Shown: piece by piece, positions 1-64,000 of the stretch | How the letters are laid out: every line of letters starts with the position of its first letter | Position numbering within the stretch: the stretch's first letter is position 1 | Assembly (NCBI GenBank): GCA_022695795.1 | Contig: MU404108.1 | Span: forward strand, 186,001-250,000 | Direction: 5' to 3' | Source: Biscogniauxia marginata | Taxonomy: Eukaryota > Ascomycota > Sordariomycetes > Xylariales > Xylariaceae | DNA length: 64,000 nucleotides | Translations under genes and position numbers: made by a program | The notes under the pieces: model-generated | Told to the model about the DNA's origin: nothing | What the model saw: only the letters and a program-made list of their open reading frames with translations | Databases searched by the model: none

Positions 1-1603
1 CGCGGAGATCCCGCGGAGATCTCAACGGTTGTTGACAATAGATTAAATACGCAATGGCTCAGGAGCACTACCAATCCACTGGAGGCACCAATTGATGCTT
101 AGACATACAGCACATAATTAGGCCAGGGCCGGTACCTGATTTTCCACCTGGGGAGTCTTGCACAAGCCGAACCAGGATCGTGAGCCCAAAACGGCTGGAA
201 TGGAACTAAGGCAAAGTTTTATGTCCATATTGAGTAGAGGATGTGAGGACCACAGCCCCATATCATGACTGAATGTGCATTTAGGATGACGGGACTGCAA
301 AATAAGACAGAAATATGTGCAATATATGGGAGTATGTACACACACTGCGGCAAATGTCACGATGCTGACCTTACCAAGTAGATACAAAATGTTGAGATGA
401 TACAAGGTTAGGGGGTTGCTTGATTAATTAGGTGAAAAGCTACCTGGAGAGTGTGGGTGGACCTGTCTATGATATACATGATGGCTAAGGATGCCTTGTA
501 CCTGTACATGACAGCTGCCCCCTTGATACCTGTTTCAGCATATTAAATGATGTTCTTAGGAGAAGAATTGGAACCAAGGGCACCTAGCCGGCGGTCGTCT
601 TACATACAGAACAACCCCTTGATTCCAGGTAAGCCTATACTTATGGTTCTCCTCACGGCCCTAGCCCTTAACCAATACAAACCACAATAGTCAGCGTTAC
701 GACTTAGACCACTTCTGAATATAGGCATTGTTGTAGTGGTTGCACGAGAATTAAAACGAAAGGTACATGGATGGACGGTCGTTCTACACGTAAAAGGGCT
801 TTTTATTTCCCAGGCTTTCTTGTGCATCACGTTCACACCCTGCAAGCCTCCTGCTATTAAGAGTCGTGATCGCAAGTAGCAAGGCTTCTGATAGCCAACT
901 ACTGGCGAGAGACTCCTTGACAAAAAGTAACGTCTTATGAATGGCTCTGGGCCCAAAGATTCATTCCTGGCCTTTTGTGTACTACCGTCTACCATGATAA
1001 GCTCCCAATCTATTAGGTACTATCAAACGGCCACACCCCCAAGAGCGGCTATCGAGGAATGTCGAACGGAAGTATTTCCAGTTTCAGTTAGGAGGAGGAT
1101 AATGATATCTACTAGTATAGAGTGGTGTAACAAAGCAGTTTTTGCGCGAATAACTAGAACTAAAGGCTCTACGAGGAAGCAGTCCTTTGACACCTAGCTA
1201 TCTCCTTTGTTGCCCATCCCACTGGGTACCCACGTTTCTTGCCACTGTAAGCCTCTAATCTTGGTGCTTAGTAACGAGTATTAAAGGCCACGGTCCTGAC
1301 AAGGAGCCTAGGATACTTGAATTATAAAAGTCTCTCAGGGGCCTGAAAGGCCAAACCAGAGGCTAGCGGGCCTAAAGGACGAGATCCACAGTAAATTGAG
1401 CATATAAGAGTCGTGTACGTCCTGAGGAGGCTAAGGATAGATCTCTAGCGATTATTCTTCGTTTGACAGTGACCCTATGAACCCATAGGTCTCAGCCTGT
1501 TGTGCACAGAATCACTCCCTTGGTAATCCGGTGCTGTACGGAATAACTGTCGTGATTTTTCACAACTCCCTCAAGTAACACATCAAGGATTCGCTGGTTA
1601 ATC
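1..1603. other. intergenic / window edge
   Basis: No gene can be supported here. The left edge begins with an imperfect direct repeat of 11 nt (cgcggagatc followed by c or t). Two minus-strand open frames (118-405 and 600-995) have no recognisable domain, atypical composition and no splice logic, so I treat them as chance. The part next to 1604 should hold the P450 promoter, but I see no convincing TATA element. Confidence 0.5.
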
Positions 1604-3571
1604 ATGAGCAATCTCGTTGAGCACGTGGCTCTGAATTGGCCGCTCACGGCTCAGGCTACAACATCCTCATTGCTAGGTGCTATAATTATTTTCTTTCTCT
1701 TCTACCTTACTATCGGTTCTGGTACCTCGGCCAAATTATCCGATGATCTGGGCAATCAAATTCCCAAGGGGCCTGTTGGCCTTCCCATCGTTGGTTAGTG
1801 AAATCTATCTCGTGGCCCTGAAACAACACCAAAGTATCTATGCTCACATGATATTCCTAGGCTCGTTCCCTTTCCTGACGCACTATCCTGAGTTGACGCT
1901 TCATAAATGGGCTAAGAAATTCGGAAGCCTGTATTCTATGTGGCTGGGTAATCAGCTTTTCGTCGTCATCTCGAGCCCAACCATTGCCAAAGATTTAATG
2001 GTAACAAATGGAGCGGTCTTCTCATCTCGGAAGGAAATGTTCATCAAAAGCCAAACTGTATTTGCTGGCCGCGGAATTACCGCCACTCCTTATAATGATC
2101 GATGGTACGTATCTCGTCCCCCTGATCGGCGTGGGTTCTAAACAGAGACACTAGTAGAATGACTATTACTAACGAATATTAAAACGTAGGAGAAAGCATC
2201 GTCGCATTGCAACCCAATGGCTACATCAGAAATCAGTCGACTATTATACTCATGTGCTCGATCGCGAGGCAACAGATATGATCAAGAGCCTTCTACAGGC
2301 CAGCAAGGGTGGAACAGCGCTCGTCAACCCGCAACCATTTGCTGGACGTTGTTCTCTCAATAATATGTTAACCATTGTGTTTGGCACAAGGACGAAATCT
2401 GTAGCTGATCCACTTGTTGCAAAGTCTCTGAGGATAAGTCGAGAGTTTATGTGAGGCATCACATAGCAGCGGTATTCTTTGATTGCAATTCGCTAATGTG
2501 TAACTTGTCAGGAACTTAACCGGGCCTGTTTCCAACATTATTGACTTCATCCCGATTCTTCAAAAGATCCCAAGTCAAATGCGATCACGCGGCAGAAAGC
2601 TCCATCAGGATCTTGTTGATACTTATGGCGGAATGATCAACGAGATAGGCCGTCAGACTGATATAGGACACCACGTTCCAGACTGTCTCGCGAAATCGAT
2701 GCTGTCCGTTCGGCATGAAGAAAAACTTGATGACTTAGACATGGCAATCCTAGCATCAGCTTTTATGATAGGTGGCGTTGAGACTGTAAGCACCGTTCCC
2801 TTATAAAAGCTTAACTTCGAGTATGGTCATTGGTGTTATGACAAAGCTAATTCAGATTCCAAGACTGCATCGATCATGCAATGGTTCTCTGCCTTGATTC
2901 CTTCATATCCGGAAATCCAGAAGCGCGCGCACGAAGAATTGGATCGAGTCGTAGGCAGGTCCCGACTGCCAAATGTTGATGACGAGGCGAAGTTACCTTA
3001 TTGCCATGCTATTGTGAAGGAGATCGAACGTTGCCATAATCCGTTTTGGCTGGGAACACCTCACGTGGCTTCGGATGACTTCACATATAACGGCCAGTTT
3101 ATCCCGAAGGATACGGTCCTGATCCTGAATACTTGGACCATGCATCACGATGCATCGCGGCATTCCGACCCGATGGAATTTAAAGTGAGTGGCCAATTTC
3201 TCATTTATGTTCGTACTCCCAGGCCTTTACTAATGGATATCTTGCGAAATCAGCCGGAACGTTATCTTGACGATAATCTCACGTCCGCACAGAGCTCCGG
3301 TCTCCCCAATGCTAATGAGCGGGACCACTGGATGTTTGGTGCCGGTAGACGAATCTGTCCTGGAATGTCAGTTGCAGAGCGCGAGATTTGGCTTGCCGTC
3401 TCTCGAATGTTGTGGGCATTTAACATGGAGGCTACACCAGACCATCCTATCGACCTCAAGGAATACGACGGACTCTCTGGTCGCTCGCCTGTACCCTTCA
3501 AAATATACCTTAAGCCACGACACGATAATGTAGAGACAGTTTTGCTAAACTCGCCGGATATGAAGGAATGA
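1604..3571 (+). CDS. Cytochrome P450 monooxygenase, O-methylsterigmatocystin-oxidoreductase-like
   Basis: Six exons: 1604-1793, 1861-2104, 2190-2450, 2512-2785, 2864-3184 and 3254-3571, giving 535 aa with all phases consistent. An N-terminal membrane anchor (about residues 23-42) is followed by a proline-rich hinge (PKGPVGLPIVG). The I-helix GGVETT appears only when the fourth intron is spliced. The ExxR motif is EIER (E376, R379) and the haem motif FGAGRRICPG carries ligand C465. Such enzymes are ER-anchored haem monooxygenases that take electrons from CPR. The sequence style resembles fungal OrdA/CYP64-type enzymes of polyketide pathways, but no polyketide synthase or other pathway gene lies nearby, so the substrate is unknown. 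It looks intact. Confidence 0.9.
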
Positions 3572-5209
3572 AGTGGAAGGGCAAGCGGAGCAGTGAACGG
3601 AGTCTAAGTGGAAAGGGGAAGAGGAAATCTAAGATATAAAGTAGACCATTTACTGATGTTCTTTTTCCCTCGTTACCTTTCATTGTAGATTACTGGCAGC
3701 TTATGGTGGTGACCTGTCTTTGTGGTCAGTGAAAGGGGTATATAAATAAGGCAAAAACGCTCTTTGTACCAAATTTAGGTTAATAATGAGATTTATCTCC
3801 ACATGGGATTCACCCCATACAACAAAAGCTAATAAGCTACTTATACACCTAAAATGATATTAGTATAAAGAAAGGTATTCTAGGCGAGAGCACTTAGCAC
3901 TATTAATAGCTTTCTCTTTAACAATCATCCAGAGTAAACAAAGATTCTAACAAGTAGACATGTACCTAAATATAATACAAAGTTCGTTTTCATTTATTTA
4001 GCCCCTTTCTTGGCGACATATAATCCGGTATGCCACAAAGAGCAGGTACATAGTAGCGTAGATCATGGCCCTGTAAAGAGATCTTATAATGGCGGTAGGT
4101 TCGAAAAGTAATTAACATGATCATACACGTTAATGGGTCAGGCGAGTTTATTTGCTCACTACTCGATTGAATTTTAATATCCTTCAGCCAACGGAGATAT
4201 GGGTCCCATAAAATTCACACACAACACATCATATTGTTAAGAAGGCCTCCTCAAGCCATTAAAGCGTGTCTAGAGGGTAGAATATTTAGGCGAATAGTTC
4301 CAGGGTTTTCAATGACAAGGTGCAGTGGAGTTAAGAGTATCTAGTCGATACCTGGAATCAAAGTGACGAGTAGCATTCATCGATGAGTTAGTTGAAGCGG
4401 TCGTTGTAATAGCGACTAATCTTTGAACTGAATTGGTTAAGAATTCCTGGGATTTCAACAAAATGGCTCCCTGGAATTGTGGGAAGACGAGTGAGAATAA
4501 TACCCCCCCCAAAAGAAAAAAGAAATATTGGTAAATGCTTCATGGGGGAAACATTAACTGGTTGTGATATGGTATTTTGATCGTAGTCGTAATATAGTGA
4601 AACAATAGAGGATGTTCTTTGTAAGTACAGACTGGCTGGTTACTTAGCATAAACATCCCTCCGTTACTGGAGGGATCTGAGTCGCTTGAGGAAAATCATC
4701 TAAGCATGTGTTGAACAACATGAGTCGGACTATCGTGAGGTCTGATACCTACCTCGATCACAGCTTGTTTATCGTGAGTAATTCCAGCTAATGGAGAAAC
4801 AAATCTCGAAATATTTAGTTTTGAAAATTTAATTAATACCTACCTAGTTAATTGGCTTGGTTTCTGATTACCCTTCGGAGAAAGCTTTTGGACTTTGCCT
4901 GGTGCAGTCATCCCATGTTTGCTTTAGAAAAGTTGAGTATATACCACCCATCCCATTTTCCCATCTCATGATTTCGATAGCTCATCAATCTGCCTCCCTC
5001 CTCAAACTGTGCACCCACATTATTGTCACAATCGTGCCGTAAAAAAAATCACCACCCGATTCCCTACAACCACCACTTTGCATCACGATCACAGGCACTT
5101 GAGCGAGCAGGCAAACCGACCAACCACCAACAAACCCGACAAATCTCATCCGGATTACGATATCCAATATTTTTCTTCATTGCCCACTTCAAGACATTCC
5201 ATACCAAAC
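3572..5209. other. intergenic, AT-rich
   Basis: AT-rich spacer with no supported gene. It contains a run of eight C at 4503-4510 followed by a purine-rich tract. The last about 200 bases are pyrimidine/CA-rich and look like the promoter and leader of the gene starting at 5210. An ATG at 5009 is in frame with that gene, but the stretch it would add has leader-like rather than protein-like composition. Confidence 0.5.
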
Positions 5210-6056
5210 ATGCCAGAAGACAGCCTCGAGTCGGAGCTGCAAGGCCTCAGCCTTGCGCAGCTGCGCGAAGTGGTTCAGCAACTTTGCACACGCGATCCTC
5301 CACCTGGTTGTGATAATGACCAAAAAGACCACGGCCATGACAAGGACACCAAGCGTGCGACCCTAGACCTGATTAAGGAAGTAAAGAGCCGCCTGCCTGA
5401 AGACGGAGAGGAAAAGGAAGACCAAGAGCAGGAGAGACCTACACCAACTGTGTCGCCCGACTCTACCACGCTCGTCGCCTCGCCCAGCTCGTCTACAAAC
5501 GAGTCGACAGAGTCCCGCAGCACCGGAGGATCACGATCCGGTGCACGTCGTACGAACAACCTCACTCCCGAGGACGTACAGAATCTTTTCGGCATGGAGG
5601 GCCTGGAGCCGATTCAGCGATGTGGGAGATGTCGAAGCTGGTTTACCGAGAGCCACAACTCGGACATCGCTTGCACATGGCATCCAAGTAAGTCGCCCAT
5701 TTCCCCAGTTCGCCCGGTTTTAAAAGGCAGTACGCCGGATTAAAAGTTCCTTCTTTCTTCTTCTTTAAACTGGGAGCTTACACAAATTTCCATCTTACGC
5801 AGAACGAGTTCTCTTTCGCGATGCCGATCACCTCGCCTTCGTCCCTACCTTTGCCTCATGGGAGCACCGCTACGTGCCGGCTTCTTTCCGCTGGGCGTGC
5901 TGTGGCGACCAAGTAGGTGTGAGCGCCGGGTGTGTCAGTGCTAGACATGATGCGTCTGCCCTTCCGCCGCGGGAATGTCACACGCGTCCCGATAGCTATA
6001 GACACGTTTCATCCGGCTTCCAGTTTCGAACTGAGTCAGCGAGAGCTTGGATGTGA
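5210..6056 (+). CDS. CHORD-like cysteine/histidine zinc-binding protein
   Basis: Two exons, 5210-5687 and 5803-6056 (donor GTAAGT, acceptor ACGCAG), 243 aa. The N-terminal half is a leucine-rich helix (LAQLREVVQQLC) followed by a charged, serine-rich disordered stretch. The C-terminal half holds ordered Cys/His positions: CGRC, then F and N, C-x-W-H-P, WACCG, GC, and a final ARHD. This order (CxxC...F...N...CxxHP...WxCC...GC...H) is that of CHORD-like zinc domains common in fungi. The usual glycine after HP is replaced by the residues at the splice junction. I chose ATG 5210 because its context (CAAACATGCC) is good and the upstream in-frame ATG reads leader-like sequence. Partner and pathway are unknown; an adaptor role is inference from the CHORD family. 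Confidence 0.7.
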
Positions 6057-7408
6057 AATACTGATATGTCAAATGAGGGAGGAGGAAGGGGACGTGAGAA
6101 ATGCTCTAGTTTGCAGGGAACTCTGCGTGAAAAGAGTATTGGTAAAGGAGTGTCGGTTTCAGATCAACGCTCACGATAGGGAAGTTGGAAGATGAGCCGA
6201 TGGGCACATGGTTTGTCCTATTGCAGCACTAGAAGCAATGACCCGATGTGGTATAAGGGCAAGACAGTATCTTCGTCTTGATGCTACTTGATTACGTTTT
6301 TTCGATTTTAGATTCACATGAGGACTACACAGAGATGTTCCTCCGTATAGAAGAGTTGATTAGTAGATATGGTAGTGATGAGACGATGATAATAAACGAT
6401 AATAATGAAGGACGCTTTTTAGAATGTGACTCTGGACAGGGAGAAAAGAAATAATACAGTTTTAAATGCCTATTACCTATTTACCGATTGAAAGTTACGA
6501 CAATGTCGAAGATGCATGGTCAACACATAGGTGATGCTACTTTAGGGGGAACATTCACTCAGGGGCTCGTTCAGGTCATTATAGGCGGCTAGCCCCGCTA
6601 AAGCCGCATCTACACAGCACTAGCCTCAGCGACCCACAGCGCTACCCATCACCGCCTTTAGGTACCGTCTGCGGTGGCCCCTGTACTAAAGTAAAAGGGG
6701 GCCAGGAACAAGCTTCTTCAGCGTTACATTCCATCTTATACCAACTTCCTGGAATCACTCAACGCGAAAATCTAGCTTCAAGGATTCTTGTGGCTTCAGT
6801 CCTTCTCGAATAAATTACCCAGAATACTGCCAAAAAATCGCTCTAATCACATTCCGAATTCTTCTGTCATCTCTCTCGCTCCGCTTCCCCTAGGATTATG
6901 ACAGCGATGAACGAAAGTGCGTCGACAATTAAATGATAGCTCTAGTCACCTACATACATAACACACAACACACACCTTAGGTGGAATCAGTTAGATATTT
7001 GTTTCGCCTAACATGATATCGGAAGCCTACCGTTTCATTCACATTGCTGGCGATCCGAGAATATTTCCCGTGCCGATCTCCGTCAACAGTCCTTTGCAAT
7101 TCCCAGCAGCAATCGAGGCAGGCCAGCCGATATTTCACGGAGCGTCTTCATATCGAATATTCATTTACGTGGCTGTTTGATCTAGATGGTCTCAGTGTGT
7201 TCTGCTAGTCCCATCTCTTTGTGGTCATGTTGAAGAACAGCTCTTTTGAGCGCTCGGGACATTAGGCAAAATGCGCATTTATAGTTTCGTCACAAACATC
7301 AATATCGATCAGCTACTCTATGGCATGACGGGTTTCATCCTATTGAAACGGAGGCTTATCCCTTGGCTATTGGGTAGTTGACCACCATTTCGACTACGGA
7401 TATGTTAA
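6057..7408. other. intergenic with a GC-rich hairpin
   Basis: No intact gene. An AT-rich spacer encloses a short GC-rich island at about 6560-6720. At 6585-6607, GCGGCT-AGC and GCT-AGCCGC can pair around a CCC loop with an AA bulge. The stretch 7018-7180 has an open plus-strand frame containing an EAGQPIFHG-like segment, which could be more of the decayed AA9-like gene just downstream, but the match is too weak to call. Confidence 0.4.
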
Positions 7409-7753
7409 TCAGACTGGCTATCAAACTACCCCTAGTAGATCAACTTTGAGATCGAAGGAAATGGCTCCCTCGTCCCAGAAAGCCTGCCGGGACAGGAGAT
7501 ATATTACCCTAAGGACCTGAGCATGCACCTGGACCTATACGGTAGTGCGATGTCGACGTACAAGATTTCTAGCCCGACACCCATTCCGGGGTAAAGACTG
7601 TCACTGAGCTATCCAGTGCCAACGGGCACCGGCGCCGTATATATGAGCACAACTACCGCGGTACCGATCTCGACCGCCACATCGACGACGGCTGCTGCTG
7701 TTGAAAAAGCTAGCGTAGTGAGACAACATGTGAAAGACACGGGGTTTGGGTAA
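7409..7753 (+). pseudogene. Decayed AA9 lytic polysaccharide monooxygenase, C-terminal remnant
   Basis: One plus-strand frame (codons in phase with 7409) reads an AA9-like C-terminus. It has an NYP segment, then IEGNGSLVPES, LPG, YYPKD, a D-L-Y strand, and STYKISSPTPIPG, followed by a Thr/Ser/Ala-rich tail typical of the linker after the catalytic domain. Intact AA9 enzymes carry YP(Q/S)C...I.V.GSGS.VP...LPG.Y...DPGI..NIY...Y.IPGP here. The frame is broken by two adjacent TAG codons (7433-7438) and a TAA (7592-7594), all explicable as CAG or CAA changed by C-to-T; DPG reads DLS. No intact N-terminus (His1 brace) is found upstream. The family call is inference from this motif order. Confidence 0.5.
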
Positions 7754-8619
7754 AATTTATTGTAAAGAAAGTGCATTGGGGCGCATAACGTAGACACTAT
7801 TCGCCATCAAGTCTGTCCAGCTCCGAAAGTCACCATTTTGGATAGCAGTCCTGATAAGAGCACTTTCACATCTTTGTGTGTATTATTCGATTGACGAAAT
7901 CAGTGGACTTCACAGTTGAAACACAAAATATGTACGAATTTGACGCAAAAATATTTTACCAAATGTGGCTTACCTTTCGCGCAAGGAGGTATCCCTTCAA
8001 AGTCCCGGGCAATGAATCTCTACTGAACAGCGGCATTGAAAGTCGTCAGGTTTGATACATTAGCCTAAGCAAGGCGTCTATAGGGTATTATAAAACCGTA
8101 CCAAAGAAAAGAAAAGAGAAGAAGAAAAAGAAATAGGATACATTAAATTTAAACCAAATCCAGAAACCCTAGAAGATGACGATGAAGGAAAGGAAAAGGG
8201 GTAAATAATGGGCTGGCGCTGCGGCGATTCTATATAGCGTGTGTGTGTAGGCCGATTCTTTTTTTCTTTTTCTTTCGTTGCTAACCTGGTTGCCCCCTAT
8301 CCTGTCTTTCTCTATGTATGTGTAACCAACACCTGTGAGTAATGCATTCCGCGTGAAGATGAAAAACTTACGGAAAAATGCTCAATTACATAAACCGCGT
8401 AAATGTTGAATACTTATCCAAAAATCCTCATCATAAGAACCTTCCGAAGGAGCTATTATTAATATTATTTTTTGCATCTCCACGACAGACAGACGAGTGC
8501 CGGGGAGGCCGGGATAAAGTGCATAAAACCGTAACCGTAAGCGTTCTTTCTTTTTCCTTTTTATCGCGTATTATCGCGTTAAGTCATTAAAGGACGAGAA
8601 ACCCTTGAGCAACCGATTT
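7754..8619. other. intergenic, AT-rich
   Basis: AT-rich spacer holding purine-rich (about 8104-8133) and pyrimidine-rich (about 8257-8275) tracts. No gene seen. Its right part is the 3' flank of the minus-strand regulator. Confidence 0.5.
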
Positions 8620-11129
8620 TCAGGGGGCGTCGCCTTGCTGCTGCTGGTGATTCGTTATCATGAACCAGTCCAGCTCCCCGGCAATATCGAACTGAGAAGT
8701 CGCCACCGAGTACTCCGGCGAGTAGTCGAGTGAGCCGAAGGTCGGCTCGCCGGTTATGTGAGACGGGTCGTTGTGGATGATGGCAGCTGTCTCGTCGCTC
8801 GACTCCGCCGTCGACTGGAATAAGCCGTGGGGTAGCGGCGGCGGCTCTGGCGTTAGAAGCCCCTGAATTGACGGGATGCTTTCCGGTGCGGGGGTGGGTA
8901 GCACGTTCTCCGCCCTCAGGGGCCGGAGTCTCGGGTACGTACTTAGGGAAGATGGACCACCCAGCCCGCGCGTGGTGGGCCCGTTCTGAGGGTGGCACTG
9001 CGCCTCGTCGTGTTCTGTCTGGCTCTCTTCGAAACCTATAGCCAGCGGGTGGTACCTACTGAGTAGGTTGCGCTTCTGGACGTCACACGTGACGGGGACC
9101 GGGTCCCTTGCCGAGACGCTGCCCGACCTGCTTCGGCTTTCGCGCTCTATCATGGATTTGATATCCCGCTGGATCACCGCCGTGACCGGGATGGCGGCCG
9201 CAGGGCCGTCTAGAAAACTAACGTTGCTCGCGCACAGAACGCTCAGGTACTCATCATCCACGGATAAAGGCTCGTCTGTCAACGGGTCGAGTAGATTCAT
9301 GTACATGCCGAATCGCCTGGCAATGAGCAAGATCTTGGTGCACTGGTAAGCGGTCATCGCGGCCATGGGGTTTAGCGGGATAATGTCGCCCTTTAGCAGA
9401 AGCTGGCCCGAATCCCTCAGCTCCTGTACCCTCTTCCACATCTTCGCCCAGCAGACCGCATGCGAGACCGCAAGCATCTGCCAAGAATCGACGAATCCAG
9501 TCGGGGCGTGGCTTAGGAAATGCGCGAACGTGTTCTCCCTATTAGCACCGGGAAGGCAGATCCGGAAGAGGTCGCAGGAAGACTGGAAAAACCAGGTGTG
9601 GAGGGCCAGAAAATTCGAGAACTCTGTCGAGCCGGAGAAGGAGAGAATGTTGTGATCTGAGAGCTGTAGATGAGGAGGCAATAGGGTTTTAAATGTGAGA
9701 AGCTCCCGTTGTAAGTCGACCAGGGTTCCGATTGCTCCATTGGCACAGCCGGGTTGGTTACCCCTTGGGTTCCTAACCATTAGGGTCTTGGAAAAGCTGT
9801 ATCTGTATAAGCATGAAAATAGCCTTAACCGACTGGTGACCTATAGGACTTACTTGAGGATGCGGTAGCGGAGGTTATGTAAAATCAGAACAAAGCTACT
9901 ACTGTCAAGCTGACAGTTGGACAGGTGATCCATTCTATCAGCCAGGGTGCCGGTCCTGACGCGACACTCGTGCTGGAAGGAATACTCATTCACCGGGAGT
10001 GAGAGATGCATCCAATCCGGGGGCAGGCTGACGAACTGCTGCACCCCTCCTGACAGCAGCTTGTCCTGGATGAAAAGACCCCACATAAGCCTTCGATGAC
10101 ACTCTTCCTGAGTGAAGGACGAGGCTTCCTGAGACAGGGCTTGGTCGAGGTTTAGCTGAAGAGCGAGGGCGAGCCGGACCACGGCCCCTAGCATCAACCA
10201 TACGCGGCCAAACTGGCGGTAAGCGTAGTGCTGAAACATAGAGAGAACCAAGAGCTTGAGATTGATGAGTCTCAAACGGTTCATGTTGGTAACGATGTAA
10301 TGGTCGACATCTTTGGCCCATTCAATAGACAGCGCGCGACCCTCCTTGGTACGCGCGATATACATCGACACGACAGCGCAGATGGCGGAGCAAAGGATTG
10401 GAGGTATTCGATCGTGCTGAAAGTCCTGCAATAGTGAGGGTCTGTGGAAGAAGTCAAATCCTTGGAGGGGGTAGATGTATACGAAATACGCCTCGATATG
10501 TTGAACTATGACATCCTTTCTCAAGAAAGACCGCTCCACCGGGATGTTGGCGGCGTTCAGGTTCTGGCCGCTACTCTCCATTCCCGACGTGTCCATCTCT
10601 TCCGAGTAAGCCGATGACGACCTCAAAGGCGAGGGTGAGCACGGCTGGGGAGTGGCGGACGGCCTCGACCTGCGCGTGGAATACTGACATGGTAGGTTTC
10701 TTTGGGCACAACGCTGACATTGGGGTTGGTGCCCAGAGCACTTGGACTTTTTGTCCCGACATTGATCGCATGCGGCGCTCGTCCTTATGCGAGCAGTGCC
10801 GGCCTCCGTGAGAGCATCCGTGGGAGTATGGAGACCCGCGGACTGGCCCGTTTCTGAGAAGAAGGTCAATACTTTGATGCTATCGTGGTGGAATATCAAC
10901 ATAACATGGCTCACCTGACGCGCGACTTGACGTATAGACGAAGGTACACTGCGCCTCCAAATGGAGCCGGCAGCAGTTGGCGCACGGCTCGGGGCCACCA
11001 CTGCACTTGACCTTGAAGATCAAATAGGCTATTAGCTACGATGTAACACAACGGAGACGAAACTAAAGACACCCGTACCTTACGTAGCTTGCAGACTAAG
11101 CATCTCGACCGTGGTGCGGCTTCGGGCAT
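8620..11129 (-). CDS. Fungal transcription factor with two tandem Zn2Cys6 clusters
   Basis: Four exons on the minus strand: 11129-11079, 11011-10915, 10853-9854 and 9802-8620 (the last acceptor could also give 9796), 776 aa. The first binuclear zinc cluster spans the first intron: C10, C13, C20, C27, C30 and C39. The second is complete in exon 3: C78, C81, C88, C95, C98 and C105 (CDQCRDKKSKC start), followed by a basic RR patch. Residues from about 150 to 480 match the fungal-specific transcription factor domain (middle homology region), with RRLMWGLFIQDKL and SLPPDW segments. The C-terminus is Pro/Ser/Thr/Gln-rich and ends with NHQQQQGD, a likely activation region. It is nuclear and DNA-binding by family. 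It stands alone upstream of the secreted-enzyme region; whether it controls those genes is unknown. Confidence 0.9.
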
Positions 11130-13181
11130 GGTAAGGCTAGCTTAACTAGGACGGTGGATACTAATGCTCTGTCTCCAGACCCGCAACTCACCGACCAGAG
11201 GCTGCCCTGGTACGGACTATCATACCATCGGGATCTGAGTCTGTTCGTCTGATGTCTGGAGGCCGGCCGCAGGAGTCCAGAAGCCCGGGTCGCCGGAGTG
11301 TTGCAGAGGGTATAGCGCTAGTGACGTCGGTGATATGTTTGAGGTCTGCTGTGCTCTCAGTATGAGGTTGTACAATGTAAATAAACCCCGAGACAAGGAG
11401 GATGGCACAGCAAAGGTGCGAGGGTGCCCCCTGTCCAGCACTCGCCCCGCATATGCACCCTGAGCTGACTTAAGCGAGCTCTACTTACTATAATGGCATG
11501 TCCGGCTATAGAGTAGAAGCATGTCTGGCAGTGATGATCCCCAGGTGGTATGACAGCGAGGCACGATGTGAGAATTGACAAGTGAAACCTTACGACACGA
11601 TGTGTATAGCTCGACATTCTATACTGCCGTTTTCTATTAAAAGACTCTTGGTAGACTCAACAAGCCATGACTTCGAATAATATAGCTAGCTTAAGCTTGG
11701 CTTAGCTGTCATGGCAGTTAATAATAGATGTGTAATCACTTGCCAACGAAGAGCCAACAAATGAGGTGTAGGTAGGTGCATCAAATAACTGGAAGCTGAA
11801 AAAAGAACCTTTTACTTAACTCGGTATTACCCCAGTGTTCCCTATAGACATAGTGTATATGTACAGTGTGAGAGGTGAGGATACTGTATGGATTCCAATA
11901 ACGATCTCAATTTAGGACGTGAGTATTATTAAAACGGTCTTGAACTTGGTCCTCTCTCTGTCCTCTGCTCTCTCTCCATCTCTAGCATTTTTTTCTCTGC
12001 TTTACAAGAATCTAATTAAGGTGGCTTGATAGTACCGTACAAGCCAACCCCTGAAATAATGCTAGTTCCCGCTGTGGGTTGTTACAAGAAATAGGTATGT
12101 GAATCTGATTTTCACCAGGATTACTTAAAAGTCTAGGTACAAATTTTAATAATTATTTCACATAAAGTAACTCAAAATTGAAGTTTCAAAGGAAACATTT
12201 AGTATGGAGACTTATATCAATGCGTTTCGCCGTGTACCTAGTGGAGAGGATCAATGTGGTAACTTCGTGCTGGAGACGCTAACATTATTTCAGGGGGTGT
12301 AGTGTACTCCTCACGATTTCTATCCATCCAATCTACTTATGACAGAACTCTAGCTGTGTTGTCCCAACACAAATGACTAATAATAGGTAGATAGCTAAGA
12401 ATTAATCAAGTCTTCCCACCTGTACCCCTGTCCACATCCAATTTCTCTGTAGATACTACACGTGGTTTACGTAGGTATAGTTTCCTCTTGTGTCTTAAAT
12501 GCCATGTTAGCTAGGCATCGGGGTTTTCAGTCTTCCGTGTTACATACAGGTGTCATCGACACATTACAGTAGTTCTCTATAAGATAGACATTAGGAATTA
12601 TTGACGGTCAGCGCAGATCATTTCAATACCTAATGGCGATAGAATGACAGAAGCGAGGGGAAAATGAAGGCCCTGTTAATTGACGATAATTGCAATAGGA
12701 GTAGGCACTCAATAGAGTTTTATCTCGTAGTGTAGGCATTTTGAGGGGGTTTCTCATAGTGGGGGGTATTTCATGGCCTCCCTTGACTTAAGTACTTATT
12801 CCTAAACATGTCTCTGGATATCTAACAATTTTTTTCTTCTTTACCCTCTAGTTAATAACTGTAGATGACGAATGCTTCATAGTCGCCATTCAGAAGGACA
12901 AGGTGGCGCCGGCTATATTGTTGAAGTCAATCTAAGTGTTGCATTCTCCTGCCCGTGAACGTCTACCTCCGAAACTCGGTACGACTCCTTCAATTTCTCC
13001 GCCAACGGCATCTATTCGTTGCCACGTTTTAGTATGTTTACCTGGCTGAAATGCTACTCTACTTGGCACATACCCTCAGATCACTATGCAACGTGACCTT
13101 CCCCAGGATAGGCTTAGTTTTTTAGCCTCCCAATCGTGCACACGAACGGTTCCTCCTTTTTGACGAACATATATCCCACCA
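11130..13181. other. long intergenic region
   Basis: About 2 kb with no supported gene. Minus-strand open frames at 11220-11617 are short and uninformative. It is generally AT-rich with several homopolymer T tracts (for example 12829-12840). It should contain the promoter of the zinc-cluster regulator (left end) and of the pectin methylesterase (right end). Confidence 0.5.
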
Positions 13182-13213
13182 GTCGCCTGCGTCGGCGACA
13201 CTCTATATAAGAA
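13182..13213 (+). promoter_or_regulatory. inverted repeat plus TATA-like element upstream of pectin methylesterase
   Basis: GTCGCC (13182-13187) and GGCGAC (13194-13199) form a perfect 6-bp inverted repeat with a 6-nt spacer. CTATATAAG follows directly (about 13203-13211), roughly 110 nt before the start codon. The TATA-like role is a position-based inference; the inverted repeat could bind a dimeric regulator such as a Zn2Cys6 protein. Confidence 0.45.
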
Positions 13214-13271
13214 TGGCAACGGCTCGCGGCCTAGTTATGTCGAAGGGCTGTGGGCGCGAAGCCGGCCTGAT

Positions 13272-13303
13272 CTCGAATATCTCGAATATCTCGAATATCT
13301 CGA
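13272..13303 (+). repeat. 9-nt tandem repeat in the 5' leader
   Basis: Three perfect copies of ctcgaatat plus a partial ctcga, ending 15 nt before the ATG at 13319. It probably lies in the transcribed leader of the pectin methylesterase mRNA. Confidence 0.85.
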
Positions 13304-13318
13304 CCCAATACTTCCGTC

Positions 13319-14384
13319 ATGAATTCCTTGCTCGTCGGTCTTGCTGCCTTCGCTGCTACGGCCTTTGCTGAAGGCCGCACTTCTGCTCCAGATGGCTGTT
13401 TAAACGTGGCAAAGAGCGGCGGCGATTATAAAACGATCCAGTCTGCCGTCGATTCACTGTCAACCTCTTCCTCGGCGGACCAGTGCATATTCATAAACCC
13501 CGGGACCTACAGCGAACAGGTGCTTGTGAGCGCACGGGCCGCCCAGCTGACCTTCTACGGCTACACTGACGATACCTCGAGTTACAGCGGCAACCAGGTC
13601 ACTATCACCTCTAGCCTAAGTCAGGACGATGGTCTATCAAACGATGAGACCGCCACCCTACGTATCAAGGCCGCCGACTTCAAGATGTATAACATCAACG
13701 TAGAGAACGCGTTCGGCGAGGGAAGCCAAGCTGTTGCTCTAAGCGCTTACGCTGATAGCGGTTACTACGGCTGTGCTTTCTATGGATTCCAGGATACCCT
13801 CCTCAGCAACGTCGGATACCAGCTTTACGCCAAGTCCCTGATTTCAGGTGCCACCGACTTCATCTTCGGCCAAAAGGCCGCCGCTTGGTTTGAGCAGAGC
13901 GATATTCGGGTGCTTGGGAAGTCTCTGGGCTATATCACCGGTAAATAATAGTCTTAGGCCTTTAAAAACAACGGTTGATGCTTGTTCCGCTACTAATATC
14001 ATGTGCTTATCGTTAGCTAATGGCCGAGAGGAGTCGGATGGTATTTCGTTCTACGTTTTTAGCAACTGTGACGTTGCCGCCGGCGAGGGTGAGTCCGTCC
14101 CGGAGGGTGCATACTATCTGGGACGTCCCTGGCGCGAATATGCCCAGGTTGTCTTCCAGAATACTGCCATGTCGGCCGTCATCAACCAAGACGGATGGCA
14201 CATCTGGAACGACGGCGATGAGAGGACGGACGGGGTACTCTTTGGCGAGTACAACAACTCAGGCGATGGAGCTGCGGGCCCTCGTGTTGATTTCGCCACT
14301 ATGCTGAACAAAGCCAAGTCTATCTCTGACATCCTCACCAGTAGCTACTCCAGCGCTGGTTACTACGATGCCAGTTATTTGTAA
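13319..14384 (+). CDS. Pectin methylesterase (pectinesterase, CE8), secreted
   Basis: Two exons, 13319-13940 and 14017-14384, with branch point TACTAAT in the intron; 329 aa. It hydrolyses methyl esters of homogalacturonan, releasing methanol and exposing pectin to lyases and polygalacturonases. A signal peptide (about residues 1-17, ending TAFA) precedes the right-handed beta-helix. Family hallmarks are all present: Q137 in GSQAVAL, GFQDTLL with catalytic D159, GATDFIFG with nucleophile D180, and GRPWR with R244 and W246. The length is normal for fungal single-domain enzymes and there is no binding module. It carries its own inverted repeat/TATA region and leader repeat. Confidence 0.95.
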
Positions 14385-15118
14385 GGTTGTGGAGCGGCCT
14401 TCAGTTATGGAGAAAGCCACCTTCACATAGAGGCGTCCGCCGGGATTTCTTGTACATAGCTGGGATATTCAGACTGGATTCATTGGATATCCTATATACA
14501 TTACTGCCACCTCGGACTTATGAAATACGATGACCTACTTCGTTCCTGATGTCAACCTTATTGTGAGCTACTATCACCGCTGTGCATCCATCTCTGTGGG
14601 TTCCTAGAATGTTTCATGATAATACAGGGGTTATCTCGGTTATTATCGTGAATGAGCTAGGTAACCCCGGGAGGTGGTATGTTTTGTTGAAAGCTACTCA
14701 TTTAAGTACTTGAGGTCCTACATGATTATCAATGTCCTCATCATATGGTGTAGCTTCCGAGTTAATATCAAGATCGGAATGAAAAGAAATATCCCATATG
14801 TCAAGCTAGGCAATGTACAGTAAAGTAAGTGGGCATTGCTGTTGCTAGTAGATTTCAGTGTTCTTCATATCAATCACCTCCGGTCAACTCCGATGTAGAT
14901 CTCTTAAGACCGATTCGGAGCTATGCGATCAGAGTAGTTTTATCACTACCTACCTCATCAGCTCGTCTACTACCTAGCTTACCTACACAAGAGCGTACTT
15001 GGCAATAATAGGTACCACCCCCTCATGAGTCCGTGCTGCACTACATTCTAGTCCCTGACCTGTTAACGACACTCGATCTGATTATTATGAACTGCCGGTC
15101 GCTTCTCCACAGATAGAA
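14385..15118. other. intergenic
   Basis: Spacer between two plus-strand genes. It would hold the pectin methylesterase 3' end and the promoter of the dehydrogenase gene. I see nothing else in it. Confidence 0.5.
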
Positions 15119-16971
15119 ATGACAGAGACGTATCTCATGTGGGTAGGCGGCGAAGAGAAGCCAGGTGGTGAAGAGCTGTGAGTCCCATCTTACCTTCATA
15201 TTAAGCCAGGCCGTTTGATGCTAATTACAAGGGCAGTATACCGGTGGAGGACCCTGCTACGGGAGACATATTTGCACAGTAAGGATCTCACTTTCGGTTT
15301 GCTTACACACCTCGCCTCGCGGTTTTTGAAGAGTGAAAAAGATTTAAGTGGAGGGGAAGGGGGGTTAGATAGATGGATGATGACATGTGAATGGGGTTAT
15401 AGATTAATATGATACTGTTTATACACACGGTAAATCCCGCTGGGCACATGGGGGTGAGGGGCAAAGGGGAAATGACATGATCGTATAAGGTATATACCTG
15501 GGTATCTCTGTCCCTTTTAACTGACCACCCCTTAGCTGCCACGCCGCCTCCCCTGCCGACGTTGACTCCACCGTCACCCTCGCGCACGCCGCCTACAAAT
15601 CAGGTGTGTGGTCGCGTGCCTCACGGCACCACCGCGCAGACGTTCTCGACCGGTGCGCGGCCCTCCTGGGCCCCGCGCTACCAGGCCTCATCGCCCTCGA
15701 AGTGCAGCAGACAGGCCGCTGCATCCGGGAGATGAACGCGCAGGTACCCTCGCTAACGCGCTGGTTCAAGTACTACGCATCCGCGCTGCGAGTCGAGGAG
15801 CGCCCCCTGCTACCGACGGCAGGCAAGCTGCACAACTGGGTCGATCGCGTGGCGCTCGGCGTCGTCGCCCTCGTGACCCCCTTCAACCACCCGCTGCTCA
15901 TCGCCGTCAAGAAGCTCGCGCCCGCGCTAGCCGCGGGGAACAGCGTCGTGCTCAAGCCGAGCGAGCTGGCGCCGCTGAGCGCCCTCGCGCTCGGCCGCGT
16001 GCTGCGGGAGGCCGGCGTCCCCGACGGCGTCTTCAGCGTGCTTCCGGGGCGCGGCGCTCGCGGCGCACCCGCGCGTCCGCAAGGTCGACGTGACGGGGTC
16101 CACGGCGGCGGGGCGCGCCATCGGCGCCGTCGCCGGCGTGAACCTGGCGCGGTACACGGCCGAGCTCGGCGGCAAGGCGCCCCTCGTGGTCTTCGCCGCC
16201 GCCGACGCCCGGGCCGCCGTCAACGGGATCGCGTTCGGGAGCTTCGTCGCCAGCGGGCAGACGTGCATCGCGAGCACGCGCATCCTCGTCCAGAACGCCG
16301 TCTACGACGACGTGCTCGCGCGGCTGAGGCAGAAGACCGAGTCCATCGCGCGACGCATGGGGAGGCCGGATAACCCGGATTCTATGATGGGACCGCTCGT
16401 GTCGGCGCGGCAGCTGCGGGGCGTCGAGGAGCTAGTTGACGAGGCGCTCGCGAGCGGCCATGCAAGGGCGATTATAGGCGGGGAGAGGATGCGCGGCGCA
16501 AGCCCGCTTGACGGCGCGGATTTCTCGAGGGGCTACTTCTACGAGCCTACGGTGCTGGTGTCCACCGCGGGCGACAGCATCCGGCAGACGCGCATCTGGC
16601 GGGAGGAGGCGTTTGGGCCGGTGACTGTGGTCGTCGGCTTCGATACCGAGGAGCAGGCGATCGAGTTGGCGAACGATAGCGAGTTCGGCCTCGGGGCGGG
16701 GATCTGGACGCAGGACCTGGCGCAGGCGTTCCGGGTGTCGGAAAAGATTGAGGCAGGCATCACGTGGGTAAACACTCACCACCGGAACGATCCAAGCAGT
16801 CCGTGGGGCGGCGCGAAGACGTCCAGCGGAGTCGGCAGCGAGAATGGGCTCGATGCTTACTACGCCTATACCACGACCAAGAGTACGATTATCAACTACG
16901 CTTCGACGGAGGAGACGTTGGCTACGGATGATTGGTTTAGAGAAGGCACAGGAGATGTAAGATACGGCTAG
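15119..16971 (+). pseudogene. Aldehyde dehydrogenase (NAD(P)-dependent), frameshifted
   Basis: Exons 15119-15177, 15237-15278 and 15536-16971. The two small 5' exons read WVGGEEKPGGEEL and PVEDPATGDIFA, matching the usual ALDH N-terminus. Motifs of an active enzyme are there: TPFNHP with the oxyanion Asn, ELGGK with the general-base Glu, SGQTC with the catalytic Cys, EEAFGP, and a C-terminal SGVGSENG. The frame changes once near 16043-16060, between VLPGR and ALAAHP. Relatives have a few more residues there, so a short deletion not divisible by three fits. The rest of the last exon, over 900 bases, is open in the new frame. The gene is strikingly GC-rich compared with its flanks. Either a recent inactivating deletion or an assembly error in GC-rich sequence would explain it. 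Confidence 0.75.
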
Positions 16972-17116
16972 AGTGTCACCAACATGTATCTGATGGGGTC
17001 ATGAATGATAACTGATAATAACGTTACCTCATTATTGAATTACTTTATCTAGATATGTTTAGTTGGGCGTGACAACGGGAATAACCGTCATCATGTTATT
17101 TCATGCTTGTTGGTGG

Positions 17117-17978
17117 TCACCGCTCGCCGTAGTGCGCCTCGTTATTCCTCAACGCCCACCCGCATCTCGCCAGCCAGAACATGACCATGAGTGGTGTGGT
17201 TAGCAGTCCCAGCACTGCTCCCTGAACTAGCTTGAATATCTCTGGTATCCACACCTTTTCATACCACCAGTCTCCCTGAGACTTCCTCCCGACCAGGACC
17301 AAGAAGCCGAGACTGGGACCCCAGATGAAGGGGAAGACGACCACGGCCACCAGCAGGGCGCGGATGATCTGGGACCAGAGGAATAGTAGCCAGTGCACGA
17401 AGCTCCTAACCGGGTGCGTCTGCTCCTCCCGGTCCAGGAACATGAACCACCGGAGCCACGACCACTTAGGCTCGGGGAGAAAGCCGATGGGCTGCACGCC
17501 GCCTTTCTTCAGATCCCGGTTGACAATGAGGAGCTCGATGTGCCAGGTGATAAGGCACTGGATGATGACGGTGACAGCCGCATCTCCGGCCAGTGTGTTC
17601 GGGAACTGGAACAGCCGGATGGGTTTGGTGGCATCCTGGGTGAAGTACATGGCTGCAGAGCGGAGTTAGTATCGGGAGTTAGTACATCGGAGATAGCATG
17701 TAAGCAAGGAACTTGGCTGTATTACCATATGCGACGGCAAAGTTGATACCCCCGGACAGTACCGCAGCGCCGATACCGTCGAGGATAAAAATGTAGAAGA
17801 TCTGGTGGGTGGTGAACTTTTTGCTGGGCGTCCTGAACCCGGTTTTGGCCTTTGTTGTTGTGTCTTTGGGGGCCTGTTGCGCCGAACTACCCTTAGCAGA
17901 TTCGAGGTCTGTCGAGTTCTTGTCTTTGGGCTCGCCGGCCTCTTCGGGTTTGAAGAGGGGATTAGTTGCCCAAGGCAT
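17117..17978 (-). CDS. DUF2456-like fungal multi-pass membrane protein
   Basis: Two exons, 17978-17726 and 17652-17117, 262 aa; the intron carries two TACTAAC-like branch sites. A charged, Lys/Glu-rich N-terminal tail (about residues 1-50) precedes about four to five hydrophobic segments: around FYIFILDGIGAAVLSGGI, VTVIIQCLITWHIELLIV, HWLLFLWSQIIRALLVAVVV with the adjoining PSLGFLVLV, and AVLGLLTTPLMVMFWLA. The overall pattern resembles an uncharacterised fungal membrane family (DUF2456) that I recognise with moderate confidence. No catalytic motif is visible and the function is unknown. Confidence 0.75.
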
Positions 17979-19131
17979 ATTAATAATAACGATGATGATG
18001 CTCTCCCCGTGGGACCCCTGGCAATGTTACGGGGACCTACAGAACGTAGGTAGGTAGGCAGTAGAACTTGATGAGAACAACCGGAAGTCACCTGATTTAT
18101 AGAGCAATAAATAGGTACATGTAGAGGGTAGAGGAAGTTGTGTAAGTGGATTAGCTGAAGAAAGAGCCTCGGCGCGTGACGATGAACGAAGCAGAGGCAA
18201 GTGAGAGTGAAGTAAAAACCCCCTGGAACTCACTTTCCAGGGCAATGGTGTTATGAGGTAGGTATGCTACATGCAGGTAATGTAAATCTCACGCTTCCAT
18301 CGCGTTTGCAAAAAAGGGGACTTGAACCTAGTACATATAAAAACAGCACCAGCACGGGGCCGTCAGCGATCCGGCGGTCCGCACCTTTTAGTCCTAGACT
18401 GCCTACATGTAAATCCACCCGCGCCGCTGGTTGGTGTTTGTGCTGTGTTGGGCTGGACTGGGAATCGCCGCATTTTGTACAGATTACCTCTCACTCCCGT
18501 CTCCCTCCATCGTCTGACTTGGACCGGAATGCCCGGCATCCCAAGCTGCCATACACTTAGGTTTGTAAGCAGGTCATTGGTCATGTGTAGGCATTTGAAA
18601 AGGAACGACTGCCCTACCTCCGCATTCGCTTACCTATGCAGGTTCATACCTACTGAGTCTCGTTAGTACTATTGTTGACTATTGTTGATTTGGCATGGAT
18701 CGAAATTGAATGTATCGTACGGTGCCAAGAACAGAGATGTTTCTGGGGTTGGGAGATTGAGATTCGAAGAAAAGTGCCGCTAGACGGTCTGCCCATTTCC
18801 CGTGGTGGGGGCAATTACCATTATTCTAAACCGTAGTTTAATGATATCCATATATGGTTATGACAGTATATTTAATTAGCCGCACCTACTTAAGTAACGA
18901 GCTATTTAGCTAGCGGGCCTGGCTTAGCATTTCTCTGCTTTAATTCGTCCCCCGTCCCTCTTCCCTCTTCCCTCTTCACCTCAATTCGAACATACCAAAG
19001 ACATGAGCTCCAATCTCATATAGGACTATCTCATAAACAGGCTTGCCGTCCTGGAAGACAAATTGGCTCTATGGTATTTCTCATCTCGTATTTCGCAATG
19101 GTACCTATGTTTCAACGAGGTTATCCGACAT
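17979..19131. other. intergenic
   Basis: No gene supported. It contains tandem taggtagg/gtaggtag stretches near 18048-18058, a common simple motif in this genome's spacers. A GGTTCAAGTCC-like box on the minus strand near 18315-18330 looks like a tRNA T-loop, but its flanks do not form the T stem, so no tRNA is called. Confidence 0.45.
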
Positions 19132-20085
19132 TCAGGGATTGCCGGGCGAGCCGTCACGATCAACGCCGCTGTCGAACTCGGGCAGGTTTTTGCCCCGTGC
19201 CTTGTCGAGATTCCCCTTGAAGCTTGAATCCTTGATGCCCACTGAAGCATGACCCCAGTCGTTGTTCATTAGGGCGTCTCGAACCGCGGTGCTAGGGAAG
19301 CCCATGTATGACACCAACGCGCCTGGGCGAACGCATTCGTCAGTCAGCACTTCATCGAGAACACATAGATAGGATCAAACCGATAGGTAGGTAGTTATGA
19401 CTTTAGATGAGAGGGAAAGACGGAGGAGGAGGGGGGAGAACTGACCGCGAAACCACACTCCCTTGTGATTCTCGATTTTATCGTCCTTCTCATTGGCGAA
19501 CCGAAAGTTGTGCGTCCTGCCGCCGTCTTTATTGTACACAACCTTGGGATGGGTGCCATCCCATCGTACCTTGTCCGCTGCCTTTGTCTCGTACTTGCCA
19601 TGCTGGGAAACCGCAACGTATTTCGCCTCGTCCCCCTGCACGAATACGACGATGTGCTCCCATTCGTGACGGTGACCGCTGGGGTCGATCACTTTCGGGA
19701 CAGCGACATCCTTCTCGAAGTAGTAGTCGTACATGTAGGCGCACCATTTATTGTTGCATCGCTGACGCGAATACACATTATTGTTGTCTAGGTCTTCTGC
19801 GTCGCGGCATTGCTCGCTGGCGCTGTTGCTGTAGTCGTTGCCCAAACCTTTAGCAACATTGCCATCGGCATCTACGGCCGGGACATTGTAGCATGAATCC
19901 GTATCGAAGTCGAGCGCGGGTTGCCACTTCTTGTCGTTTGCAGTCGCTCTCTCTTGGAGAGCCTTGGTATGATCTCTGGCGGCGACTATATGGCTTGCCG
20001 GCCCGGTAATAGAGACTGGTGTACTTATGGCTAGCGGGAGCAAGAGTGCTAGCATGAAGCTAGTAAGCCTATGTTGCAACAACAT
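19132..20085 (-). CDS. Necrosis- and ethylene-inducing-like protein (NPP1/NLP family), secreted
   Basis: Two exons, 20085-19446 and 19322-19132, 276 aa by in-phase splicing. A signal peptide covers about the first 21 residues, followed by a pro-like segment. The family heptapeptide appears as GHRHEWE, with Glu in place of the usual Asp; it lies in the cation-binding region that the family uses for membrane damage in dicot tissue. Four cysteines are visible in the mature part (DSC, EQC, RC, WC), compatible with the four-cysteine class. The C-terminal exon has the usual tail with NDWG. NLPs bind plant glycosylinositol phosphorylceramide sphingolipids. Whether this member is cytolytic cannot be told from the sequence. 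The gene looks intact. Confidence 0.9.
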
Positions 20086-21425
20086 CTTAGAGCTGTCTGA
20101 ATAGCTCTGGCGCTTTTTGGTATTTCGTTATCTCCCACACGCCAACCTCGTCAGTTGGTTAGCAGGGCCCTAGCTTAGTTTATATATCACTGGCTCATTC
20201 CTTATAAACCTCTGATGTCAGTTGTTGCTTGAACACTAACTGTCCATTGCCTTCCCACTCCAGCTTTACGCTATATAACAGACCCTTTCTCGCGCCCTGG
20301 GAGCAAGCATTTTGTCAGCTTGTCAGCGTGGGCAAGGGACCTACCCAATAAATAGTATGGACATGTAGATCGGTACTACACTTTGCAGCTTAAAATTAAG
20401 CTTCTCTGGTAATAACTGAGTTAAGGTCAAGTAAGGTAGTCTCCACGCTTCAAGGATCAAAGGATGACTTTGCCCCCACAGCTGACTCTCCGGTGATCCA
20501 TGGCACAGCAGTCTGCTCTACTAACCCTTACTAGCTTGGAAAGGATTGAAGAACACATTGTTAAATGTCATAAATGTGTATCTAGGTCATTGACCAAAGA
20601 AAAAGGGTTATAACTTATACGTTTTGTGATAATGTCTAAATATGTCTATCCTGTCCATCCTTTCACAGAGAAGCTCACCCTCGATGATAATCCATGCCTG
20701 GGCCAAATAACGGCATTAAGGGCACCCAATTAGCCAATAATACCGCACGTACCATTCCGTTTACGTACTCGTTGGCCCTCTAGGATTTCTATAGTCAGCC
20801 ATTGAAGACTATGAAACTGCCCCCGTTGTATCACAAACGGACAACCTATCACGATGTGGTAGGCCTATAGCACACTCCTAAACATTGTCTCAAACTCCTT
20901 AATGCCTACTCATCTTGCCACTTGACGTATTCTTCAGTGGGAAATACTAGTGAAAGACGATAATTCCGCGTCCTGGGGTCTCAAATCTGATTCCTGCCTT
21001 TTGGGCTGTTGATCGGTGACTCCAGGAGGAGAAACAGAACAGATCACACACCGCAAGTCACGTGAACAAAATAATAATAATAAAAACCCCAAAACCAAAA
21101 CCAAAACCAAAACACATTCATCACGTAACGGCGTCTCCGAGACGAAGAACCTTGAAGGCCGGATTAGGATTCAAGCTGGACCTCTATCCCCCCCCCTATC
21201 TAGTCGAACTGAACTTAGGTAAAGGTTCTAGCTAGCTTCGCCAGCGTCAAACCTTTCCCAATCACGGCTTGTTGGGGGTTTTGAAGAGAGGATACAAGCA
21301 CGATCTCCGAATGTATCTGAAAGTCTCTATCCGTATTTTATATATTGCCAGTCTAGAACCGTCGTATATGTAAAACTGTTGATGACTCATTTTCACTATA
21401 TTCTCCGCTTTCATGTGGCCGCTCC
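20086..21425. other. intergenic
   Basis: Spacer between the 5' end of the NLP gene and the 3' end of the MFS gene. A minus-strand TATATAA-like element near 20180-20190, about 100 nt upstream of the NLP start, is a plausible TATA box. No gene is seen in the rest. Confidence 0.45.
21083..21114 (+). repeat. (AAAACC)n simple repeat
   Basis: Four to five copies of aaaacc, preceded by an (ATA)n tract. Low-complexity DNA with no associated gene. Confidence 0.8.
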
Positions 21426-23369
21426 CTACTCCGTAGTCCCTCGCACTTCGTCCGGCACGGCCGAATGCTCATATAACTCTTCAGTGACAAGCTCGCTGCC
21501 GTGGGGAGGGAATCTTGAGAGTAGGAGAATGCACACTCCGACGATGGCAACAGCCTGCGAAGGGTATCAGTGAAATCCACCATGTCATAAATTTTAAAGA
21601 AATTAATTCTCTACGTACCGCGTTGCAATAGAATGTTAAGTAAGACTTGCCAATGTCAGCTAGCGAAGAGAAAATCGTACCGAAGATCCCCAGCGTTGAG
21701 AACGATGCCATGTACTCGACCAGCGTCATGGCCTGTATAGCGTCGGCCTTGCGCGACGCAGGCACCATCTCAGTCAAGACGCCCTTGCTAGCTGGCGCCG
21801 AACCAGACGCAAGGGGTAGAAGGAATGCCACTTCACCAAATGTCAGTGTCTAGGATTAAACATATATATAAAGGAGAGACGAGTACCCACCTAAGTACAT
21901 ATGCCAACCTTGCGTGGCAAACGCCGAGGACGCCGTGACCGCGCCGTCTACTAACAAGCTCCATCTGAGGAAGAACAAGTCGAAACCAGCACCCGCAGTC
22001 TCTTCGACGGGTTTCGGTGGCTTCCCCGGCTCTTGGTCGACGACGGTTGCCGGGATGGGGTCGAAGTCCCGCGGTTCGGTAGGGATAGCCGAGTCGGAAT
22101 CAGATGCACTATCGGACTCCGGTGGCTTGCCCGTTGACGACGGCGACGACGACGACGCAAACCACTTGCGCCCAGTGGATATGATACGCGGGAAGATAAA
22201 CATCAGGAAAATCCCGCGTATGAGGGACCCGACGGACATGAGAATGCTATTGTTGGTGGAACCGAAGCCGAAGACGGTCATGGAGTACATCTGGATCAGC
22301 GTCTGGGCATACCCTGTCGCGAGGACGCCGGTGAATATCCCGAGGGCAAGGAACGATATGCCGTAATGGTTGGCTATGCGCCCGTCCTCGAGCCTCAGCT
22401 TCTGCGGCGCGAGGACTTTCAGCGGTCCGAGCCAAGCCGCGGCGCCCTTAGCCTTTGTGCCCTTGTCCCCGGTCGAGAGCGTCTTCGGGTCGACGTACGG
22501 CACGAACAGCACGCAGTACACGAAACACACCCCGAACGAAACCGCCGCGAGGTCGAAGGGGGTCCTGATGCCGAACCTATCGGCCACGATGCCGCCCACC
22601 AGGTAGCCCGAAGCCACGCCGAGCATGAGCACACCCTGCAGCATGCCGAACATGGCGGTCCGCGCCGCCGGCTCCGTGACCTCGGCGACGATCGTGTTCA
22701 GCACGAGGATGTAGCCGGCGGGCCCGCCGGAGATGCTCACCAGCTGGCTCAGCTGCATGATGACGAGGCCCGCGCGGGCGCCGACGATGAGCGCCGCGCC
22801 CTGGACGCAGACGCGCACGGCGGGGAAGAAGGTCTGCACGGCGAGCGCGGCCCGCGGGCCGAACCGCCGCATCTGCCACCCGGCCACGAACAGGTTCGTG
22901 ATCGCGCACACTATCGTCGCCGACCCCATGATGGCGACCTGCGCCGCCGCGCCCGCGTCGATCTCGTTGCGCGCGCACCGATCGCCCGGCCCGGTCCACG
23001 GCGGCGCGTGCCGGTAGAACTCCTCGCACACCATGATGTGGAATGTGTATAGCAAGCTAGTTTTCCCATGTGCATTAGTGCAAGTCTTTCTTTATACGTA
23101 TTTATACAATTGCTCCAATTCCCCTTACTCTCTTCCTCTTTTTGGCCTGTTTTTCTTTTCTCTCTTTTTTCCTCGAATTCCATTAATTGGTGGAGGGCGA
23201 AGGGAGTAACTCACGGGGTCTGTGTATAACTAAACGATAATGAGATGATGAACCCAGCGAAGAGAATCCTCGTCGACGACGAGAAAAGGGGCGTGGTCCT
23301 CTTCCTCTTTGCCGGCGAGTCTCGGTCGCCTAGCAAAGGCGTCGTCTCTCCATTACCATTCTCCGCCAT
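21426..23369 (-). CDS. Major facilitator superfamily transporter, substrate unknown
   Basis: Four exons: 23369-23215, 23056-21891, 21830-21619 and 21554-21426, 553 aa with all junctions in frame. Exon 1 (starting MAENGNGETTPLLG) supplies an acidic/dileucine-like N-terminal tail and the first half of TM1. Exon 2 completes TM1 and reads CEEFYRHAPP, typical of the first lumenal loop of this MFS subgroup. About twelve hydrophobic segments can be traced, including the loop after TM2 (RRFGPRAAL) and a GYLVGGIVADRFG segment. A long Ser/Asp/Pro-rich loop (about residues 330-390) lies between TM8 and TM9. The central part is very GC-rich. The upstream first exon is easily missed because the open frame seems to begin at a TTG within TM1. 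Confidence 0.85.
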
Positions 23370-23858
23370 TTCGAATTGAGTGACGAGAAGTAAAGGAGAA
23401 AGGAAATCTCGATAAGAGAAGTACAGAGGGGGAGGGGCGAAGAATCCGGGATGCGGTATAGATAAGGCTGTCCGAGTTGAATTCTTGGACGAGACTGGCT
23501 GTAGATACTAAACCCCCGTCTTGCACCATCTGCACTAATACACTGCAGTGCTACGGTCCGGGGTCGATACATGCCGCAGTCCCCCTGTCGCCCGGTTTTG
23601 TGCTCCGTATTCCTCTAAAGTCCGACTAGCCGACTAGGTAGGGGCTTCGGCCAACCCTGACCCTCTTAGCTTACCTCCACCGACATTTACTATACTTTTC
23701 GAATCTCTCTAATTCCCGCAGTATGGACACTTAATGGTGAATGACTCACAACAAGCCACAACCTCATGCGTCACACTAGAGCGAGAGTTTGAAGTAAGAC
23801 TCAACAAACATGGTTAATAGAATGGATCGAGGCGTAGAAAATTCAAAATATATGTGCA

Positions 23859-23890
23859 TTTTTTATTTTTATTTTTATTTTTATTTTTTT
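23859..23890 (+). repeat. (ATTTTT)n simple repeat
   Basis: Four near-perfect copies of attttt within a T-rich tract. Confidence 0.85.
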
Positions 23891-24565
23891 CATTTTAATC
23901 CAAACGTATATTCAGATGTTTTACGCTTTATTCTGGCCAAATGATGAATGTCTAGATGGTGTTTTGTAAGAGTTATGTCTGCCGAGGCAGTGCCAGCGTC
24001 AAACATCATACCGGCATCACATTTCGCACCACATTGCTCTCGTTCATTTGCCTCCGATTTTTTCAAATGAACAAGCCGACGCACGATTTCCTTGATTATG
24101 GTATAATTACCTATGTTGAATGTCTGAGGGGTCTTTTGGTGACGCATTCATTGCGAAGTTAGAATACTTCCGGCTAGCAGGGGCGTAAAGAGTATTTGGA
24201 TCTCACTCGAAGGAGGCAATATGTTTATTATTGGATGAGTAGACCATTATCTATGCCATAGGTGTCTCACGGGGGGGTTCTATACCGCTAGCTTAAGAAA
24301 ATGCGTGCCAGTTCAAAAAACTTGAATCGTAGTTGCATCAAATGTAGGCGATGTACCTATGATAGTACTAATGAAGACCACCGTACTATGCTGTGGGTTG
24401 GCAGACATCAGTCATTGGACTATCACCTCTGATTAGAAAATGCATGAAGGCCAGATGTATAGAAAGAAACAAACGCATTTCTGGGGGGTTTACCCCCCTC
24501 AAAACAACCGAGACTATATTCCGAATACATGTTTAAGCCTCGCTTCGCTCTGACATGCCATTACC

Positions 24566-25009
24566 CTACCGCGGCGATGGTAGTGGTTCATTAGAGCATC
24601 GTATCTCTAACCTTTGGGAAGGATCGATATCCAGCTGAACTGAGATCATGAAGTAAGTTCCACGAGTGAAGAGGCCAGCCAGGGTTGGCTCTATACCGTC
24701 TAGGATGCCCCGACATTGCACTACTAGTAACTGGCCAGACTGCCAGAAATCCAGTCTTCGAGGGTATATAAAGACCTGGCTGAATGATCTGTATGTGCTC
24801 AGACTGCGGTATACTACGTACCGACTTATAAATTCGGCAGATAATCTTATATATATGAGGCTTTGGTTTTTGGCCATTGTACACTTAATAATATTAAAAG
24901 TGTTACCCAATCTCAATATCGTATCTTGACTTCTCTGGTCATCTGGGCAGATCATAAGATGCAGATGGGTCTGTTCCGTGCCACGGTCCTCTTCGGTTGT
25001 CGTCGTCAC
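24566..25009 (-). CDS. hypothetical protein, weakly supported
   Basis: An uninterrupted 147-codon frame starting MTTTTEEDRG. Its second half (QLLVVQCRGILDGIEPTLAGLF, GTYFMISVQL) looks more protein-like than most chance frames here. I recognise no family and see no signal peptide or splice signals that would improve it. It could be the remnant of a larger gene or noise. Confidence 0.2.
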   Translation of the reverse strand: MTTTTEEDRGTEQTHLHLMICPDDQRSQDTILRLGNTFNIIKCTMAKNQSLIYIRLSAEFISRYVVYRSLSTYRSFSQVFIYPRRLDFWQSGQLLVVQCRGILDGIEPTLAGLFTRGTYFMISVQLDIDPSQRLEIRCSNEPLPSPR

Positions 25010-25796
25010 ATCGGTTCCGATGCAAGCAATAAGAAGTAGAAGTCTTCAGCTTTCGTCCAGGTAACTGAAACATTAACTCAGTTCAGTAAGTTTTGGTCGT
25101 GAAGATAGAATTATAAAAACCATACGGAATAGATACTTCTTGGATCCTTGGAGACCTCATACAGTTTTATCACAAGCAATTTGGCTTACTACGATGTTTC
25201 TATATCGTGTGGTCTCTGGTTATCGACAATGCTGCGCACTGACCTGGTTATCCGAAAACGGGGGTTTTGACGCGTAGTTTTCGAGGTTTGTATGTAACAT
25301 TTCCGTCCGGTATTATTTGTCAGTGTTCCAGTTTCCGATCTTTTCCTCATCTTCGAGTCATGATTTCTCTTTATCTTCAGCTCAGCCCTAGATACTTAGT
25401 GATACTGATAGGAATAGGCCATGGTAGTATTACATACAGTAAGCCTAGCTTGTTTAGTATATTGCTATTGACAGTTTCTACTATATTAAGAAGTACTGAC
25501 AAGTTAAGCATCCCCGCACTGCGAAAGCCCCCATGTTAATATGCAATGCATTTGGGGTTCGGCATGTCTTACATGTATTTAATATCCCAACCAGCCACCC
25601 TCCCCAAGAAACCAACTGGAAGTCACAAGTCGTCCTGGTCGTTCAAAGCGCGGGATACGGCCATATATACGCGGCCTATGCTACAGAGAATATATTTATG
25701 TAAGAGTGCTTTTCAAAGTTGGATGTAGCAATAACAGACGCACACCTACAATGATCTCGAACGCTTGAAACGCTTGAAACCTAACGACCAGCCGCC

Positions 25797-27530
25797 ATGA
25801 TTTCCCAAGTGATAGTTACTCTATGTTTAGCACTCCATACGTGCGGTACAGTCACGGCGACGAGCAGAAATTTCGAAGAGAGATGCGTGGCATTCGCACC
25901 CGAAAAATATATACACAACTCTACCCGGACCGAGCTACAATTTATACCAGCTAGGACAGATCTCACCTTCCCAGACAATGACCCGACGTGCAATCGGAAA
26001 AGTCAGGTAGTTTCCGTAGATGTGTGTCGTATCGCACTCTCGATACCAACTTCGAATAGGTCAAGCATCACATATGAGATGTGGTTGCCGGAGTCGTGGA
26101 CAGGAAGAACACTGGCAACTGGCAATGGGGGCATCGACGGTTGTAAGTGTTTTAAAGCCTTGTATATTGAGCTCGGTGCCTATGATAGGCGATTACTGAT
26201 GATTTCAAGGCATAAAATACGAAGACATAGCTTACGGGACTGTAAATGGCTTCGCGACGGTGGGCACGAACAACGGCCATAACGGCAGCTATGGAGACGC
26301 ATTCTATCAGAACGAAGATGTCGTAGTAGATTTTGCTTGGAGGTCGTGAGTATATACCACCTTACTAGCTAATCTTTCGAGAATATGACTAAAATATGAA
26401 GGCTACACACATCAGTCGTCGCCGTCAAGAAGCTTGCAGGGCTGTTCTATGCTGAAGATCCTATCAAGTCATACTATATCGGCTGTTCACTAGGCGGCAG
26501 GCAGGGCATAAAAGCTGCCGAGAAGTTTCCGGACGACTTTAACGGCATCCTCGCAGGCGCGCCGGCTGTTGACTTCAACAACCTGTATTCTTGGCGGGCG
26601 AGCTTCTTTCCCATCACGGGTGCAGCCGGGTCTCCGGATTTCATATCCGCTGAAACATGGAGCACAACGATCCATGACGAAGTCCTCAAGCAATGCGATG
26701 ACATCGATGGCGTGCCAGACGGAATCATCGAAGATCCCACGCTTTGTCATTTTCAACCAGAGGCACTCCGGTGCGGAATAGCTAATAGCAGCGGATCATG
26801 CTTAAATGCGGCGCAAGTTCAGACAGTGAAGACTATCTTCAGTGACTACCTCTGGCCCAATGGTACTCTCCTGTTCCCTAGCATGCAGCCAGGCAGTGAA
26901 GTTAGGGCGGCCAGTGGACTTTACAGCGGCGCCCCTTGGGCCCCATCCGAAGGCTGGTTCCAGTTTGCCGTCTTGGAAGACCCGACTTGGGACCCGTCGA
27001 CATACACTATAAACGACGCTCAGATCGTAGCCGACAAGGATCCAGGTGGCATACGCACGTGGCCCTCGTCGCTTGCCGCGTTCGAAGCCCGCGGAGGAAA
27101 AATCCTGACCTATCATGGCCTTCAGGATCAGCAGATCACTAGCTTCAACTCGATACGTCTCTATGAGCATCTGAGTTCCGGCATGGGGTACACATCCGAG
27201 CAGATGGATGCATTTTACCGATTATTTAGGGTACCTGGCATGTCTCATTGCAGCGGAGGCCCCGGCGCGTGGGTTTTGGGCCAAGGAGGCAGCTCCGCTG
27301 CGGAAGGGATTGGGTTTGATGGAGACCAAAACGTCTTAGCCGCACTAGTTAACTGGGTTGAGAAGGATGCGGCGCCGGAGATAGTCACCGGGACGAAGTT
27401 TGCTGATGATTCTACGAGCGAAGGTGTCGCGTACAAGCATCGTCATTGTAGATACCCTCTGAGAAGCACTTACCTAGGCTCTGGCCATGATCCGCTTCAA
27501 GAGGATAGCTGGGAGTGTAGAGCCCCGTAA
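25797..27530 (+). CDS. Tannase / feruloyl esterase family (CE1-like tannase fold), secreted
   Basis: Three exons, 25797-26142, 26210-26345 and 26402-27530, 536 aa. A signal peptide spans about residues 1-21. The family's catalytic Ser in GCSLGGRQG (C189, S190), Asp in HGLQDQQI (D403) and His in GMSHC (H443, C444) are all present. The Cys pair next to Ser and His is the disulfide typical of fungal tannases and feruloyl esterase B. A WLPESWTGRTLATGNGG segment precedes the catalytic domain, and the C-terminus ends in the usual CRYP...SGHD...W.C pattern. It releases ferulic or gallic acid from plant polymers; which ester it prefers is not decided by the sequence. It fits with the xylanase and GH43 genes nearby. 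Confidence 0.9.
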
Positions 27531-29127
27531 CTGTGATTTCAGCTAATATATTCATATCAAGGGCCCTTATTTTCAAATCAGCCCGTACGACTTGCATGGG
27601 GTAGTCACCTAGGACTGGAAGCTTCTGTAGTCATTGTTGAATAGATTGAGAATATAATGCAAGATCAATTATCTTCATAGCTTCACCCAGTTCACAGCAT
27701 AACCTACATGCAGATATCCTAACGATATGTAGAAAGCTGACCCATCTAGGCTTGGAACATTGAATATTTCTTAATACAACTGATTTGTTGGATAGATCAA
27801 TTCTTGAACCAGAATTTATATAGTTACCTAAATTAATGATTTAATACCCTCTAAGCTAAACCCTCTAACTAAGGATATAAGGGGGAAAAAATGTGTTATG
27901 GCTGAGTACGTCCATCGATCGCATATTGAAACCTTGTAGTTCCAATGTACACTGTAAGTCAAAAGAGTGACAGTTAGTATCATACCCTTAAGCACGAATG
28001 TTATGAAACACACCTTCAAATAATTGCCTATTTTTTCTGCATGTAGTATTCGTCCCAGGTGACCTGACTATTGATCAATTTAAGTTGAAGCCCTATGTCC
28101 CAGTCTGTCGGCACCGCCAACGATATCACAAGAATATCATTCTCCGCACTACCTATCAAAATAAAACGAACCTTTTTTCTCCCATACTGGCGTGTCAAAT
28201 TGGAATTGAAAGTCAGATTTTCCCGGGTCTAACTTTCGTTCCCTGTTTTCCTAATTAACAACGAATCTTGGAAGATCATATGGTTCGTGATACGCGGGAT
28301 ACTTAAAGATTACCTACATATGAGCAAATAAGTGATGATTCTTGGGAGCCCAATGAAAGATTTGATGATCATCATCTGATACTTACGGTAGACATCTTTC
28401 TTTCTCTACAGCACTACCTAATACGTAGACATATGAGATCATCTAAGCATCTATATAATTAATGCAGGGATAGGTACGAGGGCATTTACTCGTACTTCTA
28501 ATAAAATTTCTTTTCTCTAAACCTGGTGCTTGCTGATCGGTCCATAAATTTGCTGAAAAACTATAAACCGTAGGTCCTTTAACGGTGGGCTTCATGATGG
28601 ACAAACAATTTCTTTTTGCTGACCATGCTGGTAGTTACCTACAATCCCCTTCATCACTTGAGCCCTTATCTTATAGTACCAAGCGATCGTTTAGCCGCGA
28701 GCAGCTCCTGGCGGTTAACTGGCTATTATTAAGTACCAGAATGGTGGAAGCTTGTTCCCGGGGGAAGTAAACTTTGGACTAGGCATTCTCCAGAGTATAG
28801 TAGAGGACATTCAATCGAACCGCGGCGCAGAAGACTGTTCTCTTGTGTGTTCGCATCCTTGTTACAGGTCACGACTAACGATTTAAGAAACTACGTACAA
28901 CGATCGAGTAAGGATATTAATTTATTTTTCGGAGGATTTGGGGAAGAAAACGTGTCGTTTGACGAAAAGGGTTTTGTTGGTACTGCTCTCTAGATACACA
29001 TATAGACTTACACATCGTGGCACTCGTAAAGACGATCTGCTATATTATGGCCTGCGTAATTCAAGTATATACAGTCGAAGTCATAACATTTACCATCCTT
29101 GGCAATAAATGACCCATACCGAATGGC
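27531..29127. other. intergenic, AT-rich
   Basis: No supported gene. The open frame at 28585-28770 (61 codons) has no recognisable match. Mostly AT-rich spacer between two converging transcription units (the esterase on plus, the xylanase on minus). Confidence 0.5.
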
Positions 29128-30384
29128 TTAAGCCAAAGCTTCCACAATAGCACTGTAAGCTTCTTTGGGCTGGAAGTTTGCATCGAACAGCAGGGGGTTC
29201 GTGTCTGGTAACCATGAGTCCTGAAGTCACTTGGGTTAGCTATGTGTCAAGATCCACACGAACACCACAAAGCTGCGGAAGCCACTAGGCACTTACAGGA
29301 TCCCTGACACCCCAGACGGTAATACCGACGCAGCTCTCGACCGCGAGGCACGCGTTAGTGACGGCGACGTAGTCCTGCGCGGGCGCACCGGCGATGTCAA
29401 GCTCGGTGACGGCGACCTCTGATACGCCGGTAGCGGCGAGGGCTTCCAAGGCGGCTTGGACACCGCTGGCGGGGAAGAATGTGGATAGATGAGATTGGGA
29501 ACCTGTGCGGGTGGTGAAAGTGTTAGCTCAGACACGCAATCCTTCATCACTACATCTAGGGTGAAGAGAGAAAAGAGAAAAAGAAACAGAATAGGAAGAG
29601 GAGAGCCTACCAATACCGTCAATGGGGATACCGGCGGCAATCCACTTCTTGACGTGCTCGACCATGCCGGTCGTCAGCTTCGCATAGGTGGCGCTGTCGA
29701 GGTTAAATTCATTGATGTACAGCTTAGCGTCCGGATCTGCGGCGCGCGCGGCCTCGAAGGCGATGCGGACAAAGTCCTCGCCCAGCACGTTCGAGAACAC
29801 GGAGGACCGGAGCGAGCCGTCCTCCTCGAAGATCTCGTTCACGACATCCTACGTCGGATAATTACAACGTCGTTAGTAGAGGTCATCCCAAGCGTTACGT
29901 GTTTCCTCCGGCTGGCTGGCTGGCTTACCCAAGCTCGGATCCGGCCCGCGTAGCGGGTCATAACCGTAGTGACGTGGTTCTGGATCACTGAGGTCAGGGT
30001 CGCGGCGTCCGTGATGTCGGAGACCCAACTGGGGAGCTGTGAATGCCACACTAGGGTGTGGCCGCGGATGCTGAGGTTGTTGGACTCGGCGAAGTCCACG
30101 AGAGTGTCGCCGCCCTCGAAATTGAACGTCCCCTCCGATGGTTGTACTGATTCCCACTTCATGCTGTTCTCGGCGGTGAGCTGGCCGAAGTTGGCTTGGA
30201 GGATAGCAGAATTTTGGGCGTTAGCCAGCGTGCCCGCATCGCCGATGTTGCCGTAGTAGAGCTTGCCCTTGGCTTGGAAGAGCTCGTTGATGCTGGTGTC
30301 GGCCTGACGGCTAGAGACCTGCTCATTTGTAGTCGGAAAGGCGAGAGCAACGCTCAAAAACAGGGGAAGAGTAGTGACCTTCAT
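29128..30384 (-). CDS. Endo-1,4-beta-xylanase, GH10, secreted
   Basis: Four exons: 30384-29929, 29848-29611, 29502-29297 and 29220-29128, 330 aa. A signal peptide ([17 protein letters not shown]) starts at ATG 30384, preferred over an upstream in-frame ATG that would place a long tail before the signal. GH10 landmarks run in order: [43 protein letters not shown] with acid/base E157, TELDIAG with nucleophile E265, and VWGVRD followed by DSWL. It cleaves the beta-1,4-xylan backbone outside the cell. There is no CBM1 cellulose-binding module. The size is that of a minimal catalytic domain. Confidence 0.95.
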
Positions 30385-31639
30385 ATTGCGCAAATAAGAA
30401 TAGCTCGAGTCAATCAAGCAGATAAGAACGAACGACAAAAACACGTTAGAAGATAATATGGAATCGAAGGAGAGCTGAATGCATTTTTCGAACGAGGCTG
30501 TTAGATTATGGGAAAAGATCTGCAGAGTCGCTATTATAAAGATCTATTCCCCTGACCCTAGAGACTCAGAGCGTCCCGAATGGGCAGCGCTAGAACATGG
30601 GCCCCTTTCATGGTGCTTGATATCTCGTCATCGTGTTACAACAGCGCATGAACTCCATGAGGACTGATCCACGGCATTGTTGGCCACCTGCGCAAGTCGG
30701 CAGGTCGGCAAGGTGCTGGAGACTGTTTTAGGATCGTCCCATGGATTCAAGGAGAATAACCCCTGGCTTCTTGGCTATTGCCAAGCATGCTCCCCACACT
30801 TTGGATTTTGAAGACGGCAGCTATAGAGAATGAGAGCACCTACACTTGTCATGCCGTACGGACGAGTCACCCAGGAATTATCTACCTGTCTTGAATCCCG
30901 TCGCCTAGTTCTCATGGCACCGGCAAGTGACGTGATAGAAATGCATGAAGTCTTTCGATGAAGGATCTCCTGTTACATGCACATATAGGCTGATTTACTT
31001 AAAAGCCTGTATGTAGCCCAGCATAGCGTTTGAAGGAGGTACCTCGTTCTAGGACATGAAACCCATCGCGACTTGTCGTCCGTTATTCATGCTATTCGAG
31101 CTTGGCATCGCCATTCACTAGTGTCAACTTTTCGATGAGGAGTGAATCATCCCATATGCAAGGTACAAAATACCATGTTAAGGTCTAATGTCCCGGCCCA
31201 AATATGGAAAGGATCGTTGCAAGAGATCCCAAAACTGTTCGTAGAATAAAAGGGCTCACGGGGTTTCTTCCCCTCAGAAATTCCCCAACGTGCAATGCCT
31301 GCCCGCCGCTAAAGGTTTCTCGACAGCAGATTTCGTTCTCCTTGGCAGCCCCGTGTTCCATCGTACATTACTGGTGGATCAATACGTTGGAGATGTTCTA
31401 GCGCTTCGGGCCGGCGGCACGCTTTGCGCGAATGACCAAAAGACCGGGAGCGGTTCCAAACTTTTCATTGATGGAATATCAAAGTGAACTTGCTATAGAG
31501 GTCAAAGACACGCAGACAATACTTTAGCTCAGCCTAGCCCAACCAAGTTCGTCCAAGAAGTAGACTAAGTAAAAACCAACCGCCCCAATCGCGAACTTAT
31601 ATTCTGGACTGTTGGATTAAATCACCATGTTCGAGGCGA
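30385..31639. other. intergenic
   Basis: Spacer downstream of the GH43 gene's tail partner and upstream of the xylanase start. Short plus-strand frames at 31204-31487 (with an AKGFSTADFVLLGSPVFH stretch) have no family I recognise and no start context; I leave them as possible relic or chance. Confidence 0.45.
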
Positions 31640-32862
31640 TCACGAAGCCCACTTATTGTTGAGTGCGTCGTAGAGAGTCTGGTTGATGGGCAAAACAGCA
31701 CCGTGCCTCAGGTTGCTTGGGAACCCTGAACGGCTGCTAGCAGACCACTTGTTGGCTGTCGGATCTGTGCTCTCGTAGGGCCTATACCCGTCGCTGCCAT
31801 AGAAGTCGAGCAACACGTGGACTTTGGCTTCCTCCTTGTTGTCGTGGTACGCCGCCGGTCCCTCCACGCCGGACGCGATGATGCCGCTACTACCGCCGGC
31901 TCGGGTCCAGCTCCCTAAAAGCCCCGTCGACGATGACTCTACGAACACAGTCTTTGCTGTCTCATCCTTCATGAAGCGTAGGTAATTCTTCCCTTCATTG
32001 TCGAGAGGCAGGATGTCAAGGTCGATAATGTTCGTCGGCGAGTAGTCGATGTACGTTTGCGGCGTGCTGAAAGTCTTGAAGTCGCTTGTATAGGCATAGC
32101 GGATTCGTATCGTGGATGGCGTTCCGGTGTGTCCGGTGTCGGATGCAGAGTACTATATCATCTCATTAACAGGCGAGATAGTTACCGCAATCTCACATAT
32201 TGACGTTACTCACGAACTTCGAGGCCCAGTGGACTAAATACTGGTCTTGTACAGTTAGAATGGCCACCAAGAAATAGTGGAAGGGGATTCTATCTTACTT
32301 TTGGAAGCGTCCCATATCGCTTCTGGTGCCCAGACCATACCGGCAGTTGAGTCTTCAACGGTCACGAGACGGTCACCGCTAAAGTTGACGAGATCAGTGC
32401 TTTCCCATACGAAAATGCCTCGAGAGCCGGTTCGTTGTGCTGCATCCCAGGTGGTCTGAATCTGTATTAGAATCGTCATACGACGTGGCGGGAGAGTGGC
32501 TAGTCACGCACCTTGCCGATGTCTAGGTCGGTGCCAATAATATACCACTTCTTGCCGGCATCGGGACCACCACCCTGAACGATAGCAGGGTCTCTGACAC
32601 CCTTCGTGCCCTGTGTAGGCCGTAGGATAGGTTGTCCACCGTTGAGGGATTTGAAGGAGAGAGGATCGTTGCCGTTACTCTGGTAGAAGTACACATAGGG
32701 ATCTGCCCCGAGAAAGAAAGCGCCTAGGTATCCGACTAGGTTCGGATCTGCACGGCTCTCAACATGAAGCCCGAGGTTGTTCAGGTCAATTGAAGCTCCC
32801 AGCGAGGGATTCAGGCAGAGGCTGATCGACGCAGCCGTATAGAGAAGATTTCGAACATGCAT
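31640..32862 (-). CDS. GH43 glycoside hydrolase (arabinofuranosidase/xylosidase type), secreted
   Basis: Four exons: 32862-32512, 32455-32299, 32245-32214 (a 32-nt exon) and 32152-31640, 350 aa. The start at 32862 opens with a signal peptide (MHVRNLLYTAASISLCL); an upstream in-frame ATG at 32934 would bury it. The five-bladed propeller pattern shows FFLGADPYVYFYQS near the N-terminus, KGVRDPAIV with the Asp of the family, MVWAPEAIWD with a Glu-containing WAPE motif, and QYLVHWASKF in the tiny exon. A late GPAAYHD segment may hold the catalytic acid region. GH43 enzymes remove arabinose or xylose from hemicellulose. The subfamily and exact substrate are not resolved. Confidence 0.85.
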
Positions 32863-33531
32863 CCTGGCGTTGATCTTGAGATCCGAATTATGCTTCAGTC
32901 CCATAAACCTGAGTGTCAACACAGAGTCGGTCATGTGGGTAGCAGCTCGTATTTATTCCTTAAAATGAAGACGCACGGGTGAATAGACTCCGAATTGGCC
33001 AAACCTCGGCATAGAAAGCATACCATCCCGGGCTCTTAGCCTTCCGTCTATGGATTACTGGCACTCACTTGAGGCTAAACTGTATGCAACATGATGATGA
33101 GAGTGGGGAAGTGCTCACGATTTGGATGAAGAGACATGAATGAGTATAATAAGTTATGAATAATGGTGTGCCGCCGAATTAGCCGCGTTCATAAAAAACC
33201 ATTCAAGGACTATTCTAAGGTAGGAATTCCCCTTTCTAGAGTTTGTTCCAATGGTCCTTGCGCGGAATATAGATGATAAATACAGATCTTCGGCGTGCGA
33301 GTAGGTCATCATAGGTATGATGGTTACCTATTTATCGAAGGACGAGAACCTGGGCATGAATCCTGCTGTCAACCTCGAGAAGAATGACGAGATAAAAATG
33401 AAGTCTATCATCATTTGGTATCTTATTAGGTCATCCTGATGGTGTGGGACAATTTCGTCTAAAAGTCAAGCCGCACGTAGAAGCTGGTGTTCCGATGAGA
33501 ATGAAGATACCTGTCGATAAATAAGACAACT
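32863..33531. other. intergenic
   Basis: Promoter-side spacer of the GH43 gene and 3' flank of the broken methyltransferase. Nothing else is recognised. Confidence 0.5.
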
Positions 33532-34368
33532 CTAAGGCCAGAAGGGGAAGCTGTCGAACACATCCAGCTCGGCAGGTAGCAGATGGTCTCGGATCCTAAG
33601 ACGAGGATGAAGTTTCTCAAGGGCTTTAGGGTCATTGATACTCCATTTGAACGATGAACCGGCAGCCTTCACAACTTTGGCGTGGCCTTGAAGGGATAGC
33701 AATCGTGTGCCGACGTAGTCAAATATCAGTTGCCTCCTTGCCTTGAAATGCTCGACCAGGCACTTCATCAAACATGTCCCCTCTGCGTCTTCCAGATACA
33801 TCACAAGCCCCTCGCAAACTACGAGGGCTGGTCGACTAGCGGGGATTTGCCCTAATCAGGCTTCCCCAGTCACGTCCGAAGCCAGCAGCTTGTAATCGCC
33901 TTCGGGGACTGAGACTATTCGTGCGCATAGAGCTGCAGCATCCGGCATGTCGACATCGATCGAGTGGACTTCCGCCGCCCCCCGGTTGAGCCTCAGCCAG
34001 CAACTGTCGAGGCGACAGGCTAGACGAACGATAGTGGCTTTCGGGTTGTTGAGGAACTCCGAGGACCAGTTGTCAAGATACTGACCGCGCAGCGAGGCCG
34101 AGACGCGTTGCTCGCTATTGATGCTACCGAACTTGGGAAAATCGCGATTGATCTTCTCTTGAATCTGGCTCGCCCAGATGGTATTCAGGATTGGCTTGGG
34201 CATCCGAGCATCTGCGGCTCTGGCCATCAAGGTTGCAACTGGGGTCTCTTGTACGCCTGTCAATGTGACAGTCGCTTTGCCTCCGGATTCAGACGACTCC
34301 AGTGTAGTAGCAGCCGTGATTGAATTAAATTTTAATCGAGAGCCTTTGCTCGTGGGAGAAGAGTTGTT
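33532..34368 (-). pseudogene. Leucine carboxyl methyltransferase-like (LCM/TcmP-type) gene, disrupted
   Basis: A single minus-strand frame is open from 34368 to 33532 except for one TGA at 33856-33858. The two halves are in the same frame and align across the stop with the family pattern (LLASDVTGEA, stop, then LGQIPASRPALVVCEGLVMYL), where a Trp is usual at the stop position. Upstream homology (LTGVQETPVATLMARAADARMPKPIL) is clear, but no in-frame ATG precedes it. The SAM-binding loop reads ACRLDSC instead of a GCGLDTR-like loop, so a key glycine is lost. No intron fits over the stop without deleting conserved residues. SAM-dependent O-methyltransferases of this family methylate carboxyl or hydroxyl groups of small molecules; this copy is probably inactive. 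Confidence 0.75.
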
Positions 34369-35020
34369 CTACATGTTATCGACTGCCTCATCCATCCACG
34401 TAGGTGGGGTGAGGTTCGATATGTGTAGTTCCAATTGGGGGTTCATCCATGGCTGTTCGGGGGAGTCAAGATTGTGACTAGCCACACGAGATAATCGAAA
34501 TCAACAAGTTATGGATTGGGAATGAAGGAAGTGTCTCAGAATGATGGCTGGTAAATGTGATGGAAATATTTAGGTGGTGTAAGGAATACGGCTTATCTGC
34601 AAATTAGCGAGGAATTGGTTTAATAGGTATGTACGTACATACTAATATTTAGGTGGTAATTAGCGGTGCTTAGCACAAGAGACAGTGCCAATGCCGCTAA
34701 AGCTACGCCTGTATTAGTGACATTTCACCGTAATCCAGCGAACATAGCAGCTGCAACTAGCTGCAGAATCTTAGTCCCAAACAGCGCCAGGCGACTGTCA
34801 GCTGGACACAGTCGAAAGAATTATCCTGTTCAGGCAGGCGTCTGGCGGACGGTGATTGATTGATCTCTTTCACTTATTCCACACCAACGGAGACGATGTC
34901 CGGAGGAAGCATTTCTAACATATGCTCCCTTTGTTCATCAGTTTTCAGTTATGGTCCCTCTAAACCTTCCCTAAAGAGCCACTCACTGCTTCTTCTACTT
35001 CCCAACAGAATCTTGCAAAT
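34369..35020. other. intergenic, divergent promoter region
   Basis: Lies between the methyltransferase relic (minus) and the nuclease gene (plus). A plus-strand frame open from 34860 (second ATG at 34896) runs in phase into the nuclease coding frame. It could be an alternative 5' exon, but its composition is leader-like. Confidence 0.45.
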
Positions 35021-37316
35021 ATGTCGACTTTCGACGGCTTTTCGTGAATTCCCAGAGATCAGGGGTACATTTATATCTTCATCAAGACGCAGTGATTTTT
35101 ACTGACATTTATCCAGCCGACTTTTTCCGCCCTCTCAAGAACCGTCCGCCAGCGTTGGCTTACTTCCTTAGCCATATCCATAGCGATCATCTCACGGGAC
35201 TCGAGACCTTCAAGAGCCCATTGTATGAGCCTCTACCGTGCAGCATTTCAGTGAAACTTGTTACTAAGCCATGACTATAGTGTCTACTGCTCACATGCAA
35301 CTAAAGAGATGCTGCTTCGACTGAAGAAGTATCCCTCGCGACTGAACTATGCGAAGGGTATCTTGGAAAATCCCCATACGCAGACATATAAGCATCTTGC
35401 AAAGGTGCTAAAGCCTATCCCTCTCGATACACCAACTACTCTAGAGCTAGGACCTGGTCGTAACATTCAAGTGACGCTACTCGATGCTAATCACTGTGTC
35501 GGTGCAGTCATGTTCTGCATGTGAAATCGATAAAACGTATATCATAGACATGGGCTAATTCTAGTCTAGTGTTTGAGGGTGATGGTAGAGCTGTGTTATA
35601 CACCGGCGATATCAGATGCGAGCCACTATTCGTTAGCAATATTGCTCGCAACCCCAGTATTATCGAGTATTTGTCCAGGCTGAAAATAATCGACCGTATC
35701 TACCTAGATACTTCAATGCTGGAGAACGTCAATGTTCAGACCAAAGAAGATGGGTTAGCTGAGCTGCTCAGGAAGGTAGCAAAATACCCATCAGACACTA
35801 TCTTTCACTTCCATGCATGGACATTCGGGTATGGTAATCTAGTTTTCTCTAGCGATATTATCTGACTGTGACATAGGTACGAGGATATTTGGATTGCCTT
35901 ATCCAAGGTCTTGAAATCGAAGGTAATAAAACTTCCCCACCGGATAAATCAAAGGCTCACATCGTCTCAGATCCATGTAGACAAATATAAGTTCGATATC
36001 TACAAATCTCTAACCACAAAGCCAACTGATCAGCGCTTCGCTTCGCAGACACATCTGGCTAAGGAAGCACCATATCTTGCCGGATTTACGTGTGGCAACA
36101 GTCAACACGCGGGATGCTTGACCCTTGAAGAAAACGTTCGGATCCATAGCTGCGAAAAGGGTATGGGCTGTTCCGTCACTGAGAATAAGCCCATCGTCTG
36201 GATTAAACCAATCGTCGCGCACCTTAAGAATGGGCAGGACATGGTTGAAGTCGGAATCGGTGGAGGGGGTGGAGATTTGACAGAAAAGGTCAGTCTCGCG
36301 GCCGAGGATATCATAGAGCTGCTCCCACTGTAAGTCCCTGAAACAAGTTCTATTGAACTGCATTTTCTTATATCTGCAGGATTGCCGCTAGCGAAACTGT
36401 CCCTGAAGATCGCCGAAAGGATATGCTCCTCATACTGAAGAAAGCGCTGCTTCGTGACCAGGACCTCAGTCTGGACATGGACATCGCCACCCCGTCAGAT
36501 GAAGCCACGGTTGGGGACATAATAAAGGCCCTCGCAAAGAAGGTTGAGTCGATGAGGAATCGAGTGAGTAATCCAGAAGAGCAGACTGAAGATCGCAAGT
36601 CTCTACCAAACGTGATCCGTTTCCCCTGGGCGCGACACTCGTTCCTGCCCGAACTCCGGCATTTCGTCGCTACCTTTAAGCCTAAGGATGTCTGGCCAAA
36701 TACTGTAGATATCTCCTGGATCGAGAGGGGCCTTACTATCCGCCGCCTTTTCGGGGATTGCTGCTCAGGAGATCTGTTCGAACACGACCAACTTATAGAA
36801 CGTATGGTTAAGGCCCAGTCGTCTCTGCTGGGCGGAAAACATGAGGAGGATGACACGGATAGCCAACAGACAAATGCGACATCGACACCAACCCTGACGA
36901 GCCCTATCGTCCCCTCGATCGGTTCCTCAAAGACGATCAGCGGCGGCCGTAAGGTTGGGGATAATGTATCCCCTGTTCCTCTCCCACTATCCACCGATAT
37001 GCCTCAGATTCCACCACCAGGTTCATCAGGTCAACGAAAAAAGCGCAACTACGACTCCTTCAAGGCAGATAGCAACAAAAACGCCAAAGTCGTCCAAGAC
37101 GACGACGACGTCAGCACGGCGTCCGACACGGAAGATGACTCGCAAGCCTCCGCCCTATCGGTGCAGGCTTACGAAACAAGACAGCGGGCCTTCCGCGCCG
37201 CGTGCTCAAACGCCAGGGGAGAGTCGGGCGCCTGGGCCGCGATCGGGCTCATATCCACCACAGACCACCATAGTTTCGTCGAGGAGGAGCTAGGAAGTAA
37301 AGAAGAAGGTACTTAA
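35021..37316 (+). CDS. Artemis/SNM1-type DNA repair metallo-beta-lactamase nuclease
   Basis: Seven exons: 35021-35064, 35117-35222, 35281-35520, 35565-35828, 35877-35922, 35971-36329 and 36380-37316. The metallo-beta-lactamase motif SHIHSDHLTG (HxHxDH) is followed by DANHCVGAVMF, YTGDIR, YLDTSM and a beta-CASP-type KIHVDKYKF segment. The C-terminal third (about 300 residues) is charged and Ser/Asp-rich. The family acts on DNA hairpins, interstrand crosslinks and end-joining intermediates in the nucleus. The expected start MSTFDGF at 35021 is one base out of frame with REFPEIR because of a TTTT run (35039-35042). Either the run has one T too many, or translation starts upstream at 34896. The rest of the gene is intact. 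Confidence 0.8.
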
Positions 37317-37882
37317 GTGAAATACATAATTTACTAAACAGCTGTTATTCGGGAGTTTCCTTAAGGGTAAACGGATGATTGATTGGGGCAATGGGTTAGC
37401 GAGGAGGGATGGTGTACGGACGTGGAGTACATAACGTGGGCGCATTCTTAGCATGCATGTAATTCGGCGATGGCATTGGCGAACGGCGACATTATCAGGG
37501 GAAAACAGGCAACACAGGCATATGAGGGGGGAGGGACATGACCATATCGAGATACTACCCCTAATCTTTTAGCAATTTTGCTTCCTTTTTTTTCGTACCT
37601 TAAATGCACATTCTGAAGTGCTCTGACCTAACCCGTATAATATGCTACCGCCGCTATGCATGCTTCGGATCCCATCCCGTTTCCATCATTCCGGCTGAGA
37701 AATTCTGCCTGCCTGTCCATACCAATTTTGTTTGTCTTGTTCTACTTCATGCTAATCGCCACGCTAGGCCTCTCTGCTACCTCGCCCCTAATTCATAGCA
37801 GCAAGCACATTACGAGGCCGTCCTCCCTTCGACCCCTTTCAATCATCATCATCATCCGCTCGGTTGATGCGGCGCATGCGCA
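37317..37882. other. convergent 3' intergenic
   Basis: Shared 3' region of the nuclease (plus) and phospholipase C (minus). Nothing recognised besides T-rich tracts (about 37585-37592). Confidence 0.5.
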
Positions 37883-39922
37883 CTACGAGAGCCTCATCTG
37901 GACCTGGACTAGGATGACGCCGCCGCTGACGTTACCCCCGTTGTCGAAGAGGTGCACGAGGCGGTACCCGCCGCGCAGGCGGTCGAGCCGGATGCAAGCC
38001 CAGGCAGCGAGGTCGTCGCGGCCGATCTCGTCGTCCTTGACGAGGAAGCGCACGAAGGCGAGCTCGGGGACCACGCCGGGCACGCACACGAACGTGAGCG
38101 GCTCGGCGCCGAAGTCCGGGTCCAACCCGCGCTGCGACTTGGTCTTGGCTTTGTACTCGCCCTCCTTTGCCTTGGTGCCCTCCTTCTGCGGCGTCAGGTG
38201 GCTGTGCGGGGGCTCTGTGTGCACCTCTACCTTAACGTAAGGCCGGAACCCGCTCGCCTTGTCGTCTTCTTCGGGTAGGGGCAGGTTCTGCGCCGCATAG
38301 ACGGTGATGCTGAGGTCGAGAGTCTGGTGCTGGATCGAAGGCGTCTCGAGGGCGGTCGTGATGGGCTGTTTCTCTACCTCGCTTCCCGCTCCTTGCTGTT
38401 GCGATTCCGAAATCTCGCCGATGACTTTTTTCCCGCGGTAGCCCTCTGGCTTGAGCACATACCCACCCGTGCCGGCGAACATGCCTTCGTTGAGCATCAT
38501 ACCTTCGTCCCACTTCTGCCAGTTGAGAGCGACGATCTGGATTCCCTTGCGCCAAAAGACAGGCGGGTCTAGGTTCGATGACCCGATTCGCATACCCGAC
38601 GGATACGTCCGCATCAGGTACTGCCGGTTGTGCTCGAATAGGCGCGGCGCTTCGTTTTCGTGCACTTCAGCCACGCCGTTTTCAGACAGGGAGAAGATGT
38701 GTGTTGGCATTGTAGCCTCGGGCTGGGAGAGGGACTTGAATGATACACCGCGCGTATAAACTCCGAAGGCAGATAGCGCCTGAATGATCTTCGATGCCTT
38801 CTGGACCTTTTGTTGCGATGTGTTAGAAGCCTTTGAGTTCGGATCCGCCGCGGTGGGAGGCGGCAGTCGGTCGCTAGACTCTTCGTCGGCAGCGGACGTA
38901 GACGAATTGGGCGGTACATATTTTACCTTAACGAGGATTTTTCGACGTAACTGTCCCGGTGAGGGCAGTATATTGGCGTGGTTGGCGTTTTGCGGCGGTG
39001 ACGATAGTACCAGACCCGCCCAGACTTCATTCATGATGTTGACCATCGCTTCCTGCTGCTGGGGGCTACAGTGGACTTCGAGGCTGACGATCAGTGGTAG
39101 ATCCGTAACTACAAAGGCATTGTCCCGGATGGCCTCGCATACCTCGCGGAACGAGACTTCCTTCGTCAGGGTATAGCCATGAAGCACCCGGGGCTCAACA
39201 GCGAAGGCCTGCGGACTAGGCGTTTTCCTAGGCGGCGCACCCGTACCGGGATCAACGGATGTCTTCTCCCCTCCATCCGCCTTCGAATTGGAAGACTTTG
39301 CTACCTTCTTGCTCAAGCGGCTAGCTAGCGACCCGGGCAGCTTAGATACAAGCTTTTCCCTTTTGCTCGCCTTGTGGATAGCCTTCTTTTCTTTGGCTTC
39401 CTCGTCTTCGCTCTCTGAAGACTCGGAGGTCTCAGTGTCCGAATCATCGCCGTCCCAGACATCGATCTCGACACATCGACACCCCCGCAGTAGCACGTTT
39501 CTATACGCATCGGCATCTGAATCGCTGTTCAACTGATTGCCTGTTAAGTATGTGTTGTGGCTAGAACTGATATAGTAGCTCGATAGTGGCCATGTCAGGT
39601 CGGACTCTAGAGTCGGCTCCATGGCATTCGCCGCGGACGAGGTCATGTAGTCTAGGAACCCCTTGAAGTCGAGCTCCTCGCGGGCAGAGATGTCGGCGGA
39701 CACGCGGTCCGACACCTTGTCCGCCTGGGAGCGGTGCAAGAAGTCGACCATCTGCTCCTTGTGCCATACGCTGGAGCCGGGACGGCACTGGGATTTGAAT
39801 ATCTTCTCCAGGTGTGCCATGATGACGGTGTTGAGCTCCTTGACGGTGCAGTCTCCAGGCCTGGCCAGGCCACCGCCGGCTTGGTGGGTCGGGTCCGACT
39901 CCTTTGTTGTCGCCTCCGCCAT
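37883..39922 (-). CDS. Phosphoinositide-specific phospholipase C
   Basis: Single exon, 679 aa. It hydrolyses PIP2 to IP3 and diacylglycerol at the plasma membrane in a calcium-dependent way. The X domain begins around residue 111: SSYYISSSHNTYLTGNQ with catalytic H122, then GCRCVEIDVWDG with metal-binding acids. A second catalytic His lies in VLHGYTLTKEVSF (H248). Between these the X domain is split by about 85 charged residues (roughly 158-242) rich in Ser/Glu, then Lys. The Y domain (GVYTRGVSFKSL, NRQYLMRTYPSGMRIGSSNLDP, WRKGIQIVALNWQ, GMMLNEGMFAGTGGYVLKP) and a C-terminal C2 domain (from about residue 530) follow. No PH domain and no clear EF hands are visible. Confidence 0.95.
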   Translation of the reverse strand: MAEATTKESDPTHQAGGGLARPGDCTVKELNTVIMAHLEKIFKSQCRPGSSVWHKEQMVDFLHRSQADKVSDRVSADISAREELDFKGFLDYMTSSAANAMEPTLESDLTWPLSSYYISSSHNTYLTGNQLNSDSDADAYRNVLLRGCRCVEIDVWDGDDSDTETSESSESEDEEAKEKKAIHKASKREKLVSKLPGSLASRLSKKVAKSSNSKADGGEKTSVDPGTGAPPRKTPSPQAFAVEPRVLHGYTLTKEVSFREVCEAIRDNAFVVTDLPLIVSLEVHCSPQQQEAMVNIMNEVWAGLVLSSPPQNANHANILPSPGQLRRKILVKVKYVPPNSSTSAADEESSDRLPPPTAADPNSKASNTSQQKVQKASKIIQALSAFGVYTRGVSFKSLSQPEATMPTHIFSLSENGVAEVHENEAPRLFEHNRQYLMRTYPSGMRIGSSNLDPPVFWRKGIQIVALNWQKWDEGMMLNEGMFAGTGGYVLKPEGYRGKKVIGEISESQQQGAGSEVEKQPITTALETPSIQHQTLDLSITVYAAQNLPLPEEDDKASGFRPYVKVEVHTEPPHSHLTPQKEGTKAKEGEYKAKTKSQRGLDPDFGAEPLTFVCVPGVVPELAFVRFLVKDDEIGRDDLAAWACIRLDRLRGGYRLVHLFDNGGNVSGGVILVQVQMRLS

Positions 39923-41957
39923 ACTTGCTAGCCGCTCTTGAGATAGTGGAGGTACCTGGATTGTAGGTAAAGTAGAGAATAACTGTATGGGTGTGTAGGT
40001 GTGTAGATATGTGTATGGTTAAGTTGATAGCTTTAAGGAGAGAGCGTTAAACTTCAGAACGTTATACAGCCCCAAAAGATGATCTTGCCTACCGGAGCAT
40101 GCGATACAGTAACTGTGACGTCTAGAGCGTCGTTTAGTCGGTCCCCACCGCAGCCAAGACAGGTTCAGTGATTCAGATTCAAGCCCAAACGGCCAGGTTA
40201 GCCCAAGCTAGCGGGTCAGAGACGAGCTCCGCTGATTTGTTGATCGAACCTCGGTCCAGACCACAGCGGACAACAAAGAGGTCGATGATGTGAGTGAAAC
40301 GGGTGACACCAACAGGTTTTTTAGGGGGGTTTGCAGATTTTTGATGTTAGCGATGCAGCAAGTTGTTGTTTGACGATGCACGATGAACGGTCCTTGCGTC
40401 ATCTGCTTATCGCGAATCCGTGTCTCTTATAAGCACTGAGTCTCCTACGCGATATGCAGTAAACCCCTTTAGCACCAGCCACGGAGACAGCCTCATCTAC
40501 GCCCACCAAGGTTCGGACTTACATGTACCTTAGGTATCTACTTACCAAGTGAGGAATGAACCTACGCTGCTTTTTATTAGTGTCCGTGATAACCAATACA
40601 TCTCAAAAGAAAAGGGGGCGTGGATTCATTAATCAACAGCTAGTGCCCAAAACCGGTCCATGCAATGATATTCGCTCGATCCACGACTATTGTACCTAGG
40701 TGAAAAGGGGGGATTAAGTGGGCAAGATACTATGTGTTGTTATTGATGCAGGTATTCTGTCTGACACGCTCCTTTTCTAAACTAGAAACCATTCCCATTT
40801 ATATTAGTTTAATTATCAATATCCCAGAAATGCATCAACTATAGGAACATAGAAGCTCTTAATCATAGTCTTTAGAGAAGGTCAATTATTTTGTACTTAA
40901 TATAAGGAATTGTATTCGTCATATGTAGGTAGGTACACATATAATTGTAACTATTGGAGTCAAAGTACTTCTCAGTCTTCGATTATCTTCATCAGCAGAA
41001 TACACTCCTTCGGCTGACTTGTTGAGGCATATCGATTACTAGGACAAGAAAGAAAGGCATGGTGAGTAATTACGTATGATTAATTGGTTGACAGGGCCGT
41101 AACAAGACCAAACTGTACTTAAAATCATATTTCCAGGACAAAATCCACCAACATAGATATATAAACTTGAATGGTGTAAGAGGAATGAATAGAAGTGGAT
41201 GATAATGATAATGGAAGTTAACGAATAATTACTAGAGAAGTTGGGTAGCCTCTATGTACCCTATGGAAAGTGATAATCCAATCACGGGCTGCAATAGTCA
41301 CCTACTCCCTCACCTACCAAGAGCATACCTACTACCTCGAGAAGCTTCGATAGTGATTGATATAAGGCCCGCAATATTTGCCCAATTTTAAACCATTTAA
41401 CGTGTTCAGCGTCGTGACCTTCCTTTTTTCTTTCTCTTAAATTCTTCTTTTCACCTGTCGTCTCCCCTTAGACACCAGGTTCACACATTTGCGTAGTATC
41501 ACGTCGACCTTTGCAGCCACACGGTAGATAAGATTCGTTATGCAAATTTGCGAAAATAGTGACTGGAGTAAACTCTTGCGTCTCCGAGATCCAGAAGGTA
41601 TGGTACTATTTAGAACGAATAGCCTTAAACAATAAATAAAATCTGTAGTCATTGCGCGTCAGAGCGATTGAAACAATAAAGTTTATGAATAGCTTGGTTT
41701 TACATATAATTTAACCATACTTCGTTGCCAAACTTACCACGTACGGCGTATCCTGCGCTGAACCACCATAAAGCTAAAGTCAGGGGTATCTCCGATACAA
41801 TGAAATATACCCTAAGAGAGATCACTTGTAGACGCACCAAAGACTTGATGGAAATATTCTCACCAGTACTCTCGAGATTTCTTGACGGGACCCATTGCCA
41901 TCAACTACAGAACATCCCAATCACTTTCCAAAGAGACCTCATAGGACGAAACGCAAG
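39923..41957. other. long intergenic region
   Basis: Two kb of mostly AT-rich sequence between the phospholipase C start and the next plus-strand gene. A plus-strand frame at 41725-42054 overlaps the next gene in another phase and is probably leader. No RNA gene or repeat family is recognised. Confidence 0.45.
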
Positions 41958-43313
41958 ATGCCTGAACCATTACAAAAAGCTCTTCTGCGCTGTGCCATCC
42001 GTAGACGGATCTACTCAATGGCCCAGTTGCAAAACTTTATGTTTTACCATTTAGACCTCCTTGCGTGCGGTAGCTGGGAAACGAGAGAAGACTACCCTCG
42101 GATTCGGAGATTCTACCTGGATATTCTAGGAATATCGGTCGACTATCTGCGAGGGAAAATGTGGACGAAAAGCTTAGAGGATCTTGACCGTGACTCGTTT
42201 GATGAACGTATTATGGGAAAGTCTGGCCTAAAGATACGCAACTCGATACCGAAAGCGAACACTGGCCAGGGAGTACGCACTACTACCGAGACAAACCCCT
42301 TACCAGGAACAGAGAATACGGACCTTGAAGAATCCAATATGATGAACTTATTCGGCATTACAAGTCCTCATGAACCAGTAGAGCATACGAAAGTTTTCAC
42401 CCCTTCTGATGGATTGGTCACTAGCAGCTCCTCATCGACTCCAATATTTCAACCTGATGAAGAAGTTGAATCCGAGAGACAAAACGATTCGATTAGATCC
42501 TGGACATCTCAGTCAAAAGGCGCGGAAGGCGACAAGACATCTAAAGATGAATCACTAGACGAAATCAATTGAGACAGATCAACCACATACGTTACCTTCC
42601 CACCAACACCACTTGAATCACGACAATTGCTTTCGTGGGCCGACGACGTTGACGATGTAATAGAGAATGGGGAGCTTACATCATCCACCACTGAGAGAAG
42701 TGCTCAGGAAGATATGCCCATATCTACCCCCTCTTCACGAATTAATCAAGAACCATCAAAACCACTAATATCCGACTCCTCTATGTATGGGGGAGACATA
42801 CCCTCAGAGGCATCAAGGCTACAAGATGCCGTGAACAGCTTGTCAGACGAGCGCCCGTCAACATATAACGATGATGATGACGAGTCAGCAGATCCCTGGG
42901 GATCAGAATCGACATCGAGTACCGATACCAGCTCCACAGAGAGCAATCCGTGGTACGACGTTGAGGAAGTCGAACAACAATGGCGAGCGGTAGTAATTAA
43001 TGAGGCACAGCGCACAAATACGGGAGAGAGATATTCCCAACAGGAGGACGAGGCAGATCCCCTGCTGGATACGTGGCACGAGGAGGCGGAATGGCGGTGG
43101 TGGCAGCAAGAGGGTAGCTTCCTCGTCATGCTGGCCAAGCACAGCTACACGGATAAATTCCAGAACGCTAGACAGGCTTATCCGGCGGATCCCTGGGACA
43201 TTTCCGACAAAACGGAGGAGTTTAAGGAGCAGATATGTGGTGACGAAGGAACGGGAAGAGGATCTCAAAAGACCGGTAGCCCACTGACGGAGTGCGTCAC
43301 GATCGAATATTGA
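41958..43313 (+). CDS. Unrecognised acidic fungal protein, with in-frame stop or retained intron
   Basis: From ATG 41958 (MPEPLQKALL) the frame is open to a TGA at 42570-42572, then open in the same frame to 43313; the second part has no early ATG of its own. A 66-nt intron at 42512-42577 (donor GTCAAA, acceptor GAGACAG) would remove the stop and keep phase, giving 429 aa. Without it the product is 204 aa. The N-terminal about 70 residues look folded (RRRIYSMAQLQNFMFYHLDLL, RFYLDILGIS). The middle is Ser/Asp/Glu-rich and disordered. A C-terminal Trp-rich patch (EQQWRAVV, WHEEAEWRWWQQEGSFLVMLAKHS) looks structured. I recognise no family. The donor is weak, so a pseudogene is possible. Confidence 0.55.
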
Positions 43314-43535
43314 TAGGAATGATAAAGCATGAAGAAAATTTGAGATGGGAACTTGATAGTGGATTATATTGACAGTAGTTACAGCCCAATCAGTCCCGAA
43401 CGGCTATCGTAAACTTAGACATTACGAACAACGATGAATCCACCCCCCTCGTCTTGTCCTTTAATTATAAAAAATATATCCCTTAACTCCACAATGCATG
43501 CATGTGATTATTTGCTTCCCAACTCCGACCCGGGA

Positions 43536-43979
43536 TTAGACAGCGATGTTTGACACGGCCCAGCTCTGGTCCGGCGTGACTACGTTGCCGCCCTCGAGCT
43601 GCTTGTCGGTGTACGAGGGCCAGGCGATTAGCTTGCGGCCCTGGTCGACGACGGCTAGCACCGTGAAGCCGTTGCCCTCGCCGAACTGGCCGTCCCAGCC
43701 GGTGCTGATCGTGTAGGGGCCGCAGACGTGCCCGCTGCTGTCGGTCCGGCTGGCCGGTGAGCCGGTCACGGTGAAGGAGCAGGGAGTCACCGGCTCGGTC
43801 TGTGTGTTGATGCCGAATGACCAGGTGGCGCTGGTGTCGTCGGCGTTGACCTCGCGCTTGATCCCCTCGATCGTCCACTGAGGTACTGCGGCCGTCATGC
43901 TTTTGGCTTCTGAGGTCGGGGCTGCGAGCGAAGCGGCGGCGGCGGAGAGGAGGGCGAAGATGGTAGTAGTGAACTTCAT
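43536..43979 (-). CDS. Small secreted protein, effector-like
   Basis: Single exon, 147 aa. A clear signal peptide (about residues 1-19, MKFTTTIFALLSAAAASLAAP) is followed by a mature part of about 125 residues. It has two cysteines (TPCSF, HVCGP), a Trp-rich start (VPQWTIEGIKR) and beta-strand-like segments (PYTISTGWDGQFGEGNGFTVLAVVD). No enzyme motif is present. Small size, secretion and two cysteines are typical of fungal apoplastic small secreted proteins; an effector role is inference. A minus-strand TATATATA stretch near 44131-44145, about 155 nt upstream, is a plausible TATA box. Confidence 0.8.
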   Translation of the reverse strand: MKFTTTIFALLSAAAASLAAPTSEAKSMTAAVPQWTIEGIKREVNADDTSATWSFGINTQTEPVTPCSFTVTGSPASRTDSSGHVCGPYTISTGWDGQFGEGNGFTVLAVVDQGRKLIAWPSYTDKQLEGGNVVTPDQSWAVSNIAV

Positions 43980-46343
43980 TTAGCTGGTTGCGATGTTCGC
44001 TATGATTTTTTAAGATAAGTGATGAAGATTATAAATTAGACTATTATGTGATTATATCTTGAGATCTAATGCTGTAGATGATGATGATGATGATAAGATG
44101 AGGAAATTAAGAACCTAAAACTTGAGAACTGAAGTCATATATATATCCATTGAGAAGGATTCCTTCGTAGCCGGCTTGTCATTCTGTCAGGTCAGGGTGT
44201 AACGTTTGCATCTGCCCATAGAGTCCCGACCGCGTGCTTGTAGCTGCAGTCTCTAGGATCTCGTACCATTGCGGTTGTTTTCATTACCGCATCAATATAG
44301 CCGTATCGAGGAATCACGAGTTGTCACGTTCTCATGACTATTGTACGTTGGCTCGTGCTCCCATACGAGCTCGAGTGAGATTGGACACGGTTGGGGCTCA
44401 GCTCGTATTCACCGTTGCCGAAGCTAAAAATGGAATAGGACGCCGCACCGGCTATACAAGCCCTACGCTTCCCCGGGTTCCGCATTGGGCTCGAATCTCG
44501 GCGGGATCGGGGGCGAAACGTTGCGTTGCGATCCTCGATTAAGCTTCTTTCCACGCACACATGATCCGCGCTGGTCTCCAATAATAAGCACATCTCTGAA
44601 CCAGTCTTAACACCGGAATAGGCCTAAAGCATCTCGGGGGCCGTCAGCCAATGGTAAATATTCCTTCCGCTAGTGCTATGGGCCAAGGTGAGATGCTGAC
44701 ATGGAATCTTTCTAGGTTAGTGTACTGCATGAGTGACCAATCGAAACAGGGGGGTTGATATTCTAGAAGAGACCTTCGTATCCGTGGGGATATTTGCCCA
44801 TAAGCACACGCTGTAATATGAGATCCTAGTTCTAGCATCTGTATTACTCGTTCGCACTACTCTGCATCGAACTCCGTCGGTAGCGACCTCACTGAATTCC
44901 AGGATATATCATCATGACTACCAAATACTCACCGCCTGTACAGTTACGTAGACGATTACTCTATGGTAATCGGAATGGTAATGATACTAGCAAGGGTGGT
45001 GGTGTTATTGGCACGGACTGCTATTTCTCTTACTCCTCCGATCTTAAACCCGTGACAATGTGCCCTTTGTCGCCAAGTTCCGAAAACTGACACACATAGA
45101 AAAAACCTTGAGGTTTCTCTGAAAGGTCCAGGGAACTGAAACTTGAATGTGTATCCGAGGTCCCACAGACCGTAAGCATATATTGCAACAATCAGCACGC
45201 CGTCATTTGACCTCACCAAATTCTTAGTTCCCTGGAAAGAAAAGCCTAGCGCTTCGGCTTTACTTGCTGGAACTGCTGCGTCCCTATGCAAATATCTTAT
45301 TTCGTCTGTCTACCTAATATAGTATAAATTTGCTGACGTTCGTCTGTTGTGTGCTCTTGGATTTGGGTGAAACCTGGTCCACGACCAACGATTGAACTCA
45401 TATACTACTTATACTGCAGAATATGGTCGCGAATTTCTGAAGATTGGTCCTCATCGTGTCCCATCAGTAGCTCAGGGTGACGTAGTGTAATAGGGCACGT
45501 CTGCAAAGTCTGATATTGCTGTATCTCGTCTAGTTAAGATAGACGGCGAATGTCACTGGGCATTGAGATAATATCGAACTATGCAATCCTTTTATGAAAG
45601 TGACTCGTTAAGGTTCTTCGAGTGGTCATATTTGCCAAGAAGTCACTCTTGCTAGGGTGCCATCTAGGAGATATTGCAAAATCTTTTGGTTCAAATATTA
45701 CATTGTGGGAAACATATGCGAAGAATGTAGTCCCGTGAGCCTTTTTCGTATATCGTGCGCTGCATGTTAACTCAGATACCGATTTTTAGAGCCGCATTTG
45801 TATATAGGTAACTCAACTTACCCTAATAACAAAAGGTCGATGAAAACTGGTTTGGCGCTGTTAGGATCGACTAAAGATCTTATTATATGTGACTTCTACT
45901 TACTTGAACTTGCAAACAGGGAGTATAAGAATTGTAACGAAAATATGCTGGGGTTAATTAAGGGATAGGGTCATGTTCGGTGGGAACACATCACTAATAC
46001 TATAGTTCGAGACTCTTGATGCTGGTGTAGTAGACTTAGAACTAAATATAGATACTGGCCTTGGGGACATTAGAATTCCATTTCATCGCCATAGACAATA
46101 TCGATTTTATCTTATACTAATAGTACTAAAGAGTGTATGAGTTTTAGCTACAATCACCACAAACCTATAACGAGTGTGATTCTCTACGGCGTATAAAGTG
46201 AACCATCAAGCACCATCATCCAAAGAAAAGAATTTCATCTCTCCCTCTATTTCATTATCCTCGACCCAATGACATTTCGATTTGGCAAAGGGATCTTTGC
46301 GGCTGGGATATCGGAAATAGGTTCAGGAGCTTAGGTACCTAGT
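43980..46343. other. long intergenic region
   Basis: No convincing gene. A minus-strand frame at 44956-45291 (111 codons) has no signal, motif or splice evidence. The region becomes increasingly AT-rich towards 46.3 kb. Confidence 0.45.
44077..44094 (+). repeat. (GAT)n simple repeat
   Basis: Six uninterrupted GAT trinucleotides upstream of the small secreted protein gene. Confidence 0.85.
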
Positions 46344-48123
46344 TTAGAGCTCAGTTGGGCGCAATCGAAAGTACTTCAAGATGCCGAGTTCCTTCCAGCG
46401 GCTAATAGGACCCTCAATGGTCTTCTCATTGGTGGAACCTGCCACGGAAGTCTTGGGGATCTCGCCGGACGACTTTCCTCCTGGTCGGATCTCCGGCTCG
46501 ACAAAGGCTGACCCAGTGACACGTAGCACTTGGCCCTTGGCGTCGATAGCTTCGGCGGAGACGGCCGAGACATAAGCACTCGGGATCAATAGCGACGTCT
46601 CGAACGAAGTTCGCTCAACCTCGCCGAGGAATTTCTTTGAGCCGTACTTGTCCGTCAGTGCGTAGAAGCGCCACGCCTTCGTCTCGGTATCGCCGTTCCA
46701 GCTTACGTAGACAGTCGTACCTTCGTCATTCTCGAGAGCCACGATAGCAGGCTCCTCGTTCGGCAGACCAGTCCAGTTATAACGGAAACCGCGGTAATTC
46801 TCAACACCAAGGGCAAGATCACCGGAATCAACGTAGGCGTGGAATATCGGGGTGCCGTCAGGCAGGTACTCAGTCAAAGCGCCCTCCGAGCCCCAATTAA
46901 CGAGGACATTACCGTTGGGAAGAAGTCGAGTGGATCCTTGAGACTTGGAGAGGAGGCCATCGGGTGGGAAGAAGCCTTGAACAAGTTCGGCCTCCCAGGA
47001 GGTTGTCTTCACCTTGATAATCTTGCCGCTGCTGGTTGGCGCTGTGTGGACCTCGGAGCCTCCGCTGTGTTCAGTTCCGTGGGCACTGTTGTCATATAGG
47101 CTGATAATCTCAACATCATCGTACTGACTGAGGAATCGAGCATCGTGCTGAAAGCAGAATTCGGTGTCCTTGGGGACCTTGAAGGAGCTGGCCTTTCCGT
47201 TGAGTTTCCAGATGATGCTTCCATCGGTACCATTTATCTTGTGAACACTGCAGGCGTCACGGGCCGATATTAGATAGTTACCATCGGCATCCTTGTCAAC
47301 ACTGTTAATGTGGAAATAATCCCATGCATCAGAGCTGTTATAACCAGAGCCGGCCTGGCCAGGATTGATGGGAAGGATTGCCTCTAAGCGATTGTGAGCT
47401 TTCTAATAATACGGTTGTGAGATAGCGTGCGCTTACCATCAGGAGTAACCCAGTCCAAACTAGCCCACTCAAAGAGTAGTTCACCAGTAGCGATGTCAAG
47501 TTCTAAAATCGTATTAGTAACAACCATTTGCCGTTCTCTAGATATTATTGCTCACCTTGGATGATAGCATTGACTATCCACTGCTGCTCAGGACTGGCGC
47601 CCCAAGCGGTCAAATCCCGAGCAACAGGTTGGTAAATCTGGATCAAGCCTGTTTCTTCATTGACAATGTGAAACTCATGCTTGTCGATCAATTTGTGATT
47701 ACCACCGCGAAGCTCACGGATAGTCTCATAATGCTGGTCTAAGAAGGTGATGTGGCCGTGGCCGTGACCGTACCCGGCATTGTGGTCGCCTTCAAAGCTA
47801 AAGAGAATATCCTTTCCCTTCCAGCGACCTGCTTGGAAGTTGGTCGACCAGATGGAGTAGATGCCATAGCCGTCCCAGACTAAATCGCCATCATCGCGGA
47901 AGATGTATGGCCCAGCCTGTCTGGGGCCATGCTGCTCCGTTGGCGTGTCAGGGTAGCCTGCAAATGGTGCGATGAATAAATAGCCCTTCTCGACATCTTT
48001 CGTCGCTGGGATGGTAATGTTTAAAATGGGTGGTGCAAGGTCCGACCGGGACTTATACTGCCAGTCGGCGGCAGCCAACTGAGCGAGAGCTGATACCGCT
48101 CCAAGGTAAACTACGGACTTCAT
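46344..48123 (-). CDS. Secreted arylsulfotransferase (ASST)-family protein
   Basis: Three exons: 48123-47556, 47502-47437 and 47383-46344, 557 aa. ATG 48123 is chosen because it opens directly with a signal peptide (MKSVVYLGAVSALAQLAAA); an in-frame ATG at 48144 adds seven residues. The beta-propeller style repeats show GPYIFRDDGDLVWDG, DKHEFHIVNEETGLI, ELDIATGELLFEW, WDYFHINSVDKDADGNYLISAR, CFQHDARF and STRLLPNGNVLVNWGSEGALTEY. These are the hallmark segments of the fungal ASST_2 family. Bacterial ASST transfers sulfate between phenols; in fungi the activity is largely unproven. The conserved His in DYFHINSV and in FQHDARF is compatible with an active site. It is divergently placed from the MFS gene at 49211. 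Confidence 0.85.
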
Positions 48124-49210
48124 GGCGGAAGATAGCACCGGCAATTGATGCTAAGTGCGTCAGCAGGCAACTCCATCGTCACAAATCAAAGAAGGGTACA
48201 TTAACCTTGGTCTAAGACAATCTCCCTAGATAGCCTCTCTTCGATATGGATTTTGCTCGCAATAGTCTCTGTTTAGATACCTGGAATATCTAATGGTGTC
48301 TCTCTAGATAGAAAAATAACGATGGATAATGAAAAGGTTAAGCCCAGCCTGATGGGGAAGTGTTAAACTTGTAGGTGCTCGCGAATTGCCAGTCCAAGAG
48401 CCGTATACAGGAATGCGAGCCCAGTCACGATGATGAAAGAGAAGACTAATTTGATAACATCGCTGAGCAGCCAACGATCATCCTACCTTTTCGCTACAAA
48501 CGTAGTTGCATAGCGCCTTGGATCTCCATTCGTTAGCAGTATGCAACTAGCTCTGCCGAGTAACTAGAAGAGCTGACATCGAAATGACGGCGTCCCTCAT
48601 TGCGTGATGCTGGGACGTCCCTATTCGTGTGAACAAACTCCACATGCTGCAGAACTTTTCCACATGCTTGGACTAAGACGATTTACCCGGGACCTCAGTT
48701 TTTTTATGATGTCGGGATTCTCGTCATTGATAGCGTACCTAAGGACCGGCAAATCCCCGATAAGGGCTTTCGTGCCTGGATATAGCCAGATAGCTTCGAC
48801 GATCTACCTCACGCCCCTGATAGGGCCAAGAACATTCCAGCGCATCTCTAATAATGGTGGAGACAGAACTAGCACTCCAACTTATTAGCTGAAAATAGCC
48901 CTGATTCACCGAAGTAGGCTCCTATAAGGTGAGTAATGACCGGCCTAGAAGTACGTAGCTCCATTGGAAGAATAGCATGTAACTAAGGGATCTATGCAAG
49001 TGTGTGATAGTTTACCCTAATCGCAGACGAAATCTAACTTTTCCGAAATTTTCATCGCTAAGGTAGCTTTTGTTGGAGACAAAGTGAAACTGAGGTGAAG
49101 ATATCATCGATTATCCTCAGCTTGATATTCTATGCGGTCAACCGATATCCACATATCCCGCTAAAACTCATTTTTGACGAGACGTTTCTATTCTCCTTGG
49201 AATTTGTATA
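48124..49210. other. divergent promoter region
   Basis: Shared upstream region of the ASST-family gene (minus) and the DHA2-type MFS gene (plus). The 94-codon frame at 48604-48888 is unsupported. Confidence 0.5.
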
Positions 49211-51194
49211 ATGTCGTTATCACATGTTACCATGTCTGCAGCTGGCGCGCCAGCGGCGACTCGAGACGATGCAGATTTTGCTGCGGATGAAGACGAAAGA
49301 CCGCAACATCTAGAAAACGGTCTTCATCGGCCTGATGAGGGGGAGCGTCAGCCCCTATTGGGCTCTCCCCCGCCTCAAGATAGATGGGTACCACCCCGAC
49401 GCTTTGGTTGGATCGAGGTGGCCATTATGTCCAATGTATTTCTTTATGGCTTCGACGGAACTATCACGGCCGCAACCTATGCCGTGATCAGCTCCGAGTT
49501 TGATGCTACGAACACCGCATCATGGCTAACTACCTCGTACCTCGTGACGAGCACCGCCTTTCAGCCATTGTATGGCCGTGTGTCGGACATCTTTGGACGT
49601 CGCATCTGCTTTTTCATCTCGACAATAACTTTTGCTCTGGGTTGCTTGGGATGCGGTCTCGCACATGATATCGTCTTGCTCAATTGCATGAGAGCCCTGA
49701 CCGGGTTTGGTGGTGGTGGACTCATGACTATGGGTTAGTGGTTCCTAGGATGGGAAAGGTATGATCGTCAGCTCACAGATTCTAGCGACCATCGTCAACT
49801 CAGATATGATCCCATTCCAGAAGCGGGGGATGTATCAAGCTCTCCAGAATGGGATGTTTGGCTTTGGTGCTATCTGTGGCGCCTCATTTGGAGGCTCCAT
49901 CGCGGACAACATTGGATGGCGGTGGTGTTTCCTTCTGGTGAGCAGACATGATGGGATGTCATACCCCAGTTGTTCTGACGAACATATAGCAAGTTCCTAT
50001 CTCCATCGTGGCATTATTTCTTGGCTGGGTGGTCATCAAGAATCCACGGAGTGATCTGATCGAGAGTCGAGGTTTGAAAGCGATTTGGCAGAAAGTTGAC
50101 TTTTCAGGCGCCCTTCTTCTGGTCGTGGCCATCTCGGTTCAACTCATCGGGTTGAGCTTGGGCGGAAACGAATTGCCTTGGGATAGTCCGTGGGTCATCG
50201 GATCATTAGTCGGGAGTTTGATTCTCCTCAGTCTCTTCCTCCTAGTTGAGGCAAAGACAACATCAATACCCGTCATTCCACTCCGCATGTTGAGAGGGAA
50301 ATTACCGGTCGCAATCCAATTGGCGAATGTCTGCGCCGGCCTCTCTGCCTACGCTGTAAGTTGATATCAACGGCCCAGATGCATATACTAATGACCAACT
50401 CTACTGCAGTATCTATTCATGCTACCTTTATTTTTTCAAGTCGTCTTACTTGACTCGGCCACCACAGCTGGTGCTCGTCTCGCGATTCCATCACTTGCGA
50501 CCCCTATAGGAGGTCTAATTGCTGGATTTGTTATGTCCCGATGGGGGAAGCTCATAACGCTCGTCCGGATAGGCGCGGTATTAATGGCGATTGGAAACGC
50601 CTTGGTAACGTCTCTTGGATTCGTGGATGCTAACTGGAAGTACTATGTTTATATATTCCCTGCCAATCTAGGTCAGGGTATCATTTATCCTGGGATTTTG
50701 TTCACGTCGCTCGCCACGTTCGAACACGCAGGTCAGCTAAATGTAATCCAGAAACATCGCGGTTCTCTACTAATATGCATCTAGATCATGCGGTATCTGC
50801 GTCCACTGTATACCTCATCAGGTCTCTTGGCTCGGTTTGGGGAGTGTCCATCACTTCTGCAATCGTCCAAACCACGCTCAGCACCCGGCTTCCGGATGCT
50901 TTGAGTGATGTGCCAGATAAATGGACAGTACGCCCCTTTCCTACCGTGGCTCAATTTTGATATGAATTTATAATATTGCGATACTAATCAGGGATGCGTG
51001 TCTAGGTGATCGACGCCATCCGACACTCGGTCGAAGCTCTTCGTGAACTTCCGGCCGATATCCAACTAAAAGCCCGGATGGTGTACTACGATGGGCTACG
51101 ATACTCATTCGCAGCATCGACAGCCTTTGCCGTCATCGCTTTCTGTGCGTCATTATTTGCCAACGGTCAGGGATTGCGTAGAACAAGCAGCTAA
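49211..51194 (+). CDS. MFS transporter, DHA2 / Fnx1-Vba type
   Basis: Six exons: 49211-49733, 49786-49937, 49990-50355, 50410-50731, 50785-50927 and 51006-51194, 564 aa. A hydrophilic N-terminal tail of about 65 residues contains an RQPLLG dileucine-type signal. TM1 carries FLYGFDGTITAATYAVISSEF and the TM2-3 loop has GRVSDIFGRR (MFS motif A). GFGGGGLMTM joins ATIVNSDMIPF across intron 1, and DNIGWRW follows. About fourteen TM segments fit the DHA2 layout. Relatives include vacuolar basic amino-acid transporters and drug exporters; the dileucine signal would suit a vacuolar location, which is inference. Confidence 0.9.
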
Positions 51195-52011
51195 ACGGTT
51201 ATGGCTAAAGCGCACGGATTAGCTTCGATGATCAAATGTAATCGTCTTCCAACGATTGCGAGCTATGGCGTGCTTTGCTGTTCATTATCCCTAAAGAAAT
51301 TACCCCCTGTCACAATATGTACGCTAGAAAAGTCAATGTTGGGTATGCGAAGACTTACAAGAACCAAGTCTAGTATATCTTGAAGATCGGAACGTATCAG
51401 ATAGATACGATCAGTATATGTGATAGAATCGCATATATTCAGTTAACAGCTAAACATCGTAGTCTGTTTCAAGGTGAACCTATATTACTTACACCTAGGC
51501 TGTCACCTCCTTTAGCAGATACTATGTTCAAGGTAACTTCACAACTTCAGCGTGATATAGAGTATATCCTTATATACCGTATTATGATCTAGCCCTATGC
51601 AGGTCCTAAGTATCCCGACAAACCCCCTTTTTCATTAGTTCCAGGTAATCGGAACAAGACGGACAACCAAAGATATGATGATCTATGACACACATACCTA
51701 TATGTTTCTTGGTAGATAGCAGTTGTGACGTAAATTCGGTGGAAACTTATGGCTCAGGCTTTGCTAGGATTGAATCACGCAACTCGTAGCTAGGCTCGAA
51801 AGATCACTCCGATTTTCCTTAAACTCCATGCGTTTCTAGGGGCATTTCTAGGGCATCTAGATTAGGTAGTGGTGGTGTGCATACATATTAGGAAGCGTTA
51901 CCGCGACTCAGAATTGGCTTCCCACCGTAGTTCTTTTGCATTTCGCTTCTAAATTACCTCAAACTTGACCACAAAGTCATCATCGGGGCTGAAACAGACT
52001 CCGTCGGCATC
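51195..52011. other. intergenic
   Basis: Spacer between two plus-strand transporter genes; only short chance frames. Confidence 0.5.
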
Positions 52012-54042
52012 ATGTCCATCGAGAATAAACCGCCGGCTGGGACCCAGTTGGGTTCAGTAGAGCCTCACGCGTTCTCCGACCCCGAGGAGGCTCGTTACTG
52101 GCAGCAATTATATGAGAAGGCAGGATATGAAGGCAGGCACCGGTTCGACCCGTCGTTCCAGTGGTCTGCCCAGGGTGAACGACTTCTCAGAAGGAAAGTA
52201 GTTTCCCATCTTCCTTGCAGTTAATCAACACGCAATCCATCTCCTCTTAAAAGTCATAATGTCTCGTGAACAATAGACAAGTAGCTGATTGTGTCCTTTC
52301 ACCCAGTTGGACTTGCGTATCATGCTCTGGGTTTGGATTATGTTTTCATCGCTTGACCTGGTCCGTCGAAATATCAACCGCGCCGTGAGCGATAACTTGG
52401 TGAGCTTTCTTTTTCTTCGTTACATGGGTTAGCATCATAGACTAACAAGTTAAGCTTGATGATCTTGGCGTTAGTACCAAGTGAGCTTTCCCCCACGGCT
52501 TAACAAGTCTTACAAGCGAATTCTTATCAAAGAGGTATAGTGACTACAATACCGGTCAAACTATATACTATGTGTTCTTCCTCGCCGCCGAGCTTCCAGG
52601 GGGTCTTATCAGCAAGAAGGTCGGTCCCTTCCGGTATACCCCTGCAGCAATCGTCCTATGGGGAGTTCTGTGTGCTGTGCAGACTTGCATGCGTGGACGT
52701 GCCAGCTTCTGGACTCTGCGAGCCCTTCTGGGCGTTTGTCAGGGTGGGTTTGTCCCTGAGATGGTGTTGTATCTCTCCTATTTCTTCAAGGGCAACGAGC
52801 TGCCTTTCCGGCTGAGCGTGTTCTGGACTGCGATCCCATTGACCCAGGTCTATGGAAGCTTGCTAGCTTCTGGTATCCTTCTCATGCGGGGATTAAGAGG
52901 CTGGGCGGGGTGGCAATGGCTGTAAGCACACATATGTTTCACTATGGTATTTTCCGATAGCCAACTGATATGCTATACAGATTCCTCTTTGAAGGGCTAA
53001 TTTGCATTATCATCGGCATCATAAGCTTCTTCGTCATGCCTGCTTCTATCACGGAGCCAGCATTGGGTTTCCGGCGTTCAGATGGATCGAACAAGTGGTG
53101 GACGGAAGATGAAGAGAAAGTTCTTGTGAATCGACTTCTCAGGGATGACCCAAGCAAAGGCGATATCAACAATCGCAACGGCATAAATGTGAAAGGCGTC
53201 ATTGATGCGTTTACTAATGTGGATCTGTGGCCAATTTACCTAGTAAGAGAAATTATACTGACCCTTCATACTTGTGGCACGACATTTCTTACTTACGGAC
53301 TCAACAGCTCGGTCTCTCCGCGTTTATTCCATTTCAACCAACTGCGAATTATCTGTCACTGACTCTTCGAAACCTTGGCTACAGCGTGTTCGAATCTAAT
53401 ATCTTGACAATCCCTGGATATATATTATATACAATCAATGTGCGTTAGATTTCATTCTATTCGCCATGATATGTGCTGATTCTTTATCCAATTAACAACA
53501 GACTCTGATATGCGGTTGGCTCTCCGAAAAGCTCAACGAGAGATGTCTAGTGGCTGCTATAAGCAACATTTGGATGCTTCCATTCTTTGCGGGACTCATT
53601 GGGATCTCACCAGATGCAAGCCCCTGGGTACGATATGTGCTACTGACCTGTATCAATGGTATCCCTTATACGCACTCCATCCTCGTTGGCATGGCTAGTA
53701 AAAACGCGAAGGGTGTAGCAAGGCGCACGTGCTCTGCAGCAGCATACAATATGTCCTATCAGGTCGGGAGTATCATTGCCGTGAATATTTATAGGGACAA
53801 TGACACACCTTACTGTAAGTAATTCCTCTTCATTTGCGCCTATTATAGGTAACTTACTAATACGATATGATACAGACTATACTGGAAATCGGGCCTTAAC
53901 TGGCCTTTGCGTAGCCAACATCCTATTCTTCATACTCACTAAAATCTATTATATACGCCGCAACAAGTCCATCGTCAAACAGTACAATGACCTTCCGGAG
54001 TCCGAGAAGCTGGGTGTGATTGACATGCGCTTTGCGCACTAA
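52012..54042 (+). CDS. MFS transporter, anion:cation symporter family (Dal5/Seo1-like)
   Basis: Eight exons: 52012-52197, 52307-52399, 52455-52480 (26 nt), 52541-52921, 52981-53242, 53308-53439, 53502-53814 and 53876-54042, 519 aa. The N-terminal tail is hydrophilic. TM1 (MLWVWIMFSSLDL) leads into RRNINRAVSDNLLDDLGVSTNDYNTGQTI, the ACS-family signature split over three exons. It continues with FFLAAELPGGLISKK, a GVCQGGFVPEMVLYLSYFF segment and a central cytoplasmic loop with WWTEDEEKVLVNRLLRDDP. The C-terminal half ends in a basic helix (YYIRRNKSIVKQYND). ACS carriers import organic anions or vitamins (allantoate, pantothenate, nicotinate). The substrate here is unknown. It is intact. Confidence 0.9.
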
Positions 54043-55321
54043 GATGCGCCCGTCGAGGAGGAGAGTTGCGCCCGGCAGCCAACCAGTTACAAATTTTGAA
54101 GTATTAAAAATTTTGAGATGTAGTCATCACCAGGAGGATTAGGATTTACAGATTATAGTAGTATCATTCTCCAGACCAGGATTTTCCCTAGAAAACGAAT
54201 TTCGCATTTTCCTTTCCGTATGATAGAACACATTCATTATTGTATAGATGTTGCGATCATTAAATTCCCAAAAGATTACCTATATATTACCAGATTGATT
54301 ATTAAACCAGGTAGTGGGTTTTCAAGCCTGCTTTTAAACTGCAAAATCAAGATTGTAATAATAGCAGCATCGCCAGCACTGAAATAGGGGCTTGCACCGC
54401 TGTAGCGACTCCTGAGACGGATAGAGAGTGTAAAGTGGAAATGAAATAGTAAATGGAACAAACTATCATGATGAGTCCGGTGATTGATACGACATCTGCA
54501 CGCCATCGTGGAAACCCCGTATCACCTTGTTGAGACAACATGAGTAAGTTCGGCCTGAGCAGCGAACACAGTGTGGGGGATGATACAGGTACAGGTCGAT
54601 CGTCAAAGTCAAGGGATAATTGATATGTAACGTTTAAATAAAAATGAAAACTTAATATAAAGTCATTGTTGCAAGATATGAATGTGAGTTATTATAATGA
54701 TGCTGAAGAAATCGTCTTATTTGATGGATAAGTTACAGGAAGTGTGGAACCAGTGGTTTGCTTTGCGAGACACATCTTGTCAGTAGATTATATAATATCG
54801 GTGAGCTAGATAAACGGACTTCATCCTATACACAAAGCCTGTAGGATAGCGCCTTTAACAGTGAGATGCAGGAGTGGCCGCTTCTTAAGAGAGACAGACA
54901 TTGCTGGAATAATTGTAAAGGATTTTGGAACCGAAGCTTTCACTAGCAACTTGAGAACAATGACTAAAGGGACACTGGAGATACTGTCTTGTCTTACGGT
55001 TCGTATCACTATATGCTTTATTCCCACAAAAGATTGATTTTCGACTTAGACATGAACTAGAGTAGAATAATCTAGATAGGCAGCGGTAAAGAAAGACTTC
55101 AGTGCATACATTGGGACACGTAAAAAGGATGTGACAAAGTTTTTGTCCCCACATTCCTCCTTTTTTACAATATAGCTTGTCATGAAGTAGGCTTTAACTA
55201 TTGATGCTGACCCTCATATCACTGTATAGGCACCTCATCATCGTGATTCACTATTTCCTTCCATCAATAATCATAACCACGCCCACAGTTCGCCCCTAGA
55301 TTTACTATCCAGTTACCCGCA
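54043..55321. other. intergenic, AT-rich
   Basis: AT-rich spacer with no supported gene; several short minus-strand frames look random. The end (about 55240-55321) is CA/pyrimidine-rich and leads to the ATG at 55322. Confidence 0.5.
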
Positions 55322-57158
55322 ATGTCCTCTTCCTCTCGTGCCCGGCACACAAGCGTCCACGGCCCCGGCGACGAGATCCGACCCAAGCGGAGCTCTATCA
55401 CGATCGAGTACTCAGACGGTGGTAGGATCGTCATACAACGGCCTGGATCGGGTAGAGGTATGGACTTCTGATTGTCCCTGGCAACAAAGGTAGGGCCAAA
55501 ATAAATGCTAACGCACCGTATCATTGCTACCTCGTTTAGGATCCGAGAGAAGATCATCGAGACGATTCTCGACACAGTCGGCCTCCAACTCGCGTGATAG
55601 CACCGGCCCAGGCACTAGAGCAGGAGCAGGGGTAAACGCGGGAGCAAGAGAACGAACACCCGATTCCACGTTTCAGGAACGGCATGACTCCTCAACATCT
55701 ACCATCATGCCTCGTAGGCATACTCATGGACGGACCCCAACCCCGGCTTCGGCTCCTCCTCTGGCATCCGACCCTACCCCTGAGCAGCCTCAAGCAGCAG
55801 GACTAGACGGAATCCGCACATCGAACGAGGCTATTGCCGCAGCTACAGGTACAGGTAATGCCCCTTCACGTCGCGGGAATAGTAGTACCCACCGAAACTC
55901 CGCTACCGGGCAACGACCACGGGCACGAGTTCCCGACATATACCGGTACGTATTTGATCCAAGTTATCGTCCTCGTGGTACCGCCGAGGACGGGGATCAC
56001 GTCTATGACACCTCGACTTCGGGGTCGACGTCTTCAGAGGGAGAAATGGATTCGACGCGGGGGCGGCTGTGGATGAGGGGGGGTAATGGTAGTGGTAATA
56101 GCAATGGCAATGCCGGCGAGGGTACCGGACTCGGGGGCAATTATAGAGGCATAAGTGGGATGAGAAGAGAAAGCGCTAATGGTTCCCGACGGCCGTCTGC
56201 ATCTCTGAATCAGCAGCATCGTCACTCCATGCCGGTGCCCACGCCAAGCCCAGCAACAACACCAAGGCCTTCACTCACGCCCTCGCATGATACCCGCCGG
56301 CGCCCGCGGACGCACCAACAACCCCCCGTCCCTGACGGTACCGCCCCCGCGACGCCCATTAATATACCAACACCAACACCACCACCCGGTAACGAAGGCA
56401 CGGCCGACCCACGATCAGCCCCCAGAGAACCACATACCCACATCCCAAATCCAATGCCCGGTTTCGATCCCAACCATAATCACAACTACAACCACAACCA
56501 CAACCCCTTCGAAAGAGCCAGGCCACAGCCCCCTCCTCCCCCTTCTCCCCCCCACCATCACCACCCCCACCGCCGCCGCCACCATTGCCGAGCGCGAAGA
56601 ACCCCCTCAATCCACCAGATCCACCCCCTTCTCGACTCCCTCCTTCTCCTCCTCTTCCGCTGGGGTCCTCCCCACCCAGGTAGAAGTTCCCGGCCCCTCT
56701 CCCGCTCCCCCTTGTCCCCCTCCTCTCCGGCCCCCTTGATCCACGACTACTACGAGCACTACTACGGCGGGGGCGAGGGCGAGGGCGGGGGCGGCGACCA
56801 ACGCAGAAGGAGATCAAGAAGAGGAGGCGAGGGAGGAGGAGGAGGAGGAGATGGTAGATCGCGGGGGTATCGGTATCCCCGCCAGCGCCAGCACCAGCAC
56901 CAGCACCAGCGCCCGGACTACGACGATGATGACGGTGCCGACGGACAGAGAAGTCGAGAATCATCAGACCGCAGAAGGAGGAGGAGTAGGAGAATGAGCA
57001 GCCGAGCCCAAGCCCTCCGTCCCAGCGACGACAACGGCGAAGAAGCGGGTTCACGGCCGCCGGCACCAACGCCGGCGGGGCGGCGTTGGTCAATCTGGCC
57101 GCCGTGCTTTCGACGTCGTGTGCGCGAGCGCGAGAACGACCACGAGGGGGGCGATTAG
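55322..57158 (+). CDS. Low-complexity, Arg/His/Pro/Gly-rich disordered protein
   Basis: Two exons, 55322-55457 and 55540-57158, 584 aa. Exon 1 gives a compact N-terminus ending EYSDGGRIVIQRPGSGR and splices in phase into GSERRSSRRFS. A VPDIYRYVFDPSYRPRG segment (about residues 176-192) is the only other part that looks structured. The rest is Ser/Thr/Pro/Gly with (NH)n repeats, polyproline, polyhistidine, polyglycine and RRR blocks, and an ending RRWSIWPPCFRRR. No domain is recognised. Between about 56545 and 56740 a different frame reads smoother Ser/Pro-rich protein, so this part may be shifted by two homopolymer indels. Function unknown. Confidence 0.6.
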
Positions 57159-57559
57159 AGACAGAAGATAAAAATATATAGATTAGACCCTACTAGATTA
57201 CAGGCTGAAAACCTTCATATTTGGCGGGTCTCTTCGCCAAAGTCGAATAAATGACTGAGCATTAACTTAAGAGTCATCGTAGATATGCATCAAGTGTTGA
57301 ATCTAAAATTTTGGTTTTCTTCATTTGCCATAAATCTGTAACTCTTACATATGCTTGCATTTTGGTCATTCCCAACAAAGGCGCCATGCGAATGGGTATC
57401 TCTACTTGTTCGTGAGTCTTTTTGACACCGTGTAACTCCATGCGAATCTCTTGCAGTCTCGGCCAATTCCTATTTCTTGCGCCCGAGGTCCAGTTACCTT
57501 CTCTAACAATCCCAGAGAACGCGACATTAGATTCCCAAACAAACACGCCGTGCATCTCC
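57159..57559. other. convergent 3' intergenic
   Basis: Between the 3' ends of the disordered-protein gene and DUG2. A plus-strand open frame at 57422-57703 overlaps the DUG2 tail antisense and is not supported. Confidence 0.5.
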
Positions 57560-60296
57560 TTACAGTTCTTTGAACACATGTCCGAATATCTCGCGGCTTT
57601 TGAGGAGGTTGACGACCCGAAGCCTTTCATTATCGAGATGGGCCGAGTCAGAAGCCTGCCCGCACGGGAGATGTGCGGCCGGGGCATTGAATTCCTTCTC
57701 TAAAAATCGTATTGCTGGTATGGAGCCCCCTTCTCTAATGTAGAGGGGCCCACGAAGTTTTGGTGAAGTTCCATTGGAATGCGACCCATTTCTGCTATCG
57801 CCGTTCTCCTCACCTGCTCCATTACCCTGGTCATTATCGGTAACCCGAGAAAATAGGGGAGCCCACGCTTGCACAACAGCTTTTTCAAGTGTGCGGAAGA
57901 TGTAACCACTAGGATCGCCGAGCCACGGCTCAGCCTGATTATCAATCTGAATGCTAAGCTTGTTATCCGACTCGAGATTGCTGAACTCAGATTCAAGGAA
58001 GGAGGTGAGAGAGCTCGTAACTTTCTCAACCTCTTGCCCAGGAACTAGTCGAACGCTGATTTTAGCATTCGCATGACTACTGATCAAGCTTCCATCCGGA
58101 CCCGAGACCTTCACCTTATGATGCGTTAGATTCGGCTCTCGCCACCGCGCCATCAAATTGGCCTTGAGAGTACTAGCAGATACACCTCCCTTTGTCTGTT
58201 CTGTGAGTACAGACAGAATATCGTCATATCGAGCTTCCTCTTCAGCCGTCAGCGGTAAAATTCCATCATAGAAACCTGGAAGCATGATGCGGTTTCGGGG
58301 ACCTTTAAGTTTTGTAAGCAACATCATGAGGTCAGACAACGGCTCGTTAACCATATAAGACCCGTCAACGCCAGAGTGAAGATCAGGATTCTTTGACTCG
58401 ACACAGACTGTTGCATGCATAACGCCTCTTAGACCGTAGGTTAAGCAAGGAGTATCGTCGTTCAGCCAATAGCTGTTAGCTAAAAGGATGTAGTCGATAT
58501 GGCCGATACGGTCTTTATGCTTTTGGACGGTCTCCTCGAAACCACGGGACCCAGACTCTTCTTGGCCTTCGATCACAAACACTATGTCGGAATCTAGGGA
58601 TTTGGCTTGCATGAGATCGGTAACGGCGTAGAGCGCAGCCATTATGGGCCCCTTGTTGTCGCTGACTCCACGTCCGTAGAGATATCCGTTGGTTCCCTTG
58701 AGCTGGAAGGGGTCGTTTTCCCACTTTCCGTTCTTAGTGTCGGCTGGGACCACATCGTAATGGCCATAGAAAAGGATTCTCTTTCGTTTCTCCACAGGCT
58801 CAAGTTTCCCAGTAAACTTAGCAAGCACAACAGGGTGGAGTGTGTCATTTGCACTGAGCATCTCAACGTCGGCACCTAGCTTCTTGAAGAGTGTGCGGAG
58901 GAATGTGGCTCCCCGACGACAATCCTCGGCATATTCAGGACGGGATGATACAGTCTTGTAGGAGACAAACTCGCGAAGAGATGTGATCATCATGTCTTCG
59001 TGATGTTCCTCCGAAGGTTCTTCCACCGAGGCCTGACTCTCAAGTAACCATACGGAGATAGTATTGTCGTTAGCACCCGTGATATACATCTGATTGCCTT
59101 CGTGGGTTGTCACTGCGGACGAAAGTATTTTCCCATCATGAGCCTGCCACCGTGTCAAGCATTGATATTTCTGGCTCACATTCTGGGACTCGTCTGATTG
59201 GAAGTCCCCATAGTGGACGGTGTTGTGTTTCTGCTCCTACGTTAGCCCTAATATAAATGTGACGCGATGAACTTGTTTGGCTTACGGATACGGTACCCGA
59301 GCGCGCAGCACTCCACAAGTATCCCCATCCCATCTGAAGAGCCATGACATCCCCCTTATGGGCCTTGATGACCCTCAGCTTCTGCTTGGTATCAAGGTCC
59401 CAGAGCTCGACAATACCGTGAAGCTTGCCGCTGTATAAAAAAGACCCATCCACGGCTAATGACATGACAGAGCTAGCATCTTCTTCCCCAAGAACCATGA
59501 TCTCTTGAAGACCAGTCTCGTACCCATCCAGGTCAATCTCTCGTCCGCCAAGCTTCCAAGCCTTGATGGTCCCATCTCCACCACCAGATATCAAGACATC
59601 CTCTTCGGGATCGGCATCGGCCGTGGTGCCCTTGGTCATGAGCATGCAATAGACATATCCATAGTGGGCATACATCTTATTCGCTCTTTTGTCTGTTTCG
59701 AGGACGGCTTGGGATCGCGGTATCAAATCGTAACGGCCATCGGTCGGACGGGGCGTACTCGCACCACCCACGGCTCTCGAGTCGAAGAAGCGATGGTTTC
59801 TTCGATCCGGGTGGTTCGGCGAGTCGTGCGTCGTGCGTCGTTCGGCATCCTTCAGCGCGACCCACTGGATGGACGTGTTCTGGGCGCCATAGTATACGGT
59901 GTCATACTGGGATGAATACGCGACAGAGAAGATGTCTCCAAAGGAATCGTTGGTACTGTATATTTCGCAGAGTCGGTCCATGGTCTTGGGATCCCAGACG
60001 TTAACGATAGGGTCGCTAGCACTCGAGAACAAGAGTGAGCCGTCTTTGGACATGAAAAGGCACATAACACTTCGCTTGTGGGCTTGTATGTGATGTGTCT
60101 TCTGAAATGTGCCCAGAGACCAGACGACTATCTCCCCATTCTGAGTACCGGCATAGATGCTGTCCTTGCCGACAACGAGGGCTAGAACTGAACTGTCATG
60201 CTTGAGACTGTGGTACAGCTGCGGCGTCGTATGCGGAGGGACCTCGAGAATGGGAGAGGGGGCTACGGTGGCGGCAGCGGCGGGTACTGAGGGCAT
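57560..60296 (-). CDS. dug2: Dug2: WD40 plus M20 peptidase subunit of the glutathione-degrading complex
   Basis: Two exons, 60296-59286 and 59230-57560, 893 aa, close to the yeast protein. The N-terminal about 410 residues form WD40 repeats (EIVVWSLG, DPIVNVWDPKTM, DGTIKAWKLGG, HGIVELWDLDTK, DNTISVWLLES). An M20 metallopeptidase follows from about residue 437: GHYDVVPA, GRGVSDNKGP, EGQEESGSRG and a final DSAHLDNE supply the di-zinc ligands and general base. In yeast, Dug2 with the amidotransferase Dug3 cleaves the gamma-glutamyl bond of glutathione in the cytosol. The WD40-M20 fusion is normal for the family. No Dug3 gene is in the window. Confidence 0.95.
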
Positions 60297-62636
60297 TGTA
60301 GCTATTCATGGATCGATTAGCAATTAGGTACAGAAGCCGGCGCTTTCGAAAGACTATGAGAAATAAGTCATGGCAATCGGACAGTCGAAACTAATGCTGG
60401 GGAGGTAGTTCTGAGTGGAAACATGAAGATGTATGGAAAGAATAAATAAAAATGGAGGACAGAGAGAGAGAGAAGATGTGTGACTGATGGGGTGGACAGC
60501 TGGCGACGAAGAGCTAATGCACGATTCAGTTGTGGAATGACATGATAGTAACTGACAAAATGTGGGGTAGCGCAGAGCTCTTGCATGGATCAGCGAAAGG
60601 TACCTACCCTCCGTGCTAGAGCTTCAGCTGGTCTAGCATGTGAGGCTAGCAATGCTAGGCAACGTTAGGTAATCTTGTAGTACATGTATGTACCGAGACC
60701 CCTTCAAGGTCCACTTGGACACCTTCGACATAAGCCACGTACCTGAACTAGGCAAGTAGCTATAGCTACCTACCTACCTCACTTACATCAATACATCAAG
60801 TATAGCTACTACTATACGTAGGGGGGTCCGGGGCCCTTATTCTGTTCTCCGCGTTCGGGTTCGATATCGAGGGGAAATTGAGAGAATACGATGAGTAAAC
60901 CTGACTTACTCTGGATACCCTCTTTATTGTCAATCGCCGCCAGTATCCCTGACAGTGTGTTGACCTGCTGCCCCTTTCTCAACTGTTCTGCCGCCTCGAT
61001 CTTCTGGCAACCCAGACAGCCATTCATCTGTTCGTTGAAACCCATCGTCGTAATAACAGGACTCGGACCAGGACTCACACCACACCTTGCCTAGTGGGTA
61101 AGTAGTCAATGAGGTTTGCGGTCAAACAGTTGATCACTAGTAAAGGTTGAGGGTTTATGGGGAAGAGGGGGGTGGCCGTGGGCGGAAATGGGCAGGGCGA
61201 GATTGCCCTGCTTTATAACCCGGACACGCTGTCGAAACAGGAGTCGAGATGGTGCGGGAGCCGATATTTGAGAGCATCGCTGCCAGGTAATTTATTGGCC
61301 AGCCGCTTTTGTCGGTGTAAGGCACGACGCGCCCAATTGCGTGATGCACTACATACGACCCAAGATCTGGGGACGTTTCGGCTGACATGGCATGAGGGAT
61401 TAGAGCAAAGTAGCTGGGTACTAAGCTTCCCTTGCTTCTTATGTATTCCTCTCCCCGTGGTCTGTAGCGAGTGTACCTCGGTCACATCATATACCCTAAC
61501 GATGACTAGATCTTGTCTGTCTCAGCGCCCCCCTCTGGGAATAATAGGGAGGCCTTCTTGCTCTCCAGGTACCTTACATAGGTAGGTATAGGTACTAGTT
61601 TGTCAGATACATGGTACCTGTTCGACTCTGCGCAGTTTTCCGTATGCATGTACGCTACATACACTATACATCATCAGCGGCCGATTACCAAGTTGCCCGA
61701 CGTACCATATGTGCCAACTTACCTGCATTAGGTACCGGTAATCACAAAGGTATACACAAAGGGGTAAAGGTATGCGACAAGTTAGTAACACCGCCATGCA
61801 GATAGCAATGAAAGCGTACCTGGGATAAATTGCATCATCGGGTGCTAAACTTAGGATCTACACCAGCATGCAGAATTTTGGCAGTTGTTAAGCTGACTCA
61901 TATTGCCATGGCCTTATTACGGTACGAGCAGTTTACTTCGCAAAGAAAAGTTGGATATTTCAGTTGATGGAGGCCGATGTCGGACGGAAAACGATGTGCT
62001 GCTTCTCCTCCTCTAAGTTGTATTCATCCTAAAAAGATACCTGACATCTCTCTCGTGTTGAGTAATTCGGTTAAGCACCTGAGCTGGGAGAGATTTAGAA
62101 CGAAAAGATAGATTGTACATATTAAGTATAGGCCAATACCCCTAATTATCGGTAACTAATCCAAGGCGGGACGGATAGGCACACGAATGGCGTCAACGCG
62201 TCTATCGCGTTACTTAATTGACGGCTAGGTACTTCGTATGGACTGCATATAAGTGGAGCTGCGCGGCTAGGCACGTATTTTTGTATGAATGGAACCCTTG
62301 CTTTCTGGTACATTAGGTAATACCCTCCGGAACCTGAAATTCTCGATATCCAACCTGGTCAATGCGCGATAACCAATTTTCTCGAAGGCAATCCCGTCAA
62401 ATCCATCTGCCAGCGTCATCGCCTTTAAAAAAATTGTTATCGTCCCTAGTCATTGCGACCGCATCCGATCTTCCTTCCTGTCCTAACCTACTTTACGATC
62501 AGCAGTATACCAGCTTATTTGAGCAATTGCTTAATATCACGAGTACTGGTGAAGGCCGAATCTTAACCACTGCCTTCGACCGTTCTTGCACTTCCCTCGC
62601 CGCCCCTTCGACTTCTGTCGCAACCGTTATAACAAA
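60297..62636. other. intergenic between dug2 and tim17
   Basis: 2.3 kb with no firmly supported gene. A minus-strand frame at 60812-61078 (88 codons, with NEQMNGCLGCQKIEAAEQLRKGQ and a GTAAGT donor near 60905) could be the first exon of a small gene whose remainder I cannot find. The plus-strand frame at 61157-61585 looks random. Repeated TACC/GGTA tetranucleotides occur near 60767-60778 and 61580-61590. The start of the 62362 frame is leader of tim17. Confidence 0.4.
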
Positions 62637-63437
62637 ATGGATCACACGCGAGATCCTTGCCCCTGGGTTATTCTCAATGATTTCGGTGGTGCATTTGCTA
62701 TGGGAGTACGTCTGCGAGAATCTTCTACTGTCAACTTTCACAATCACCGGCCTTAACCAATGCGCATCTGTGGTCTTTCTTCACTAGACTTGGGCTAACG
62801 AATATCCAGGGTAAATATTACCCTGTAACCTCTCCGAACCCTTTTTGTTGATTTATACACTCGTTTTGATGAAATCCAAAATACAAAAAGCTTACAATTA
62901 TTCAAGCTATTGGAGGAACAATATGGCATGGTATCAAGGGATTCCGAAACAGCCCCATGGGTGAGAGGCGGTTAGGTGCTGTTACTGCGATCAAGGCGAG
63001 AGCGCCTGTGCTGGGAGGCAATTTCGGCGTTTGGGGCGGTCTCTTCAGCACATTTGACTGCGCCGTGAAGGGGGTCAGGAAGAAGGAGGATCCGTGGAAC
63101 GCTATCAGTAAGTTGATGTCTGCAATTCTTGTCCCTTCTTTGCGCTTCGAAAACTGACCCTGGATGCTGTAGTCGCGGGTTTCTTCACCGGTGGTTCGTT
63201 AGCGATTCGCGGTGGCTACAAAGCAGCGAGGAACGGCGCTATCGGCTGTGCGGTGCTCCTGGCCGTTATTGAAGGTGTCGGTATTGGGTTTCAGAGAATG
63301 CTAGCAGGATCAACAAAGTTAGAGGTAATTTTTAAACCTCTCCTTCTCCCGTATGTTGTGTTGCTATCGACCCAGGAAACTGACAATGGCTCAAGGTACC
63401 ACAACCACCACCGAACACGGACCATGCTCCAGCCTAG
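62637..63437 (+). CDS. tim17: Tim17, presequence translocase channel subunit
   Basis: Exons 62637-62705, 62810 (one nucleotide), 62907-63107, 63173-63324 and 63396-63437 give 154 aa, the usual size. Tim17 is a core subunit of TIM23 in the mitochondrial inner membrane that imports presequence proteins. The N-terminus has [23 protein letters not shown]; next come [38 protein letters not shown] and [24 protein letters not shown], all typical, with four TM segments and GxxxG faces. The Cys pair (DPC, FDC) known to form a disulfide in yeast is present. The tail ends [13 protein letters not shown]. Exon 1 ends after GGA and exon 3 begins with CT, so one extra base is needed to read the conserved Ala; G62810 between ATCCAG and GTAAAT supplies it. 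Confidence 0.92.
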
Positions 63438-63780
63438 ATCACCAGGTCAAACGATGCGACGCACACTACAACACACTCTACTCCTTTCTACCGATGACTA
63501 TGGCATTGTTTTCGGTTCGTGTATAACACATGGGATATTGACGGACTTTGCGTACCTGCACGCGCAGCAGGGGAAAATGTTCGATATGTAAAATAGACGG
63601 CTGCCGGGACGGGTGACTATTCTATTTGTACCTGGAGTCCTAGGCCTCGTTGGGTGGCTCATCCATCTATATGACAATGTTCTAATGATGAACGATCGCC
63701 CACTACATCATTCTCAGTGTCTATATTCTAAGTCATGTATCATAATCTCGACCGCTAATCGAACATATAGTACTCGCACA
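63438..63780. other. intergenic
   Basis: 3' flank of tim17 and probable promoter of the gene at the right edge. Nothing else recognised. Confidence 0.5.
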
Positions 63781-64000
63781 ATGGCGTCTGAACTGAACCC
63801 CTTATGTATGCGATTCCTTTCAGACGAGCCCGACAATATTCCTAATTACCGCGCTTCATCATCAACGTGCCAAATCCTCATTTCCGCATCTCCGTCGTCA
63901 TTGATCCACGCTCGAAACATGCCCGCGCAATTATGATCTTGCAGGATCACAGACCTCGTATCTACGACCCGACCCAGCTGGTCTCGCGTGACAGCGTATT
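63781..64000 (+). CDS. Start of an unidentified gene, cut by the window edge
   Basis: ATG 63781 (MASELNPLCMRFLSDEPD, context CACAATGGC) opens a frame ending at 63936. From about 63860 to the edge a second frame reads FRISVVIDPRSKHARAIMILQDHRPRIYDPTQ, which is also protein-like. A splice from GTGCCA (about 63871) to TTGCAG (about 63946) would join the first frame to a third one instead. I cannot choose between a frameshift and an intron, and I do not recognise the family. Confidence 0.35.

What the first reader, a model, noticed from the sequence alone, without database searches (positions are those of the whole stretch)
62637..62930. Candidate one-nucleotide exon in tim17
Exon 1 ends ...GCT ATG GGA before GTACGT (62706). 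The next recognisable coding base is the CT of (G)CT ATT GGA at 62907, after TTCAAG. Direct splicing is out of frame and loses the conserved Ala of MGAIGG. In between lies GCTAACGAATATCCAG-G-GTAAATATT: a branch-point-like CTAAC, an acceptor, one G (62810) and a donor. Including only that G restores GGA-G-CT = Gly-Ala, and the total CDS (465 nt) becomes divisible by three. The alternative acceptor at 62890 would be in frame but inserts five residues into an invariant region. This resembles recursive splicing or the nested introns (stwintrons) known in fungi.
Basis: partly seen in the sequence, partly recalled or inferred. Interest (0 to 1): 0.78.

Follow-up and report, generated by a model that had tools for sequence, protein, structure and literature searches.

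The report
One-letter exon in fungal tim17
In a fungus, the gene for a mitochondrial import protein seems to be readable only if the cell keeps a single DNA letter standing between two introns, one of the smallest exons possible and a kind reported so far in very few genes.

Summary
The tim17 exons are intact, but exon 1 (62637-62705, phase 0) and the next exon (62907-63107, needing one base before CT) do not join in frame. Between them the best-scoring acceptor (CTAAC..CCAG, ends 62809) and the best-scoring donor (GTAAAT, 62811) are one base apart. Keeping that G (62810) gives a 465-nt CDS reading MGAIGG, as in the solved Tim17. Of 99 splice paths tried, 12 are in frame and only this one gives that motif; such an arrangement arises by chance about 6 times in 10,000. 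I read it as a one-nucleotide exon between two ordinary U2 introns (104 and 96 nt), probably spliced in turn. It is not a stwintron: no splice motif is interrupted. The paralogue in the same genome (very probably Biscogniauxia marginata, Xylariales) has one plain intron at the same phase-0 place, so I infer gain of a second intron one base inside the next exon. A second lone-G exon is a good candidate in a GH3 beta-glucosidase gene of this genome. One-nucleotide exons are known (Arabidopsis APC11; Fusarium CYP621A, 2026): a new member of a known kind. No RNA or relatives' DNA could be examined.

The parts
62637..62705 (+). tim17 exon 1, 23 codons, ends ...GCT ATG GGA (phase 0)
   Evidence: aligns to solved Tim17 without gap from residue 2 on
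62706..62809 (+). intron 1, 104 nt, GTACGT..GCTAACG..ATATCCAG; at the place of the paralogue's single phase-0 intron
   Evidence: number of the 32 training introns scoring no higher: donor 3, acceptor 21, branch 21
62810..62810 (+). lone G: candidate one-nucleotide exon, first base of the Ala24 codon G|CT
   Evidence: only path of 99 that restores MGAIGG
62811..62906 (+). intron 2, 96 nt, GTAAATATT..GCTTACA..TTCAAG
   Evidence: number of the 32 training introns scoring no higher: donor 6, acceptor 4, branch 11
62907..63107 (+). tim17 exon 3 (CT ATT GGA ... AAC GCT ATC A)
63108..63172 (+). intron 3, 65 nt, GTAAGT..CTGACC..CTGTAG, ordinary
63173..63324 (+). tim17 exon 4
63325..63395 (+). intron 4, 71 nt, GTAATT..CTGACA..CTCAAG
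63396..63437 (+). tim17 exon 5 and stop TAG
62807..62825 (+). perfect 8-bp hairpin CAGGGTAA-ATA-TTACCCTG spanning acceptor 1, the lone G and donor 2
   Evidence: RNA fold -9.3 kcal/mol

Best explanation
tim17 carries a one-nucleotide exon, G at 62810. Intron 1 (62706-62809) and intron 2 (62811-62906) are each ordinary U2 introns, recognised by intron definition. Because a one-base exon cannot hold two spliceosomes, they are removed one after the other, in either order. If intron 1 goes first, the junction reads GGAG|GTAAAT, a normal donor; if intron 2 goes first, it reads CAG|GCT, a normal acceptor. The mature mRNA reads ATG GGA GCT ATT GGA GGA = MGAIGG. Origin (inferred): the ancestral intron was a single phase-0 intron at GGN|GCN, as still in the paralogue; a second intron was then gained one base into the next exon, so the reading frame was never lost. 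Shown: the sequence anatomy, the frame arithmetic, the site ranking, the conserved protein motif and the paralogue's intron. Inferred: splicing of the lone G, the order of splicing and the evolutionary route.
For: Frame and motif: of 99 paths, 12 are in frame and 1 gives MGAIGG. Site quality: of the 9 GT (62690-62906) and 5 AG (62720-62925) scored, the top donor is 62811 and the top acceptor 62809, exactly flanking this G. Chance 11/20,000 shuffles, 12/20,000 genomic stretches. Conservation: in a strict recount, 111 of 147 collected Tim17 proteins join the exon-1 end directly to xIGG, 99 of the 111 with Ala there (proteins, which listed the best 120 of 1700, 862 and 1235); solved Tim17 8e1m reads GGAFAMGAIGG. 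The locus is single copy at DNA level. The paralogue on G000:C30 has one plain intron at the same joint. A second lone-G candidate in a GH3 gene of the same genome. Precedent with RNA reads and the same AGGGT core in Fusarium CYP621A (PMC12940212, parts 1-2 of 3 read).
Against: No transcript was available. Two of the four flanking sites are weak against 32 ab initio training introns (donor 1 3/32; acceptor 2 4/32), although tim17's ordinary intron 4 is about as weak (donor 3/32, acceptor 3/32). The lone G and both its sites lie in a stable hairpin that could hide them. Strong branch+YAG-G-GT patterns are not enriched genome-wide over the reversed-pattern control, except perhaps in the first search (10 v 5, 5 v 6, 16 v 18, 14 v 13). 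Relatives' predicted proteins that read through or carry an insertion mostly point to a plain phase-0 intron at this joint, and no relative's DNA could be read, so conservation of the lone-G architecture is untested.
Confidence: 0.84

Rival explanations
1. The assembly (or the strain) has a one-base difference at an exon end, and tim17 has a single 201-nt intron; the lone G is a chance look-alike.
For: A one-base phase mismatch is what an indel produces. Read-through or inserted predicted proteins of relatives mostly have Gln just before Ala/Gly (12 of the 21 without an exon-1 end and 5 of the 7 with an insertion), as a plain phase-0 CAG|GCN acceptor would give, and the paralogue has a plain intron. 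Introns of 200 nt and more cannot be excluded here (8 of 37 in a permissive scan).
Against: The frame is open in every other tim17 exon. A chance look-alike this good is expected about 6 times in 10,000. A second gene shows the same architecture.
Confidence: 0.08
2. A single 185-nt intron 62706-62890 is used and Tim17 carries five extra residues, [11 protein letters not shown].
For: In frame and still a Tim17 by Pfam (98.8 v 109.3 bits). Three single-member predicted proteins have 4-5 residues at this very joint: P0044, P0054, P0113.
Against: Acceptor AAAAAG ranks 2/32 and its best branch-like site 0/32. The insertion falls in the GGAFAMGAIGG stretch, which is gapless against the solved Tim17. 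The three insertions are single-member gene predictions and may be translated intron ends.
Confidence: 0.04
3. The lone G is mostly skipped: splicing 62706-62906 as one intron gives a frameshifted mRNA, and the hairpin around the G sets the ratio, so inclusion acts as a regulatory switch (unproductive splicing).
For: The hairpin CAGGGTAA-ATA-TTACCCTG covers acceptor 1, the G and donor 2; only 50 of 5,000 shuffles of the gap hold any stem of 8 with a loop of 3-5. [quoted passage not shown]
Against: The whole region folds no better than shuffles (z 0.54). The hairpin was noticed after the fact. No transcript data.
Confidence: 0.04

Closest known systems
One-nucleotide exon of CYP621A P450 genes, Fusarium (Nelson and Syed 2026, PMC12940212; parts 1-2 of 3 read)
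   Same: Single G in an AGGGT core inside one intervening sequence, needed to keep a conserved motif in frame in a filamentous ascomycete
   Different: Different gene, order and motif. There it is aligned in 20-24 genes and supported by 18 SRA reads; here one genome and no RNA. They propose base loss and rescue; here the paralogue favours gain of a second intron next to an old one.
One-nucleotide exon of Arabidopsis APC11 (Guo and Liu 2015, PMC4674806; parts 1-2 of 3 read)
   Same: Constitutive one-base exon between introns, missed by annotation
   Different: The base is A, in a plant, 333 nt into a 422-nt stretch; proven with constructs in protoplasts
Spliceosomal twin introns (stwintrons) of Pezizomycotina, e.g. 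[D1,2] and [D2,3] (PMC5639578 abstract and Background; PMC12403724 abstract and Introduction)
   Same: Adjacent U2 introns in a filamentous ascomycete that probably need two successive splicing steps; many are reported in Xylariales
   Different: In a stwintron no base is kept between the two introns and a splice motif is split; here one base is kept and all motifs are whole
Recursive splicing at ratchet points (zero-length exons, AG|GT); recalled
   Same: Stepwise removal of one long intervening stretch
   Different: A ratchet point leaves no base in the mRNA; here one base must stay

Membership tests
single-nucleotide exon | one base directly between an AG acceptor and a GT donor | tested here: met
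   AG-G-GT at 62808-62812
single-nucleotide exon | the base is required for the reading frame and restores a conserved residue | tested here: met
single-nucleotide exon | the base is present in the mRNA | not testable with these tools
   no transcript reads are held
single-nucleotide exon | architecture conserved in orthologues | tested here: inconclusive
   no fungal DNA besides this genome; predicted proteins P0054 and P0113 hint at a similar phase mismatch in Colletotrichum, while 17 others with read-through or insertion have Gln before the joint, as a plain intron would give
stwintron | internal intron interrupts donor, branch or acceptor of the external intron | tested here: not met
   GTAAAT, CTAAC/CTTAC and CAG/AAG are all contiguous; definition read
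stwintron [D1,2] | intervening sequence starts with two G | tested here: not met
   it starts A|GTACGT
stwintron (sister copies) | sequence-similar copies elsewhere in the genome (a mark of sister stwintrons, not of all) | tested here: not met
   401 nt around it match only themselves at E 0.001; intron 1 v intron 2 no similarity
stwintron | two consecutive splicing steps with a detectable intermediate | not testable with these tools
   needs RT-PCR
recursive-splicing ratchet point (definition recalled) | AG directly followed by GT, no base kept | tested here: not met
   AGGGT, and the G is needed for frame
Tim17 | Tim17/Tim22/Tim23 domain and closest match to solved Tim17 | tested here: met
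   PF02466 E 1.7e-31; 8e1m E 5.7e-74

The most novel reading that the evidence does not exclude
One-nucleotide exons are a recurrent by-product of intron gain in Pezizomycotina: a new intron enters at an AG|G site one base beside an existing intron, leaving a lone G. In this reading tim17 and a GH3 beta-glucosidase of this genome, Fusarium CYP621A, and tim17 genes of some Colletotrichum are independent cases, and the tim17 case has a hairpin over the lone G that tunes its inclusion.
Probability: 0.22. Interest if true: 0.75.

Novelty: new member of a known kind. Interest (0 to 1): 0.56.

Why it matters
Of the papers that my searches listed for one-base exons (14, 8 and 2) I opened two, and they describe one gene or gene subfamily each: Arabidopsis APC11 and Fusarium CYP621A, the latter claiming to be the first in a fungus. 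Plant micro-exon catalogues (PMC8831610, PMC12409088; start of abstract seen only) may hold more. A case in a conserved mitochondrial import gene, and a probable second in the same genome, suggest that such exons are rare but recurrent and hidden by annotation software. The tim17 paralogue with a plain intron at the same place makes the origin directly testable: intron gain beside an old intron, against base loss and rescue. It also sets a clean test of how splice sites one base apart are served in turn by intron definition.

Tried and rejected
Stwintron: rejected by definition (no interrupted motif). Other in-frame paths: 11 of 12 rejected for weak sites or wrong residues. Donor 62710 with acceptor 62906 (MGVPIGG) is in frame, but its donor ranks 0/32. 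Duplication of intron 1 into intron 2: no similarity (495 of 500 shuffles score as high).

A first, freer self-training of splice profiles drifted to long, poorly defined introns and was dropped; a strict one kept only 13 introns; I used a set of 32, chosen partly by consensus, so ranks against it are rough. Intron length did not discriminate.

A first count of proteins at the joint (121 of 147 without insertion, 107 with Ala) let some read-through proteins pass as normal; the stricter recount replaces it (111 of 147; 99 with Ala; three of the 21 set aside, P0046, P0067 and P0068, also read CMG/SMG-xIGG but were set aside because their exon-1 end was not found in the first 60 residues).

Xylaria grammica P0091 and Colletotrichum P0073/P0088, which skip residues after MG, first looked like support; they may equally be short exons missed in annotation, because X. 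hypoxylon P0015 and C. scovillei P0123 show odd residues a little downstream. I do not count them.

Search for more lone exons in this genome: searches gave 10, 5, 16 and 14 places. I inspected L031-L040 and L042-L066 with a coding scan: 35 loci, 34 distinct places; 7 of the 30 places were not fetched. Only tim17 and GH3 stood out. The scan is insensitive: for tim17 itself the right path was not among the two best that it printed. (any lone base; HAGNGTRAGT) gave 22 and 25 places against 39 and 27 in the reversed control; 6 were fetched and none was convincing.

Full report
What is there. The window lies in an unnamed fungal genome of 45.3 Mb. Its contig C30 is 408,378 bases long and encodes a Tim17 paralogue whose translation reads like protein P0075, listed as Biscogniauxia marginata on a contig of 408,378 bases, so the species is very probably that one (Xylariales). 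At 62637-63437 lies tim17. Its exons, 69+1+201+152+42 nt, make 465 nt and an intact Tim17 if the single G at 62810 is kept; without it the frame breaks. The protein hits PF02466 and the solved Tim17 8e1m, gapless through GGAFAMGAIGG.

Is the lone G more than chance? I enumerated 99 splice paths with introns of at least 40 nt and at most one extra exon; 12 are in frame without a stop and reach the conserved downstream protein, and only one gives MGAIGG. Of the GT and AG scored around the gap, the best acceptor is CCAG at 62809 with a GCTAACG branch and the best donor is GTAAAT at 62811. A CTRAC..YAG-G-GTRW arrangement occurs in 11 of 20,000 shuffles and 12 of 20,000 random genomic stretches; without the branch and donor context such cores are common. 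Of 147 collected Tim17 proteins 111 join directly at this place, 99 of them with Ala; 7 have an insertion, 8 lose the right-hand side, and 21 have no recognisable exon-1 end in the first 60 residues.

Rivals. The upstream acceptor 62890 has no good branch and would insert LTIIQ. An assembly indel cannot be excluded without reads, but it would make the strong sites around the G a coincidence. Site strength is not uniformly high: donor 1 and acceptor 2 rank 3/32 and 4/32 against a small, partly consensus-chosen training set; tim17's ordinary intron 4 ranks 3/32 and 3/32.

How it came about. The paralogue on C30 has one 75-nt intron at the same joint, GGG|GTGAGT...CACAG|TCG, phase 0. Seventeen predicted proteins of relatives that read through from upstream or carry an insertion have Gln just before the joint (12 of 21 and 5 of 7), as expected of CAG|GCN. 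So intron 1 keeps both ends of the ancestral intron, and intron 2 looks like a newcomer one base into the next exon, at an AG|G site. This is inference; the alternative put forward for Fusarium, loss of a base rescued by a cryptic AGGGT (PMC12940212), is not excluded.

Splicing. With a one-base exon the two introns are most likely removed in turn by intron definition, as argued for APC11 (PMC4674806) and as reported for stwintrons of filamentous ascomycetes (PMC5639578 Background; PMC12403724 Introduction). Either order restores a normal site. The structure is not a stwintron, because no motif is interrupted. The lone G, its acceptor and its donor sit in a perfect 8-bp hairpin, -9.3 kcal/mol, with no other copy in the genome at up to 2 mismatches and one of two perfect stems of 8 with loops of 3-5 in the 64-kb window. 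The region as a whole folds no better than shuffles. The hairpin may be chance or may tune inclusion; I leave it open.

A second case. The pattern CTAACN{3,20}YAGGGTAWRT has 10 places in the genome (5 in the reversed control). One, G000:C97:155798-155820 minus, lies in a GH3 beta-glucosidase gene (PF00933)...GTGLFM | 81-nt intron | G | 66-nt intron | GA CGT TGT = R C V G N T G. Of 196 paths 18 are in frame and one gives GTGLFM-G-RCVGNTG. In the four solved relatives whose alignments were shown (of 60 listed) there is no gap across this joint, so the length fits; the residue itself is not conserved (Gly here, Glu or Asp there), so the support is for length and frame, not for the residue. A single-intron path with a poor donor (GTTACC) would put VGLR in place of G. 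Three further pattern searches, and inspection of 34 distinct places in all, gave no third good case; apart the pattern counts stay at the level of their controls, so such exons are rare here.

Literature. Searches for stwintron, single-nucleotide exon, tim17 with stwintron, six spellings of one-nucleotide exon, tim17 with micro-exon, microexon terms with fungi, six further spellings and tim17 with recursive splicing listed no title or abstract start that reports this tim17 case in the held open-access papers. I opened PMC12940212 and PMC4674806 (parts 1-2 of 3 each), PMC5639578 (abstract, Background), PMC12403724 (abstract, Introduction, term look-up) and PMC9024468 (term look-up only, no hit); the other listed papers, among them mitochondrial one-base exons and plant micro-exon catalogues, were seen as listings. 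The NAR 2017 paper on a single-nucleotide intron shift is not held and was not read.

Verdict. A well-supported candidate: a new member of a small known kind, with a testable origin and a companion candidate in the same genome. What is missing is RNA. Recalled and from no call: the definition of ratchet points.

Noticed in passing
L039 (G000:C97:155798-155820, minus strand): Second candidate lone-G exon, in a GH3 beta-glucosidase gene: 81-nt intron, G, 66-nt intron, giving GTGLFM-G-RCVGNTG, same length as solved relatives across the joint, though they have Glu or Asp where this has Gly.
   Followed up: yes
window 62807-62825: Perfect 8-bp hairpin with a 3-base loop covers acceptor 1, the lone G and donor 2; no other copy in the genome at up to 2 mismatches.
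   Followed up: partly
proteins P0054 (Colletotrichum chlorophyti) and P0113 (C. limetticola): Predicted Tim17 proteins carry LTSLP and DTCL exactly at the MG|AIGG joint. The codon before Ala (Pro, Leu) cannot be NAG, so a phase-0 AG|GCN acceptor right there is excluded; NNAG|CN fits, as in this window. LTSLP could be a translated CTNAC..CCAG intron end. A lead for the same phase mismatch in Colletotrichum; no DNA was available, and other Colletotrichum predictions read MGAIGG.
   Followed up: partly
G000:C30:19997-20497 (L030): Divergent Tim17 paralogue (79% identical over aa 23-142) with one plain phase-0 intron at the same joint.
   Followed up: yes
L010-L027 (G000:C54:1-180000): This stretch has 277 perfect stems of 8 with loops of 3-5, against 2 in the 64-kb window; the cause was not looked into.
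   Followed up: no
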